This document shows positions 1 through 64,000 of a DNA stretch of 64,000 bases, piece by piece. Within the stretch, counting starts at the first letter, position 1. Every line of letters starts with the position of its first letter. The DNA lies in NCBI GenBank assembly GCA_963169745.1, contig CAUJCU010000021.1, forward strand, positions 62,001 to 126,000, read 5' to 3'. The notes beneath the pieces were generated by a model, which saw nothing but the letters and a program-made list of their open reading frames with translations, was not told where the DNA came from and did no database searches. Position numbers and translations under genes: made by a program. The stretch is from Bacteroidota bacterium. GTDB taxonomy: Bacteria; Bacteroidota; Bacteroidia; UBA4408.

Positions 1-81
1 AGGAGGAGCAGGAGGAAGCTGGTAATTCTAGTAACTGTTAGTTATGGCTTTTTTGAAAGCGTTTCAATAAATAATTTTTAA
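1..81 (+). other. Possible 3' end of an upstream gene, frame undecided
   Basis: The first bases are purine-rich and open in all three forward frames for a short distance, with stops at 23-25, 39-41 and 79-81. The frame ending at 39-41 would give an acidic tail and the frame ending at 23-25 a Gly-rich tail. With at most 27 codons visible, neither frame nor product can be decided. The stretch from about 82 to 201 is AT-rich and shows no clear gene. Confidence 0.2.
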
Positions 82-201
82 CCCTATGGTTTGGAATTAG
101 GTCAAAAATAACTTAAATTTGACCATAATTCGCTTACTATTTGTTACTTTAACAAAGTGGCCTAATAGGAAAGCAAAAATAAAAAAAAGGGGAAATTAGC
201 T

Positions 202-501
202 ATGAATATACAAATTCAATCCATTCATTTTGATGCAGATAAAAAGTTACTGACCTATATTAAAGAAAAAGTAAATAAATTAAACCAATTTCATGACGGT
301 ATTATAGAAGGAACCGTTTTTCTTAGGCTCGAAAAAGCTGAAAATACAGAAAACAAAGTTTCAGAAATAAAACTTCGGGTTTCAGGTCAGGATTTGTTTT
401 CTAAAAAAAACTGCCAAACTTTTGAAGAAGCCGTAGATACCTCTGTAGAAGCTCTTGCAAAGCAGCTTAAAAAGCATAAGGAAAAATTGAAAAAGCTATA
501 A
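202..501 (+). CDS. hpf: Ribosome hibernation-promoting factor, short form (HPF/RaiA family)
   Basis: The 99-residue product matches the short S30AE/HPF family in length and layout: an N-terminal strand (MNIQIQSIHFDADKKLL), a helix with a Lys-rich face (TYIKEKVNKLNQF), strands, and a C-terminal basic helix ending in KKHKEKLKKL. Members bind the 30S decoding centre in slow growth and silence or dimerise ribosomes. The C-terminal dimerisation domain of long HPF is absent. The gene precedes the tRNA-tuf operon promoter and seems to be a separate transcript. The ATG at 202 is the only sensible start; no Shine-Dalgarno is visible, as usual for Bacteroidota. Confidence 0.9.
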   Translation: MNIQIQSIHFDADKKLLTYIKEKVNKLNQFHDGIIEGTVFLRLEKAENTENKVSEIKLRVSGQDLFSKKNCQTFEEAVDTSVEALAKQLKKHKEKLKKL

Positions 502-536
502 ACTTTCGTTTTTCTTTAAAAAAAATGAAAATATTT

Positions 537-567
537 TTTGCAATTCTAAATTAGATTTATACATTTG
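537..567 (+). promoter_or_regulatory. Bacteroidota-type promoter of the tRNA-tuf-secE-rpl-rpo operon
   Basis: TTTG at 537-540 and TACATTTG at 560-567 are separated by 19 nt, an exact match to the Bacteroidota sigma-A consensus (TTTG, about 19-21 nt, TAnnTTTG). Transcription would start near 573-575, about 60 nt before the first tRNA. It is the best promoter match in the first 13 kb, so it probably drives the tRNA cluster and tuf. Confidence 0.75.
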
Positions 568-632
568 CAGTCCTTTTTCGCAGGGTGTATTGTCTGTATT
601 TATGTACAAACACCCCAATGAAAGGGGTTTCA

Positions 633-706
633 GCCGATGTAGCTCAGTTGGCCAGAGCAGCTGATTTGTAATCAGCTGGTCGGGGGTTCGAATCCCTCCA
701 TCGGCT
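633..706 (+). tRNA. tRNA-Thr (anticodon TGT)
   Basis: A 74-nt cloverleaf. The acceptor arm GCCGATG pairs with CATCGGC, the anticodon stem GCTGA/TCAGC encloses TGT at 667-669, and the T arm contains GGTTCGAATCC. Discriminator T at 706; CCA is not encoded. First of four clustered tRNAs ahead of tuf. Confidence 0.95.
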
Positions 707-762
707 CTGAAAGTTAAGTTCTTTGAATTGAAAAATACTTTAATTTTTTCAATATTTAACGA

Positions 763-845
763 GGGGAGATTCCAGAGTGGCCAAATGGATCAGACTGTAA
801 ATCTGCCGTCTTTCGACTTCGGAGGTTCGAATCCTCCTCTCCCCA
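763..845 (+). tRNA. tRNA-Tyr (anticodon GTA)
   Basis: An 83-nt class II tRNA. The acceptor arm GGGGAGA pairs with TCTCCCC, the anticodon GTA is at 797-799, a long variable arm follows, and the T loop reads GGTTCGAATCC. Discriminator A at 845; CCA is not encoded. The long variable arm plus GTA identifies Tyr. Confidence 0.94.
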
Positions 846-902
846 CAGATTTTGAATTAAATTAAAGTGCATAAGTATAAGTATTAAACAATAAAAACAT
901 AA

Positions 903-975
903 GCGGAAGTAGCTCATTTGGTAGAGCGTCAGCCTTCCAAGCTGAGGGTGGCCGGTTCGAGCCCGGTCTTCCGCT
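903..975 (+). tRNA. tRNA-Gly (anticodon TCC)
   Basis: A 73-nt cloverleaf. The acceptor arm GCGGAAG pairs with CTTCCGC and the anticodon stem TCAGC/GCTGA encloses loop CTTCCAA, giving anticodon TCC. The discriminator T at 975 is followed directly by CCA at 976-978, unlike the other tRNAs here; this may be chance, since a T run follows. Confidence 0.94.
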
Positions 976-1009
976 CCATTTTTTTAATAACACGGCTTAA
1001 TTCTTACCA

Positions 1010-1081
1010 GCCGTTGTAGCTCAGTGGCAGAGCACTTCCTTGGTAAGGAAGAGGTCGAGGGTTCAATTCCCTCCAACGGCT
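1010..1081 (+). tRNA. tRNA-Thr (anticodon GGT)
   Basis: A 72-nt cloverleaf. The acceptor arm GCCGTTG pairs with CAACGGC, the anticodon stem CTTCC/GGAAG encloses GGT, and the T arm contains GGGTTCAATTCCC. Second Thr isoacceptor of the cluster; the two read complementary sets of ACN codons. CCA is not encoded. Confidence 0.95.
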
Positions 1082-1167
1082 CTAAGTAGGGGAGCTAAAT
1101 TAAACTAAAGAGAAGTAAAGATAAAATCTCATTAACTAAATAAAAACAACTTAAATTAATAATTGCA

Positions 1168-2355
1168 ATGGCAAAAGAAAAATTCGACCGCTCCAAACCG
1201 CACGTAAACATCGGTACTATCGGTCACGTTGACCACGGTAAAACTACCTTAACAGCAGCTATCACATCTGTTCTTGCAGATAAAGGATTGGCAGAAAGTA
1301 GAGATTTCTCTTCAATTGATAACGCCCCTGAAGAAAAAGAAAGAGGAATTACCATTAACACTTCACACGTGGAGTATGCAACAGCTAATCGTCACTATGC
1401 TCACGTTGACTGTCCGGGTCACGCGGATTATGTGAAGAACATGGTTACTGGTGCTGCTCAAATGGATGGTGCTATTCTTGTTGTAGCTTCTACAGATGGT
1501 CCAATGCCACAAACTCGTGAACATATCCTATTAGCTCGTCAGGTTGGTGTGCCAAAAATAGTTGTGTTTATGAATAAAGTAGATATGGTTGATGATCCAG
1601 AATTATTAGACCTAGTTGAAATGGAAATACGTGAGCTATTATCTTTCTATCAATTTGATGGTGATAACACTCCAATTATTCGTGGTTCTGCATTGGGTGG
1701 TTTGAATAAAGATCCAAAATGGGTTGATAAAATTATGGAATTAATGGAAGCTGTTGATACTTTCATTCCGGTTCCTCCACGTGAAGTTGATAAACCTTTC
1801 TTAATGCCAGTTGAAGACGTATTTTCAATTACTGGCCGTGGTACGGTAGCTACCGGTAGAGTTGAAACTGGAATTATCAACTCGGGCGATGAAGTTGAAA
1901 TACTTGGAATGCAAGAAGAAAAATTAAAATCAGTAGTTACCGGAGTAGAAATGTTCCGTAAACTTCTTGATAAAGGAGAAGCTGGAGATAACGTTGGTTT
2001 GTTACTACGCGGTATTGATAAAGATAAAATTAGAAGAGGAATGGTTATTGCAAAACCAGGTTCTATTACACCACATACCGATTTTAAAGCTGAAATCTAT
2101 GTGTTGAAAAAAGAAGAAGGTGGTCGTCATACCCCATTCCATAACAAATACCGCCCACAGTTTTATTTACGTACAACTGATGTGACCGGAGAGATTGAAT
2201 TACCAGAAGGTCGCGAAATGGTAATGCCTGGCGACAACGTAACTATTACGGTTAAATTAATCGTACCGGTTGCTATGGACAAAGGATTACGTTTTGCTAT
2301 CCGTGAGGGTGGACGAACAGTAGGTGCTGGTCAGGTAATTGAAATTATTAAATAA
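1168..2355 (+). CDS. tuf: Translation elongation factor Tu
   Basis: The 395-residue length is normal for EF-Tu. The GTP-binding motifs are visible: P-loop GHVDHGKTT (about residues 19-27), switch [22 protein letters not shown] and a SAL-type G5. Domains II and III follow, with [10 protein letters not shown] and the C-terminal [15 protein letters not shown]. It delivers aminoacyl-tRNA to the ribosomal A site as a GTP complex. It lies between four tRNA genes and tRNA-Trp, so tRNAs and their carrier are probably co-transcribed and processed from one precursor. Confidence 0.99.
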
Positions 2356-2367
2356 TTGATATTGGTA

Positions 2368-2435
2368 AAGGATACTTTTAAAAATATGCAGTAGGTGCAA
2401 ACCAAAACTGCATATTTTTAACTGCCCTTATCCTT
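2368..2435 (+). promoter_or_regulatory. Two-tier RNA hairpin between tuf and tRNA-Trp
   Basis: An inner perfect 14-bp stem pairs TAAAAATATGCAGT (2379-2392) with ACTGCATATTTTTA (2407-2420) around a 14-nt loop. An outer 7-bp stem pairs AAGGATA (2368-2374) with TATCCTT (2429-2435). A second copy of ACTGC at 2421-2425 could compete for the GCAGT arm. No long U run follows, so a processing or attenuation element fits better than a simple terminator. Confidence 0.55.
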
Positions 2436-2454
2436 GTCATATTAAGCAATTAAT

Positions 2455-2525
2455 ACGGGCGTAGTTCAAGGGTAGAATAGAAGTCTCCAAAACTTTTGAT
2501 GGGAGTTCGAATCTCTCCGCCCGTG
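2455..2525 (+). tRNA. tRNA-Trp (anticodon CCA)
   Basis: A 71-nt cloverleaf. The acceptor arm ACGGGCG pairs with CGCCCGT, the anticodon loop CTCCAAA carries CCA, and the T arm GGGAG/CTCTC has one G-U pair. Discriminator G at 2525 agrees with bacterial tRNA-Trp. A tRNA-Trp immediately before secE is a frequent bacterial arrangement. Confidence 0.94.
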
Positions 2526-2584
2526 CAAAGAAGATAGAGAAGTTTATAATTACAAATTAAACTAAAACTCAAATAACTAGAACA

Positions 2585-2779
2585 ATGAATAAAGTAAAAA
2601 CATATATAGAAGAGTCTTACCAAGAGTTATTTCATAAAGTAACTTGGCCTACATTTGCTGAGCTTCAAAGCAGCTCAGTTATAGTTATGGTTGCTTCTGT
2701 GATTATTGCTTTAATTGTATTTGGTATGGACTCGGGTTTTAGGTTTATTATGGAGAACCTTTATAAACTAAGTAACTAA
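2585..2779 (+). CDS. secE: Preprotein translocase subunit SecE
   Basis: The 64-residue protein has the short bacterial SecE layout: an amphipathic helix, the conserved hinge KVTWPTFAEL (about residues 18-27), and a single transmembrane helix (about 32-55). SecE clamps the SecY channel in the inner membrane. It stands just before nusG, 3 nt away, in the universal secE-nusG-rplK order. No homologue of the two extra E. coli helices is present, which is normal. Confidence 0.95.
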   Translation: MNKVKTYIEESYQELFHKVTWPTFAELQSSSVIVMVASVIIALIVFGMDSGFRFIMENLYKLSN

Positions 2780-2782
2780 GAA

Positions 2783-3358
2783 ATGACATCAGAAGCCCCA
2801 GAAATAGTTAAAAAGTGGTATGTAGTACGTGCTGTTAGCGGAAAAGAGAAAAAAGTAAAACAGTACATTGAATTGGAAATTAGTCGTTTGGGTATGAATG
2901 ATTATGTGTCACAAGTATTGATCCCGACCGAGAAAATTTATCAAATTAAAAACGGTAAAAAAATTACTAAAGAAAGAAGCTTTTTTCCAGGATATATACT
3001 AATTGAGGCTGCCTTAATTGGAGAAATGGCACATACCATTAAAAATATTTCAGGTGTTATAGGATTTTTAGGAGATAAAAACGGAGATGCTGTGCCCCTT
3101 AGAATGGCTGAAGTGAATAGAATATTGGGCAAAGTGGATGAGCTCGCAGACAGCGATGCAGAATTAGAAGTATCTTATCGTGTTGGAGATACCGTTAAAG
3201 TGGTTGATGGACCATTTAACAGTTTTAACGGCACAATAGAAGAAATAAACGAAGAGAAAAAGAAACTAAAAGTAATGGTTAGAATTTTCGGCAGAAAAAC
3301 ACCATTAGAACTTAGTTACCTACAAGTAGTTAAAGAAAACGAACAAAAATTAGATTAG
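2783..3358 (+). CDS. nusG: Transcription termination/antitermination factor NusG
   Basis: The 191-residue protein begins with the NGN domain (KKWYVVRAVSGKEKKVKQYIE, about residues 10-30; FFPGYILIE) and ends with a KOW domain (VGDTVKVVDGPFNSFNGTIEEI, about 141-162). NusG binds the RNA polymerase clamp, modulating pausing, Rho termination and coupling to translation through ribosomal protein S10. It is 9 nt from rplK. Length and domain order are typical. Confidence 0.97.
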   Translation: MTSEAPEIVKKWYVVRAVSGKEKKVKQYIELEISRLGMNDYVSQVLIPTEKIYQIKNGKKITKERSFFPGYILIEAALIGEMAHTIKNISGVIGFLGDKNGDAVPLRMAEVNRILGKVDELADSDAELEVSYRVGDTVKVVDGPFNSFNGTIEEINEEKKKLKVMVRIFGRKTPLELSYLQVVKENEQKLD

Positions 3359-3367
3359 CTTTAAATC

Positions 3368-3805
3368 ATGGCAAGAGAAATCACAGGTTATGTGAAATTA
3401 CAGGTTAAAGGAGGAGCTGCAAATCCTTCTCCTCCAATTGGACCGGCATTAGGTTCCAAAGGAGTAAATATTATGGAATTCTGCAAACAATTTAATGCAA
3501 GAACGCAGGATCGTCCAGGAAAAATTTTACCAGTTTTAATTACCGTCTATTCCGATAAGTCTTTCGACTTTATAATTAAGACTCCCCCTGCAGCAGCACA
3601 GCTTTTGGAAATGGCTAAGGTAAAATCAGGAAGTGCAGAACCGAATAGGAAAAAGGTGGGCAGCGTAACTTGGGAACAAGTTAGAACAATTGCCGAAGAT
3701 AAGATGCCAGACTTAAACTGTTTTACTGTTGAAAAAGCTATGAGCATGGTTGCCGGTACGGCCCGTAGCTTAGGTATCAGTGTAACAGGTACTGCTCCTT
3801 TCTAA
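3368..3805 (+). CDS. rplK: 50S ribosomal protein L11
   Basis: The 145-residue product has the diagnostic N-terminal segment ([20 protein letters not shown]) and the C-terminal rRNA-binding domain ending [14 protein letters not shown]11 binds the 23S GTPase-associated centre together with the L10-L7/L12 stalk. It starts 9 nt after nusG. The 70-nt gap to rplA contains a hairpin (see 3829-3851). Confidence 0.98.
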
Positions 3806-3828
3806 AAAATTAAAGTATAACAGGTGGA

Positions 3829-3851
3829 GTTTGTTATTAAAAATAGCAAAC
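3829..3851 (+). promoter_or_regulatory. Small hairpin in the rplK-rplA spacer
   Basis: GTTTGTTAT (3829-3837) pairs with ATAGCAAAC (3843-3851), a 9-bp stem with one G-U pair and loop TAAAA. L1 is known to control its own operon by binding a leader RNA, but I do not recognise the L1 target motif here, so function is open. Confidence 0.3.
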
Positions 3852-3875
3852 GTTTGAACATCAAAAATTAATAGG

Positions 3876-4568
3876 ATGACAAAAATTTCAAAAAACAGAA
3901 AAAAAGTAATTGGCCTTGTAGATAAAAATAAGGCATACACCCTCCCAGATGCCAGTAAATTGGTAAAGGAAATCACCACAACAAAATTTGACTCTTCGGT
4001 TGACATTAGCGTACGCCTTGGAGTAGATCCACGTAAAGCCAACCAAATGGTTAGAGGTATTGTTACCTTACCTCACGGTACCGGTAAAGTGGTTCGTGTT
4101 TTGGTGTTATGTACTCCAGATAAAGAAGCCGAAGCCAAAGCAGCAGGTGCTGATTATGTTGGACTTGATGATTATATTGAAAAAATAAAAGGGGGATGGA
4201 CCGATGTTGATGTTATTATTACCATGCCTTCAATTATGGGTAAAGTTGGGGTTTTAGGTAAAATATTAGGACCAAGAGGGCTTATGCCAAACCCTAAAAC
4301 AGGAACCGTTACAATTGAAGTTGGAAAGGCGGTTACCGAAGTAAAAGGTGGAAAGATTGATTTTAAAGTTGACAAAACCGGAATTGTTCATACCTCAATA
4401 GGTAAAGTATCATTTGCTAGCGAAAAAATAGCAGAGAATGCTCAAGAATTATTGCAAACGATAATTAAACTAAAGCCTTCTGCGGCTAAAGGTGTTTACA
4501 TTAAAAGTATTTATATGTCTAGTACCATGAGTCCGAGCATTATGATTGAACCTAAATCTATTGCCTAA
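3876..4568 (+). CDS. rplA: 50S ribosomal protein L1
   Basis: The 230-residue product contains the L1 signature region with [13 protein letters not shown] (about residues 129-141) and the typical two-domain arrangement. L1 binds 23S rRNA at the mobile stalk near the E site and in many bacteria represses translation of the L11-L1 mRNA. The start at 3876 ([10 protein letters not shown]) fits family N-termini. It is followed 51 nt later by rplJ. Confidence 0.98.
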
Positions 4569-4619
4569 TCTTATAAAGTACGAGAAAGCTAAATTTTTTA
4601 AGCATAATATTTTACGAAA

Positions 4620-5144
4620 ATGAAAACGAGAGAACAAAAAGAACTGTTAATCAGTGAGTTGATTTCAGATTTAAATAATAACCCCAATTTTTATATTGCG
4701 GACACTTCTTCCTTAACGGTAGAAAAAACGAATAAATTAAGAAGAGACTGCTTTAAAAATCAAGTTATTCTTAAAGTTGTTAAGAATACCCTTTTGATTA
4801 AAGCAATGGAGCGTACAGGTAGAGACTATAAGGAATTATTTAGTGCTTTAGCAGGTACTTCAGCAGTAATGTTTTGCGAAACAGGAAATGTTCCTGCTAA
4901 ATTAATCAAGGAGTTCAGAAAAACAAGTGATAAACCTCTTTTAAAGGCTGCTTTTGTAGAACAAAGCGTTTATTTGGGAGATAACCAACTAGACACATTA
5001 ATCAGTATCAAAAGCAAAAACGAACTTATCGGAGATATTATCGGATTGTTGCAAAGTCCTGCTAAGAATGTTCTTAGTGCATTGCAGTCAAGTGGTGGAA
5101 AACTTGCCGGTGTGGTTAAAACATTGTCAGAAAGAAACGCATAA
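4620..5144 (+). CDS. rplJ: 50S ribosomal protein L10
   Basis: The 174-residue protein has the L10 fold: N-terminal MKTREQKELLISELI, a conserved rRNA-binding part (RRDCFKNQVILKVVKNTLLIKA) and a C-terminal helix that anchors L7/L12 dimers. It is the base of the ribosomal stalk that recruits translation GTPases. The 51-nt leader is too short for the long rplJ leader known from enterobacteria. Confidence 0.97.
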   Translation: MKTREQKELLISELISDLNNNPNFYIADTSSLTVEKTNKLRRDCFKNQVILKVVKNTLLIKAMERTGRDYKELFSALAGTSAVMFCETGNVPAKLIKEFRKTSDKPLLKAAFVEQSVYLGDNQLDTLISIKSKNELIGDIIGLLQSPAKNVLSALQSSGGKLAGVVKTLSERNA

Positions 5145-5211
5145 TAACTCTATTCGAAATAATAAATCATCAATAAACAAACAATTTCTAATCAATTAAA
5201 TAACAAATAAA

Positions 5212-5589
5212 ATGGCAGATTTAAAAGCTTTTGCTGAACAACTAGTAAACCTAACCGTAAAAGAAGTAAACGAGTTAGCTCAAATTTTAAAAGACGAGTA
5301 TGGAATTGAGCCTGCAGCTGCAGCTGTAGTAGCTGGTCCTGCAGGAGGTGGAGCCGCCCCAGCAGCTGCTGCTGAAAAGACAGCATTTGATGTAATCCTT
5401 AAAAGTGCTGGTGCTGCAAAATTAGGTGTAGTAAAAGTAGTAAAAGATATTACAGGTTTAGGCTTAAAAGAAGCTAAAGATCTAGTTGACGGTGCTCCAA
5501 AACCAGTAAAAGAGGGTATTTCTAAAGAGGACGCTGAAAATATTAAGAAGCAGTTAGAAGAAGCTGGAGCCGAGGTTGAAGTTAAATAA
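5212..5589 (+). CDS. rplL: 50S ribosomal protein L7/L12
   Basis: The 125-residue acidic protein shows an N-terminal dimerisation domain (about 1-35), an Ala/Gly/Pro-rich hinge (about 38-55) and the C-terminal factor-binding domain ([33 protein letters not shown]). It forms the flexible stalk that stimulates EF-Tu and EF-G. A strong hairpin lies between it and rpoB. Confidence 0.98.
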
Positions 5590-5617
5590 GAAGGGGCTTC
5601 TCAAATACAATTAACCG

Positions 5618-5655
5618 GCAAAATCCTCCAATGATAAAATCAATGGGGGTTTTGC
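5618..5655 (+). terminator. Hairpin between rplL and rpoB (partial terminator/attenuator)
   Basis: GCAAAATCCTC (5618-5628) pairs with GGGGGTTTTGC (5645-5655) through 11 bp, two of them G-U. A small upper stem TGAT/ATCA closes on an AAA loop. A T-rich stretch follows. In E. coli a leaky attenuator at the same place lowers rpoBC transcription relative to the ribosomal proteins; a similar role here is inference from position and shape. Confidence 0.5.
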
Positions 5656-5708
5656 TGTTTGTTATTTCGTGTAGTTAACTTATTATTTATATTCAATTAC
5701 CAAATACA

Positions 5709-8700
5709 TTGGCCACAAACATTAAAACCCAAAGAATAAATTTTTCTGCTATTAAAAACCAGGTTCCTTATCCTGATTTTTTAGATGTTCAGATAAAATC
5801 TTTTCAGGATTTCTTTCAATTAGAAACAACGCCTGAAAACAGAAAAAATGAAGGATTGTTTCAGGTTTTTACTGAAAATTTTCCGATAACAGATGCACGA
5901 AATAATTTTGTGCTCGAGTTCTTAGATTACTTTATAGATCCACCACGATACAGCATTGAAGAATGTATTGAGCGTGGTTTAACCTATAGCGTACCCCTAA
6001 AAGCAAAATTAAAACTTTATTGCACCGATCCCGAACATGAGGATTTTGAAACAATAATTCAAGATGTTTACTTAGGAACCATACCATACATGACACCTAA
6101 GGGAACATTTGTTGTTAATGGTGCCGAAAGAGTAATTGTATCTCAATTGCATCGTTCTCCAGGAGTATTTTTTGGTCAAAGCAGGCACTCTAATGGAACA
6201 AAACTTTACTCAGCCCGTGTAATTCCTTTCAAAGGCTCATGGATTGAGTTTGCTACGGATATTAACAATGTTATGTATGCCTACATTGACCGTAAAAAGA
6301 AGCTTCCGTTAACAACCTTACTTCGCGCTATTGGCTACGAAAGCGACAAAGATATTTTGAATATTTTTGACCTGGCCGATGAGCTAAAAGTATCAAAGAC
6401 CGCTTTGAAAAAAGCAATAGGTCGTAAACTGGCAGCTCGTGTACTAAAAACTTGGGTTGAAGATTTTGTGGATGAAGATACCGGAGAAGTTGTTTCTATT
6501 GAAAGAAATGAAGTGATCATTGATCGTGAAACTATTCTAGAAGATCATCACATTGATCAGATTCTTGACGCAAATGTAAAAACTATTATTTTACATAAAA
6601 CAGAATCTAATGCTGCCGATTACGCCATTATTTACAATACTCTACAGAAAGATACTTCAAACTCTGAAAAAGAAGCAGTAGAACATATTTATCGCCAGCT
6701 TAGAAATGCCGAACCCCCTGATGAGGAGACAGCTAGAGGAATTATTGACAAATTGTTTTTTAGCGATAAACGATATGATTTAGGAATTGTTGGACGCTTT
6801 AGAATCAACAAGAAACTAAACTTGGAAATTCCTGAAGATACCAAGGTTTTAACTAGAGAAGATATTATCTCAATTATTAAATATTTAATAGAGTTAATAA
6901 ACTCTAAAACAGATGTAGATGATATTGACCACCTAAGTAACAGAAGAGTTCGTACTGTTGGAGAACAGTTATATGCACAGTTTGGTGTGGGACTTTCACG
7001 TATGGCCAGAACTATTCGTGAGAGAATGAACGTGCGCGACAATGAAGTGTTTACACCAACAGATTTGATAAATGCAAAAACCTTATCATCGGTAATAAAC
7101 TCATTCTTTGGAACCAATCAGTTGTCTCAGTTTATGGATCAAACCAATCCATTAGCCGAAATAACACACAAAAGAAGATTGTCAGCTCTTGGGCCTGGAG
7201 GGCTATCACGTGAGCGTGCCGGCTTTGAAGTGCGTGACGTACATTATACGCACTATGGCCGCTTGTGTACTATAGAAACACCCGAAGGACCAAATATTGG
7301 ACTTATTTCTTCACTATGTGTATTTGCTAAAATAAATAAATTAGGTTTTATTGAAACACCGTATCGTACGGTAGAAAAAGGTAAAATTGACTTAAAGAAT
7401 GATATTGTTTATTTAAGTGCTGAAGAAGAGTATCAAAAAACTATTGCGCAAGCCAATGTTGACTTGGATGATAAAGGGCTAATTCTTACACAACGAGTTA
7501 AAGCTCGCCTTGGAGGCGATTTACCAATTGTAGAGCCGGAAAATGTTGATTTAATTGACGTAGCTCCTAATCAAATAGCCTCTATAGCAGCATCACTTAT
7601 CCCATTTTTGGAACATGATGATGCCAACCGTGCATTAATGGGTTCTAATATGCAGCGTCAAGCAGTTCCACTCTTACGTCCCGAGGCTCCTATAGTTGGT
7701 ACAGGACTGGAGCCATTAGTGGCCAGAGACTCACGCGTACTCGTAAATGCTGAAGGAGACGGGGTGGTTGAATATGTTGATGCTAACGAAATAGTTATTC
7801 GTTATAAGCGTACTGAAGAAGAAAAATTAGTAAGCTTTGATGATGATGTTAAACGCTATCAATTAACAAAATTCCGGAAAACAAACCAAAGCACTTGTAT
7901 TAATTTAAAACCTATTGTTTCAAAAGGAGAAAAGGTATTTAAAGGACAGGTATTGTGTGAAGGATATGCAACCCAAAATGGGGAACTAGCCTTAGGCCGC
8001 AACTTAAAAGTAGCCTTTATGCCATGGAAAGGATACAACTTTGAGGATGCTATTGTAATATCAGAAAGAGTAGCCCGCGAAGATATATTTACGTCTTTAC
8101 ATATAGATGAATATTCGTTAGAAGTTCGTGACACCAAAAGAGGACTTGAAGAACTAACAAACGATATCCCTAATGTAAGTGAAGAGGCTACTCGTGAGTT
8201 AGACTCTAATGGTTTAATCAGGATTGGAGCTGAGGTTAAAGATGGTGATATTCTAATTGGAAAAATTACTCCAAAAGGAGAAACCGACCCATCGCCAGAA
8301 GAAAAATTATTACGCGCTATTTTTGGCGACAAAGCCGGTGATGTTAAAGATGCTTCGTTAAAGGCAAATCCATCACTTAAAGGTGTTGTTATCGATAAGA
8401 AATTGTTTAGCCGTTTAATTAAAGATAAGAAGTCTAAAAACGATGAAAAACCAATTTTAGCAAAGCTTGACGAAGAGTATAATCAAGAGGCTGCTCAGCT
8501 TAAAAATAAGCTGGTTGAAAAACTATTTACTTTAGTGAATGGAAAGACATCTCAGGGTGTTCAAACCAATTTCAAAGAAATGGTTATCCCTAAAGGGTCT
8601 AAATTTTCACAAAAGCAGCTATTAACTATTGATTATGTTAATATCAATCCGGGTAAATGGACCACGGATAAAGATACGAACGAGCAAATAAAAATTCTAA

Positions 8701-9518
8701 TTCATAACTACTCAATAAAAGCCAATGACCTTTTAGGTATATACAAGCGTAAAAAATTCGCTCTTACTGTAGGTGATGAACTACCAACCGGTATTGTTCA
8801 ATTAGCTAAAGTTTATGTAGCTAAGAAGAGAAAGCTGAAAGTAGGTGATAAAATGGCCGGAAGACATGGAAACAAAGGGATTGTAGCTCGTATTGTACGA
8901 GATGAAGATATGCCATTTTTAGATGATGGAACACCGGTAGATATTGTATTAAATCCATTGGGTGTACCATCGCGTATGAATTTAGGGCAGATTTACGAAA
9001 CTGTATTAGCTTGGGCAGGACAAAAATTAAATCAAAAGTTCTTTACCCCAATTTTTGACGGGGCTTCTATTGATGAAATTAATGAATATACTGATAAGGC
9101 CGGTATTCCAAGATTTGGACGCACCCATTTGACAGATGGAGGAACAGGTGAAAAGTTTGATCAACCGGCCACTGTAGGTATAATTTATATGCTTAAATTA
9201 GGTCACATGGTTGATGATAAAATGCACGCTCGTTCCATTGGGCCATATTCATTAATTACACAACAACCACTAGGTGGTAAGGCTCAGTTTGGAGGACAGC
9301 GTTTTGGTGAAATGGAGGTTTGGGCATTAGAAGCTTTTGGAGCATCTAATATTTTGCAGGAAATTCTAACTATTAAGTCTGACGATGTAGTAGGTAGAGC
9401 AAAAGCTTACGAAGCTATTGTGAAAGGTGAAAACCTACCTACACCTGGTATTCCTGAATCGTTCAATGTGTTATTACACGAACTAAGAGGTTTAGGCCTA
9501 AATATTACCCTTGAGTAA
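5709..9518 (+). CDS. rpoB: DNA-directed RNA polymerase beta subunit
   Basis: The 1269-residue protein shows the expected landmarks: the rifampicin pocket region ([34 protein letters not shown], about residues 464-497, split here only for description), [17 protein letters not shown], and the C-terminal [22 protein letters not shown]. The start is TTG at 5709 giving [16 protein letters not shown]; no in-frame ATG lies near, and this N-terminus matches relatives. It follows rplL by 119 nt. No unusual rifampicin-pocket residue is obvious by eye. Confidence 0.98.
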
Positions 9519-9550
9519 AATATCTGGTACAGAACCCTGTACCAGATATT
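9519..9550 (+). promoter_or_regulatory. Perfect 14-bp hairpin between rpoB and rpoC
   Basis: Directly after the rpoB stop, AATATCTGGTACAG (9519-9532) is followed by AACC and then CTGTACCAGATATT (9537-9550), a perfect 14-bp inverted repeat with a tetraloop. A moderately T-rich stretch follows. It could be an RNase III processing site, a stability element or a weak attenuator; the sequence does not decide between them. Confidence 0.6.
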
Positions 9551-9590
9551 CAAATTTTATTGACTTAAAAATATAATCTTTAAATAAAAA

Positions 9591-13892
<4,302 letters not shown>

Positions 13893-13909
13893 CAGGATAT
13901 CAAAAAAGG

Positions 13910-13950
13910 AATAAAAGGTGCAAGGGAATAATTTCTTTGCACCTTTTATT
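13910..13950 (+). terminator. Intrinsic terminator after rpoC
   Basis: AATAAAAGGTGCAA (13910-13923) pairs with TTGCACCTTTTATT (13937-13950), and the inner GGGAA/TTTCT bases extend the stem with G-U pairs. Its 3' arm ends in a T-rich stretch. It sits 18 nt past the rpoC stop. Confidence 0.7.
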
Positions 13951-13963
13951 ATATGTATATTTG
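13937..13963 (+). promoter_or_regulatory. Candidate promoter for the DUF3467 gene
   Basis: TATATTTG at 13956-13963 matches the TAnnTTTG -7 box. TTG at 13937-13939 lies 16 nt upstream, slightly short of the usual spacing. Start of transcription near 13970 would exclude the upstream ATG at 13953 and supports ATG 13989. It overlaps the 3' arm of the rpoC terminator. Confidence 0.45.
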
Positions 13964-13988
13964 TGTCAATAAATTAAAAACCGAAAAT

Positions 13989-14300
13989 ATGAGTGCTGAA
14001 AATAAGCAAAATGAAATAAACATAGAACTTTCTGAAGAGTTGGCAGAAGGAACATATAGCAATTTGGCAATAATTACACACAGTAATGCTGAATTTATTG
14101 TTGACTTTATTAGAATTATGCCTCAAATGCCTAAAGCAAAGGTTAAATCAAGAATTCTGCTTACGCCACAACATGCAAAAAGACTCTTATTGGCACTAAA
14201 AGACAATGTTGCCAAATATGAAACTCAATTTGGTCCAATAAAGGATGCTGAAGGACCTGGAATTCCAATTAATTTTGGAGGCCCAACGGCACAAGCCTAA
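13989..14300 (+). CDS. DUF3467 family protein
   Basis: The 103-residue protein begins MSAENKQNEINIELSEE and carries segments I associate with DUF3467: YSNLAIITHSNAEFIVDF, MPKAKVKSRILLTPQHAKRLL and AKYETQFGPI. The family is small, soluble and of unknown function, and in Bacteroidota it usually sits right behind rpoC, as here. I chose ATG 13989 rather than the longer frame from 13953 because a candidate -7 box overlaps the latter. The ending GGPTAQA is typical low-complexity. Confidence 0.85.
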   Translation: MSAENKQNEINIELSEELAEGTYSNLAIITHSNAEFIVDFIRIMPQMPKAKVKSRILLTPQHAKRLLLALKDNVAKYETQFGPIKDAEGPGIPINFGGPTAQA

Positions 14301-14345
14301 TCCATTTTGAAATTTGATTGTATTTTCTTATTCGTAAATTCTTCT

Positions 14346-15854
14346 TTATTGAATTAGAGAAATACCCGTCATTTCTTTAGGTTGTTCCACATGCATAAGT
14401 TGCAGTATCGTAGGCGCAATATCAGCTAACTTTCCATTGTTTATATGCTTGTAATGAGGTGAAATTAAAATGCATGGAACAGGGTTTAAAGAGTGAGCTG
14501 TATTTGGGCTTCCATCATCATTTATCATATAATCGGCATTTCCATGGTCGGCAATTATAATAAAAGAGTAGTTCTGTTTTAGACCGGCCTCTACAATATC
14601 TTGCAAGCAATTATCTACGGTTTCTAATGCTTTAATAACTGCACTGTAAACACCGGTATGCCCTACCATATCAGGGTTAGCAAAGTTAAGGCAAATAAAA
14701 TCGGGTTGAATAGTGTTTATGGCATGTGTTATTTTTTCTTTAAGAGGAATAGCACTCATTTCAGGCTGTAAATCATAAGTTGCCACTTTAGGTGAAGGCT
14801 CCATAATGCGTGTTTCGCCCTCAAATACTTCTTCACGGCCTCCCGAAAAGAAAAATGTTACATGTGGGTATTTTTCTGTTTCTGCAGCACGCAATTGCGA
14901 TTTATGAGCCTTTGCCAGTACCTCACCTAATGTTTTATCCAAATTATCTTTTTCGAAACATACATGAACATTTTGAAACAATTCATCATAACGCGTCATG
15001 GTAGTATAATATAAAGGAAGCTTATTCATCATCTGCTCTTCCATATTTTTTTGTGTGAGAACATAAGTTATTTCTCGACAGCGATCTGTTCTAAAATTAA
15101 AACAAATAACAGCATCATGTTCTTTAATTATACCCTCGGTATTTATTATACAAGGTTTAATAAACTCATCGGTAATTCCATTTTGATACGAACTTTTTAA
15201 GGCTTCAATACCAGAATCAAATTTTTGACCACTTGCATGAACTAACAAGTCATAAGCTAATTTAACTCGCTCCCAGCGTTTATCGCGATCCATAGCATAA
15301 AATCTGCCCACAATAGAAGCAAGACGTGCAGTATAGTGATTTTGTACCAATTGTTGTTCTAGTTTTTCAATAAAACCTATTCCGCTTTTTGGGTCAGTAT
15401 CTCGGCCATCCATAAAGGCATGTATAAAAACTTTTTGAAGCCCCATGTCAGAAGCCATTTTGCAAAGGGCATACAAATGTGTATTATGACTGTGAACACC
15501 ACCATCGCTGAGCAGCCCCATTAAATGTAGGGGTTTATTGTTTTTTAAAGCATAATTCATGGTGTCAATTAAGGTTTGATTTTGGAAAAAGCTATAGTCC
15601 TTAATTGCTCTGTTTATTTTAACCAAATCTTGGTAAACGATACGCCCGGCTCCAATATTTAAATGCCCCACTTCGGAATTACCCATTTGTCCATCAGGCA
15701 AACCAACATCTTCGCCACATGCAAGCAAACTGCTATGTGGGTATTTTTGCCACAAACTATTAAAGTAAGGAACCTTGGCATGGGCTGTGGCATCAGCTTT
15801 TGAGCCATTTCCTATTCCCCAGCCATCAAGGATAATTAAAGCTACTTTATTCAT
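14346..15854 (-). CDS. gpmI: 2,3-bisphosphoglycerate-independent phosphoglycerate mutase
   Basis: The 502-residue protein interconverts 3- and 2-phosphoglycerate in glycolysis. It begins MNKVALIILDGWGIG with the metal-binding Asp, has the phosphoserine motif GQMGNSEVGHLNIGAGR (Ser about residue 62), HAFMDGRDTDP, and the C-terminal metal site IADHGNAD. Length is typical of the Mn-dependent alkaline-phosphatase-superfamily enzyme. It is the last gene of a four-gene minus-strand run, 4 nt after the histidine kinase, an unusual partner. Confidence 0.97.
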   Translation of the reverse strand: MNKVALIILDGWGIGNGSKADATAHAKVPYFNSLWQKYPHSSLLACGEDVGLPDGQMGNSEVGHLNIGAGRIVYQDLVKINRAIKDYSFFQNQTLIDTMNYALKNNKPLHLMGLLSDGGVHSHNTHLYALCKMASDMGLQKVFIHAFMDGRDTDPKSGIGFIEKLEQQLVQNHYTARLASIVGRFYAMDRDKRWERVKLAYDLLVHASGQKFDSGIEALKSSYQNGITDEFIKPCIINTEGIIKEHDAVICFNFRTDRCREITYVLTQKNMEEQMMNKLPLYYTTMTRYDELFQNVHVCFEKDNLDKTLGEVLAKAHKSQLRAAETEKYPHVTFFFSGGREEVFEGETRIMEPSPKVATYDLQPEMSAIPLKEKITHAINTIQPDFICLNFANPDMVGHTGVYSAVIKALETVDNCLQDIVEAGLKQNYSFIIIADHGNADYMINDDGSPNTAHSLNPVPCILISPHYKHINNGKLADIAPTILQLMHVEQPKEMTGISLIQ

Positions 15855-15858
15855 GTTT

Positions 15859-16845
15859 TTAACTGTTGTTTAATTGAATGGTAAAAATAGTGCCTTTAGG
15901 ACTGTTTGGTGTAATAAAAATTTGTCCGTGATGCAATTTTACAAGGTTCTTTACAATGTATAAACCCAACCCTGTGCCTTTTGAATTTCTTGTTTCTTCG
16001 TTATCAGCACGATAAAATTTTTGAAAAACCAAGGCGGTCTCTGTAGGAGAAATGCCACGCCCTTCATCTTTAATTTCTAATGTAATTTGTGCGTCCTGAT
16101 TTTGCTTAAGTGAAATATAAATTCCGGTGTTTTCGGACGAGTAACGTGCCGCATTATCTATTAAATTAATAAGAACAGATGCAAAAGCCTGCTCATCGCC
16201 TTTATACCAGATGCCTTCGGTAATATGAGTTTGTACATGATGTTTACGGAGTAATGTTTCCTTTAAACTAGTTATGGTCATTTGACATAATTCAGACAAA
16301 TTGAAATGATTTTTTTGAAAAAGATAGGCACTGTTTTCGAGCCGATTTGCAAGCAATATTTTTTCAACCAATATGTTTAAACGATCGGTTTCTTGTAAAG
16401 CTTGTTGTAAAACAAATTCTTGTTTATCTACTGTTAACTGGTGTTTAAGTAAAGTTTCTATTTGTAAACGGATGGCTGTAATGGGAGTTTTAAGCTCGTG
16501 AGTAACGGATAAAACAAAGTTTTTTTGTTGCCTCCCTAAATTAAGTTCTGCTTTTAAAGCCCTACGCGTACGAAAAATACCCATTCCTAAAATAAGAGCA
16601 AAAACAGTTCCTTCACCGGCTATCATGAGCCACCGCTTGTAAAGTTTATCGTTTAGTTCTTTATGAGCAGTTTCAAGCTCTTGCGGATTAGGGTTAGAAT
16701 AAACTTCAATTTTTAATTTTAAATCATGAACTTCTTTATTCAAGCTATTGATCATATAAGCCCACCAACAAAATTGCAAAACAACATAAATTACTAATAA
16801 GTAAAACTGAAATAATGCTTTGCCCGAAACATATTTTGCAATCAT
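15859..16845 (-). CDS. Membrane sensor histidine kinase (HisKA/HATPase)
   Basis: From ATG 16845 the protein has 328 residues: transmembrane helix 1 (about 11-33), a short periplasmic stretch of about 38 residues, transmembrane helix 2 (about 72-92), then an H box VTHELKTPITAIR with His116. The ATPase domain has N box LINLIDNAARYSS, G1 DEGRGIS and G2 KGTGLGLYIVKNL. All catalytic boxes look intact. The longer frame to 16857 would start at TTG and abut the upstream stop. No response regulator is adjacent, so the partner is unknown. The very small sensor region suggests sensing in or near the membrane. Confidence 0.92.
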   Translation of the reverse strand: MIAKYVSGKALFQFYLLVIYVVLQFCWWAYMINSLNKEVHDLKLKIEVYSNPNPQELETAHKELNDKLYKRWLMIAGEGTVFALILGMGIFRTRRALKAELNLGRQQKNFVLSVTHELKTPITAIRLQIETLLKHQLTVDKQEFVLQQALQETDRLNILVEKILLANRLENSAYLFQKNHFNLSELCQMTITSLKETLLRKHHVQTHITEGIWYKGDEQAFASVLINLIDNAARYSSENTGIYISLKQNQDAQITLEIKDEGRGISPTETALVFQKFYRADNEETRNSKGTGLGLYIVKNLVKLHHGQIFITPNSPKGTIFTIQLNNS

Positions 16846-16857
16846 GTCTGTAAGCAA

Positions 16858-17637
16858 TTATATCCCTTTAAACAGGGGCATTCTTTTTTCTAAAAAAGCA
16901 GATACTCCTTCTTGGTAATCATACGAGGAAGCAGCTATTACTTGCATTTCTGCTTCGGCTGCCAATTGATCTTCTAAGTTATTTGTATATGAACGGTATA
17001 TTAGTTGTTTGGTTAAAGCTAAAGCTTTAGTAGGCATGGCAGCCAACTTTTGAGCTATGGCAATAGCTTCGTTTTCTAAGTTATCTGCTGTGGCAGTTTT
17101 ATATATCATTCCCATTTGTAGGGCCTCAGGAGCACTTACTTTGTCGCCTAAAAGCATTAATGATAAAGCCCGCTGAGTGCCTATTAAACGAGGCAGAAAA
17201 AAAGTTCCACCACTGTCGGGAATTAATCCAATTTTGCTGAATGCCTGTATAAAAGAAGATTGCTCAGAAGCAATAACGACATCACATGCTAACGCAATAT
17301 TAGCACCTGCACCTGCTGCCACTCCATTAACAGCACAAACAACAGGTTTTTCAATATGTCTGATTAGGGTTATTATGGGGTTATAATGCTCTACAACAAT
17401 TTTTTCTATTCCCGGACCTTCAGCATCAATAGCCTCAGATAAATCTTGACCGGCACAAAAGGCCTTGCCGTTTCCAGATAACAGCAAGGCTCTGATATGT
17501 TGATTATGGCGCGCTTCAATTAAAGTATTTTGAAGGGCTAAGGCCATGTCTTTATTAAAACTGTTAAGTACTTCGGGACGGTTGAGTTTAATAATTAGTA
17601 CAGTGCCATTAATTTGTGTTTCAATAGTAGCATTCAT
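16858..17637 (-). CDS. Enoyl-CoA hydratase/isomerase family protein, PaaG-like
   Basis: The 259-residue crotonase-fold protein has the substrate-binding GKAFCAGQDLSEA (about residues 57-69) and the oxyanion-hole segment AVNGVAAGAGANIALACD (about 103-120), then SKIGLIPDSGGTFFLPRLIG, where Asp replaces a usual acidic partner as in PaaG-type isomerases. It follows the paaD-like gene by 9 nt, which makes the ring-1,2-epoxyphenylacetyl-CoA isomerase role likely, though a general enoyl-CoA hydratase cannot be excluded. The ring-oxygenase subunits paaABCE are not in the window. Confidence 0.85.
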   Translation of the reverse strand: MNATIETQINGTVLIIKLNRPEVLNSFNKDMALALQNTLIEARHNQHIRALLLSGNGKAFCAGQDLSEAIDAEGPGIEKIVVEHYNPIITLIRHIEKPVVCAVNGVAAGAGANIALACDVVIASEQSSFIQAFSKIGLIPDSGGTFFLPRLIGTQRALSLMLLGDKVSAPEALQMGMIYKTATADNLENEAIAIAQKLAAMPTKALALTKQLIYRSYTNNLEDQLAAEAEMQVIAASSYDYQEGVSAFLEKRMPLFKGI

Positions 17638-17646
17638 AGTGAATAG

Positions 17647-18138
17647 TTATAAGCATTTAAAATAGTCAAATGGCTCCAGGCAATCTAGGCATTTATATAA
17701 GGCTTTGCAAGCTGTACTTCCAAAATGATTTATGACCTCTGTATGCTCTGAACCACATTGTGGGCATTTTACAATTGCCCGGTTTTTTCCGAATAATACA
17801 GACTTGTTAGAAGAAGCCTTTTCGGGGGGCGCAATACCGTATGCCCGTAGTTTTTCTTTTGCTGCATCGGTAATCCAATCAGTAGTCCAAGCAGGGGATA
17901 GCACAGTAATTACTTTGTTATGAGCGTATCCATGTTTTACCAATATTTTTTTAATGTCATCTTCAATATGCTGCATAGCCGGACAGCCTGTATAAGTGGG
18001 TGTAATGGTTACTTGTACGATGTCGTTTTTAATGTCAATACTTCTAAGCATTCCCAGTTCTTCAATAGTTATAACTGGAATTTCAGGGTCTGGTATAGCC
18101 CTTATTTCATCAATAGCTTCTTGTAACAAATTTCGCAT
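17647..18138 (-). CDS. paaD: Phenylacetyl-CoA epoxidase subunit PaaD-like
   Basis: From ATG 18138 the product is 163 residues. The N-terminal part is a MIP18/DUF59-like domain (AIPDPEIPVITIEELGMLRS, TYTGCPAMQHIEDDI), and the C-terminal part has a zinc-ribbon-like Cys set (KCPQCG, STACKALYKCLDC). PaaD is needed for the phenylacetyl-CoA epoxidase, probably in iron-sulfur or metal-cofactor assembly. The earlier TTG at 18147 overlaps the -7 box, so ATG 18138 is preferred. It heads an operon with the PaaG-like gene. Confidence 0.9.
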   Translation of the reverse strand: MRNLLQEAIDEIRAIPDPEIPVITIEELGMLRSIDIKNDIVQVTITPTYTGCPAMQHIEDDIKKILVKHGYAHNKVITVLSPAWTTDWITDAAKEKLRAYGIAPPEKASSNKSVLFGKNRAIVKCPQCGSEHTEVINHFGSTACKALYKCLDCLEPFDYFKCL

Positions 18139-18144
18139 AAGATA

Positions 18145-18176
18145 CAAAGTTAGTATTAATTATTTGCTTTTTCAAA
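18145..18176 (-). promoter_or_regulatory. Strong Bacteroidota promoter of the paaD-paaG-kinase-gpmI operon
   Basis: On the minus strand TTTG (18173-18176), 20 nt, TAACTTTG (18145-18152) match the consensus exactly. The expected start point (18138-18140) coincides with the paaD ATG at 18138, implying a leaderless or nearly leaderless mRNA. Confidence 0.7.
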
Positions 18177-18608
18177 TGCTCTTAACTCTCTTAAACCCCC
18201 TAATATCAAAAGCTACAGAACTGTTTTTGAGTGTACCTAACAGCAATCTATAAATATTTTATACCCCCTTTAAACAAGATAACCATTTTATTTACGCTAA
18301 ACTACCTGTAGTAAAATGGGCAGCCTTTTTTATTAAACCAATTCGGGCTGTAGGAGTCTGAAAAAAGTACTCTATTGGTGCAATCTCCCTGCAATTTATG
18401 ATTATAGCATACAAACTTAAATACTAAACTCAAGGATGCTTTTAATTTTTAAAATAACTATACCAAGCAAAGTTCTTTCAAAAAAAATGAAATATGATAA
18501 GCAAACATACGGTATAAATCCTTTTGTTGATTTATAAATTGAAGCTCAAGAATAGAGGCTTTGTGTTTTATTAGATACTCTAGTAAATATAAAAAAGCTA
18601 AGGAAACG
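18148..18608. other. Non-coding spacer of 461 bp
   Basis: Apart from the paaD promoter at its left end this AT-rich spacer shows no ORF with convincing codon use and no tRNA or known RNA family. An imperfect 9-bp inverted repeat (18567-18587) lies near the 3' end of the thioredoxin-like gene; it lacks a U tract in the right direction, so I do not call it a terminator. A gene remnant is possible but not demonstrable. Confidence 0.4.
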
Positions 18609-19208
18609 CTAGTCAATCCCCTTTAGAGTTTCAATCAGCTCTTGTTGCAAAGCTATATTCTTATTTTTAGCATACCACAAATGAAGTTTTTCTTTAATTG
18701 TTTCCATATCAACTTGCTCGTTTTTGAGTTGGGTAATAATTTTTTGTGCCTCCGCAGGACGTGGCCCCCAGTGAGCCATAAGCCTATCCCCCTTTTCATT
18801 TAGTATCAGTAATTTGGGGATTGCTCTGCCGCCATTGGTAAGAAAACGATCAATCAATTCAGGATTTTCATCTCGCAAAACAATTTTTAATTGAATATTT
18901 GGTGATTGTGCAGCTATTACAGAAAAGAAGGGAACAATTTGAGCTGCATCACCACACCAACCTTCAGAAATGACAAGCCATTGTTGTTTTTCTTTAATAT
19001 GCTGCAAGGTATTTTTAAGTTCTTCCGAAATAACACCTGTTTTCTCTACACGATTCATGCGGTGAATGTTCAACTCTGTATATTTTACCAAATCGTTACT
19101 TTGTTCCGAACCGGTAACCTTTCCTTGTTTAAGAAGCTGTTCAACTAATTGACGATAGGTAGTGTAATTCATTGCTTTAAGTAAGTAGCTTTCAAAAGAT
19201 GTTTCCAT
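18609..19208 (-). CDS. Thioredoxin-fold protein with a single active-site cysteine
   Basis: The 199-residue protein aligns by pattern with the cytosolic thioredoxin-like family of Bacteroidota: QQWLVISEGWCGDAAQIVPFF (about residues 73-94) replaces the WCxxC site by WCGDA, so only one Cys is present, and GGRAIPKLLILN contains the cis-Pro loop. The fold is therefore retained but a two-Cys redox cycle is not possible at this site; monothiol chemistry or binding is more likely. No signal peptide is seen. ATG 19208 (METSFES) is used; a second Met at residue 13 is possible. Confidence 0.8.
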   Translation of the reverse strand: METSFESYLLKAMNYTTYRQLVEQLLKQGKVTGSEQSNDLVKYTELNIHRMNRVEKTGVISEELKNTLQHIKEKQQWLVISEGWCGDAAQIVPFFSVIAAQSPNIQLKIVLRDENPELIDRFLTNGGRAIPKLLILNEKGDRLMAHWGPRPAEAQKIITQLKNEQVDMETIKEKLHLWYAKNKNIALQQELIETLKGID

Positions 19209-19238
19209 ATTATTTTTATTTTAAAGAGTAGTATTATT

Positions 19239-20528
19239 TTAGCTTAACGAAAGTAAGCCTTTAACAATAACTGTAATGCTTTGTTCTAATTGTTCATTAT
19301 TGTGTGCAGCGCTTATAAAACCTACCTCATATCCTGAAGGGCCTAAATACACACCATTATCCAATAAATAGCGGTGAAAGTCTCTAAATTTTTGCATGCT
19401 GTTACTATTAATTTCTGATGCTGAAGAAATGAACTCTTTTTCAGTAAAGGCAATCCAAAAAATACTGCCTAAATGCAAAATTTTAAAAGGGATACGACTA
19501 TCTTTTGCTTGTTCTGATATTTGAGTAACAAAATAATGTGTTTTTTGTGTGAGCATCTCATAGAATCCGGGTTGCAAACAACGTTTTAACTGGGCTATTC
19601 CCGCTGCCATTGCAACAGGGTTACCGCTAAGAGTTCCGGCTTGATACATAGGCCCGTCTGGAGAAACCTGAGCCATAATTTCGTTAGAGGAAGCATAAGC
19701 ACCCACAGGCAAGCCACCGCCTATTATTTTTCCATAAGTAATAATATCAGGTTTTATTTGATAGTAGCCTGCAGCACCTGTAAAACCAAGTCTAAATCCA
19801 CTAATAACCTCATCAAAAATAAGTAAGGTTTTATGTTTTGTGCAGATCTCGCGCAAAAACAATAAGTATTCTTTAGATTGAATTAAAAGTCCGTTATTTG
19901 CCGGTACTGGTTCAATAATAATACAAGCTATTTGGTTTTTAAATGTTTCAAAGGCTTCTTCCAAGGCTGCTTTATTGTTTAACTCCACCACAATAGTTTC
20001 GTTTACAAAAGATTCAGGAATTCCGGCCGAAGATGTATTTCCAAAAGTTACTAATCCTGATCCGGCTTTAACCAACAACGAATCACTATGACCATGGTAG
20101 CAACCTTCAAATTTTAATACTTTATGTCGGCCTGTATAAGCTCTGGCCAGCCGTATAGCACTCATTACAGCTTCGGTTCCAGAACTTACAAATCGCAACT
20201 TTTCGATAAACGGATTATGAGTTAAAATAAGGGAAGCTAAATCATTTTCCAGGGCAGTAGGAGCCCCAAATGAGCTCCCATTTTGGGCAGTTTCTGTTAT
20301 GGCGTTTACCACTTCATCAGGAGCATGGCCTAAAATTAGAGGCCCCCATGAACAACAAAAATCAATATATTTATTATCATCTTCATCCCAAACAAAGGCT
20401 CCTTTGCCTTTTTTCATAAATAAAGGGGTACCACCTACCGATCGAAATGCACGCACCGGGCTGTTTACGCCACCTGGAAAATAAGTTTTTGCTTTTTCAA
20501 ATAGCGCTTCAGAATGATTTCGGGTCAT
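19239..20528 (-). CDS. hemL: Glutamate-1-semialdehyde 2,1-aminomutase
   Basis: The product from ATG 20528 (429 residues, MTRNHSEALFEKAKTYFPGG) fits the family length. It makes 5-aminolevulinate from glutamate-1-semialdehyde, the last step of the C5 route to haem. Seen: FPGGVNSPVRAFRSVGG, SSGTEAVMSAIRLARAYTGR, IFDEVISGFR and the PLP-lysine segment ITYGKIIGGGLPVGAY. The longer frame to 20603 would run through the promoter and is rejected. It is divergent from the DUF1569-like gene. Confidence 0.96.
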   Translation of the reverse strand: MTRNHSEALFEKAKTYFPGGVNSPVRAFRSVGGTPLFMKKGKGAFVWDEDDNKYIDFCCSWGPLILGHAPDEVVNAITETAQNGSSFGAPTALENDLASLILTHNPFIEKLRFVSSGTEAVMSAIRLARAYTGRHKVLKFEGCYHGHSDSLLVKAGSGLVTFGNTSSAGIPESFVNETIVVELNNKAALEEAFETFKNQIACIIIEPVPANNGLLIQSKEYLLFLREICTKHKTLLIFDEVISGFRLGFTGAAGYYQIKPDIITYGKIIGGGLPVGAYASSNEIMAQVSPDGPMYQAGTLSGNPVAMAAGIAQLKRCLQPGFYEMLTQKTHYFVTQISEQAKDSRIPFKILHLGSIFWIAFTEKEFISSASEINSNSMQKFRDFHRYLLDNGVYLGPSGYEVGFISAAHNNEQLEQSITVIVKGLLSLS

Positions 20529-20566
20529 ATATACTTTATTTTTAGTGGCTTTAATGAAAGATGCTA

Positions 20567-20574
20567 CAAAGTTA
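20567..20574 (-). promoter_or_regulatory. -7 box of hemL
   Basis: TAACTTTG on the minus strand matches TAnnTTTG exactly. Start of transcription would fall near 20560, about 30 nt before ATG 20528. No well-spaced -33 TTG was found (the nearest TTTG, at 20601-20604, is 26 nt away). Confidence 0.5.
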
Positions 20575-20582
20575 TACATTTG
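20575..20582 (+). promoter_or_regulatory. -7 box of the DUF1569-like gene
   Basis: TACATTTG matches TAnnTTTG exactly and directly abuts the opposite-strand hemL box. Start near 20588 precedes ATG 20604. No good -33 element was seen. Confidence 0.5.
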
Positions 20583-20603
20583 CCCATCTATTATTTGTAA
20601 CAA

Positions 20604-21071
20604 ATGCTACATTCAGAAAAATTATATTTTATCAAACATACGGTACCTGATTTATTATTACAGCTAAGTCCCAATACCATGGGAAAGTGGGGAGTTCTTA
20701 ATGCACAGCAAATGATAGAACATTTAAGCGAATCGGTACAGATGGCCAATGGAAAAATAAAAACAGAACTGTTAACCCCCGAAGAGCATCTTGAAAAATT
20801 AAGAACATTTATGTTGAGTGATAAACCATTTAAAGAAAATACAAAAAATGCACTAATGAGTAGTGAGCCTTTACCACCAAAGCACAAAGGTATGAATGAA
20901 GCGGTAGAGGAACTACGCCAGGAAATTCAGGATTTTATAGTTTATTTTGAGAGCTCGCATGAAAAAAAAGTGATAAATCCTTTTTTTGGAGCTTTGAACT
21001 TTGAAGAATATACGCACCTACTTCATAAGCACTTTAAACACCACTGCCAACAATTTAATTTACTTCAATAA
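20604..21071 (+). CDS. DUF1569/DinB-like small helical protein
   Basis: The 155-residue protein appears all-helical with spaced histidines (AQQMIEHLSESVQMANG, about residues 34-50; EEYTHLLHKHFKHHCQQF, about 134-151), the pattern of DinB/DUF1569 four-helix bundles that often bind a metal through three His. Its biochemical role is unknown. It starts at ATG 20604, 21 nt past a -7 box shared back-to-back with hemL, and is followed 12 nt later by the SET-domain gene, probably one transcript. No signal peptide. Confidence 0.7.
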   Translation: MLHSEKLYFIKHTVPDLLLQLSPNTMGKWGVLNAQQMIEHLSESVQMANGKIKTELLTPEEHLEKLRTFMLSDKPFKENTKNALMSSEPLPPKHKGMNEAVEELRQEIQDFIVYFESSHEKKVINPFFGALNFEEYTHLLHKHFKHHCQQFNLLQ

Positions 21072-21083
21072 TAAAATTGCTTT

Positions 21084-21515
21084 ATGGCTCAACAAAAAAC
21101 ATTATTCGTAAATGAATCTGATCTTTTTATACAAGATAGTACACTGCCTGCTTGTGGCAAAGGCTTATTTACCAAAGTGCCGATTAAAGCTGGAACAATT
21201 ATAGTAGAATATAAAGGAGAAAAGATTACTTGGAAAGAAGGATTAAGAAGAAATGAAAAACACCCCCACCAATCGCCTTACTTATTTTACATAAGTGCAA
21301 ATAATTGTATTGATGCTGAATATACACCGAGTGCCCTTGCCCGCTATGCCAACGATGCCCAAGGTCATACTCGTGTAAAAGGCATTCGAAATAATGCCGA
21401 GTACACGATAATAAATAAAGTACCCTTTATTAAGGCCATAAAGAATATAAAAGCAGGCCAGGAAGTTTTTGTAAGTTATGGACAAGACTATTGGAAAGCA
21501 TTAAAGAAAAATTAA
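21084..21515 (+). CDS. SET-domain protein
   Basis: The 143-residue protein is close to a bare SET domain: start strand LPACGKGLFTKVPIKAGTII (about residues 20-39), ARYANDAQG (about 90-98, corresponding to the RFxNHxC motif), NNAEYTII, and ending in VSYGQDYWKALKK, the YGxxYW-type C-terminal motif. SET enzymes methylate lysine on proteins using SAM; in bacteria substrates are mostly unknown. Pre-SET and post-SET cysteines are absent. The substitution HxC to DAQ in the active-site motif might lower activity. Confidence 0.8.
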   Translation: MAQQKTLFVNESDLFIQDSTLPACGKGLFTKVPIKAGTIIVEYKGEKITWKEGLRRNEKHPHQSPYLFYISANNCIDAEYTPSALARYANDAQGHTRVKGIRNNAEYTIINKVPFIKAIKNIKAGQEVFVSYGQDYWKALKKN

Positions 21516-21737
21516 TCCTTAATCGAGGCTAATGAGATAAATGGAGAAATTGGCTTCAAATTAAAAATCGAAAATAAATACAAGCCAATAACTTTATAGA
21601 AATTATGCTCTAACTTTTGTAGTTTAATATTTTAACCCTTGCAGCAATCGTATATTTAATTTTATTTGGTTCAAGTGAAATTAAGAACACGCTATAAACA
21701 CATCTAAAAGTCATCTGCTTACTCACGTAAATTTTAA

Positions 21738-21745
21738 TACTTTTG
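21738..21745 (+). promoter_or_regulatory. -7 box of the PBP1A gene
   Basis: TACTTTTG matches TAnnTTTG and lies 18 nt upstream of the ATG at 21764. No TTG at ideal distance; spacing region reads CTG around 21715-21717. The 21516-21737 spacer otherwise shows nothing recognisable. Confidence 0.5.
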
Positions 21746-21763
21746 TAGGTCTATTATTTCATC

Positions 21764-23989
21764 ATGGCAAAGAAGATTAACAGTAAAATTAAATGGCTTT
21801 GGCTTATTGCTTTGTTGCCTTTGCTTATGCTGCTTTGTTTTATTCTTTATTTGACCTTTTTTGCCAATTTGCCTTCGTTGGAAGAACTTGAAAACCCTCG
21901 AAGTAATTTGGCTTCTGAAATCATTTCATCAGATCAGAAAGTAATAGGGAAATATTATATTGAAAACAGAACCAATGTTTCATTCGAACATATTTCACCT
22001 CATGTTGTAAATGCACTGATTGCTACTGAGGATGCTCGTTTTTATACGCATAGTGGAGTAGATGTACGCGCCTTGGTTCGTGCCATTACAGGTGTTGTAA
22101 GAGGCAACGAAAGTAGTGGTGGTGGCAGTACCATAACACAGCAGTTAGCCAAAATGCTTTTTCCTCGCGAGGAGCTAAATAAAGTAGAATTAGTTTTACG
22201 TAAATTTAAGGAATGGATTATTGCTGTAAAGTTGGAAAAGAACTACACCAAAAATGAAATTATTGCCATGTATCTTAATAAATTCGATTTCATTAACAAT
22301 GCCGTGGGAATCAAGTCTGCTGCCCGTATTTATTTTGATACCACACCTGATTCATTAAAAATTGAAGAGGCGGCCGTTTTGGTTGGAATGGCTAAAAACC
22401 CTTCTTTGTTTAACCCTAAGCGCAGGCCAAAGAATGCTTTAGACCGAAGGAATGTAGTGTTAAATCAAATGAAAAAATACAATTACATTACTGCTGATGA
22501 GTATAACAAGCTAAAGGAAATACCTTTAAAAATAAAGTTTACTTCCGAAGATCAAAATGAGGGACTGGCCACCTATTTTAGAGAGTACCTTCGCGATTAT
22601 ATGAGAAAATGGTGTAAAGAACACAAAAAGCCCGATGGCAGTAACTATAATTTATACAAAGACGGGCTAAAAATTTACACGACCATTAATAGCAAAATGC
22701 AAAAATATGCTGAAGAAGCTATGCAGGAGTGGCTTTCTGAACTGCAAGGTAAGTTTTTTGCACATTGGAAAGGCAGAAAAAATGCTCCTTTTTATAACAT
22801 GTCTAACGATGAGGTTAATAAACTGATGACCCAGGCTATGAAAAGGAGCGAACGTTATCGTGTATTAAAAGATAGAAATCTTAGCGAAGAAGAAATCAAA
22901 GAAAACTTTATGAAGCCTGTAGAAACGAAACTATTTTCGTGGAAAGGGGAAATTGATACTCTTATTTCTCCTTGGGACAGTATGCGTTATAGTAAATTTT
23001 TCTTACAAACTGGCTTTATGAGTGTGGAACCTAGCACAGGTTTTATACGAGCTTGGGTTGGAGGAATTAATCATCGTTATTTTAAGTACGACCATGTACG
23101 GCAGGGGAAACGACAGGTAGGTTCAACCTTTAAACCTTTTGTTTATACTTTAGCTATGCAAGAACAATGGAGTCCTTGTTATCAAGTTCCCAATATTCCG
23201 GTAACTTTTGATTTGCCCGAAGGAGGCACTTGGAGCCCTAAAAACAGCGATGGGAAATATGGAGGTATGATGACCTTGAAAAAAGGGTTGGCTCTTTCAG
23301 TTAACTCAATAACAGCCTATGTGATGAAACAATTTGGCCCGCAGGCAGTAGTAGATTTAGCTCGCAAATTAGGTATTGAAAGTCACTTAGATGCTGTTCC
23401 TTCCTTATGCCTTGGAACAGCCGATATTTCTGTATATGAAATGGTAGGAGCCAATAGTACATTTGCCAACCAAGGAGTATGGATTGAACCTAGTTTTATT
23501 ACCCGTATTGAAGATAAAAACGGAAATGTTTTAGAAGAGATTATTCCTAAAAGAGTAGAAGCAATAAGCAAAGAAACAGCTTATCTAACCTTAAACTTGA
23601 TGAAGGGGGTGGTAGATTTTGGTACAGGAGTTCGTTTACGATATAAGTATGGTTTAACTAACCCAATAGCTGGAAAAACCGGAACTACACAAAACAATAG
23701 TGATGGTTGGTTTATGGGAATTACACCCGATTTGGTAAGTGGGGTTTGGGTAGGTTGCGAAGATCGAAGTGCCCATTTCAGGAGTACCGATTTAGGTCAA
23801 GGGGCATCTATGGCTCTCCCTATTTGGGCTTTATATATGAAAAAAATATATGCTGATAAAAGCTTAAAAGTGAGTCAGGATGATTTTGAAAAACCAGATG
23901 ATCTAGACATTAAAATAGAGCTTGATTGCAGTAAATATAATGAGGGAAAAACACAAGAGGAAAACATTGAGTTTGGAGAAGATTTTTAA
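21764..23989 (+). CDS. Class A penicillin-binding protein (PBP1A type)
   Basis: The 741-residue bifunctional peptidoglycan synthase has an N-terminal transmembrane helix (about 11-33), a GT51 glycosyltransferase domain with the catalytic Glu in ATEDARFYTHSGVD (about 87-100) and GGGSTITQQLAKMLFPRE, and a transpeptidase domain with STFKPF (catalytic Ser), SVNS and KTGTT. It polymerises lipid II and cross-links peptides in the periplasm. Length and motifs are complete. The acidic C-terminal tail (GKTQEENIEFGEDF) is variable in the family. Confidence 0.95.
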   Translation: MAKKINSKIKWLWLIALLPLLMLLCFILYLTFFANLPSLEELENPRSNLASEIISSDQKVIGKYYIENRTNVSFEHISPHVVNALIATEDARFYTHSGVDVRALVRAITGVVRGNESSGGGSTITQQLAKMLFPREELNKVELVLRKFKEWIIAVKLEKNYTKNEIIAMYLNKFDFINNAVGIKSAARIYFDTTPDSLKIEEAAVLVGMAKNPSLFNPKRRPKNALDRRNVVLNQMKKYNYITADEYNKLKEIPLKIKFTSEDQNEGLATYFREYLRDYMRKWCKEHKKPDGSNYNLYKDGLKIYTTINSKMQKYAEEAMQEWLSELQGKFFAHWKGRKNAPFYNMSNDEVNKLMTQAMKRSERYRVLKDRNLSEEEIKENFMKPVETKLFSWKGEIDTLISPWDSMRYSKFFLQTGFMSVEPSTGFIRAWVGGINHRYFKYDHVRQGKRQVGSTFKPFVYTLAMQEQWSPCYQVPNIPVTFDLPEGGTWSPKNSDGKYGGMMTLKKGLALSVNSITAYVMKQFGPQAVVDLARKLGIESHLDAVPSLCLGTADISVYEMVGANSTFANQGVWIEPSFITRIEDKNGNVLEEIIPKRVEAISKETAYLTLNLMKGVVDFGTGVRLRYKYGLTNPIAGKTGTTQNNSDGWFMGITPDLVSGVWVGCEDRSAHFRSTDLGQGASMALPIWALYMKKIYADKSLKVSQDDFEKPDDLDIKIELDCSKYNEGKTQEENIEFGEDF

Positions 23990-24010
23990 TATTTTCAAAA
24001 TATAATTATT

Positions 24011-24724
24011 ATGATAAATAAAACAGTAAAAAATGTTGACGAAGCTTTAATTGATGTAAAAGATGGAATAACCGTAATGGTGGGTGGATTTGGGCTGTGC
24101 GGTATCCCTGAAAATATCATTGCAGCTTTGGTGCAAAAAGGGGTTAAGAACTTAACTTGTATTAGTAACAATGCAGGTGTAGATGATTTTGGCCTTGGCT
24201 TACTGCTTCAAAAGAAGCAAATTAAAAAAATGATTGCATCTTATGTGGGAGAAAATGCTGAATTTGAGCGGCAAATGTTAAGTGGAGAGCTAGAGGTTGA
24301 TTTAGTTCCTCAGGGAACATTAGTAACTCGCTGCATGGCTGCAGGATATGGAATGCCGGCTATATATACCCCGGCCGGAGTTGGAACAGAAGTAGCCCTA
24401 GGTAAAGAGAGTCGTAAATTTACTTTTAACGGTATTGAAAAAGAATATCTTTTAGAGTATGCATTTGAGGCTGATTTTGCTTTTGTAAAAGCTTGGAAAG
24501 GAGATACTGCAGGAAACTTAATTTATCGTCAAACTGCTTTAAACTTTAATCATGCCATGGCTATAGGAGGAAAAATTACGATAGCCGAGGTTGAAGAATT
24601 GGTAGAACCGGGAGAGCTTGACCCTAATTTTATCCATACTCCAGGAATATATGTTCATCGTATATTTCAGGGGGCACATTATGAAAAAAGAATTGAGCAA
24701 CGCACGACTCGAAAAAGAGGATAA
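24011..24724 (+). CDS. scoA: 3-oxoacid CoA-transferase subunit A
   Basis: The 237-residue protein is a class I CoA-transferase alpha subunit: [19 protein letters not shown] (about residues 19-37) is the family signature and [11 protein letters not shown] and [20 protein letters not shown] follow. With subunit B it moves CoA between succinyl-CoA and a 3-oxoacid such as acetoacetate. The pair is separated by 44 nt and lies downstream of PBP1A; AtoD-like annotation is an alternative to succinyl-CoA specificity. Confidence 0.92.
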
Positions 24725-24768
24725 TAAAATTACATGAAATTTAGATTTAGTTACTAAAAAAAAGGAAT

Positions 24769-25425
24769 ATGTTAGATAAAAATGGAATTGCTAAAAGAAT
24801 AGCTCGTGAGGTAAAAGATGGGTACTATGTGAACCTAGGTATAGGCATACCTACATTGGTTGCCAATTTTATTCCTAAAGGAATTAATGTTGTTTTGCAA
24901 AGCGAAAATGGATTGCTGGGAATGGGCCCTTTTCCATACGAGGGCGAAGAAAATGCCGATTTAATAAATGCCGGAAAGCAAACAATAACTACTCTTCCGG
25001 GATCTGTTTTTTTTGATTCTTCGCTTAGCTTTGGGATGATTCGTGCCCGTAAAGTTAATCTAACTATATTAGGAGCGATGGAGGTTTCTGAAAGAGGGGA
25101 TATTGCTAACTGGAAAATACCCGGTAAAATGGTAAAAGGAATGGGTGGGGCTATGGACTTAGTAGCCAGTGCCGAAAATATTATTGTGGCCATGCAGCAT
25201 GTAAATAAAGCTGGAGAGTCAAAATTACTTAAAAAATGTACACTCCCGCTCACTGGTATTCGGTGCGTTAAGAAAGTTGTTACTGAAATGGCCGTGTTGG
25301 ATATACTCCCACAAGGGGGTTTTAAATTAATAGAACGTGCTCCGGGTATAAGTACTGAACAAATAAGAAACGCTACCGAAGGGCAACTTATAATTGAGGG
25401 TGAAATTCCAGAGATGGTATTATAA
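24769..25425 (+). CDS. scoB: 3-oxoacid CoA-transferase subunit B
   Basis: The 218-residue beta subunit has GYYVNLGIGIPTLVANFIP (about residues 18-36) and SENGLLGMGPFP, where the Glu is the residue that forms the CoA-thioester intermediate in this family, followed by GGAMDLV and KCTLPLTG. It is complete and ends with the usual GELIIEGE-like tail. It stands 28 nt from convergent panD; a short CCTAA/TTAGG hairpin lies at 25430-25443. Confidence 0.93.
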   Translation: MLDKNGIAKRIAREVKDGYYVNLGIGIPTLVANFIPKGINVVLQSENGLLGMGPFPYEGEENADLINAGKQTITTLPGSVFFDSSLSFGMIRARKVNLTILGAMEVSERGDIANWKIPGKMVKGMGGAMDLVASAENIIVAMQHVNKAGESKLLKKCTLPLTGIRCVKKVVTEMAVLDILPQGGFKLIERAPGISTEQIRNATEGQLIIEGEIPEMVL

Positions 25426-25453
25426 TAATCCTAAAAGATTAGGTAAGAAGCTG

Positions 25454-25801
25454 CTATTCTATCTTGTTTGCCTTATTGGGAAAAATAACCTTAGGTTCAA
25501 ATTTTTTAGCGAGCTCAAAATCCATAGCGGCATAGGAAATAATAATCACTTCATCATTCTCTGAAAAATGAAGAGCAGCGGGGCCGTTAAGGCAGATAAT
25601 TCCACTGCCGCGTTCTCCCTTTATAACATACGTAATGAGGCGCTGGCCATTGCGGTAATTTAACACATGTACCTGCTCATTAACAATAAGATTGGCGGCA
25701 TCCATTAAATCTTCGTCAATAGTAACGGAACCTATATAATCAATATTAGCCTCGGTAACGACAGCTCTATGAATTTTTGATTTTAATACTTGTATCTCCA
25801 T
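25454..25801 (-). CDS. panD: Aspartate 1-decarboxylase
   Basis: The 115-residue proenzyme from ATG 25801 (MEIQVLKSKIHRAVVTEAN) makes beta-alanine for pantothenate. The self-cleavage Gly24-Ser25 is visible in DYIGSVTIDE, as are VLNYRNGQRLITYVI and the GSGIICLNGPAA segment. Ser25 becomes the pyruvoyl cofactor. The longer frame to 25834 crosses the -7 box and is rejected. It is divergent from the DUF502 operon. Confidence 0.95.
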   Translation of the reverse strand: MEIQVLKSKIHRAVVTEANIDYIGSVTIDEDLMDAANLIVNEQVHVLNYRNGQRLITYVIKGERGSGIICLNGPAALHFSENDEVIIISYAAMDFELAKKFEPKVIFPNKANKIE

Positions 25802-25809
25802 TTGGGCTG

Positions 25810-25817
25810 CAAATTTA
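25810..25817 (-). promoter_or_regulatory. -7 box of panD
   Basis: TAAATTTG on the minus strand matches TAnnTTTG. The implied start (about 25803) is only a couple of bases from ATG 25801, suggesting a near-leaderless message. A TTTG at 25832-25835 gives a short 14-nt spacing. Confidence 0.45.
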
Positions 25818-25891
25818 GAAATTATTTTTTGCAAAAAAGGGAATAAGCATTATTGATTCTGTAAATACATAGGGGAAAGGTTCAAATTTGT

Positions 25892-25899
25892 TACCTTTG
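25892..25899 (+). promoter_or_regulatory. -7 box of the DUF502-phosphatase-asnB operon
   Basis: TACCTTTG matches TAnnTTTG and lies 14 nt before ATG 25914. No good TTG element was found at 19-21 nt. Confidence 0.45.
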
Positions 25900-25913
25900 C
25901 AGTTAAAATTCTT

Positions 25914-26510
25914 ATGAATAAACTAATAAGATACTTACTTCAGGGCATTTTATATACTGTACCGATTGCTATAACAATTTTTGTAATAATTACTATTACG
26001 AGCTGGGTAACTTCAATGGTAGATTTCTTAGGAATTTCTATTCACCCTGTAATAGACCCACTTCTAGGTTTGATTGGTGGAATTATTTTACTGATTATTA
26101 TTGGTGCTTTGGGCTCATCAATATTTTTCTACCCTATCTTTCAAAGAGTTGACCATATTATTGAAAAAACCCCCTTCTTAAAAATTGTATATACCTCGGT
26201 TAAGGATTTACTTTCAGCATTTGTTGGGCAAAAAAAGAAATTTAATAAGCCAGTAATAGTAAAAATGTGCGACAACCCTCCATTAGAAAAGTTGGGATTT
26301 ATTACACAAAGCTCATTATCTGAGTTAGGAATTTCAGGAAAAAAAGTAGCCGTTTATTTCCCATTAAGTTACAGCCTTTCGGGCGATTTGTTTATTGTTC
26401 CCGAAGAGTATGTTAAACCTGTAAATGTTCCTGCAACTGAATTTATGAAATTTATTATTTCAGGAGGAGTTACTGAAATTGATGATAATACACCCAATCA
26501 ACAAGAATGA
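25914..26510 (+). CDS. DUF502 family inner-membrane protein
   Basis: The 198-residue protein has two transmembrane helices (about residues 9-32 and 50-72), then a soluble region with LKIVYTSVKDLLSAFVGQKKKF and the strand-rich GFITQSSLSELG...VAVYFPLSYSLSGDLFIVP. This arrangement identifies DUF502, a widespread bacterial and plant family of uncertain function. Its stop overlaps the phosphatase start by 4 nt, so the two are translationally coupled. Confidence 0.85.
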   Translation: MNKLIRYLLQGILYTVPIAITIFVIITITSWVTSMVDFLGISIHPVIDPLLGLIGGIILLIIIGALGSSIFFYPIFQRVDHIIEKTPFLKIVYTSVKDLLSAFVGQKKKFNKPVIVKMCDNPPLEKLGFITQSSLSELGISGKKVAVYFPLSYSLSGDLFIVPEEYVKPVNVPATEFMKFIISGGVTEIDDNTPNQQE

Positions 26511-26989
26511 AAACACATAAAATACTTATGGTGTGTTTGGGAAATATATGTCGCTCTCCGGTGGCAGAAGAAATTATGCGTGCAAAGGCAACCCATCACA
26601 ACATTCCATTACAAGTTGATTCGGCAGGAACGGGAGGCTATCATATTGGTGAAGCTCCTGATGCTCGAAGTATAAGAAATGCAAAAAAAAATGGATTAGA
26701 TATTTCAAATTTAAGGGCCAGGAAAATTAGTGTTCATGACTTTGAACACTTTGATTGGATATACACCATGGATGAAAGTAATTACCAAGATGTGTGTGCT
26801 TTGGCTCCTTCAAGTCAAAATAAAGCGAAGGTAAAACTCATTCTAAGCGAAGTTAAAAATAATACAATTCAATCAGTTCCAGACCCATACTTTGGCGGAG
26901 AACAGGGGTTTCAAATTGTTTTTGATTTATTAAATGAAGCTTGTGAAGCCATAATAATCAAAATTAAACAACAAAAAGAAGAAATATAA
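26507..26989 (+). CDS. Low-molecular-weight protein-tyrosine phosphatase
   Basis: The 160-residue enzyme starts with the CX5R loop VCLGNICRSP (Cys10, Arg16) and has the general-acid motif VPDPYFGG near residue 125, the complete active site of the family. It removes phosphate from tyrosine; bacterial members often regulate polysaccharide export kinases. It overlaps the DUF502 gene by 4 nt and is 1 nt before asnB. Confidence 0.95.
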   Translation: MKTHKILMVCLGNICRSPVAEEIMRAKATHHNIPLQVDSAGTGGYHIGEAPDARSIRNAKKNGLDISNLRARKISVHDFEHFDWIYTMDESNYQDVCALAPSSQNKAKVKLILSEVKNNTIQSVPDPYFGGEQGFQIVFDLLNEACEAIIIKIKQQKEEI

Positions 26990-26990
26990 T

Positions 26991-28850
26991 ATGTGCGGTA
27001 TTACAGGATACTACTCCCCGTCAGGACGATTTACTGGTGATTTACTTAGGGTAGCGAATGAAAAACTGAGTCATCGAGGACCTGATGCCGGAGGTATATT
27101 TACCGAAGGAATAGCTGGCTTAGGACATCGCAGATTAAGCATTATTGATCTTTCGGAAAATGCAAACCAGCCCATGTTTAGTACAAACGGCAGATTTGTT
27201 ATTGTTTTTAATGGAGAAGTTTATAATTTTAAAGAAATAAAATTAGAGATACTGAATGAACGTCCGGGATTTCAATTTAAAACAAATTCAGATACTGAAG
27301 TTATATTGGAAGCTTTTAGTATTTGGCGCGAACAAATTGCTAACAAACTTAACGGAATGTTTGCTATTGCAATTTATGATAAAGAAGAGGGCAGTTTATT
27401 TTTGCTTCGCGACCGGATTGGGATAAAACCAATTTATTATTACTGGGACGGCAAAGATTTCTTTTTTGCCTCCGAACTAAAGGCAATAAAAGCACTAGGA
27501 AAAGCTATTAACTTTGAGTTAAATAAAGAAGCACTGCCTTATTTTTTTCATCTAGGCTTTATTCCTGAACCACATAGTATTTATAAAAATATCTATAAAT
27601 TCCCCTCAGGCCATTATCTTATTTTAAATCGAGCACAATTACTTTGTACTCCTTATTGGGAACCTACAGCCAAAATAGAGCACGAAAAAATTACAAACGA
27701 ACATACAGCTAAAAAACAGTTAAAAGAATTAATTACTTCATCAGTAAGGTATCGTATGATAAGTGATGTTTCTTTTGGAACATTCTTAAGCGGAGGCGTT
27801 GACAGTAGCTTGGTAACAGCTGTGGCACAAAGTATATCAAACGAACCGGTAAAAACTTTTTCTATAGGTTTTAGCGAACAGGGGTATAGTGAAAGTGAAT
27901 TTGCTGCTCAAGTCTCTAAGTATTTAAAAACCGATCACCATACCTTTGAAGTTAGCCAGCAAGACGCATTAGATATGGTGGCCGGATTGGATGAGATTTA
28001 TGATGAACCTTTTGCGGAAACCTCCAGTATTCCTACGCTTTTGGTTTCAAAACTGGCTCGAAAGTACGTAACAATGACCCTTTCAGGAGATGGAGGCGAT
28101 GAACTTTTTATGGGTTATGGAGAACATATTTGGGCGCAACGCTTATCTAATCCAATTTACTCTTTAATGCGAAAACCTATTGCGATGGCTCTTGATTTGG
28201 GTGACCAACGAATGAAACGCGCAGCACAGCACTTTAAGGCATATTCGGTTTTAAACTATGAGAGTAATATTTTTTCACAAGAACAAAACTTCTTTTTTGA
28301 GAAGGAACTATCACTGTTACTATGCCAAAATATTACAGATAACCTAAATTTTACTCCCCGGCATGGCAATCTAAAGCGCACCATTACCCCAGTTGAAAAG
28401 CAAGCTATTTTTGATTTGATGGTATATTTGAAAGATGATTTATTGGTAAAAGTGGATAGAGCTACCATGAAATACTCTTTAGAAACTAGAGTGCCTTTGC
28501 TCGATTACCGAATTGTTGAGTTTGCTCTTAACTTAGATCAGAGCTTAAAAATAAAAGGGAAAACAGCCAAATATTTACTTAAAGAAGTACTTTATGATTA
28601 CATCCCACGTGAATACTTTAACCGTCCTAAAAAAGGATTTTCAATTCCTTTGCACAAGTGGCTTCGAAAAGATTTGAAACAGTATGCTGACACATATATT
28701 ACAAAAAGCATGTGCGAAAGGTATGGCATTGTTAACTGGAGCTATGCTGAAAGAGTACTGCATTGCTTTTATAAAGAGGGCTTAGACTTTTATTTTAATA
28801 GGGTATGGGCTATCTTATGTATTCATAAATATATGGAGGCAAATTACTAA
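26991..28850 (+). CDS. asnB: Asparagine synthase (glutamine-hydrolysing)
   Basis: The 619-residue protein has the N-terminal nucleophile Cys2 (MCGITGYYSP) of the class II glutaminase domain, followed by HRGPDAGG and the ATP-pyrophosphatase motif SGGVDSS (residues 267-273) in the synthetase domain. It makes asparagine, or an amide on another substrate, using glutamine and ATP. In clusters with glycosyltransferases AsnB paralogues can amidate sugars, but nothing here separates that from normal asparagine synthesis. Confidence 0.93.
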   Translation: MCGITGYYSPSGRFTGDLLRVANEKLSHRGPDAGGIFTEGIAGLGHRRLSIIDLSENANQPMFSTNGRFVIVFNGEVYNFKEIKLEILNERPGFQFKTNSDTEVILEAFSIWREQIANKLNGMFAIAIYDKEEGSLFLLRDRIGIKPIYYYWDGKDFFFASELKAIKALGKAINFELNKEALPYFFHLGFIPEPHSIYKNIYKFPSGHYLILNRAQLLCTPYWEPTAKIEHEKITNEHTAKKQLKELITSSVRYRMISDVSFGTFLSGGVDSSLVTAVAQSISNEPVKTFSIGFSEQGYSESEFAAQVSKYLKTDHHTFEVSQQDALDMVAGLDEIYDEPFAETSSIPTLLVSKLARKYVTMTLSGDGGDELFMGYGEHIWAQRLSNPIYSLMRKPIAMALDLGDQRMKRAAQHFKAYSVLNYESNIFSQEQNFFFEKELSLLLCQNITDNLNFTPRHGNLKRTITPVEKQAIFDLMVYLKDDLLVKVDRATMKYSLETRVPLLDYRIVEFALNLDQSLKIKGKTAKYLLKEVLYDYIPREYFNRPKKGFSIPLHKWLRKDLKQYADTYITKSMCERYGIVNWSYAERVLHCFYKEGLDFYFNRVWAILCIHKYMEANY

Positions 28851-28855
28851 TGGAG

Positions 28856-28887
28856 TTTGAATTTATCATTATTTAAGTGTAGGTTTG
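28856..28887 (+). promoter_or_regulatory. Strong promoter of the glycosyltransferase pair
   Basis: TTTG (28856-28859), 20 nt, TAGGTTTG (28880-28887) match the Bacteroidota consensus. Transcription would start about 28893, 20 nt ahead of ATG 28914, so the two glycosyltransferases are probably transcribed separately from asnB. Confidence 0.7.
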
Positions 28888-28913
28888 ACTTTTATAATTT
28901 CTGAAAATAAATT

Positions 28914-29834
28914 ATGTTGATTTCGGTTGTTATCCCTGTTTACAATGAGTCTGAGTTGATTCATGAACTTTACAATGCTGTAACAAAAGCTTTAACAAAT
29001 TTTACTCAGGACTTTGAGGTTATTTGTGTGAATGATGGTAGTACGGATGATACATTACAAAAACTACAACATTGCCACCAAAAAGACAAACGGTTTAAAG
29101 TATTAAATCTTTCGCGAAATTTTGGACATCAGGCTGCTTATACCGCAGGGCTAACTTATGCCAAAGGCAATTTTATTGCTATGATGGATGGCGATTTGCA
29201 AGACCCCCCGGAACTTTTACAAGCCATGTACCAAAAAGCTATTGAAAACAATGCCGATGTTGTATATGGCCGAAGAACAGAGCGTCATGAATCATTCTTC
29301 AAGAAATTATCTATAAGCAGCTTTCACTTTATTTTTAACAAACTCAGCAACATTAAAGCACCTCCTAATGTGGGTAATTTTAGTGTTATGAACCGCAAAG
29401 CTTTAGCATCCTTTTTAGCTCTTGATGAAAAAAACAGATATTTGCCTGGCCTGCGTTTTTTTATTGGCTTTAAGCAAGATTTTGTTGATTATAGCCGCGA
29501 TGACAGATCTATTGGAGAAGCAAAAATGAATTTTAGCCGGCTTACAAAATTGGCCTTAGATGCTTTATTTTCTTTTTCTAAGCTCCCAATTCGGGTTTGC
29601 CTTTGGTTGGGTATTGCTGGAATGGTATTTTCTCTTTTTGGAGGATGTGTGGTTCTTTATAAAAAAATGATAGGAGAGGCTATAGTCGGATGGACGTCTA
29701 TCTTAGTTAGCATCTATTTTCTGGGTAGCGTTCAGTTACTTTTTATGGGGATTCTTGGAGAGTATATACATCGTATATTTGTTGAAACTCAAAATAGACC
29801 AATTTTTATTGTTAAGGATTATTTTGAAGATTAA
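28914..29834 (+). CDS. Family 2 glycosyltransferase, GtrB/polyprenyl-phosphate type
   Basis: The 306-residue protein has a GT-A domain (VVIPVYNESELIHELY; NDGSTDDTL; MMDGDLQDPPELL with the metal-binding DxD-like motif) and two C-terminal transmembrane helices (about residues 230-252 and 262-288). This is the layout of polyprenyl-phosphate sugar transferases, which load glucose or another hexose on undecaprenyl phosphate at the inner membrane. The next gene, starting inside its stop codon, could use the product. Confidence 0.9.
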   Translation: MLISVVIPVYNESELIHELYNAVTKALTNFTQDFEVICVNDGSTDDTLQKLQHCHQKDKRFKVLNLSRNFGHQAAYTAGLTYAKGNFIAMMDGDLQDPPELLQAMYQKAIENNADVVYGRRTERHESFFKKLSISSFHFIFNKLSNIKAPPNVGNFSVMNRKALASFLALDEKNRYLPGLRFFIGFKQDFVDYSRDDRSIGEAKMNFSRLTKLALDALFSFSKLPIRVCLWLGIAGMVFSLFGGCVVLYKKMIGEAIVGWTSILVSIYFLGSVQLLFMGILGEYIHRIFVETQNRPIFIVKDYFED

Positions 29835-31321
29835 TGATGGTTCGTTTTTTTAAAGAGCTGTACAACAATAACAAACTTCTTTGTAAAATAATTCTATTAG
29901 GATTCTTATTACGAATATTTTTTACGGTTTTTATTGCCCCACACTATTTTAACCGACCCAGTATTTTTTATGACCATGATACGAATGCTTGGATAACCGC
30001 TTTATATAACCTGTGGCATCATGGAGAGTTTACTATTATGCCGGGGAATGAATACGCAGCTTATTGTCGTATGCCGGGTTATACCTTCTTTATGGCTCCT
30101 TCTTTAATGCTTGTAGTTTTTTTAAACAAACTACAAGGCATTGATGTTTACAACAATCCCGAACTATGGAATACGGTTTTAAAACTTACTGCAAATATTC
30201 AAATTATTTTAGACAGCCTTGCTATTTATCTCTTTTATGCTATTGCTAATAAGGCGACAAAAAGCCATAAAATAGCTATAGTAGCCGCTCTGTTATATGC
30301 TAGTTACCCTTTTCTCATCGTTTGGAATCCGGTTTGCTACTCTGAAATACCATCAGTATTCTTTGCTTTGTTGACACTGTATTTGGTGCTTCACAAAGAG
30401 CATTATTATGCTTTAGCAATAGCCGGATTTTGCTTGGGTTTTGCGGTGTTAAATCGTCCGCAATACGCTATTTTAGCTCCATTAATGATATTGGTGTTTT
30501 ATCACAAATACACTCCTATTTATAAAAAACTTATCCTAAAATCAGGTGTTTTCTTTTTGTTTTTTGCTATTACTTATGGTTCTTGGCCTTTGCGAAACTA
30601 TATACGTTTTAATAAAATTATTATTACTCAGGATTTAAAGGGTTTTGAAAATTGGAACATTGATGTACTTGCCTTTATGCAATATATATATAGTGTTAAA
30701 TCAGACTGGAACCCTCAGTTTTCAGATATTATTCATAACAGACCTGTTGTTTTTCCTAAGGAATCCTACATTTCTATAGAAGATTCTTTAAAGTTAGAAA
30801 GGGCCGTAAGTTTATCAAAAACTTGTGGAAGAGGATTTAGTGAATGGAAAGGGTATTGGAAAGAAACTATTCCTATTTGGGACACTGCAAATGATTGTTC
30901 GGCTGAGGTAGCTTCGTTATTTAATGAACTTAGACAAAATCAAATTAAACAGCATCCGTACAATTTTTACATTCATGTACCATTACAAAATTTGAAGAAA
31001 GCTTTGTTTAAGTCAGCTTTGCAGGACAGTAGTAATTGGACTCGAAAATTGGGTGGTTTGCTTTTTTATTATCGCTCCCTATTAATTTTTTTAGGTTTGG
31101 TAGGGCTGTTAGTCATGTCAGGTCAAAAAGAAAACTGGTCTTGGGTTTCGCTTATCGGAGGATTTTTTGTTATTCTCTATATTTATTTGTGTTTTGGTAC
31201 AAGCCCGCAATGCCGTAATATTGAAATACGGTATTTTTTACAACCCGATATATTATTGCTTATACCGGCTGCTTATGTTATTGTAAAAAGCAAGTTGTTT
31301 AACCGTTGGCTACCGCAATAA
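29834..31321 (+). CDS. Multi-membrane-spanning glycosyltransferase of the GT39/ArnT-like superfamily
   Basis: The 495-residue protein has about ten hydrophobic helices and the acidic loop FYDHDTNAWITALYNLW after the first helix, as in ArnT/PMT-like enzymes that transfer sugars from lipid carriers on the outer face of the membrane. It overlaps the upstream GT2 gene by one base (TAATG), which argues that both act in one pathway. Acceptor and sugar are unknown. Its extracytoplasmic loop (about 260-395) lacks a motif I recognise. Confidence 0.75.
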   Translation: MMVRFFKELYNNNKLLCKIILLGFLLRIFFTVFIAPHYFNRPSIFYDHDTNAWITALYNLWHHGEFTIMPGNEYAAYCRMPGYTFFMAPSLMLVVFLNKLQGIDVYNNPELWNTVLKLTANIQIILDSLAIYLFYAIANKATKSHKIAIVAALLYASYPFLIVWNPVCYSEIPSVFFALLTLYLVLHKEHYYALAIAGFCLGFAVLNRPQYAILAPLMILVFYHKYTPIYKKLILKSGVFFLFFAITYGSWPLRNYIRFNKIIITQDLKGFENWNIDVLAFMQYIYSVKSDWNPQFSDIIHNRPVVFPKESYISIEDSLKLERAVSLSKTCGRGFSEWKGYWKETIPIWDTANDCSAEVASLFNELRQNQIKQHPYNFYIHVPLQNLKKALFKSALQDSSNWTRKLGGLLFYYRSLLIFLGLVGLLVMSGQKENWSWVSLIGGFFVILYIYLCFGTSPQCRNIEIRYFLQPDILLLIPAAYVIVKSKLFNRWLPQ

Positions 31322-31338
31322 ATTTTCAAAAAATAGCC

Positions 31339-32163
31339 TTATTTTACTTTTGCAATAGGGTTAGCTAAACCTCTGTAATCCAGCAAATCCATTTTAATGG
31401 AACCAACAAGAACATTGGCTTGTGCACGTATTGGAATACGATTGGCATCATCAGAAATCCAAACATTTAAATCTTCTTCACTCTTAAAAATACGACCTTT
31501 TTGTATTACAGGTCTAAATTTAATACACCTGAATTTACCTAATGAAGTACTAATAGTTTCTTTTCCTATATATTTTATTTTTAATGGGAATACTTCATTA
31601 TCCACAAAGCTGTTTATCGTGTATATGCTCCCGTATTTAGCATTTGAGAAGTCAACGCAACGGGCATAGTAAAATGCAGAAATCATATCTTGTATATCAG
31701 TAATATGATTAGGAATATCAAAGACTTTCCCATCAGCAATAACCTGATTTTTATAATGGTTATAAACATAGTTCTGATTAATTTTATAGCCACCTTCATC
31801 AACTCTGCGTATAAAGGCCATAGGAACTAAGGCGCTCCGGTCAATAAAAGATTCATAACGGTCACGTACTTTAAAAAACCAATCAAAAGCTCCAACACTT
31901 TTCCCAATACCTACAACATGATATGTGGGGCGTCCTCCAAATTCCTTTTGTTCCTGAGTTACTTCAAGTGTGGCAACGCCCGCATCAATAATTCCGTAAT
32001 GTAACTTATAGCTTAAAAACTCACCGGGTTTATAAGCATTATTGCTCTTTGCTTTAAAAGTATCTGAAGCCGGAAAGTTTGTTTGAGGGTTAAATGCCGA
32101 CAAGGATAACAAAACTACAAGTAGCAATACAATTAGTGCAGGGTTTTTAATATAGGTTTTCAT
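31339..32163 (-). CDS. DUF3108 exported protein
   Basis: The 274-residue protein has a signal-anchor-like N-terminus (residues about 9-25) followed by FLSYKLHYGIIDAGVATLEV, GRPTYHVVGIGKSVGAFDWFFKVRDRYESF and WISDDANRIPIRAQ, the strand pattern of DUF3108, a family of exported proteins structurally related to lipid-handling barrels. The function is unknown. It is convergent to the glycosyltransferase gene and lies downstream of the TPR membrane protein, 72 nt away. Confidence 0.8.
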   Translation of the reverse strand: MKTYIKNPALIVLLLVVLLSLSAFNPQTNFPASDTFKAKSNNAYKPGEFLSYKLHYGIIDAGVATLEVTQEQKEFGGRPTYHVVGIGKSVGAFDWFFKVRDRYESFIDRSALVPMAFIRRVDEGGYKINQNYVYNHYKNQVIADGKVFDIPNHITDIQDMISAFYYARCVDFSNAKYGSIYTINSFVDNEVFPLKIKYIGKETISTSLGKFRCIKFRPVIQKGRIFKSEEDLNVWISDDANRIPIRAQANVLVGSIKMDLLDYRGLANPIAKVK

Positions 32164-32235
32164 AGTCGTATCTCTATTCTTCTATACGAACAATATACAA
32201 ACAGTGTTCCAAAAATACATAATTCACGATAAGCC

Positions 32236-34137
32236 CTATTGCATAAGGCTTTGGAAATATGAAGCCTTATCGAGTTGGTTCATATTCTTATAAGTAAGTG
32301 CTAATAAAGAAATAGTACGTTGGTTAGTGGGGTCTAGTTCGTAGGCTTGAGTAAACCAAACAATAGCTTTATCGTATTGCTGTGTTGCCCCATAGCAGCT
32401 GCCTAAATTCACCATAGCATCAACAAAACGGGGGTTCAGCTTTAACGTACGGTCATATATGCCAATGGCTTCGGCATACCTTCCCTTGTTAAACAAGTAG
32501 GCTCCATAATTACTTAAGGCAACACTATTGTCGGGGTTGTATTTTAGTCCTTTTTCAAAGTAAATGGCAGCACTATCCATTTTGTTCATCTTAAAATATC
32601 CTACTCCTATTTGTACGTATCCATCAGAATAAGGTGGGAATATAGCTACAGCCTTTTCTACCACTTTAATTCCCTGATACAGCAATGCTCTTTTTTTTAA
32701 CGAGTCGTTTTCTTTATCGGCTAAATTTTTTATAATTTCATTACCTAAATAGTAATGAGTCTTTGCACTTTCAGGATTCAATGCTAAATCGTGTGTATAT
32801 AGCGTTATATTATCTTTCCAGTTGCTATTCCTACTTATCGTTTTAACACTATAAAGCACCAGTATTCCCAAAAAAACAATAACCCTATTTTTTGTTGAAA
32901 CAAGCCCTTTTTGAAAACCGGTTAAATCAATTTTTAAAAAACGGGAAACAACATATACCAATGCCAAACAAAAGCCGAAGGATGCTAAAAAGGTAAAACG
33001 TTCAGCCTTGGCTGCACCTATTGTAATGAATAAGTTTGTGTAAAGCGATAACGAGATAAAAATAGAAAGTAAAGAAAAACTTAAAACAGCATGTTTTTTG
33101 TAGCTTATAATTAGTAATACAACAATTGCAACTACTGTAATTACAGCAGCTAAAGCACCCCAGCTGAACTCATTTTGCACAGGAACAGAATTGTAAGAGT
33201 AATCGTAAATTAATGGATGGGGTACTAAAAAGAGCTTAAAATAATCACTAAGAACTTGAATGCTCCCAATTAGTTTGAGCCCGATATTGCTTTGTGTTCC
33301 AATAGGATTATCGAGCATGGTAACATTTTGAATACCGGTAAAAGTGCCCAACACTGTTTTTCGGATAAGCATATAAAAAGCAAATGGAATTAATATTGCT
33401 GTTACTATTCCAAATAGTTTAGACAAGGAGTCTCTTCTATAAAACCAAATAATACAAATAATAAGTGGTAAGGTTAATATTGCTGACTCTTTGGCTAAAA
33501 AAGCGAGAAATAGAAAAATAATACTTCCTAAAAGATATATGAGTTTGTTTTTATCTATATAATTTAGAGTTGCATATATACTTTGAAAAGAGAAAAGAAA
33601 ACAGAGCAACTCGTCTCGACTTTTAATATTAGCAACCACCTCAGTATGAATGGGGTGTGCCATAAATAACAAAACTACAGCTAAAATCCAATTCACGTGC
33701 CATTGAGGCAATATGCGAACCAATACCCTAAACAGCACTATGCCACAAAGAATGTAAACAAGAATATTAATAAAATGCCCTAAAGCTGGATTGTTTGGAG
33801 ACAAAGACCATTCTATGGCAAACATAGCCAAGGACAGGGGGCGATACAAACCATCATTAACATTCAGATAGCCTGTTCGGTAGCTTGTTTTAAAAATATA
33901 AGGAATGTTTTTGCTCCCCTGATTAACAATATTATTTTCCTTAATAACAGAAAAATCGTCTAATACATAATCATTTTTTAAGGTATTAGCATAAAGAATA
34001 AAAGCAACAGCAGCAATAACTACATAAAAAAGATTCAGCTTTTTCTTAGGTGTTTCAAATGTCTTTTCGGAACTTTTGTGTGATTTTTGTGTTTGTTGAA
34101 ACTTTTCTTTTTTGGTAGGTTTCTTAGGCGGCTGCAT
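32236..34137 (-). CDS. Membrane glycosyltransferase-like protein with C-terminal TPRs (TMTC-like)
   Basis: The 633-residue protein opens with a Lys-rich cytosolic tail, then about ten transmembrane helices (first at about 33-52) with YVLDDFSVI in the first outer loop, the DD-motif location of GT-C enzymes. The last 200 residues carry TPR repeats: AKTHYYLGNEI, SDGYVQIGVGYFKMNKMDSA, NSVALSNYGAYLFNKGRYAEA and VDAMVNLGSCYGATQQYDKA. Helices plus TPRs resemble eukaryotic TMTC O-mannosyltransferases. Glycosyl transfer is inference. It is 11 nt behind the TonB-domain gene. Confidence 0.8.
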   Translation of the reverse strand: MQPPKKPTKKEKFQQTQKSHKSSEKTFETPKKKLNLFYVVIAAVAFILYANTLKNDYVLDDFSVIKENNIVNQGSKNIPYIFKTSYRTGYLNVNDGLYRPLSLAMFAIEWSLSPNNPALGHFINILVYILCGIVLFRVLVRILPQWHVNWILAVVLLFMAHPIHTEVVANIKSRDELLCFLFSFQSIYATLNYIDKNKLIYLLGSIIFLFLAFLAKESAILTLPLIICIIWFYRRDSLSKLFGIVTAILIPFAFYMLIRKTVLGTFTGIQNVTMLDNPIGTQSNIGLKLIGSIQVLSDYFKLFLVPHPLIYDYSYNSVPVQNEFSWGALAAVITVVAIVVLLIISYKKHAVLSFSLLSIFISLSLYTNLFITIGAAKAERFTFLASFGFCLALVYVVSRFLKIDLTGFQKGLVSTKNRVIVFLGILVLYSVKTISRNSNWKDNITLYTHDLALNPESAKTHYYLGNEIIKNLADKENDSLKKRALLYQGIKVVEKAVAIFPPYSDGYVQIGVGYFKMNKMDSAAIYFEKGLKYNPDNSVALSNYGAYLFNKGRYAEAIGIYDRTLKLNPRFVDAMVNLGSCYGATQQYDKAIVWFTQAYELDPTNQRTISLLALTYKNMNQLDKASYFQSLMQ

Positions 34138-34148
34138 TACGCTTTTAC

Positions 34149-34544
34149 TTAGTGTGCTTTTATTGGAAAGTCCATCATGATATTCATACGCATTTTTACT
34201 CCGTTTTGTACCGCAGGAGCAAACTTAATGCTCTTTACTACACGCTGTACCTCTTCGTTTATGCCACAACATAAACCCGAGATTATTTGTGTATTCCCTA
34301 TGGTACTATCGGCCGAAACATCAAAACTTAAAGTAACAGTTCCTTCAATATATTTTTGCTTGGCTTCATCAGAATACTTAACCGAATTCATTACTAATTT
34401 ATACAGCTCAGCATCACCTTTGGGGTAAAAAGGTTCCTGATCGGTTACTACAGCCATATTTTGCTTGTCGTTATAGTTTTGTGCTGTAGCCTGAAGACTG
34501 TAGCAGGTTAGCAGACAAAAAATAAAAAATAGTTGTTTTCTCAT
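34149..34544 (-). CDS. Small exported TonB C-terminal-domain protein
   Basis: The 131-residue protein has a signal peptide (about residues 1-21) and one TonB-like C-terminal domain: EGTVTLSFDVSADSTIGNTQIISGLC...VKSIKFAPAVQNGVKMRMNI. It lacks the membrane anchor and Pro-rich spacer of true energy transducers, so an independent periplasmic role is more likely than energy coupling. It is in a tight run between yajQ (7 nt) and the TPR membrane protein (11 nt). Confidence 0.78.
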   Translation of the reverse strand: MRKQLFFIFCLLTCYSLQATAQNYNDKQNMAVVTDQEPFYPKGDAELYKLVMNSVKYSDEAKQKYIEGTVTLSFDVSADSTIGNTQIISGLCCGINEEVQRVVKSIKFAPAVQNGVKMRMNIMMDFPIKAH

Positions 34545-34551
34545 GATGTTT

Positions 34552-35040
34552 TTATTTTAGGTTGTCAAATTGTAGTGGAGTTTCAAAATGAGCTGCTCGA
34601 ACGCTGCTCATAACAAGTTGCAAATCATCAATTTTTTTACCTGTAACGCGCACTTGCTCATCCATTATTTGAGCTTCAACTTTCAGTTTTAGATCTTTGA
34701 TGTGTTTGACTATTTTTTTTGCTGTTTCTTTATCAATTCCTTGTTTTATTTTTATATCCTTCTTGATTAAATTACCCGATGCATATTGTTCTTTCCCAAA
34801 ATCAAGAGCTAATGGGTTTAATCCTTGTTTAATCATACGGCTTCTGATCGTATCTTCAATGGCCTCAATACGCATTTCCGACTCAGAAAGAATTTGAATA
34901 CTCAAAAGTTTTTTATCAAACTCAATGGCTGATTTAGAGCCTTTAAAATCATAACGCCCGGCAATATCTTTACGGCTAACATTTAGGGCATTGTCAAGCG
35001 TTTGAAGGTCTGTTTTATTTACAATATCAAAAGAAGGCAT
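34552..35040 (-). CDS. YajQ family nucleotide-binding protein
   Basis: From ATG 35040 the 162-residue protein starts MPSFDIVNKTDLQTLDNALN and shows DFGKEQYASGNLIKKDIKIKQGID and AQIMDEQVRVTGKKIDDLQ, the conserved parts of YajQ. Members bind RNA or cyclic di-GMP and are small cytosolic two-domain proteins. The GTG at 35043 is less likely than ATG 35040. A -7-like box TAAATTTG lies at 35058-35065 (minus). Confidence 0.92.
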   Translation of the reverse strand: MPSFDIVNKTDLQTLDNALNVSRKDIAGRYDFKGSKSAIEFDKKLLSIQILSESEMRIEAIEDTIRSRMIKQGLNPLALDFGKEQYASGNLIKKDIKIKQGIDKETAKKIVKHIKDLKLKVEAQIMDEQVRVTGKKIDDLQLVMSSVRAAHFETPLQFDNLK

Positions 35041-35141
35041 CACGTAAAATAATAGTTCAAATTTAAAAAAATACTTTTATTTCTAAGAGAAAAAATAAAA
35101 ATCTGATTTTTTGTGGGTTCTAATCAAATAGGCCTGTAATT

Positions 35142-35843
35142 CTATATTTTAACAGCTCTGGTTACTTCACGTTTACCCCTTGGCCCTTTCAAACCTTCAA
35201 CTCGAAAACCTACATTTTTCAGTGCTCGTTTAACTGCTCCCTTTGCACAATAAGTTACCAAAACTCCTTCTGGAGCTAGAGTATTATGCATTTTTACAAA
35301 AATATCGTGCTCCCACATTTCGGGTTGGCTGGGCGGTCCAAATGCATCATAATAAATAAGATCAAAAGAATTTTTTAATGGGGTAAATTCCTGTATCTTT
35401 TGTTTAAAGCGTTCAAAAACAAAAGCAGAGTCTATGTGTTCTGACTTTCCCCAAGGAGCACAATGTATTTTTTGAAGTATAGAGGAAACATCATATTCGG
35501 GAAAAAAGAATGCATAATTAAGTTCTTGGGATAATTGATATGTAATAGGGAAAGGCTCTAAAGCTGCATAATAAATGTGTTTTTGGGGAGCAGTTTGTTT
35601 TTGGTGCAGCCAAGTGAGTAAGCAATTAAGACCGGTGCCTAATCCTATTTCCAAAATTCTTATTTCTTTTTTAGGCACATGCCCTAATCCATATTGAATA
35701 TATACGAGTGAACTTTCCTGAATTGCCCCATGATGTGAGTGATAAAGATCTATAAAACCGGGTAGTCTCAAACTACTTGAACCATCGTCTGTAAGTACCA
35801 ATTCGGGTATTGGTAATTTCTCCGGATAGTCATAACGCGTCAT
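35142..35843 (-). CDS. mnmD: MnmD-type tRNA methyltransferase (U34 mnm5s2U pathway)
   Basis: From ATG 35843 the product has 233 residues. It has a class I SAM-binding core (ILEIGLGTGLNCLLTW, about residues 65-80) and the family motif DLIYYDAFGPPSQPEMWEHDIF (about 166-187). MnmD completes 5-methylaminomethyl-2-thiouridine at the wobble position by methylation, without the FAD domain of MnmC. The start overlaps the end of ppk1 by 14 nt; the longer frame to 35885 overlaps it more and is less likely. Confidence 0.9.
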   Translation of the reverse strand: MTRYDYPEKLPIPELVLTDDGSSSLRLPGFIDLYHSHHGAIQESSLVYIQYGLGHVPKKEIRILEIGLGTGLNCLLTWLHQKQTAPQKHIYYAALEPFPITYQLSQELNYAFFFPEYDVSSILQKIHCAPWGKSEHIDSAFVFERFKQKIQEFTPLKNSFDLIYYDAFGPPSQPEMWEHDIFVKMHNTLAPEGVLVTYCAKGAVKRALKNVGFRVEGLKGPRGKREVTRAVKI

Positions 35844-37929
35844 TCCCAATTTGATATTTTGCTGCCAAATACTTATAAACCTCATGTTGTGCCCTTGTTA
35901 CCGGTGATCCATTAAGGGGTTTTCGATAAGGATTATCTTGTTTTTCATTAATAATTCTGACTTTAGTACTGCCGTTCCATTGTATTTCAAATATTTTTTT
36001 AATATCCTCTTTAATATTTCGTTGGTAAATAGGACATGCTACTTCAGCTCTGTGGTCTAAATTACGTATCATCCAGTCAGCAGAAGAGATATAGATAACC
36101 TCATCTCCGTTGTTGTGAAAAATTACGCATCGAGCATGTTCAAGATATTGGTCAACTAAACTAATTGCTTCAATATTTTCACTCATGTTTTTTATACCCG
36201 GAACCAAAGCACAAATTCCTCTTACAATAATTTGAATTTTTACCCCGGAACAACTTGCAATATAGAGTTTTTTGATAAGCTCCTCATCGGTTAAACTATT
36301 AAGCTTAAGTTGAATTTGTGCAGGCTTTCCGCTTTGTGCATTTTTTATTTCGGTTTGAATGTGTTTAACTAATTTATTTCGCATAAAAAAAGGAGCGACT
36401 AACATATGTTTATACTGCCCTGTTTTATAATTGTTTTTAAAAAAGTTAAATACTTTCTCTACTTCTGAAACAATTTTATTATCAGCCGTAAGTAAACTAA
36501 AATCGCAGTAGAGTTTTGCAGTTGTCTCATTAAAGTTTCCAGTTCCTATATGGGCATAAGAACTCGTTTTATTGTTTTCTTTTCGTGTAATGTATATTAA
36601 CTTAGAGTGTACCTTTAAACCCGGAACCCCATAGATAATTTGTGCTCCTTCTTCTTGCAGCTTATTGGCCGATAATAAATTAGATTCCTCATCAAATCGT
36701 GCCTGCAGCTCAATAATGACGGTTACATTTTTACCATTGCGAAGTGCATTTATTAAAGCATTGGTTATTTTCGAGCTCTTAGCGGTGCGGTATAAAGTAA
36801 TTTTAATAGTGCTAACATGGGGGTCAATAGCAGCTTCTCTCAAAAAATCAATGATATGATCAAAAGTATGGTAAGGAAAAGAAAGCAATACATCTTCTTT
36901 TTTTAAAACTTCAAATATGCTAACGTTTCCTTTAAAAGAAGGGTGCTCTATAGTTTTTACAACAGATGGGTGTTGCTTTTTAGGATTGATTTGTGGGAAG
37001 TTCATAAAATCTTTAAAATTATGATAACGCCCACCGGCCTGTAAGGCTTGTTCTTTATCAATCTTAATACTCTTGATAAGAAAATGCAGTAAATCTTGAG
37101 GCATATTTCGATCGTAAATAAGCCGAACTAAATCACCTTTATTGCGAAGTTTTAAGCTTTTTGCTATCTTTTCACTTATGCTTTTTGATAAATCACTATC
37201 TAAATCTAATTCTGCATCACGAGTTAGTTTAAGCGCATGAGCTTCTGCAAAATCATATTTGAAAATAAAAAAGATATCTTCCAGACAATATCGTATAACG
37301 TCATCAAGCATAATAATATACATTCCTTTGCGATTTTGAGTTGCCGGAATTTGTAAAAACCTTGGAATATCATCAGGAACTTGAATTAAGGCATAGATTA
37401 CTTCTTTGTTATGCTGCCTATGGTACAGCTTTACAGCTAAATAAATAGACTTGTCTCTTAAATAAGGTATTTTACGAGTATGTTGTATCATTATGGGAAC
37501 CAATCGAGGTCGCACCAATTCTTTAAAGTATTCTTTTACAAAGTCACCCTGCTTTTTATCTAGAGCTTTTTCATCAACTATAAAAGTATTTTCTTTGTTT
37601 AATGCCTTCAAAATTTCTGCATACACCCGGTCAAAATCTTTTTGTTGTTTAACCACAATCTCCTGTATTTTAGACAACAGTTTTTCAGGAGTTTCATTCA
37701 AGTAGTATTTGGCATTTTTTTTCAACTTCATCATCCGCTTATAAGAACCAATCCTTACTCGAAAAAACTCGTCTAAATTATTGGAAAAAATTCCTAAAAA
37801 CTTTAACCTTTCGTTTAATGGTAACGTTTTATCGGCAGCCTCCTGCAATACACGAGCATTAAAGGACAACCAACTGATATCACGATTTATTAATTTTACT
37901 TTCATATTTTGTAACACATCCTTATTCAT
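35830..37929 (-). CDS. ppk1: Polyphosphate kinase 1
   Basis: The 699-residue enzyme makes polyphosphate from ATP. Seen: NRDISWLSFNARVLQEA near the N-terminus, FLGIFSNNLDEFFRVRIGS, the active-site GLKVHSKL with the phosphorylated His, and AHIGTGNFNE. Both phospholipase-D-like halves are complete. The first ATG (37929) gives MNKDVLQNMKVK; ATG at 37905 is an alternative. It precedes and slightly overlaps mnmD. Confidence 0.96.
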   Translation of the reverse strand: MNKDVLQNMKVKLINRDISWLSFNARVLQEAADKTLPLNERLKFLGIFSNNLDEFFRVRIGSYKRMMKLKKNAKYYLNETPEKLLSKIQEIVVKQQKDFDRVYAEILKALNKENTFIVDEKALDKKQGDFVKEYFKELVRPRLVPIMIQHTRKIPYLRDKSIYLAVKLYHRQHNKEVIYALIQVPDDIPRFLQIPATQNRKGMYIIMLDDVIRYCLEDIFFIFKYDFAEAHALKLTRDAELDLDSDLSKSISEKIAKSLKLRNKGDLVRLIYDRNMPQDLLHFLIKSIKIDKEQALQAGGRYHNFKDFMNFPQINPKKQHPSVVKTIEHPSFKGNVSIFEVLKKEDVLLSFPYHTFDHIIDFLREAAIDPHVSTIKITLYRTAKSSKITNALINALRNGKNVTVIIELQARFDEESNLLSANKLQEEGAQIIYGVPGLKVHSKLIYITRKENNKTSSYAHIGTGNFNETTAKLYCDFSLLTADNKIVSEVEKVFNFFKNNYKTGQYKHMLVAPFFMRNKLVKHIQTEIKNAQSGKPAQIQLKLNSLTDEELIKKLYIASCSGVKIQIIVRGICALVPGIKNMSENIEAISLVDQYLEHARCVIFHNNGDEVIYISSADWMIRNLDHRAEVACPIYQRNIKEDIKKIFEIQWNGSTKVRIINEKQDNPYRKPLNGSPVTRAQHEVYKYLAAKYQIGNDAL

Positions 37930-38067
37930 AAATACATTTTTGTAACGCAGGGCATTCTTTTTGTAATAGAAAAATCCATTGTGAAAATTCTATGCACTAA
38001 ATAGAGGCTAATAATATTTGCGTAACATTGTACTAACATAAACAAAATAATTCTCTAAATCTAATAA

Positions 38068-39237
38068 ATGCACGGGTTAAAAAAAATAGGAATAATTATA
38101 TGGCTGTGTTTATCCCAAAAAATATATGCACAAGAGAAGATAGTATGTGGCGCAGAAAACACAGAGGCTTATTTGGGAATTATAAAAGATAAAAAATTAG
38201 CTTTAGTAGCTAACCAAACTTCTGTAATTGGAAATACGCATATTGTAGATAGTCTTCTATCCTTAAAAACAGATATTGTAAAAGTATTTTGCCCCGAGCA
38301 TGGCTTTAGAGGAACGGCTAGTGCCGGTGAAAAAGTTGCAGATGATTACGATGCTCAAACAAACATTGTAGTAAAATCATTATATGGAAAAAATAAAAAA
38401 CCAACAGAAGGCGACTTGAAAAATATTGATATTGTTTTGTTTGATTTGCAGGATGTAGGTGCACGTTTTTATACCTATATCAGCACAATGTATTATGTGA
38501 TGCAGGCTTGTGCAGAACAAGATAAAAAATTAGTTGTATTAGACCGTCCTAACCCCAATGGTTTTTATATTGATGGTCCGGTGCTGCAAGATTCGTTTGC
38601 ATCATTTGTAGGCATGCATACTGTACCTGTAGTATATGGGATGACTATTGGGGAGTATGCTCAAATGATAAATGAAGAAGGGTGGTTGGGGACAAATCTT
38701 AAATGCGATTTACAAATTGTACCGTTAATCCATTATACACATAAAAGCCGCTATCATTTACCCATTAATCCATCACCTAATTTACCAAACGACCTGGCTA
38801 TATATCTATATCCCAGCTTGTGCTTTTTTGAAGGTACAACAATAAGTGTAGGGCGAGGAACCGATAAACCTTTTCAAATTTATGGACATCCTAATTTAAA
38901 AACAGGCAATTTTTTGTTTACACCTCAAAATAGATTAGGAGCAACACGCCCGCCATACCTTAATGAAGTGTGCAGAGGCTTTGATTTAACGCAAGAAAAT
39001 ATAGATACTTTAAAAGGAGAAATTAATTTAAATTACCTTATTCGGGCTTATACCTATTTTCCGGATCAAGAAATGTTTTTTAACTCTTTCTTTAATAAGC
39101 TGGTGGGCAACAGTGTTTTAAAAAAACAAATTATTGCAGGTTTAAGCGCTGAAGAAATTAGAAAAACCTGGAAAAAGGATATTGACAATTTTAAAAGCAT
39201 AAGAAAAAAGTATTTACTCTATCCTGATTTTGAATAG
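38068..39237 (+). CDS. DUF1343/NamZ-family exo-beta-N-acetylmuramidase-like protein
   Basis: The 389-residue protein has a signal peptide (about residues 1-20) and the NamZ family motifs: VANQTSVIG, FCPEHGFRGTASAGEKV, LFDLQDVGARFYTYIST, DRPNPNGFYIDGPVL and NPSPNLPNDLAIYLYPSLCFFEGT. NamZ enzymes release terminal MurNAc from peptidoglycan fragments during cell-wall recycling. The family includes members of untested activity. It stands alone, divergent from ppk1 by 138 nt. Confidence 0.9.
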   Translation: MHGLKKIGIIIWLCLSQKIYAQEKIVCGAENTEAYLGIIKDKKLALVANQTSVIGNTHIVDSLLSLKTDIVKVFCPEHGFRGTASAGEKVADDYDAQTNIVVKSLYGKNKKPTEGDLKNIDIVLFDLQDVGARFYTYISTMYYVMQACAEQDKKLVVLDRPNPNGFYIDGPVLQDSFASFVGMHTVPVVYGMTIGEYAQMINEEGWLGTNLKCDLQIVPLIHYTHKSRYHLPINPSPNLPNDLAIYLYPSLCFFEGTTISVGRGTDKPFQIYGHPNLKTGNFLFTPQNRLGATRPPYLNEVCRGFDLTQENIDTLKGEINLNYLIRAYTYFPDQEMFFNSFFNKLVGNSVLKKQIIAGLSAEEIRKTWKKDIDNFKSIRKKYLLYPDFE

Positions 39238-39238
39238 C

Positions 39239-39787
39239 TTATTTCTCATATTCTTTTAAGTTATTTGTATTGTCTGAAGGAGGAGTAATTCTTATTACCT
39301 CCAATGGTTTTCCCAAACGATTCAAATAAATATCCTCACCTCCACAATTATCCCACTCAGGCATGTTTTTTTTACGATTTTCAATATGAGCATATTGGGC
39401 AATGATTTGATAATTGTTCTTTATAGGAACAATGAAATAGCATTTTGAAAAATTCTTTTTATAGGGATTAACAGCAGATACAAAGGCCAAATAAACAATT
39501 CCTAACCCGGGGTAATGATGTTTTTTTATCATAAAAAGTATAGCAGGACGACACGCTACATCGTCATTTTCATATAACATAGAAACATCTTTATCTGCTT
39601 TTTTCTGATAGGAAACACCAAACATATCTTGCAAATGTTGTGTTCCATAGCTGTTCAGTTGATCAACAAGCTGGTTTAATTTAGGGATATCTTGTTTATA
39701 ATAGGCACTTAAAGCATTTGCCTGAAGGGTTAAAAATGAATTTAGAAAGGCTACGATCGACTCTTCTGGCTTGATGTCTTTTTCCAT
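39239..39787 (-). CDS. Protein of unknown function, 182 residues
   Basis: I do not recognise this protein. It begins MEKDIKPEESIVAFLNSFLTLQANALSAYYKQ, has no signal peptide or transmembrane helix, is mostly polar, and contains HYPGLGIVYLAFVSAVNPYKKNFSKCYFIVPIKNNYQIIAQ, which suggests a beta-strand core, and an Asn/Asp-rich C-terminus. It follows the small amidohydrolase by 5 nt and may be co-transcribed with it, and it is convergent with the NamZ-like gene with a single base between. Confidence 0.8.
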   Translation of the reverse strand: MEKDIKPEESIVAFLNSFLTLQANALSAYYKQDIPKLNQLVDQLNSYGTQHLQDMFGVSYQKKADKDVSMLYENDDVACRPAILFMIKKHHYPGLGIVYLAFVSAVNPYKKNFSKCYFIVPIKNNYQIIAQYAHIENRKKNMPEWDNCGGEDIYLNRLGKPLEVIRITPPSDNTNNLKEYEK

Positions 39788-39792
39788 TACAG

Positions 39793-41109
39793 CTATTTTA
39801 TCAGTTTGTACTTTCTCATATATTTTAGATACAACTGATGCTGTACATTGTCCAAATTAATATCTCTGCCTTGAATATAGGCTTTCAGAACATTATTGCT
39901 TTTCATATCCAACAAATCGCCCGTAGTAAGTAACAACGTAGCATCTTTTCCTAACATGATACTCCCTGTTTGAGAATCAACCCCTGTTATTTGAGCCGGA
40001 TTAAGAGTTACAGCACGCAAGGCCTCTTCCTTACTAAGCCCATAAGCAGCCGCTGTGCCTGCCATAAAGGGGAGGTTGCGCACCTGCCAAAATCCTTCAC
40101 AGCTTATAGCATACAATATTCCAGCATCATAAAGGAGCTTAGGTAAGCGGTAAAAGCTATCAACAGCATCATCATCACGTTGGGGCAATTCATGTGTACG
40201 CTTTAGTATTATTGGAATATTATTTTCTTTAAGTAAGTCCAAAACCATTGGAGCATCAGCTCCTCCTACCAAAACAATTTTTATTCTGTACTTCTGTGAA
40301 AAATTTATTGCTGCTACAATTTCTTTTACATAATCAGCATGGATATATAGTTTTCGTGTTCCATTAAAAATATTTCTCATAGCTTCATAATTCAAATTCT
40401 TTATTTCCGGATTTGTATTTAAACTATAAGCATAAGCTTCAGAAAAAACAAGGTCAAGCTGGTTTAATTCTTTTGTTATCCTCTCATTTTGTTTTTTTTC
40501 AAACTCTTCCTGGTCGGCATTGTTCCCAAAATAAACCCGCATCGATGGCCAATTGATATGTAAACCTTCGTCTGCTTTATAAACAGCATCTTCCCAATTC
40601 CAGGCATCTAAATTAACCAGAGAAGAGGTGCCGCTTAACAATCCGCCTTGAGGGCAAATTTGGGCACTCAATACCCCATTAAAGCGTACAGTTGGAGTTA
40701 CTTTGCTGTCGGTATTATAGGCTATTAAAGATCTTGATCCGGGGTTGACATTTCCAACCTCTGCAAAGTCATTCATAGCTCTGATAGCTTCTATCTCTGC
40801 TAACCCAATTTGTGTATTAAGGGCTATTAAACCGGGATATATATGTTTGTTTCCGGCTTCAATAATTGTATCCCATACCATTGATTGATTGGGGCTTTCG
40901 TATGAAAGATATATAATCTTTCCTTTTGCAAAACCAATAGAAGAATTAGGATATACAGCACCTTGCCCGTTATGAATAGTGGCGTTTTTTATGAAAATAC
41001 TTTTGTGCTGAGGGGGGGCCGGTGTAGGGTTTTGTGCTTGAGTAAACGGTATAAAAAATAATATGAATAAAGCACATCGTGTTGAGAGAATTAAATATTT
41101 TTTTTTCAT
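39793..41109 (-). CDS. Exported amidohydrolase-family protein lacking canonical metal ligands
   Basis: The 438-residue protein has a signal peptide (about residues 1-25) and the amidohydrolase frame: composite strands (NATIHNGQGAVYPNSSI, AGNKHIYPGLIALNTQIGLAEIEAI) and the C-terminal LNPAQITGVDSQTGSIMLGKDATLLLTTG. The metal-binding HxH after PGLI is NTQ instead, and the strand-8 Asp site reads SCEGFW, so canonical catalysis looks lost. It is 14 nt downstream of the larger amidohydrolase and may be its partner. Confidence 0.85.
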   Translation of the reverse strand: MKKKYLILSTRCALFILFFIPFTQAQNPTPAPPQHKSIFIKNATIHNGQGAVYPNSSIGFAKGKIIYLSYESPNQSMVWDTIIEAGNKHIYPGLIALNTQIGLAEIEAIRAMNDFAEVGNVNPGSRSLIAYNTDSKVTPTVRFNGVLSAQICPQGGLLSGTSSLVNLDAWNWEDAVYKADEGLHINWPSMRVYFGNNADQEEFEKKQNERITKELNQLDLVFSEAYAYSLNTNPEIKNLNYEAMRNIFNGTRKLYIHADYVKEIVAAINFSQKYRIKIVLVGGADAPMVLDLLKENNIPIILKRTHELPQRDDDAVDSFYRLPKLLYDAGILYAISCEGFWQVRNLPFMAGTAAAYGLSKEEALRAVTLNPAQITGVDSQTGSIMLGKDATLLLTTGDLLDMKSNNVLKAYIQGRDINLDNVQHQLYLKYMRKYKLIK

Positions 41110-41123
41110 ATAAGTTCTTGTTT

Positions 41124-44102
41124 TTATTCCACTTCAAATGGCATTAATTCATATTCATTGCAATGCTGAATTTTTTTTCTTTTCAGTACAGGTTTCTTTA
41201 ATAAACTATTTTTGCTTTTTTCTTCTTGCATTTTCTTAATGATTCGATACCTTTCCTCTTTCATTTCTTTCAATTGTTGCTCTTCCCTGTTTATATCAAA
41301 GTAACAAATCCCATCAACATAAGTTTTAAGGGGCTTGGCATAAATGGAAAGCGGATTGTCATTCCACAATACCAGATCGGCATCTTTCCCTGCCTTAAGG
41401 CTTCCAACCCGATTATCAATGTGCAGGAGTTTGGCAGGATTTAAAGTAACTAACTTTAAGGCTTCCTCTTCACTTAAGTTACCATATTTAATAGCTTTTG
41501 CGGCTTCTTGATTTAAACGTCTGGCCATTTCCGGATCATCAGAATTAAAAGCAGTTATCAGGCCTACATTATTCATGATAGCACCATTATAGGGAATAGC
41601 CTCAATAACTTCATATTTATATGCCCACCAGTCGGCAAATGTTGATGCTCCACAACCATGTTGTTTCATCTTGTCAGCAACTTTATAGCCTTCCAATATA
41701 TGGGTAAAAGTATTTATCTTAAAGTGAAAAGTATCGGCAACATGCATCAGCATATTTATTTCTGATTGTTGATAAGAATGGCATGTAATAAAACGTTTTT
41801 TATTCAATATTTCTACTAAAGCATCAAGCTGCAAATCTTTACGAACGGGTTCTCCTCCTTTTTTTAATGTTTTTTGTTCATAAGCTTTGGCTCGAGTAAA
41901 AGCATCCATATATATTTGTTCAACTCCCATTCTTGTTTGAGGGTAGCGAATCTTATATTTATCACCCCAATTAGTTTGTTTTACATTTTCACCTAAAGCA
42001 AATTTTATAAAAGGGTCAGCGCCTTCAAATTTTAGTTGTTCAGGATTCTTACCCCATCTCAATTTGATAAGCTGAGCCTGCCCACCTATTGCATTTGCAG
42101 AACCATGTAAAATTTGGGAAGTTGTAACCCCTCCGGCTAACTGGCGGTATATGTTTATATCCTCACTATCAATTACATCTCCAATGCGTACCTCAGACGT
42201 TACAGAATGTGCCCCTTCATTAACAGCTCCGGTAACAGCAATATGAGAGTGCTCATCCACTATTCCAGGAGTAATATGTTTTCCTGTTGCATCAACTACT
42301 TGGGCGCTTGGACTTGTTAGATTTTTTCCTACACCCATTATTTTCCCATTCTTTATCCATAAGTCACCTTGTGTTATAATTCCCTCTTTTTCATTCGTCC
42401 ATAGGGTTGCATTTTTAAATACTATTTCTTCTGAAACGGGTAACACCGTTGTCCCAAAAGCAGCAAAAGGATATACTACTTTTCCTGATGGGGTCAGTTT
42501 TTTTTCTGTAGTGTCTTTGGTGTCCTTAGCAACAAAAGGTGCAATAAATGCAGCTGTAAAAGGTTGACTTGTACCATCGGGTAATTGCATGGTTCCGGTA
42601 AATTTTTTATTTTGATAATAAGCAATACAGCTATACGATTTTAAGTTTGTTTCTAATTGAAAAACAAGTTCATTTCTTTGAAAAAGGGCATTCACTTTTT
42701 GCTTTGAAGTATCGTGAAATACTTCAAATTCTAAAGCATCAGACCGACCTCCAATTTGCAAGTTATAAGTATTGTTTTGAAGTTGAAAATTATATTTCCC
42801 ACGTACATCATGGGGATTGTAATTGTTTACTATATACTTTATACCCTGCACCCAATTTTCAAAAATGATATTGTCTTTTTCGAAAATATTACCGGAACTA
42901 ATAATAAAATTTGCTAACATTCCTTTACGCAAAGCCCCGGCTTTATCGCTTATTTGTAAAAAAGAAGCAGGTGTTTCTGTAAGAGCTTTTAGAGCTTGTT
43001 GTTCACTCAACCCATTTTTAATAGCTTTTTGAATTTGAGTAAGCATGGTACTTTTGTCTTTTAGACCATCGGCTGTAAATGAAAAATCAATTCCTGATCT
43101 TTCAAAATAAGCTGGATTCTGAGGAGCAAGTTCCCAGTTCTTTAAAGCGGTTAAAGAAACATTTATAGCATCATAAGGATTACTTAAGTCCCAGGCCTCA
43201 GGAAAATTTACAGGCAAAATAAATTTTGATTTAAGCTTTTTTATTTCTTCAATTTGTTGGTATTCATTACCACTGGTTTTAATTATATATTGAACTCCAA
43301 ATTCTTCCCCAATTTTGGCAATACGGAGTGTATTCAACTTATCGTCTGATTCAAAAAGCTGAGGTAATTTTTGTAAGGCAATCCAATGTTCTAGCGAAAT
43401 GTTTTTCTCTTTTATTTTAGCAGCCTCATACCAACGTGCATCATAATAAGTTTGTCGAACTAACGCAATAGCCCCCATTAAGCTACCTGGGTATTGTTGG
43501 GGGCTACTCCCTTTGTTAAAAGAATAGCAAGCAGCTGCTTGATTTTTTAACATGGCTTTATTGGGGTTTTTGTCTTGAAGAGTTATGAGTGTTGCAGAGC
43601 CTCTACAAATTCCATCTTTTTGATGGCTCATAACAACTCCAAACCCTGTCTTACGGAGTAAATCAGCATTTTTACTATCTACAACAAAATGCAGGGCAGC
43701 ATCATAATCAGACTTAATGGCTTCATTCCATCCTAAAGCATTTTGGGCTGATTTTTCATACTGAGGGTAATCTTTACGCACAGGCTTCTCGGTTGCTGCA
43801 ATTCCATAATCGCTATACATATCAATAAACGAAGGGTAAATATATTTTCCATTTAAATCAATTACTAAAGCATCGGCTGGAATAGAAACCGTAGTCCCTA
43901 CATCTGTAACTTTATCATCGCGAATGATTAAGGTTGCTTGATCGAGTATGGTTTTATAATCAATAAAGATACGGGCATTAGTAAAAGCAATAGTTATTTG
44001 TTTCTCCTGACTTATTCCATTTACCGGAAAGTACTCCTGAGCCCATAATTTAGGAACAAGCCCTAAAAACAAGAGCCCTATTAAAAGAAAGTAATTCTTC
44101 AT
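41124..44102 (-). CDS. Large exported two-domain amidohydrolase
   Basis: From ATG 44102 the product has 992 residues with signal peptide (MKNYFLLIGLLFLGLVPKLWAQ). The first half is an amidohydrolase-like domain with YSD in place of HxH (YPSFIDMYSDYG, about residues 80-92) and probably inactive. The second half is an imidazolonepropionase-like domain with complete ligands: PGIVDEHSHI, FITCHSYQQ, TFTHILEGY and FNSDDPEMA. The substrate is unknown. The longer frame to 44159 lacks a signal peptide. It heads the three-gene run that ends at 39239. Confidence 0.9.
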   Translation of the reverse strand: MKNYFLLIGLLFLGLVPKLWAQEYFPVNGISQEKQITIAFTNARIFIDYKTILDQATLIIRDDKVTDVGTTVSIPADALVIDLNGKYIYPSFIDMYSDYGIAATEKPVRKDYPQYEKSAQNALGWNEAIKSDYDAALHFVVDSKNADLLRKTGFGVVMSHQKDGICRGSATLITLQDKNPNKAMLKNQAAACYSFNKGSSPQQYPGSLMGAIALVRQTYYDARWYEAAKIKEKNISLEHWIALQKLPQLFESDDKLNTLRIAKIGEEFGVQYIIKTSGNEYQQIEEIKKLKSKFILPVNFPEAWDLSNPYDAINVSLTALKNWELAPQNPAYFERSGIDFSFTADGLKDKSTMLTQIQKAIKNGLSEQQALKALTETPASFLQISDKAGALRKGMLANFIISSGNIFEKDNIIFENWVQGIKYIVNNYNPHDVRGKYNFQLQNNTYNLQIGGRSDALEFEVFHDTSKQKVNALFQRNELVFQLETNLKSYSCIAYYQNKKFTGTMQLPDGTSQPFTAAFIAPFVAKDTKDTTEKKLTPSGKVVYPFAAFGTTVLPVSEEIVFKNATLWTNEKEGIITQGDLWIKNGKIMGVGKNLTSPSAQVVDATGKHITPGIVDEHSHIAVTGAVNEGAHSVTSEVRIGDVIDSEDINIYRQLAGGVTTSQILHGSANAIGGQAQLIKLRWGKNPEQLKFEGADPFIKFALGENVKQTNWGDKYKIRYPQTRMGVEQIYMDAFTRAKAYEQKTLKKGGEPVRKDLQLDALVEILNKKRFITCHSYQQSEINMLMHVADTFHFKINTFTHILEGYKVADKMKQHGCGASTFADWWAYKYEVIEAIPYNGAIMNNVGLITAFNSDDPEMARRLNQEAAKAIKYGNLSEEEALKLVTLNPAKLLHIDNRVGSLKAGKDADLVLWNDNPLSIYAKPLKTYVDGICYFDINREEQQLKEMKEERYRIIKKMQEEKSKNSLLKKPVLKRKKIQHCNEYELMPFEVE

Positions 44103-44212
44103 ACGTTTTATATTTGGGTCTAAGATAATTATTTGATAGGAATTGTAAGGGAAGCACAACTTTGTAAGATGTTACCTCACAAAGTTTTACTCTATTATGC
44201 TCTTGTGAGAAA

Positions 44213-44626
44213 TTATTTTTTCTTACAGTGTTTTTCGTAGGCTTCACGGGCATCAGGCGAATCCAATTTGATCGCTTTTTTCAAATCGTCACAACAGGTC
44301 TTATCACCGGTATAGCTTTTTACTAAACCACGTTGGCAATATGCTTCAACATAGTTTTTATTAAGTGCTAAAGCTTTATTATAATCAGCCAAAGCAGCAG
44401 CGTAGTTTTTTAACCCAAAGTATGCATTTCCTCTATTAAAATAAACATAATCGGGCTGTGCTTGTTTTAATGCTTTGTTGTAATTTTCAACAGCTTTTGC
44501 GTATTGAGCCTTTACCAAAAGAGCATTTCCTTCAAAATATAAATTATAAAACTCTGTACTCTGTGCCTTTGCAAAAAAAGGCACAATAAAGATTACACAA
44601 ACGATAATTAAACTTTTTTTATACAT
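44213..44626 (-). CDS. Exported TPR protein
   Basis: The 137-residue protein has a signal peptide (about residues 1-21) and roughly three TPR units: FYNLYFEGNALLVKAQYAKAVENYNKALK, DYVYFNRGNAYFGLKNYAAALADYNKALA and NYVEAYCQRGLVKSYTGDKT. TPRs bind peptides or proteins, so a periplasmic scaffold is likely; the partner is unknown. It is 19 nt after the SPFH gene and the two are probably co-transcribed. Confidence 0.85.
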   Translation of the reverse strand: MYKKSLIIVCVIFIVPFFAKAQSTEFYNLYFEGNALLVKAQYAKAVENYNKALKQAQPDYVYFNRGNAYFGLKNYAAALADYNKALALNKNYVEAYCQRGLVKSYTGDKTCCDDLKKAIKLDSPDAREAYEKHCKKK

Positions 44627-44645
44627 TGTATTTTGCGAAATTTTA

Positions 44646-45569
44646 TTATTTCTCTTTGTTCATCAATGATATGGACATAATTTCTTCCATAGTTCGTTTC
44701 ATTCCTTCTGAAGAACCATCTAAGAAAATAATATTCCCTTTACCATTTTCGGCAAAGTGTTTAATAGATTCTGTCCACATCGTAAACATAATTACAGAAG
44801 TATCCATATTAGCCTGATGCATTTCTCTAGCAGCAGTTGATAAACCTTTAGCTACTTCTTCACGAAACAAAGCCACCCCTTCGCCTCTTAAACGCGCTGC
44901 TTGTCTTTCAGCTTCAGCCGTTATTTTAATGGCGTTTCCATCAGCTTCGGCAGCTTTTGTTTTTGTTATTAACAAAGCCTGTCCTTCATTTTCAGCAGCA
45001 GCTTTTAAGTTGTTAGAGGCTACTACTTGAGCCATACTACGCATAATGGCCTCATCAAAAGTAATATCATTAAGTTGCAAATCAATTAAATGATAACCCC
45101 AGCTTTCGAGTGTATGATCAATTTGTGATTTTACATCTTCTACAATTTCGTTTCTAAGGGATAAAACTTCCGATTGTTTTTTAGTTGCTACAAAACCGCG
45201 AATACTTCCTTCTACCGTACGTACCAATGCTTGCATCAGGTTTTTTTCATCTAAAAATTTAAATGCTACATTTTTTATTACTTCTTCATTGGAGTCCAAT
45301 ACAGCATATAATAACATGGCTTTAAAATATACATTTGCTTGATCTAAAGTTGTTGCTTGAAACTCTAACTCTACAGAACGATTTTGAATTGAGATTCGCG
45401 TATGGATTTTTTCAAGAATAGGAATCTTAAAGTTTAATCCGGGTAAAAGCATACGCCTGTATTTTCCAAAAATGGTGGTAACGGCTATAGTGCCTTGTTG
45501 TACACTAACCCATGAGGAAAATAGGATAACCAATAATAGAAATATTATAATAATTGTGTATGTGTTCAT
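44646..45569 (-). CDS. SPFH/band 7 (stomatin/prohibitin-like) membrane protein
   Basis: The 307-residue protein has an N-terminal membrane anchor (about residues 3-22) and an SPFH domain (GTIAVTTIFGKYRRMLLPGLNFKIP, QNRSVELEFQATTLDQANVYFKAMLLY), then a charged coiled-coil rich in Ala and Glu (AAENEGQALLITKTKAAEADG). Such proteins form large membrane-attached rings and often interact with proteases. It is followed by a TPR protein; no NfeD partner is adjacent. Confidence 0.9.
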   Translation of the reverse strand: MNTYTIIIIFLLLVILFSSWVSVQQGTIAVTTIFGKYRRMLLPGLNFKIPILEKIHTRISIQNRSVELEFQATTLDQANVYFKAMLLYAVLDSNEEVIKNVAFKFLDEKNLMQALVRTVEGSIRGFVATKKQSEVLSLRNEIVEDVKSQIDHTLESWGYHLIDLQLNDITFDEAIMRSMAQVVASNNLKAAAENEGQALLITKTKAAEADGNAIKITAEAERQAARLRGEGVALFREEVAKGLSTAAREMHQANMDTSVIMFTMWTESIKHFAENGKGNIIFLDGSSEGMKRTMEEIMSISLMNKEK

Positions 45570-45875
45570 AGGGCATAGTTTATAAACACGAAGTTACTTT
45601 TTTTTGAATTACGTGAGCCCCATATCCGGTATTTTATTTATCCTTATTCTAAATAACATTAATTCTAATGGCACTACTTTTAATTAAGTTTTTGAAACTT
45701 ACAACTAATCATAGGAAACAGAGATACACTTATCTTTCTAAGATTTAAAATTAGAGTAAATGAAACCCTTGAAGGCTATTATGAAAATCAGATATTTTTG
45801 TTTCTGAACAGTAAATAAACTAACTTTGTTACCGGGTTTAAAAACCTGATTTATTTACGTTTATAATTTATTTTT
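45570..45875. other. Divergent intergenic region with inverted repeat
   Basis: The 306-bp region between SPFH and ferredoxin genes contains the ferredoxin promoter (45797-45828) and a 7-bp inverted repeat TAAGTTT-TTG-AAACTTA (45685-45701) about 95 bp upstream of that promoter. I see no small gene. After the promoter, a 7-bp hairpin (45832-45847, CGGGTTT/AAACCTG) could form in the leader. Confidence 0.4.
45797..45828 (+). promoter_or_regulatory. Strong promoter of the ferredoxin gene
   Basis: TTTG (45797-45800), 20 nt, TAACTTTG (45821-45828) match the consensus. A start near 45835 would give a leader of about 40 nt that begins with a short possible hairpin. Confidence 0.7.
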
Positions 45876-46223
45876 ATGGCTATCAAAATAACAGACGAAT
45901 GTATTAACTGTGGAGCCTGCGAGCCCGAATGTCCTAACAATGCTATTTATGAAGGAGGCAATGAATGGCGATTTGCTGACGGAACAAGCTTAAATGGGAT
46001 GATTACTACCTTGAAAGGACAGGCATTTGACGCAGACGAGCCTCAACAGCCTGTTGCAATGGATGTTTACTATATTGTTACAGACAAGTGTACGGAGTGT
46101 GTGGGTTTTCATGACGAGCCCCAATGTGCTGCCGTATGTCCGGTTGATTGTTGTATTGACGATGAGAACAATCGCGAAACAAAAGAGGAGCTGTTGGCAA
46201 AGAAAAACTTCATGCATTTTTAA
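45876..46223 (+). CDS. 2[4Fe-4S] ferredoxin
   Basis: The 115-residue protein has [17 protein letters not shown] (residues 10-26) for the first cluster and [22 protein letters not shown] (about 74-95) for the second, the latter with the long insert of Alvin-like ferredoxins. It carries electrons in the cytosol; no partner enzyme is adjacent. Its stop codon overlaps the ATG of the next gene (TAATG), a strong sign of co-translation. Confidence 0.95.
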
Positions 46224-47095
46224 TGTTCTTATTAAAGAATATTAAACAACTAGTTAAGAGAACCTTGTGTTCTCTTTTTCTTTTTTGGGGACTTTCATTG
46301 TCTGTTTCGGCACAAGTTTTAAATATAGAATATGTAAATAAAGTGCAAGATACACTAAAGCCTTTAGGGAAGATTATTTTAGATTTACGGAATCCCGAAA
46401 CCGAACGTCTGCTAGCGCATCAACAGTACTATAGTGTGTTAAAACGATTTTTACTTAAGCCCGGTGCTGAGGCATTTCAGCTTGACTCGGTTATAAATTT
46501 AGCTCAATTAACTCCCGAAGATAAAGCCTTTTACTTATACAATTGGGAGTTTGCACATAATGATGGTACTTTTTCTTATTATGCTTTTATTTTACAGAAA
46601 AACATAAAAAAATCTAGCTATAAATTAACCGAACTGAAAGATGCCTCCATAAGCATTAAAAGCCCCGAAAACACGGTATTAGGGCCAGATAAATGGTTTG
46701 GGGCTCACTACTATAAAATAATACAAGTAAAATATAAAAGAAAAATTTATTACTGTCTGTTAGGAGCTGATTGGAACGACCGAATAACCAAGAAGAAATT
46801 AATAGAAGTAATGTTTTTTGATAAAGATGGTAGTATAAAGTTTGGGGCTCCCATTATTACCTATAAAAAAACTACTTTAAACCGTTTAATTTTTGAATAC
46901 AGCAGTAAGGTTAGTATGACTTTAAATTACGATGAAAAGAGAAAGCTCGTAATATTTGATCACTTGTCACCAGCCGAAGAAGAATTAAAGGGTCAGTATC
47001 AATTTTATACTCCCGATTTGAGTTATGATGCTCTTAAATTTAGAAGAGGGAAATGGCACTATATTGAAAATATTGATGCTCGAAACAAGAAATAA
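46223..47095 (+). CDS. Exported protein of unknown function, 290 residues
   Basis: I do not recognise a family by name. It has a signal peptide (about residues 1-31; LFLFWGLSLSVSAQV) and a soluble domain with strand-like segments (GPDKWFGAHYYKIIQVKYKRKIYYCLLGADW, KKLIEVMFFDKDGSIKFGAPIITY) and C-terminal GKWHYIENIDARNKK. It is translationally coupled to the ferredoxin gene, odd for an exported protein. It is convergent with moxR. Confidence 0.8.
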   Translation: MFLLKNIKQLVKRTLCSLFLFWGLSLSVSAQVLNIEYVNKVQDTLKPLGKIILDLRNPETERLLAHQQYYSVLKRFLLKPGAEAFQLDSVINLAQLTPEDKAFYLYNWEFAHNDGTFSYYAFILQKNIKKSSYKLTELKDASISIKSPENTVLGPDKWFGAHYYKIIQVKYKRKIYYCLLGADWNDRITKKKLIEVMFFDKDGSIKFGAPIITYKKTTLNRLIFEYSSKVSMTLNYDEKRKLVIFDHLSPAEEELKGQYQFYTPDLSYDALKFRRGKWHYIENIDARNKK

Positions 47096-47138
47096 GCAAA
47101 AAAGTTGAAGATTTTATTATTTTCTCCAATAATTGTTC

Positions 47139-48095
47139 TTAAAGCAGCGATTCAATAATTTTTTCTATCGTAAATCCATCAGCCTCTGCCTTGTAATTAC
47201 GTACAATTCTATGACGTAATACAGATAATGCAACGGCTTTAACATCTTCAATATCGGGCGAGTATTTTCCTTGCAACAGAGCATGGCACTTGGCACCAAT
47301 AACCAAATTTTGAGAAGCTCTAGGACCAGCACCCCATGATAAATACTCTTTTACAGTATGAGGAGCTAAATCAGACTCTGGTCTTGTTTTAACACTTAAC
47401 TTAACAGCATATTCCAACACATTATCCGGAATAGGAATCTTTCTCACTAAATCTTGGTAAAATAATATATCCTCGGCATTTAAAATTTTATTTAGTACCG
47501 GTTTGTTGTCATGGGTAGTATTTTTTACAATAGCTAATTCTTCTTCAAGTGTTGGGTAGTTAAGCCAAACACTAAACATAAACCGGTCTAGTTGTGCTTC
47601 TGGAAGCGGATAAGTTCCTTCTTGTTCAATGGGGTTTTGTGTTGCTAATACAAAAAAGGGGTTTCCTAAAGAATATTTTTTACCGGCAACAGTAACCGAT
47701 TTTTCTTGCATAGCCTCGAGTAATGCTGACTGGGTTTTAGGAGGTGTACGGTTAATTTCATCGGCCAATACAATATTTACAAAAAGGGGACCTTTTATAA
47801 ACTTAAAATTACGCGAATCATCTAAAATTTCCGACCCAATAATATCAGAGGGCATTAAATCGGGTGTGAATTGAATACGGCTAAAAGCCAAACCAAGGGT
47901 ATCGGCAATGGTATTTACCAGTAATGTTTTAGCTAAACCGGGTACCCCAATAAGTAAGCAGTGGCCTCGGCTAAAAATAGAGATTAATACATCCTTAATA
48001 ATATCCTGCTGGCCTATTATTACTTTCTGAATCTCTGTATTTAGAGCTTGATATTTCTTTACAAATTCATCTACAGCTTCTACATCTGATTTCAT
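47139..48095 (-). CDS. MoxR family AAA+ ATPase
   Basis: The 318-residue protein shows Walker A GVPGLAKTLLV (about residues 54-64), Walker B VLADEINRTPPKTQSALLEAMQE (about 110-132), and the sensor segment LATQNPIEQEGTYPLPEAQLDRF, all signatures of MoxR. These ATPases act as chaperones or metal-insertion factors, often beside DUF58/VWA genes, which are not present here. It is 19 nt downstream of the SurA-like gene. Confidence 0.95.
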   Translation of the reverse strand: MKSDVEAVDEFVKKYQALNTEIQKVIIGQQDIIKDVLISIFSRGHCLLIGVPGLAKTLLVNTIADTLGLAFSRIQFTPDLMPSDIIGSEILDDSRNFKFIKGPLFVNIVLADEINRTPPKTQSALLEAMQEKSVTVAGKKYSLGNPFFVLATQNPIEQEGTYPLPEAQLDRFMFSVWLNYPTLEEELAIVKNTTHDNKPVLNKILNAEDILFYQDLVRKIPIPDNVLEYAVKLSVKTRPESDLAPHTVKEYLSWGAGPRASQNLVIGAKCHALLQGKYSPDIEDVKAVALSVLRHRIVRNYKAEADGFTIEKIIESLL

Positions 48096-48114
48096 AAATA
48101 TAATGCTATCTTAG

Positions 48115-49485
48115 TTATTTATTATCTGCTTTGTCCATAGCGTTGCTAAACCACGGATACTTAAAATTACAAGGTTTATAACTATCATCCACTCTAATAT
48201 AGGTAAGAGCCATTTTCTTTTTTACCCAGTTTGCCATAACCTTTTGTTGCTTTACTATTAAGGCAATGTTTTGAAGTTTCTGATAATCTTCTTTTAAGTT
48301 TGCTTTATGTGGCTCGGTTCTTTCTTTCAAGTACAATATTCTATAGGCTTGTTTGCCCTCGCTGGTTGTGTATTTAACTGGAGCTGAAATTTCTCCTACT
48401 TTTAATTTATCAATAGTAAAAAATAAAGCAGCATCCATTTCACTTGTCTCAAAGCGTGTTGTTCCACTGCTTTGATTTATTAACCTACCCCCATTAAACT
48501 TAGTTTCATTGTCGTCTGAAAACTTTTGTGCTGCCTGACTAAAATCCAGTTTTTCTTTTTCAATTACAAGTTTTACCGAATCAAGATATTGTTGTGCTTG
48601 TAATAAGTCGCTGCTAAGAACTTTAGGCACTAACAAAATATGCCTTAAATTGGCTTGCTCTCCTCTTCTTTCAATCATTTGAATAATATGAAATCCATAT
48701 TGCGACTCAATAACAGGTGATACCTCTTTCCCTTGAAGAGAAAAACCGGCAGCAGCAAATTCGGGAACCAACTCATTTCGTGATTTAAAGCCCAGCTCAC
48801 CACCGTAGGCCGATGATCCATCTTCTGAATACATTACAGCTAAGGTTGCAAAATCTTCTCCGGCTACAATACGATCTCGTAGCTTTTGTAAGCGTTCTCG
48901 TGTAGCCAAACGCACCTCTTGGTTAATAGGAGGCCTTTTGGTTATTTGACAAATTTCAACTTCACTATTGACTATGGGTAAACTGTCTTTGGGTAGTAAA
49001 TTGTAATAGGAACGCACGTCAGCAGGTGTTACTTTTACATCTTGAGTAATCTTATTCTGCATCGTTTTGGCCAAGAGTATTTTTTTTAAATCATCTCTGT
49101 ATTCTGCCTTTAGCTCAGCAATACTTTTTCCCATAAACTCTTCGAGTTTTTTTTCAGAACCTGCTTGGGCAATATAATACCGCATTCGTTGGTCTAATTC
49201 TCCCGTAACTTGGGCATCACTTACGGTAATACTATCTATTTCTGCTTGATGAGTCAATAACTTTTGAAACAATAATTCTTCAAGAATTGTACATTTACTA
49301 ATGGGTAATGAATCATGTCCTTGTGCTCTTACCTGTTCCATTTCATTATCAATATCAGATTGTAAAATAAGATTATTACCTACAACTGCTACTACTTGGT
49401 CAATAACTTTTCCTTTGGGCTGTGACTTAGCATAGTCCGAAAATAGTATAAATAAAAGTATTATGAATACTCCTGGCTTTGTCAT
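48115..49485 (-). CDS. SurA-like periplasmic peptidyl-prolyl isomerase
   Basis: The 456-residue protein has a signal peptide (about residues 1-21), an N-terminal chaperone part (VVAVVGNNLILQSDIDNEMEQV), and two parvulin domains: SEDGSSAYGGELGFKSRNELVPEF...QYGFHIIQMIERRG, and NLRHILLVPKV with FSDDNETKFNGGRLIN. It helps fold outer-membrane proteins. Length and layout are like SurA; the second domain is less complete. It is transcribed with moxR. Confidence 0.92.
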   Translation of the reverse strand: MTKPGVFIILLFILFSDYAKSQPKGKVIDQVVAVVGNNLILQSDIDNEMEQVRAQGHDSLPISKCTILEELLFQKLLTHQAEIDSITVSDAQVTGELDQRMRYYIAQAGSEKKLEEFMGKSIAELKAEYRDDLKKILLAKTMQNKITQDVKVTPADVRSYYNLLPKDSLPIVNSEVEICQITKRPPINQEVRLATRERLQKLRDRIVAGEDFATLAVMYSEDGSSAYGGELGFKSRNELVPEFAAAGFSLQGKEVSPVIESQYGFHIIQMIERRGEQANLRHILLVPKVLSSDLLQAQQYLDSVKLVIEKEKLDFSQAAQKFSDDNETKFNGGRLINQSSGTTRFETSEMDAALFFTIDKLKVGEISAPVKYTTSEGKQAYRILYLKERTEPHKANLKEDYQKLQNIALIVKQQKVMANWVKKKMALTYIRVDDSYKPCNFKYPWFSNAMDKADNK

Positions 49486-49641
49486 TTTGTATTTAAAGGA
49501 GCGTAAAGATACGTTTAGCCTTTAATAATAAACCAAATAAAGTGTAAAATATTAATAAAAATAGCATCTACGCTATTTGTTCTAAAACAACGGGGTTATT
49601 TTTTGTAATAAACCTCTTGTAGGGTCTATAAAGTAGTTTCT

Positions 49642-50793
49642 TTAATCATGAAAATACTCTTTCATACGGTCAAAAAAGCTTTTTTCTTTTCCCGAAGGCT
49701 TGGGTTTAAAGTTTTCCGAATCGTTTAGCTTTTCTAAAATTTTTGTTTCTTCTTTACTAAGCTTTTGTGGAATCCATACATTAATATTGACCAGCAAATC
49801 ACCCTTTTCATAAGAGTTAACAGAAGGCAATCCTTTCCCTCTCAAACGAAGTACCTTTCCGGGCTGGGTACCGGGCTCAATTTTTATTTTGGCCTTCGCA
49901 TCAATTGTTGGCACTTCAATATGTGTTCCCAAGGCAGCATCAGTTACTGATATATAGTGGTCTAAGAACAGATTTATGCCATCTCTTTTCAATATTGGAT
50001 GTTCTATTTCTTCAATCAATATGAGCAAATCTCCGGGTACACCTCCTCTGCCGGCTGCATTGCCTTTTCCGCTCATAGACAATTGCATGCCTTGTGCTAC
50101 TCCGGCAGGGATATTAATAGAAATTATTTCTTCAGCCCGAACAACACCATCACCAAAGCAAATTTTACACTTATCTTTTATGGTTTGCCCTTGTCCTCCA
50201 CAAGTAGGGCAAGTAGTACTAGTTTGCATTTGTCCCAAAATGGTATTCATAATTTGGGTTACCTGACCTGTTCCGTGGCAGGTATTACAGTTTGTATAAG
50301 CAGTGCCTCCAAATGCCCCAGTACCGGAACAAGTACCGCAACCGATATACTTATTTACTTTAATCTTTTTTTCTACACCGTTGGCTATTTCTTCTAACGT
50401 TAGTTTTACTTTTACTCTCAAATTACTCCCCCGGTTCGTTCTGCGTCCACCACCATGCCGGCCACTACTAAATCCACCAAAACTTCCACCACCAAAAATA
50501 TCACCAAACTGACTGAAAATATCTTCCATATTCATGCCGCCAAAACCCGAACCACCTCCCGGTTCTGAACCTGTGGCTGAGTGCCCAAAACGATCGTATT
50601 GGGCTTTTTTTTGAGGGTTACTGAGAACATCATAGGCCTCTGCTGCTTCCTTAAATTTTTCTTCTGCAGTTTTGTCACCCGGGTTTTTATCCGGATGGTA
50701 CTTCATAGCCATCTTTCGATAAGCTTTTTTTATCTCGCTTTCATCGGCCCCTTTGGCTAGTCCAAGTATATCGTAGTAATCTCTTTTACTCAT
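49642..50793 (-). CDS. dnaJ: Chaperone protein DnaJ
   Basis: The 383-residue co-chaperone has the J domain with HPD ([11 protein letters not shown], about residues 30-40), a Gly/Phe-rich linker, four CxxCxGxG-type zinc motifs ([32 protein letters not shown]) and the C-terminal substrate-binding domain. It stimulates DnaK. It is 43 nt downstream of grpE; dnaK is not in the window. Confidence 0.97.
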
Positions 50794-50836
50794 TAGTAGT
50801 TATATTCTATTTCAAAGTTTAAAACAATAGGATTCA

Positions 50837-51424
50837 TTAAAGCCCCACAACAACTTTAGCATATCGAATCACTTTCTCATTCAGCAAATATCCTTTTTCT
50901 AAAACATCCACAACTTTTCCTTTCAAATCGTCTTGTGGAGCCGGAATACTTGTAACAGCTTCATGTAAGTCATCGTTAAAATGCTGCCCTTCACAAACAA
51001 TAGGCTGTAATCCTCTTGCTGTTAAAATATTTATAAACTTATTAAAAATAAGTTCAACACCTTCTTTCAATGAAGAAATATCATTTTGATTTTCATTCAT
51101 GGCTTTTAAACCTCTTTCAAAGTCATCAATAACGGGTAACACCGCTTTAAAAAAGTCTTCTCCCGCTGTTTTTACAAGTTCTACACGTTCTCTGGCTGTC
51201 CTTTTTCGGTAATTATCAAAGTCACTAAATAAACGTAAATACTTATCATTCATTTCGGCTAGCTGTTCTTCCAATTGGGTAATTTGAGTAGCTCCCGATT
51301 CCGGAAGTTTTGTTTCATTATCCCCAGTCTCACTTGGCTCTCCACCAATATTTTGTGCATTTTGTTGGGTTTCCTCGATGGGGCTTGATGCTTCCTTGCT
51401 AGTGTCTTTAATTGATTCTTCCAT
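50837..51424 (-). CDS. grpE: Nucleotide exchange factor GrpE
   Basis: The 195-residue protein has a long acidic N-terminal tail (residues 1-50), a coiled-coil (QLEEQLAEMNDKYLRLFSDFDNYRKRTARERVELV) and a C-terminal beta domain ending GYLLNEKVIRYAKVVVGL, as in GrpE. It releases ADP from DnaK. It forms an operon with dnaJ. A candidate -7 box TAATTTTG lies at 51460-51467 (minus); no HrcA/CIRCE repeat is visible upstream. Confidence 0.95.
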   Translation of the reverse strand: MEESIKDTSKEASSPIEETQQNAQNIGGEPSETGDNETKLPESGATQITQLEEQLAEMNDKYLRLFSDFDNYRKRTARERVELVKTAGEDFFKAVLPVIDDFERGLKAMNENQNDISSLKEGVELIFNKFINILTARGLQPIVCEGQHFNDDLHEAVTSIPAPQDDLKGKVVDVLEKGYLLNEKVIRYAKVVVGL

Positions 51425-51459
51425 AATTATAAAGCTTAGATACTAAGACCCCTTCAATA

Positions 51460-51467
51460 CAAAATTA
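51460..51467 (-). promoter_or_regulatory. Candidate -7 box of grpE-dnaJ
   Basis: TAATTTTG on the minus strand fits TAnnTTTG, 36 nt upstream of the grpE ATG. No clear -33 TTG at ideal distance, and no CIRCE element. Confidence 0.35.
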
Positions 51468-51589
51468 CTGCCATGAACTTTTTTTAGACATTTTGGCAGT
51501 TTTTAGGCAACTGTAAGCTATATTGTCTTACGAAAGGCAAGAAAATAATACGCATAGAAAAATAATAAAAAAATTAAATGCAAGAACCT

Positions 51590-51603
51590 ATGACTTAAGT
51601 CAT
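51590..51603. promoter_or_regulatory. Perfect palindrome upstream of the MbnP-like gene
   Basis: ATGACTTAAGTCAT is a perfect 14-bp palindrome, centred about 54 bp before ATG 51651. TGAC-N4-GTCA resembles Crp/Fnr-superfamily half-sites with a 4-bp spacer (TTGAC/GTCAA-like), so a Crp/Fnr or similar dimeric regulator is a reasonable guess. The motif sits between grpE and the mbnP-like gene and could act on either. Confidence 0.45.
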
Positions 51604-51650
51604 TTTTATTGACAGCTAAAATTAATTACTTTGAGAAAAATTAATTGTTT

Positions 51651-52379
51651 ATGAAAACAAATAAAATAGTGTTATTAGGAGCTATTGTATTCATATTGCT
51701 GGGTACTTTATCGTGCAAAAAAGAAAAGGACACTCAAGTCAACACATTTGATGTAAAAATGTGTCTTGCTTATCAAGTTGATAATAGCCCCTTGGAGTAT
51801 AACACAGTCAAATACACCAATGCTGCCGGGAATAACTATAGTGTTTCAAAGCTTCAGTTTTATCTTTCCAGCTTTGTTTTTGAAAATAATGAGGGCAAGA
51901 CTTTCACTTTTGACAGTGTGTATTATGTTGATGCAACAGCACCTGCTCAATTATATCTTTTTAAAGGATTGCCCGAAGGCTCTTACAAGTCAATAAAATT
52001 TAATATTGGACTTGATGCAGCAAAAAACAAAAGTAACACACTTGAGAATACGGTAAATAATCAAAATATGGCATGGCCAGAAATGATGGGAGGAGGTTAC
52101 CACTTCTTAAAATTAGAGGGAAATTATAAAAGCGGGAACGAGTTCTTTGGATTTAATATGCATCTGGGAAAAAATAACAATTTAGTACCCATATCGCTAA
52201 ACCAAGAATTTAAAGTGGCTGTAAATGCGCCCATCTTGCAATTAAATATGAATATTAATAAATGGTTTGAAGGAGCATATACCTATGACCTTAACACGGA
52301 TGCTAGTTATACGATGACTGATAGTTTAGCTATGAACAAGCTGGCTCAAAATGGTAAAAATGTATTTTCAATTAAATAA
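51651..52379 (+). CDS. MbnP-like copper-associated lipoprotein
   Basis: From ATG 51651 the 242-residue product has a lipoprotein signal with Cys22 (LGTLSC). It has YSVSKLQFYLSSFVF, PEGSYKSIKFNIGLD and the family motif MAWPEMMGGGYHFLKLEG, with Trp142 at the position I take to be the one oxidised in MbnP. MbnP binds copper in the periplasm of methanotrophs and relatives and is modified by the partner MbnH. The next gene, 2 nt away, encodes an MbnH-like peroxidase. The ORF can be extended to TTG 51645, but ATG 51651 is preferred. Confidence 0.82.
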   Translation: MKTNKIVLLGAIVFILLGTLSCKKEKDTQVNTFDVKMCLAYQVDNSPLEYNTVKYTNAAGNNYSVSKLQFYLSSFVFENNEGKTFTFDSVYYVDATAPAQLYLFKGLPEGSYKSIKFNIGLDAAKNKSNTLENTVNNQNMAWPEMMGGGYHFLKLEGNYKSGNEFFGFNMHLGKNNNLVPISLNQEFKVAVNAPILQLNMNINKWFEGAYTYDLNTDASYTMTDSLAMNKLAQNGKNVFSIK

Positions 52380-52381
52380 TC

Positions 52382-53407
52382 ATGAAGTTATCGTTTAAAT
52401 ATTTCATTATTCTAGTATCTTTAGTTATTGCAGTGGCTGCATGCAAAAAAAAGACTCAGGATAATATCACAACAGAGCTTCCCCCATTCAACCCTACACC
52501 TTATGTAATTGAAACACCTTCCAATTTACCAAAAATGGAAGTCCCGTCTTATAACCCAACTACAGTTGAAGGTGTTTACTTGGGACGTAAGCTTTACTAT
52601 GAAAAACTAATGCATCCACAAGGTACTTCTTCCTGTTCTTCTTGCCATATTCAAAACGAGGGATTTACTACACGTGGTACCAATATCATATCACATGTTA
52701 ATTTAGGATATCATAGCAAATTTTTATGGAATGGTGAAATTCGGGGGTCTCTTGAAAGTGCTATGATGTTTGAGGTAGAAGAATTTTTTAAAACTGATTT
52801 TACCAAATTACAAACACACAGTTTATACCCATTACTTTTTTATAAGGCTTTTGGAACTACTAAAATTGATGCTCAGAAATGTGCTTTTGCTTTAGCTCAG
52901 TTTTTAAGAACGATGAACTCAGGAAATTCAAAGTTTGATCGCTTTGTTCGACATGAAACAATGTTAAGCCCCGAAGAAACAGAAGGGTTTAGTATTTTCT
53001 TTACAGAAAAAGGAGATTGCTTTCATTGCCACAGTATGTCGTTAACTACTGACGGAGATATACATAATATTGGTTTGGACTCGGTATTTAACGGGGTTAA
53101 TGCCGGTTATTACAATGTGAGCCACAGTGCTGCTGATTATGGTAAATTCAGAACGCCTACATTACGTAATATCGGCTTAAAAAACACTTTTATGCATGAC
53201 AGTAGGTTTCAGTCTCTTGAGGAAGTTATAGAACATTATAATTCAGGAGTAAAACACTCCCCTTCCTTAGATCCTATTATGACTAAGCCAAGTAAGCAAT
53301 TTGGGCTAAATTTAACCCAACAAGATAAACAAAACTTAAAAGCATTTTTACTTACCCTAACAGATTCTACCTTTTTAAATAATTCCAACTTGTCTGATCC
53401 TAATTAA
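52382..53407 (+). CDS. Di-haem cytochrome c peroxidase, MbnH/MauG type
   Basis: The 341-residue lipoprotein (Cys21 in AVAAC) carries two c-type haem motifs, CSSCH (residues 85-89) and CFHCH (residues 213-217), in the layout of bacterial cytochrome c peroxidases and MauG/MbnH. The pairing with the MbnP-like gene makes MbnH-type tryptophan oxidation the more likely role; plain peroxide reduction is the alternative. The downstream gene is convergent. Confidence 0.85.
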   Translation: MKLSFKYFIILVSLVIAVAACKKKTQDNITTELPPFNPTPYVIETPSNLPKMEVPSYNPTTVEGVYLGRKLYYEKLMHPQGTSSCSSCHIQNEGFTTRGTNIISHVNLGYHSKFLWNGEIRGSLESAMMFEVEEFFKTDFTKLQTHSLYPLLFYKAFGTTKIDAQKCAFALAQFLRTMNSGNSKFDRFVRHETMLSPEETEGFSIFFTEKGDCFHCHSMSLTTDGDIHNIGLDSVFNGVNAGYYNVSHSAADYGKFRTPTLRNIGLKNTFMHDSRFQSLEEVIEHYNSGVKHSPSLDPIMTKPSKQFGLNLTQQDKQNLKAFLLTLTDSTFLNNSNLSDPN

Positions 53408-53414
53408 ATCAATG

Positions 53415-54110
53415 CTACTTTATTTCTTTGTCATCTTCAAACTGAAACTTGAAACCTAATCTCTTCCCTGTTTGAATACTAATCATATTGGTTGCATTGT
53501 TTATTTCTGATACCGTTATTTCGCGCTGTGTTTCAAACGGAGGGGTGTATAAGTCAAATTCTATAGATGATAATATAATTAGCTGAAGTAGGTTTAAGGC
53601 TTTCTCGGTAATTAATTTTTCACTTCCAAAATCATCGTGTCCTAAAGTTATTTTCCGATTTTTGCTCTCAACAAAATAATGCGATTCTTTATTCACAAAC
53701 ACACGGGCCATTAAGTATCCTACATCATTTAAGCGATAATATTTAAAACTGTCAGCCAAAAAATTATATACACTTACCAGGCCGCAATAAGAAAGTGTAG
53801 TATCTTTGCTTATGTAAGGTGACTTTCGAATATAATGACTATCATCAAAATCAAAAATATTGGTATGCATTTGAAAAACCAATGAATCGCCTCCTATTTT
53901 TATTTCAAACATAAACTCACTGCGGTCGTTGTATTCAACAATAACCCGTTTGTCTATTGCAAAAACATCATGCTTTAAGCTTTCTATTTGATATTTAGCT
54001 AAATCTTTCAACATTCTGAAAGCATTTGCCGTTTCAACAAAAACATCTTGCTTAATGCTCGATTTTTCTTTGATTATTGAAACAATATTTTGATGCAGAT
54101 TTGTGTACAT
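53415..54110 (-). CDS. Protein of unknown function behind proS, 231 residues
   Basis: From ATG 54110 the product is 231 residues with no signal peptide or transmembrane helix. It has an all-polar composition, with segments VIVEYNDRSEFMFEIKIGGDSLVFQMHTNIFDF and SYCGLVSVYNFLADSFKYYRLNDVGYLMARVFVNKESHYF, suggesting mixed alpha/beta. I do not recognise the family. It lies 11 nt after proS and is probably co-transcribed. The longer frame to 54215 runs inside proS and is rejected. Confidence 0.8.
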   Translation of the reverse strand: MYTNLHQNIVSIIKEKSSIKQDVFVETANAFRMLKDLAKYQIESLKHDVFAIDKRVIVEYNDRSEFMFEIKIGGDSLVFQMHTNIFDFDDSHYIRKSPYISKDTTLSYCGLVSVYNFLADSFKYYRLNDVGYLMARVFVNKESHYFVESKNRKITLGHDDFGSEKLITEKALNLLQLIILSSIEFDLYTPPFETQREITVSEINNATNMISIQTGKRLGFKFQFEDDKEIK

Positions 54111-54121
54111 AACTTTATTAC

Positions 54122-55597
54122 TTAATATGCTTTGGCAAAAAGTACGCGTTGCGTTGAAGGTCTTCCAGAATAAATGCAGTTTCCTTTTTCCTGTATGCTG
54201 TTTAATGGAATACAACGAATAGTTGCCTTGGTTTCTTGTTTTATAAGCTCTTCTGTTTCAGATGTTCCGTCCCAATGCGCTGCAATAAAGCCCCCTTTGT
54301 TTTCTAATATTTCTTTAAATTGCTCGTAACTGTCCACTCGATGTATCATGCTATCTCTAAAATTTAAAGCTTTTTGATATAAATTATGTTGAATTTCGTT
54401 TAGTAAACTTACAACAATTTGAGAAAGCCCTTGCTGACTAATGGTTTGCTTCTCTTTTGTATCTCTACGGGCAAGCTCTACTGTGCCGTTCTCTATATCA
54501 CGAGATCCAAGAGCAATTCGAAGGGGCACTCCTTTAAATTCGTAATCAGCAAATTTCCAACCGGGTCTTTGGTTGTCACGATTGTCATATTTTACCCGAA
54601 TATCTAAATTTTCAAGTTCTTTTTTTAACTGAGCCGCATAAGCATTTATTTTTTGCAATTGTTCTTCATCCTTAAAAATTGGTACTATTACAACTTGTAT
54701 AGGAGCAAGTTTTGGAGGCAAAACTAAGCCCTGATTATCAGAGTGTGACATAATTAGGGCTCCCATTAATCGGGTAGATACCCCCCACGAAGTAGCCCAA
54801 ACATAATCCTGTGTTCCCTCTTTAGTCGTAAACTTCACATCAAAAGCCTTAGCAAAATTTTGGCCTAAAAAATGAGAAGTGCCTGCTTGAAGTGCTTTGC
54901 CATCTTGCATTAATGCTTCTATGCAATAGGTATCTAAGGCTCCGGCAAAACGCTCGTTAGCGGTTTTTTTCCCTTTAATCACAGGAACTGCCATATAATT
55001 CTCCACAAAGTCGGCATATACGTCAAGCATTTTTTCAGTCTCTTCAACAGCTTCTTCGGCAGTTGCATGAGCGGTATGCCCCTCTTGCCATAAGAATTCG
55101 GCTGTTCGTAAAAATAAACGGGTACGCATTTCCCATCGAACAACATTGGCCCATTGGTTAATAAGCAAGGGCAGGTCACGATAAGATTGAATCCAGCCTT
55201 TGTAGGTATTCCAGATGATCGTTTCTGAAGTAGGTCTAACAATAAGCTCTTCTTCCAGTTTAGCTTCTTCATCAACCACAATTCCTTTCCCATCAGGAGC
55301 GTTTTTTAAACGATAATGTGTAACTACTGCACACTCTTTTGCAAAGCCATCAACGTGCGAAGCTTCTTTACTAAAAAATGATTTAGGGATAAAAAGAGGA
55401 AAATAAGCATTTACGTGGCCGGTTTGTTTAAACTTTTTATCTAAGGCTTGTTGCATCATTTCCCATATTGCATAGCCATGTGGCTTTATTACCATACAGC
55501 CACGAACAGCACTGTTTTCAGCCAAATCAGCCTTTATAACCAAATCGTTGTACCACTGTGCATAATTATCTTCTTTTGTAGTGAAATCTTTCGCCAT
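54122..55597 (-). CDS. proS: Prolyl-tRNA synthetase, short (type 3, archaeal/eukaryotic-like)
   Basis: The 491-residue enzyme charges tRNA-Pro. Seen: [93 protein letters not shown], and the C-terminal half ending in [17 protein letters not shown]. Absence of the editing insertion between motifs 2 and 3 puts it in the short type 3 class. Promoter -7 candidate TACTTTTG at 55652-55659 (minus). Confidence 0.96.
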
Positions 55598-55710
55598 TGT
55601 TTTTTTGGTATAGTATTTGTATTTTTGATTAGTGATTCTAATTTACGGGGTCAAAAGTAAAATTAAACTTTTATAGAAAAGAATTGTCGAACCAAATAAA
55701 ATATAAAGAC

Positions 55711-57576
55711 ATGAAAACATTTCTCTCGATTATGCTTGTTGGAAGTATTGCACTGGCGGGTTGCAATACAACAAAACAAACCGCTCGAAATAATGACGAT
55801 GATGTGTATTTTACCCGAAACAACAATACATCATCAAATAACATGAACACGAACTCAGGTAGTGGAACCACAAGTGGGCAAAATAGCGATTACACCCCTT
55901 CTGGTACGAATAGCACAACCTCAGGCGGTAATTATGACCAAGCCTCAAACCAATCAACTACACAAAGTACAAACGGAAACAGCTATACAACTAATAATTA
56001 TTATGATACATCATTTAATTATGATGACTATTATGATTATGCTTATTCAGCCCGGTTAAGAAGGTTTTACTCTAATAGTGCTTATAACAGCTATTATTCT
56101 CCCTATTATACAAACACTTACTTCTATAATTATAATCCGTATAACTACGGTACGAGTATTTATTTAGGATATAATTGGTGGGGGCCAGGATATACAACTA
56201 CAGTTATATACTCTCCTGTTTGGGCTAGCAGCTGGAATAGTTATTATGGTTGGGGATGGGGGTATAATCGCCCATGTTGGGGATGGAATTATTCTCCAGT
56301 ATATTATTATGGTTGGGGGTATCCTTCTTATGGAAGCTATTATGGTTGGGGGAATGCTTGGTCTTACGGAGGCTATCCATACTACGGATGGGGTGGTTAT
56401 AATCATGGCTACTACCACGGCTATAATCACGGCTACAATCAAGGCTATTACAATGGATATTATGCCGGATTAAATAACGGGTATTATTATAATGGTTATG
56501 ATGCCAACACATACTACTACGGCCCGCGAACAACTGCAAGCACCAGTGGAGTAGGTGGAAGAAGCAGCTTTAGTTCACAATCTTTTTCTCAAATTTACGA
56601 GGCAGCAACGGGAGTTGATCATGGAAGAGGCATAGATAGAATTGTAAACACTAAAGAATCAAACTCAAGTATCACAACTGTAAAACCGGCTACAAATATC
56701 AATAGTATTGGAAATACACGACCTGTTGAAAGCAGTACAACAAAACCCACTTTTGATAATCGTAATTTAGGGGGCTCAAAAGATAATGCAATTGGAACCA
56801 CTAACGGAGTACCGGTTAATACTAACAGCGCAAAACCTACTGGTGGTAATTTCGACACACGCATTAATAATAACACGAACTATGCGAAGCCTACCGGAGG
56901 TAATTACGATACACGTCCAATAGATAACAGTAGTGTTAAACCTACTGGAAATAATAACTACTCACATCCTATTGACAATAGTACTGTAAAACCTGCCGGA
57001 GGTAATTACGATACACGCCCAATAGATAACAGTAGTGTTAAACCTGCTACAAACACGTATGAGAGTCGCCCGGTAAACACCAATAATGCACAACCTATTA
57101 GAGGCAATTACGACACGCGCCCGGTTGAGTATAACAGCAACGAGCCTTCGAATAACTATGAGTACTTTAACAATAACTCTAGACCATCTAATAAAGCAAA
57201 TTATGAAAGTAGCCCGGTAGCCCCAAGTACACCATCTTATAACAACAATACCCGGCCTTCAAATAACAACTATGAACCATCACATAACAATAGGAACAAC
57301 AACAACTTCAATACACCATCTCAGCCTTCATATCAGTCACAACCATCAACACCTAGATACAATCAGCCATCGACTCCATCAAGAGGAAATAGCGGCTCAG
57401 GTAGTCCAAGATCAGAAGCAGCTCCATCAAGAAGCCACTCAGGCAATAGTTACTCTACACCTGCAATGAGTAGCCCGAGCAGAAGTTCAGGAAGCTCTTT
57501 TGGAGGCAGTAGAAGTTCAGGTAGTTCTAATTTTGGTGGAGGTGGTGCAACCCGCTCATCAGGAGGGAGAAGATAA
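55711..57576 (+). CDS. Low-complexity Tyr/Gly/Asn/Ser-rich lipoprotein
   Basis: From ATG 55711 the 621-residue product has a clear lipobox (LAGC, Cys18). Residues about 85-270 are dominated by Tyr, Gly, Trp and Asn (YNHGYYHGYNHGYNQGYYNG-like), residues about 370-480 repeat a unit of about 17 residues with GGNYDTRPIDNSSVKP, and the C-terminus is Ser/Gly/Pro-rich. No enzyme domain is seen. A surface-exposed sticky or matrix-like role is inferred only from composition. The longer frame (TTG 55684) lacks a signal peptide. It is followed 47 nt later by a FadL-like barrel. Confidence 0.85.
   Translation: MKTFLSIMLVGSIALAGCNTTKQTARNNDDDVYFTRNNNTSSNNMNTNSGSGTTSGQNSDYTPSGTNSTTSGGNYDQASNQSTTQSTNGNSYTTNNYYDTSFNYDDYYDYAYSARLRRFYSNSAYNSYYSPYYTNTYFYNYNPYNYGTSIYLGYNWWGPGYTTTVIYSPVWASSWNSYYGWGWGYNRPCWGWNYSPVYYYGWGYPSYGSYYGWGNAWSYGGYPYYGWGGYNHGYYHGYNHGYNQGYYNGYYAGLNNGYYYNGYDANTYYYGPRTTASTSGVGGRSSFSSQSFSQIYEAATGVDHGRGIDRIVNTKESNSSITTVKPATNINSIGNTRPVESSTTKPTFDNRNLGGSKDNAIGTTNGVPVNTNSAKPTGGNFDTRINNNTNYAKPTGGNYDTRPIDNSSVKPTGNNNYSHPIDNSTVKPAGGNYDTRPIDNSSVKPATNTYESRPVNTNNAQPIRGNYDTRPVEYNSNEPSNNYEYFNNNSRPSNKANYESSPVAPSTPSYNNNTRPSNNNYEPSHNNRNNNNFNTPSQPSYQSQPSTPRYNQPSTPSRGNSGSGSPRSEAAPSRSHSGNSYSTPAMSSPSRSSGSSFGGSRSSGSSNFGGGGATRSSGGRR
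56894..57045 (+). repeat. Near-identical 50-bp direct repeats in the lipoprotein gene
   Basis: Two 50-bp blocks, at about 56894-56943 and 56996-57045, encode GGNYDTRPIDNSSVKP and differ at one base. They are spaced 102 bp apart, i.e. two 17-codon units. This suggests recent intragenic duplication and possible length variation. Confidence 0.7.
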
Positions 57577-57623
57577 TATAACCTAGAGTGAGTTCTATAT
57601 TCTATAAACTAAATCTGATTAAC

Positions 57624-59090
57624 ATGAAACCATGGATTTATATAAGTGGAACTTTCCTTACGCTTATAATGGCATTCCCCTTGAAAAGTTTGGGCCAAAA
57701 TGAGGATGATGCTTTAAGATATGCCCAAACTCATATTTCTGGAACAGCTCGGAGTGCGGCTATGGGTGGTGCGTTTGGTGCTTTGGGTTCAGACTTTTCT
57801 TCACTAAGTATTAACCCTGCAGGATTAGGGCTTTATCGCAGATCTGAATTTTCATTTAGCCCGGCTATTACAGGAAATTCTATAGAAAGTAACTACTTGG
57901 GAGGTAAATACAAAGACGACAAATATCAATTTCATGTGTCTAACTTAGGTATGGTAATGGCTGGGGAACGAGATGCTAAAGGTGATAAATGGAAAGGGCT
58001 TGGGTTTGGATTTGGGTACAATCGCTTGGCAAACTTCAGCAACCGATACATCATTCAGGGAAATAATGCCTCCAGTAGCCTTACCGATGTGTATTTGGCA
58101 GAGGCTAAATCGCTTGATCCGAGTAGTTTCCCAACCTTTGGAACAGATATGGCTTGGAACACGTATTTAATTGATACTTTAAAAGGGGAGTATTTTAGTG
58201 CGATGCCTGCCAATATCAGTAAAATTCAACGCAAATCCATTGAAAAAAGTGGAGGAATTGGCGAAACGGTATTGTCTTTTGCAGGAAATTATAATAATCA
58301 GCTCTTTATAGGGGCAACTGTTGGTTTTCAAAAAATTAGATATTGGGAAGAGAGCAACTACAGCGAAGCCCCTACTACCGATACTTTTGCTATTAAAGGT
58401 TTTACAGTTAATAATTACCTGAATACGGATGGCAATGGTGTTAATATTAAATTTGGGCTTATTTATATGCCTATTCCTTTTGTACGAATTGGTGCTGCTT
58501 TTCATTCACCAACTTACTTTAACTTACACGATAATTTCAGTTCCGGAATGACTACTTCTTTTAATAATGGAGGGGGTACTTTCAATGCCGGAAGCAACAG
58601 CAATGGAGGAGATGATAAAGGAAGTTTTGATTATAGCTATTACAGTCCAATGCGTACGGTGGGCTCGTTGGCTTTTATTTTTGGCCAAACCGGACTGCTA
58701 AGTGTTGATTATGAATTAATGGATTACCGTGATGCGCGTTTTCGTGCCAGTGGCTATAGTTTTATGGAACAGAATAATAGTATTCGTGATAAATACCGAG
58801 CTACTGGAAATTTACGCGTAGGTACTGAAATAAGATTTAATCCGTTTAGCTTACGGTTAGGCTATGCCTTATACGGAAGCCCTTTTAAGGATCAATCATT
58901 AATGAGTTCTAAACAGCATATAAGTGGAGGTATTGGATATAGGCACGATGGTCTTTTCATTGATTTGGCTTACGTAAGAACTATGTTCCAGGAAAAATAT
59001 TATTTGTATAACAGTTATTTTAATCCCAACCCTTCTATAAATCAAATAACCAGCGGAAGTATTATGCTTACGATTGGAACTAAATTTTAA
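57624..59090 (+). CDS. OmpP1/FadL-like outer-membrane protein
   Basis: From ATG 57624 the 488-residue product has a signal peptide and the FadL/OmpP1-like start: DALRYAQTHISGTARSAAMGGAFGALGSDFSSLSINPAGLGLYRRSEFS. Aromatic-terminated strands continue to GSIMLTIGTKF, a barrel-closing end. FadL relatives transport hydrophobic compounds; the substrate here is unknown. It lies between the low-complexity lipoprotein and the repeat protein, probably one transcript. Confidence 0.85.
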   Translation: MKPWIYISGTFLTLIMAFPLKSLGQNEDDALRYAQTHISGTARSAAMGGAFGALGSDFSSLSINPAGLGLYRRSEFSFSPAITGNSIESNYLGGKYKDDKYQFHVSNLGMVMAGERDAKGDKWKGLGFGFGYNRLANFSNRYIIQGNNASSSLTDVYLAEAKSLDPSSFPTFGTDMAWNTYLIDTLKGEYFSAMPANISKIQRKSIEKSGGIGETVLSFAGNYNNQLFIGATVGFQKIRYWEESNYSEAPTTDTFAIKGFTVNNYLNTDGNGVNIKFGLIYMPIPFVRIGAAFHSPTYFNLHDNFSSGMTTSFNNGGGTFNAGSNSNGGDDKGSFDYSYYSPMRTVGSLAFIFGQTGLLSVDYELMDYRDARFRASGYSFMEQNNSIRDKYRATGNLRVGTEIRFNPFSLRLGYALYGSPFKDQSLMSSKQHISGGIGYRHDGLFIDLAYVRTMFQEKYYLYNSYFNPNPSINQITSGSIMLTIGTKF

Positions 59091-59101
59091 ACTCAAATGA
59101 T

Positions 59102-59494
59102 ATGAAAAAATTAGTTGTTATACTGCTTTTTTTAACCGGTACAAACAACCTTCTTAAGGCTCAGGATCTTCGCAAAAGAGGCTCCATCTATGGTAAAATA
59201 GAGAACAATGGCGATGTGCGCCTTAATGGTAGTATTGTAGGGAGGTTTGAGTCCAATGGCGATATTAGGGTTTCAGGAAGTATTAAAGGGAAAATTGAGG
59301 GGAATGGAGATATAAGAAAAAATGGGAGCATTATTGGAAAAATTGAAAGTAATGGTGATGTGCGCATCAATGGGAGCATTGTTGGAAAAATTGAAAGCAA
59401 TGGCGATGTGCGCAAAAGCGGAAGTATAATAGGATCGGCCGTTGGTGTTAGAAAAGAACAAGCTGCTGTAATGTTCTTTTTTGATTTCTTTTAG
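59102..59494 (+). CDS. Small exported protein of five 16-residue repeats (beta-flower-like)
   Basis: The 130-residue protein has a signal peptide (about residues 1-20) and five tandem 16-residue units from residue 23 to 102 (consensus VRxNGSIxGKIESNGD), then a partial sixth and the end VMFFFDFF. Each unit would give two short strands. I recall a Bacteroidota family of short repeat proteins called 5-fold beta-flower proteins with just this style of repeat and Phe-rich end; assignment is from memory. It starts 11 nt after the FadL-like gene. Confidence 0.82.
   Translation: MKKLVVILLFLTGTNNLLKAQDLRKRGSIYGKIENNGDVRLNGSIVGRFESNGDIRVSGSIKGKIEGNGDIRKNGSIIGKIESNGDVRINGSIVGKIESNGDVRKSGSIIGSAVGVRKEQAAVMFFFDFF
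59168..59407 (+). repeat. Tandem 48-bp repeats
   Basis: Five consecutive 48-bp units encode the repeats of the small exported protein; the last two units are nearly identical, indicating recent duplication. The period is coding and in frame, so this is not a CRISPR array. Confidence 0.8.
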
Positions 59495-59529
59495 CTAAGC
59501 CTAATGATTTTTTCCTCAGAAGAAGCACA

Positions 59530-60207
59530 TTAGTTTAACGAAGAGAGCAAAAAATTATGTTCTCCCAAAAGATTTTCTTTAACAGCATACATAACCAAAC
59601 CCGCTGTGTTGTTAACACCCAGTTTACTCATAATGTTTTTACGATGTGTATTTACAGTATGTGTACTTAAAAATAGTATATCGGCAATTTGCTTATTGGA
59701 ATGACCCTCGGCTATCAATTTTACAATATCCAATTCACGCTCAGTAAGAGAAACACCCCCACAATTCAGTTCTGCAATAGGCGCTGTGCTACATTCTGAT
59801 ACCTGAAGTTGATGCAATATTTTACCACATAAAAAATCAGTTCCAATTACTGTCTTTTCAATAGCTTCAACAATCTCATCGTAATCACAATCGTTTAATA
59901 TATAGCTGTGAACTCCAGCTTTAAAGGCACTTAAAATTTGCTCTTTAGGCAATAAATTACTAATGGCTAAAATCTTAATGTTACAATGATTTTTTCTAAG
60001 GTAATGTATAATACTTAAATCAAAACCTAAAGAAGTAAAATCAAGAATAACGATGTCAACTGCACTTACCTTTACTCTTTCTATAAGTTTCTCTGCCTGT
60101 TCTGTTTTGTCAATCAAATTAAATCGAGGATGACTGCCTGCTAAGGTTGCTAAGGCTGTTCCGGTTAGATAATGACTATTTGCTATGACAACATTAATTA
60201 AACTCAT
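59530..60207 (-). CDS. NarL/LuxR-type response regulator with atypical receiver
   Basis: The 225-residue protein has a receiver-like domain (about 1-120) and a LuxR helix-turn-helix (LTERELDIVKLIAEGHSNKQIADILFLSTHTVNTHRKNIMSKLG, about 154-196). Asp56 (DIVILDF) is at the phosphoacceptor site, but the acidic metal pair is N10-S11 and the conserved Lys is N105 (SYILNDCD), so phosphorylation is doubtful. No histidine kinase is adjacent. It is convergent with the repeat-protein gene and divergent from the PorT-like gene. Confidence 0.9.
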   Translation of the reverse strand: MSLINVVIANSHYLTGTALATLAGSHPRFNLIDKTEQAEKLIERVKVSAVDIVILDFTSLGFDLSIIHYLRKNHCNIKILAISNLLPKEQILSAFKAGVHSYILNDCDYDEIVEAIEKTVIGTDFLCGKILHQLQVSECSTAPIAELNCGGVSLTERELDIVKLIAEGHSNKQIADILFLSTHTVNTHRKNIMSKLGVNNTAGLVMYAVKENLLGEHNFLLSSLN

Positions 60208-60655
60208 TCTAAATAATATTTATACAAATTTAATAGCAACTTGCCGAATAACAAGTTAAAACTTAAATTGATTCTAAGTAATAATATTAAACTATTAAAT
60301 ATCAGGGAATTAAAATTACCTTAGAGAGTGTCCTTATTCTTGTAACAACTTTTAGTATTATGGGCTTAGCATTGAGAATACTTTTTGATAATTAACTATT
60401 TACTTTTATATTGAAGTACACATAATAACTCACTAAATTCATTTTTAAAGAACTGTAAATAGCGTATTCTTTGGCGTTTTTTCTATGTTTCTGCTCTTTC
60501 TTCAAATTCATACTTTATTTCAGGTCATGAGTCTTAATCTTGAGTGTATTTTTGTGTATTTTGAAACAATCAATTAACGTAATTTATTTACCAAAAAGGA
60601 ATATTTCAAATTCATTTTTAATATTTGCAATCACTTTTAAATCACTTTATAGGAA
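60208..60655. other. Divergent intergenic region of 448 bp
   Basis: It contains the response-regulator promoter at its left end. Near its right end AATATTTG (60630-60637) is one base off a -7 box and may serve the PorT-like gene. The rest is AT-rich with no convincing ORF or RNA family. Its length, next to a regulator gene, suggests regulatory content I cannot resolve. Confidence 0.4.
60225..60254 (-). promoter_or_regulatory. Promoter of the response regulator, overlapped by inverted repeat
   Basis: Minus-strand TTG (60252-60254), 19 nt, TAAATTTG (60225-60232) fit the consensus. An inverted repeat AACTTG-N8-CAAGTT (60238-60257) covers the -33 region, a plausible operator, perhaps for autoregulation. 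Confidence 0.5.
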
Positions 60656-61519
60656 ATGAAAAAATTAATATTACTTATATGCATCGGAATTAGCACATTA
60701 AACTCTACTGCTCAATCTGTTTCAGAGATGCCTGACAAGCGGTGGAGTATTGGCCTAGATGCCGGAGCTAATTTACTTCCCAATAAAGACAATTTTAATC
60801 AAACTTACTTTAAAACCGGGCTTTATGCTGGAGTTAATAGCACATACACTTTTTCAAAAACATTTAGTGTAAATTTAGGTCTCACTTTATGTCAGAAGGG
60901 TAGCGTTTATTCTTATGAAACTCGTGAAAGTTTGTTCTCGGGTTTAGGACAAGCATTAGATGGATTAGGAGGTGCTTTGGGAGGTTTAGGAACTGGGTTA
61001 GATGGCTTGCTTGATTCTTCTTTAATTCAAATGGCTCAGAGTTATGTTGACGATGGTGTGTATTCTACTTATAGAGGCTACAACAAGGTTACGTATGCCG
61101 AGATTCCTTTATTGGCCGAAATGAGCTACCATCGCTTTAAATTTGCTGCAGGCCCTTATTTGGGTATAGTTGTGAGTGCCCAAACCAAAGAAACTTTAAA
61201 TCAGAACATCCCATTTCTAGATTTAATTTCACCTGCTATTGACTCTTTAGGATTTGCAGCACCATTAATAAAAGGTTTTATTGGTTCCAGCTATCCAGGG
61301 TATAAAACCACAGCTTTAACCGAAACGAGTAATACAGATAAATATACACAATGGAATTACGGGTATCTTGTAAAGATTGCTTTTCAGATTTACCCAAACA
61401 CTTATTTAGAAGCCCGCTACAGTCAGGCAATGAACACATACTTGAAAGTAGATAGTAACAATAAAAAGCTAACGGCACTAACCGTAAACTTAAGGTACAA
61501 CTTTGGACTAAAAAAATAA
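60656..61519 (+). CDS. PorT-like outer-membrane beta-barrel protein
   Basis: The 287-residue protein has a signal peptide (about residues 1-20, TAQS), then RWSIGLDAGANLLPN, GLYAGVNSTYTFSKTFSVNLGLTLCQKGSVY and alternating strands to TVNLRYNFGLKK, an outer-membrane barrel of the PorT/OmpA-beta-barrel type common in Bacteroidota. A Gly/Leu-rich loop (LGQALDGLGGALGGLGTG, about residues 98-115) is unusual and may be an extracellular loop. It is divergent from the atypical response regulator. Confidence 0.82.
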   Translation: MKKLILLICIGISTLNSTAQSVSEMPDKRWSIGLDAGANLLPNKDNFNQTYFKTGLYAGVNSTYTFSKTFSVNLGLTLCQKGSVYSYETRESLFSGLGQALDGLGGALGGLGTGLDGLLDSSLIQMAQSYVDDGVYSTYRGYNKVTYAEIPLLAEMSYHRFKFAAGPYLGIVVSAQTKETLNQNIPFLDLISPAIDSLGFAAPLIKGFIGSSYPGYKTTALTETSNTDKYTQWNYGYLVKIAFQIYPNTYLEARYSQAMNTYLKVDSNNKKLTALTVNLRYNFGLKK

Positions 61520-61562
61520 CAAGTCTTACAGAGCTAAATTAGTAAATACCTCAAAAATGGTA

Positions 61563-61593
61563 TTGAGGTTGGGCACCAAGAGCCTTACTTTTG
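61563..61593 (+). promoter_or_regulatory. Candidate promoter of the Cys-rich microprotein
   Basis: TTG (61563-61565), 20 nt, TACTTTTG (61586-61593) fit the consensus. Start of transcription near 61599 would coincide with ATG 61598, i.e. a leaderless mRNA. Confidence 0.45.
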
Positions 61594-61597
61594 CGTT

Positions 61598-61732
61598 ATG
61601 GACTCTGAGAATGAAAACTTTTATACGCAAGCCAAATTAATAACTGGTTGTGATAGCCATCAGAAAAAGAAAAAGAAATGCTGTAAAAGCTATAAACATA
61701 GCAAAAGATGCAAATCGTGTCCCAAAGGCTGA
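61598..61732 (+). CDS. Cys/Lys-rich microprotein, 44 residues
   Basis: ATG 61598 opens a 44-codon frame to TGA 61730-61732, too short for most gene finders. The C-terminal half is KKKKKCC-KSYKHSKRCKSCPKG: a Lys run followed by CC...C..CP, five Cys in 24 residues plus one at residue 18. The spacing CC-x8-C-x2-C could bind zinc or iron-sulfur, with basic flanks suited to nucleic acid. I think similar short proteins with a CC...CKxCP end occur in Bacteroidota but cannot confirm it. A consensus promoter supports it. Confidence 0.5.
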   Translation: MDSENENFYTQAKLITGCDSHQKKKKKCCKSYKHSKRCKSCPKG

Positions 61733-61833
61733 AAATAGTATTTGTAAAGTTATTATTAAACTAACTTATTATCAGCGAATTAGTTTTTAATTGAATTTTT
61801 TCTAATTTTTTTTAACCGCAAAATTTAAACATA

Positions 61834-61865
61834 TTTGGTAAGTTTTAATTTAATTTTTTTCTTTG
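61834..61865 (+). promoter_or_regulatory. Candidate promoter of acpP-fabF-rnc
   Basis: TTTG (61834-61837), 20 nt, TTTCTTTG (61858-61865) differ from the consensus at one -7 base (TT for TA). Start near 61872 precedes ATG 61896. Confidence 0.45.
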
Positions 61866-61895
61866 CCAATTATTAACAACAAAAAATAAAAAAAC

Positions 61896-62132
61896 ATGTC
61901 AGAAATTGCAAACAAAGTAAAAGCAATAATTGTAGATAAGCTGGGAGTTGAAGAGAAAGAAGTAACCAACGAAGCAAGTTTTACCAATGACCTTGGTGCC
62001 GACTCTTTAGATACTGTTGAGCTTATCATGGAATTTGAGAAAGAATTCAATATTGCTATTCCGGATGATCAAGCAGAAAATATTGGAACTGTAGGACAGG
62101 CTATTGCTTATATTGAAGCAAACGTAAAATAA
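61896..62132 (+). CDS. acpP: Acyl carrier protein
   Basis: The 78-residue acidic protein has the phosphopantetheine site [17 protein letters not shown] (Ser at about residue 38) and the usual four-helix length. It carries growing acyl chains in fatty acid synthesis. It is followed 24 nt later by fabF, the standard arrangement. Confidence 0.98.
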
Positions 62133-62156
62133 TCCTAACATACAAACTACTTTAAT

Positions 62157-63410
62157 ATGGTATTGAAACGGGTTGTCGTTACAGGGCTAGGAGCTCTTAC
62201 CCCACTCGGAAATAATGTAAACGATTATTGGACAGGTTTAATTAATGGAGTAAGCGGAGCTGCGCCAATAACCCGTTTTGATGCCACCAAATTTAAAACC
62301 CGCTTTGCTTGCGAAGTTAAAGGGTTTGATCCGATGCAGTATTTTGACCGTAAAGAGGCTCGAAAAATGGATCCCTTTACCCATTATGCTATGGTTGTGG
62401 TTGATGAAGCCATGAAAGATTCTGGAATTGACATTTCTAAAATAAATGTAGATAGAGCAGGAGTTATTTGGGGTTCAGGAATAGGGGGCTTACAAACTTT
62501 TCAAGACGAATGTTTTGATTTTGCTAAAGGCGATGGAACTCCCCGTTTTAATCCTTTCTTTATCCCTAAAATGATTGCGGATATTGCCTCAGGTCATATT
62601 TCAATTAAGTTTGGCTTCCGTGGCCCTAATTTTACTACTGTATCGGCCTGCGCATCTTCAACAAATGCCCTGATAGATGCCTTTAATTATATCCGCTTAA
62701 ACAAAGCCGATATTATTCTTTCCGGTGGTTCTGAAGCTGCCGTCAACGAATCTGGGGTAGGTGGCTTTAATGCTTTACAAGCCTTAAGCACTCGAAATGA
62801 TTCACCCGAAACGGCTTCACGCCCGTTTGATTTGAACCGTGATGGGTTTGTTTTGGGAGAAGGAGCCGGATGTTTGGTTTTAGAGGAATACGAGCATGCT
62901 ATAAAGCGGGGAGCAAAAATATATGCCGAAATAGTGGGAGGAGGTATGAGTGCTGATGCCTATCATATTACAGCACCGCATCCGGAGGGAATTGGAGCCT
63001 ACAACGTGATGAAAAATGCTTTACAGGATGCTGCTATGCAGCCACATGAAATCGATTACATTAATGTACATGGTACAGCTACTCCTATTGGTGATCCACA
63101 AGAAGTAAAGGCTATTGAGAAGGCTTTTGGTGAACAGGCCTTTAAACTTCATATCAGTTCTACCAAATCAATGACCGGGCACCTGCTTGGTGCTGCCGGT
63201 GCTATAGAGTCTATTGCTACAGTTTTGGCGGTAAAAAATGATATTATTCCGCCTACTATTAACCATTTTACAGACGATCCTGTTTTTGACACACGTTTAA
63301 ATCTTACCTTTAACAAAGCCCACAAAAGAACGGTTAATGCAGCTTTAAGCAATACTTTTGGATTTGGTGGGCACAATGCCTCAGTAGTTTTTAAAAAACT
63401 CGTCCAGTAA
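62157..63410 (+). CDS. fabF: Beta-ketoacyl-ACP synthase II
   Basis: The 417-residue condensing enzyme has the nucleophile Cys in VSACASSTNALIDAF (about residues 162-176), the catalytic histidines in NVHGTATPIGD and STKSMTGHLLGAAG, and the C-terminal SNTFGFGGHNAS. It elongates acyl-ACP with malonyl-ACP. Length and motifs are complete. It is followed by rnc after about 20 nt, a common acpP-fabF-rnc order. Confidence 0.97.
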   Translation: MVLKRVVVTGLGALTPLGNNVNDYWTGLINGVSGAAPITRFDATKFKTRFACEVKGFDPMQYFDRKEARKMDPFTHYAMVVVDEAMKDSGIDISKINVDRAGVIWGSGIGGLQTFQDECFDFAKGDGTPRFNPFFIPKMIADIASGHISIKFGFRGPNFTTVSACASSTNALIDAFNYIRLNKADIILSGGSEAAVNESGVGGFNALQALSTRNDSPETASRPFDLNRDGFVLGEGAGCLVLEEYEHAIKRGAKIYAEIVGGGMSADAYHITAPHPEGIGAYNVMKNALQDAAMQPHEIDYINVHGTATPIGDPQEVKAIEKAFGEQAFKLHISSTKSMTGHLLGAAGAIESIATVLAVKNDIIPPTINHFTDDPVFDTRLNLTFNKAHKRTVNAALSNTFGFGGHNASVVFKKLVQ

Positions 63411-63430
63411 ATTAGTATTTCTTTAGCTTG

Positions 63431-64000
63431 TTGGGGCTTTTAAAATTTTTTCGATATTACTTTTCTGACGATAAAAAGTTTTACCTCGCGCTAAAAAATA
63501 TTTTAGGCTTTTATCCACACAATCTTAATTTATATAAGCAATGCCTTAGGCATCGTTCGGCAGCTACTTCTTTAAAAGAAGGTGCCGACAACAGCAATGA
63601 AAGATTAGAATTCTTAGGAGATGCCGTAATAAGTACCGCTGTTGCTCATTTTTTATTTCGCAAATTCCCCTATAAAGACGAAGGTTTTTTAACTAAAATA
63701 CGAGCTCGCATGGTAAGCCGTACTACTTTAAATTTACTGTCACGTAAACTGGGTATTATGCAAATGATGCATGTAAAAAGAGAAAGTGAATACGTTTATA
63801 AGTCAGCGGGAGGAGATGCCCTAGAGGCCTTTATTGGAGCCATCTATTTAGATAGAGGATATGTTAAGGCGCAAAATTTTGTAATTCATAAGCTGATAAA
63901 ACTTCATTTGGATATAGATGAAATATTGCGTCACGATACCGATTATAAAAGCAGATTAGTAGAGTGGAGCCAAAAAGAAAAGAAAAACATTCGCTATGAG
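63431..64000 (+). CDS. rnc: Ribonuclease III, 3' part beyond the window
   Basis: At least 190 codons are visible before the window ends. The catalytic signature NERLEFLGDAV (residues about 56-66) and GDALEAFIGAIYLDRG (second acidic site) are present, and the beginning of the dsRNA-binding domain (DYKSRLVEWSQKEKKNIRYE) is reached. It cleaves double-stranded RNA, e.g. rRNA precursors. The start is TTG, at 63431 or 63428; no upstream ATG is available after the in-frame stop at 63413. Confidence 0.93.
   Translation, partial: MGLLKFFRYYFSDDKKFYLALKNILGFYPHNLNLYKQCLRHRSAATSLKEGADNSNERLEFLGDAVISTAVAHFLFRKFPYKDEGFLTKIRARMVSRTTLNLLSRKLGIMQMMHVKRESEYVYKSAGGDALEAFIGAIYLDRGYVKAQNFVIHKLIKLHLDIDEILRHDTDYKSRLVEWSQKEKKNIRYE

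Follow-up and report, generated by a model that had tools for sequence, protein, structure and literature searches.

A pair of adjacent lipoprotein genes, mbnP-like and mbnH-like, lies at 51651-53407 of the Bacteroidota DNA analysed here (hereafter the window, meaning the whole stretch of 64,000 nucleotides). We read this locus, with moderate confidence, as a copper-handling lipoprotein pair belonging to an anaerobic N-oxide respiration regulon, its copper role being putative. At the level of sequence the pair is evident, as are its strict linkage, its standing as a subfamily of its own, the Fnr-type box in front of it, and its co-occurrence and co-location with norB and nosZ. What is new is this subfamily and its context, since stand-alone MbnP/MbnH pairs outside methanobactin producers were already reported in 2013 (PMC3621798) and the MbnP domain PF20243 is present in 72/100 relatives. 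A sequence-only reading of the same DNA had suggested a stand-alone copper or redox module in a non-methanotroph; the pair is real, but it is not new in itself, and it represents a distinct subfamily within a nitrogen-oxide/anaerobic respiration regulon, not a generic redox module.

The mbnP-like gene (51651..52379, forward strand) encodes 242 amino acids with a lipobox Cys at residue 22 and belongs to the WP/GGGYHF subfamily. Only 2 nt separate its stop codon from the start of the mbnH-like gene (52382..53407, forward strand), which encodes a 341 amino acid di-haem lipoprotein with its lipobox at Cys21. Both products had been recognized in the sequence-only reading, one as an MbnP-like lipoprotein with a Trp at position 142 and the other as an MbnH/MauG-like enzyme with CSSCH and CFHCH motifs, and both descriptions are confirmed. 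Against profile libraries the agreement is partial. Pfam MbnP (PF20243) scores 111.7 bits, well past its gathering cut-off of 27, and Pfam CCP_MauG scores 91.1 bits for the enzyme (cut-off 25.6), but the best NCBIfam matches, TIGR04052 (the MbnP_like_WxW equivalog, 34.5 bits, cut-off 140) and TIGR04039 (MbnH, 187.3 bits, cut-off 362.85), both fall below threshold. Modelling places both proteins closest to the expected structures. The AlphaFold2 model of the window MbnP (pLDDT 95.1) has MbnP 7l6g from M. trichosporium as its only significant PDB fold match (E 1.1e-6), the chains of that entry alone having E below 0.001; this match came from the fold search only, a profile search of PDB based on the aligned MbnP proteins having returned no true match. 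For the enzyme (model pLDDT 94), MbnH 6e1c is the best PDB match both by sequence and by fold. MbnP sought in plasmid and viral collections gave no match. As had been claimed, no methanobactin gene (mbnA, mbnB or mbnC) is recognizable nearby among ORFs of at least 70 aa in positions 46000-59000, a size limit that would miss the short mbnA precursor, but not mbnB or mbnC.

To delimit the subfamily, the window MbnP was searched against 395 Bacteroidia genomes, with a close relative taken as one scoring at least 110 bits, a threshold of our own choosing; by this measure 68/395 genomes are carriers. Members share the signature MxWPxxMGGGYHF, and an MbnH-like gene is adjacent in all 40 of the 40 subfamily loci fetched, with an adjacent MbnH partner in 77/79 further loci. 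Botryobacter ruber is among the species that have a member (L219). Residue conservation is given for an unbiased alignment of 41 subfamily members and five WxW paralogues, the W and H figures from 80 named loci being biased by search patterns that contained the motif. The codons for M140-A141-W142 occupy 52068..52076 on the forward strand, that of W142 being 52074-52076, within MAWPEMMGGGYHF. Trp142, the predicted kynurenine position, is kept in 40/41 members and corresponds in the alignment to the first Trp of WxW, as it also does against MbnP from Methylocystis and Paracoccus; the conservation of this residue, on which the sequence-only reading depended, thus holds. Met140 is likewise present in 40/41 and Pro143 in 41/41. 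WxW itself is not intact in the window protein, where the first Trp is kept and the second replaced. Across the subfamily the loss of the second Trp goes with the gain of an invariant His151 (codon 52101..52103, forward strand), found in 41/41 members vs 0/5 WxW proteins, and the position is Ile in WxW paralogues of the same genus. A second His, H171 of the xHLG motif (codon 52161..52163, forward strand), is common to 41/41 subfamily members and 5/5 WxW paralogues, aligns with HLGS in methanotroph MbnP, and is a predicted copper ligand.

The window's genome also holds a second, canonical WxW MbnP/MbnH pair on contig C9 (L004/L108). This pair represents both families, in the gene order seen in the window; unlike the window pair, it has an intact WxW and an intact Gln/Glu haem pocket, lacks an Fnr-type box, and has a TonB-receptor-like gene upstream (judged by eye).

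In the MbnH-like enzyme both CxxCH motifs, CSSCH (residues 85-89; 52634..52648) and CFHCH (residues 213-217; 53018..53032), and Tyr286 (codon 53237..53239), all on the forward strand, are invariant in 41/41 partners. The second motif is part of a subfamily signature, E-x-G-D-CFHCH, in which E209, F214 and H215 occur in 41/41 and where methanotroph MbnH reads EKAECHHCH. Tyr286 falls at the position of the axial Tyr in MbnH and MauG, where cytochrome c peroxidase has Met (3o5c, and L006, an ordinary cytochrome c peroxidase with an axial Met on contig C17 of the same genome), and is the putative second axial haem ligand in place of Met. In a maximum-likelihood tree the window enzyme falls among 37 partners that form one clade with support of 100/99; the WxW partners (100/100), proteobacterial and cyanobacterial MbnH, and CcP all lie outside it. 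These results weigh on a reading that would make MbnH, in the manner of Ccp from E. coli, an Fnr-controlled respiratory cytochrome c peroxidase with MbnP as its accessory subunit. E. coli Ccp is under Fnr-type control, and both the fold and the CCP_MauG domain of the window enzyme would suit such a role. Ordinary bacterial CcP is, however, marked by a Met axial ligand and by CcP grouping, neither of which applies here: Tyr replaces Met in 41/41, the tree sets the enzyme apart, and a separate Met-type peroxidase is already encoded in the genome. The enzyme is, moreover, always paired with MbnP in the 40 fetched loci, and it is missing the Gln/Glu pair that peroxidases use. A respiratory peroxidase is thus very unlikely, and the grouping with ordinary Ccp that could have undone the sequence-only reading is not seen.

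The missing Gln/Glu pair belongs to the distal pocket of the N-terminal haem, in the LExQ...NPxEMG segment, and is present in every reference MbnH, MauG and CcP compared. It is missing in 37/37 core partners, which carry [FY]EV..FF or DF..FF instead and in 33/37 cases His105. In alignments of the window enzyme, residues 130-136, FEVEEFF (52769..52789, forward strand), replace the NPxEMG loop that bears the pocket Glu of MauG, CcP and MbnH, and the upstream pocket Gln is likewise missing. Peroxide-driven Trp oxidation therefore cannot be assumed for the core partners. Because the peroxide pocket is rebuilt, and because in MbnP the second Trp is gone and a His has been added, this MbnH could instead make a different modification, such as a His-Trp or Tyr crosslink or a hydroxylation, or could use another oxidant. 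Such an activity would be in keeping with the substitutions just described, with an H151 that is invariant only in the subfamily, and with expression predicted when oxygen is scarce. Nevertheless, W142, H171 and the axial Tyr are kept as in canonical pairs, and E131 or a neighbouring acid could stand in for the pocket Glu, and we consider a different chemistry unlikely. Four outer members (L103, L105, L106 and L107) combine the new MbnP motif, degraded in L107, with an MbnH that has the canonical Gln/Glu pocket. They form no single resolved group in the maximum-likelihood tree; they are possible evolutionary intermediates, and their sequences would fit a pocket change later than the change in MbnP.

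Upstream of mbnP, the sequence-only reading had singled out a palindrome, ATGACTTAAGTCAT (TGAC-N4-GTCA; 51590..51603, 47 bp before the mbnP ATG), as a Crp/Fnr-like site. Within a single genome the palindrome is not beyond chance. The form TGACTTAAGTCA occurs three times in the window's genome, the other two within coding genes, and WTGACN4GTCAW occurs 8 times vs 11 for a reversed control, which is no enrichment. For this reason conservation across species was used instead, and there the palindrome is far beyond chance. Exact TGAC-N4-GTCA precedes mbnP in 6/46 upstreams, all six being subfamily members, vs 0.14 expected in shuffles, and at one mismatch or fewer it precedes 18 of the 46, vs 2.9; within two mismatches it is absent from 5/5 upstreams of WxW paralogues. 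Of a further 60 independent loci drawn from GTDB genomes, 41 have TGAY-N4-RTCA no more than 150 bp from mbnP, vs 0.5 in mononucleotide shuffles; the boxes are mostly at -45 to -80, about 60 bp upstream of the gene. The palindrome persists in relatives, then, and is by its sequence a conserved Crp/Fnr-type (Fnr/Dnr-type) box and putative regulator site, much as had been supposed. Between box and gene lies TTACTTTG (51626..51633, forward strand), which from its sequence is a possible -7 element; TAnnTTTG-like -7 elements are a feature of Bacteroidota promoters. A start site near 51638 would set the centre of the box near -41.5, a position usual for class II activation by Fnr. Scans for sigma-70 promoters and for terminators yielded no signal beyond chance.

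In the same loci an Fnr-type box also precedes norB-like, nosZ-operon cytochrome, RIC, nrdJ, narK, MoaA-region and Crp/Fnr genes. NosZ is identified at 950 bits (cut-off 625) and RIC at 217 bits (cut-off 204.7). The names norB and norC are our own assignments, as the profile libraries go no further than haem-copper oxidase subunit I for the one and cytochrome c for the other; we read them as an NO reductase from the pairing of the two genes and from the company they keep. In two congeners, G001 and G002, the nosZ operon is preceded by a pair of boxes. The window's genome, in which the regulon was sampled by pattern searches and regions, has no nosZ; it encodes a copper nitrite reductase, NirK (contig C22, 341 bits), with a TGAT-N4-GTCA box 132 bp upstream, a box-preceded tnaA-tnaA-norC-norB locus on C11, and, on C10, a Crp/Fnr gene followed by a hemerythrin-like gene that is itself preceded by two boxes.

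Several of these neighbourhoods hold genes worth recording in their own right. Directly after nirK come a lipoprotein with an FGE/SUMF1 domain and a SCO1 protein (L165:9901-10728, on G000:C22). The two tnaA-like genes on C11 are beta-eliminating lyases of the tyrosine phenol-lyase/tryptophanase family, placed with norC-norB behind the Fnr-type box (L262:5452-10012, G000:C11), and one or two such lyase genes also adjoin norC/norB at L073, L092, L094 and L096. Directly behind norCB, a second box is followed by a small membrane protein, a YtkA-domain lipoprotein and an OprC/NosA-like TonB receptor (L262:10052-13451, G000:C11); this cassette recurs at L095:13291-16666, about 4 kb from mbnPH. The best NCBIfam match of the C11 receptor is TIGR01778 (TonB-copper), at 115 bits and below its cut-off, and the receptor contains a CxxxM stretch, CTDKM, resembling the motif described for OprC (PMC8610252). 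The cassette is a candidate copper import system. A protein of about 600 aa with no NCBIfam match (FHIPVMGxxYTIDTPIKVAxFGISSVxSI; L261:15671-17555, G000:C2) recurs near L069, L086, L089 and L091, and its gene has an Fnr-type box at L086 as well as in the window's genome. A short protein, DPLxRNxEK...MDPPxAY, with an Fnr-type box of its own, lies between mbnH and moaA in narK-containing loci (L088:6677-7351, L091:10494-11207, L093:11219-11944 and L097:6461-7174).

The link to N-oxide genes extends across the class. Among the 395 Bacteroidia, NosZ occurs in 54/68 subfamily carriers vs 74/327 non-carriers (odds ratio 13, P 1e-18); many of these genomes are incomplete MAGs and the co-occurrence tests are corrected for phylogeny at the family level only, where the counts are 25/28 vs 17/49 (odds ratio 16, P 3e-6). 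NorB occurs in 42/68 carriers vs 34/327 non-carriers (odds ratio 14). Where a genome's MbnP proteins all fall outside the subfamily, the NosZ trend is reversed (odds ratio 0.3), and the idea that all MbnP proteins track NosZ was accordingly rejected. NirK was rejected as the main partner, its association across the class being weak (odds ratio 2.2, P 0.07). In some genomes the genes are also close together: norB lies within 2.7 kb of mbnP in 10/42 genomes having both, and nosZ within 25 kb in 9/54 vs 0.8 expected. The pattern can be followed within the genus of the window's genome, where G000 and G002 have both the subfamily and NorB, and G001 (NosZ only) and G003 (neither) have neither NorB nor the subfamily. 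There remain 12/68 carriers with none of NosZ, NirK and NorB, five of which (four in family f12, and G080) appear to be divergent outer members.

These distributions bear on whether the pair supplies copper at all. It may serve anaerobic protection, with MbnP buffering Cu(I), a toxic ion whose availability rises when oxygen is lacking, or with the pair guarding the envelope from NO or peroxide, with no supply of copper to enzymes. An association with NorB as strong as that with NosZ would agree with such a stress role, as would the Fnr-type box with its RIC and Rrf2 regulator neighbours and the carriers that have neither NosZ nor NirK. The NosZ association nevertheless persists after stratification by NorB, with an odds ratio of 9.6 among NorB-positive and 5.5 among NorB-negative genomes, and copper efflux or resistance genes are not recurrent neighbours in 40 loci. 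We hold protection to be rather unlikely. The association could also reflect N-oxide or anaerobic life in general rather than copper, which is conceivable because the window's genome has no NosZ and because NorB is not a copper enzyme.

Comparison with known systems helps to place the pair. Methanotroph MbnP/MbnH (7l6g and 6e1c; TIGR04052 and TIGR04039) has the same gene order, mbnP-mbnH, and like folds in both proteins, and shares the first Trp of WxW, the HLG His, the two CxxCH motifs and the axial Tyr. The window locus differs in having no methanobactin genes, in that both its proteins are predicted lipoproteins, in the loss of the second WxW Trp and the extra His, in an MbnH without the LExQ...NPxEMG pocket, and in an Fnr-type box and a link to nor/nos genes. 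On plasmids NZ_CP092970.1, NZ_CP047243.1 and NZ_CP067130.1, mbnH-like genes that adjoin mbnP and encode two CxxCH motifs carry the annotation methanobactin export MATE transporter MbnM; in NZ_CP092970.1 mbnM is labelled hypothetical, and the mbnH and mbnM names are apparently swapped. The methanotroph surface copper proteins CorA/CorB and MopE/SACCP likewise combine a Cu(I) protein with a MauG-like cytochrome, as proposed here. CorA/MopE, in contrast to the window pair with its predicted Fnr-type control, is copper-repressed in methanotrophs, and a sequence search of solved structures, CorA/MopE among them, gave no hit to the window MbnP at E up to 1. In CorA the Cu(I) ligands are Kyn and two His (PMC3912023), and a set made of H151, H171 and an oxidized W142 would resemble the CorA/MopE site. 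In denitrifying pseudomonads, OprC/NosA serves anaerobic copper acquisition, OprC being anaerobically induced and NosA tied to NosZ in some strains (PMC8610252); as a TonB receptor and not an MbnP it is a possible partner here rather than a homologue. A later report cited there found that a nosA knockout in another strain left NosZ activity and copper unchanged, which leaves a flow of copper from receptor to NosZ itself in doubt. A literature search on MbnH with nosZ found no prior report, and among the titles and abstracts returned for MauG, nitrous oxide reductase and Bacteroidetes none concerned the pair.

Taken as a copper-handling module, the locus might work as follows. At low oxygen and in the presence of N-oxides, an activator of the Crp/Fnr family would bind the box and turn on mbnP-mbnH together with nor, nos or nir genes, and the two products, as lipoproteins, would go to the cell envelope. 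W142 of MbnP would be oxidized by the MauG-like MbnH, probably to kynurenine; the first Trp of methanotroph MbnP reportedly becomes kynurenine and lies at a Cu(I) site. The oxidized W142 would complete a Cu(I) site with H171, H151 and perhaps M140. With this site MbnP could capture copper, whether at the cell surface or in the periplasm, and supply or buffer it for denitrifying copper enzymes, which in most carriers means NosZ and in the window's genome NirK. An OprC/NosA-like receptor of the same regulon is a possible entry route. Kynurenine formation, copper binding and the direction of copper flow are what we infer from the sequences. More tentatively, and with some doubt, we suggest that a new, Fnr-controlled MbnP/MbnH branch gives kynurenine-type copper sites to NosZ/NirK respiration in Bacteroidota through a MauG-like enzyme whose rebuilt haem pocket functions at low oxygen and dispenses with the residues that ordinarily activate peroxide. 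If true, a protein oxidation normally tied to peroxide would be performed under low oxygen by such a pocket.

The rebuilt pocket thus poses a chemical question, namely how MauG-like Trp oxidation could proceed when oxygen and peroxide should be scarce. For the role of MbnP/MbnH outside methanotrophs, the subfamily offers a specific and testable context, namely the respiration of NO and N2O. Those Bacteroidota that carry clade II NosZ are important consumers of N2O, and to our knowledge the loading of copper into their NosZ is poorly known; a dedicated, co-regulated copper module in these bacteria would therefore be relevant to greenhouse-gas turnover, and the pair described here may be such a supply module for greenhouse-gas-consuming respiration.
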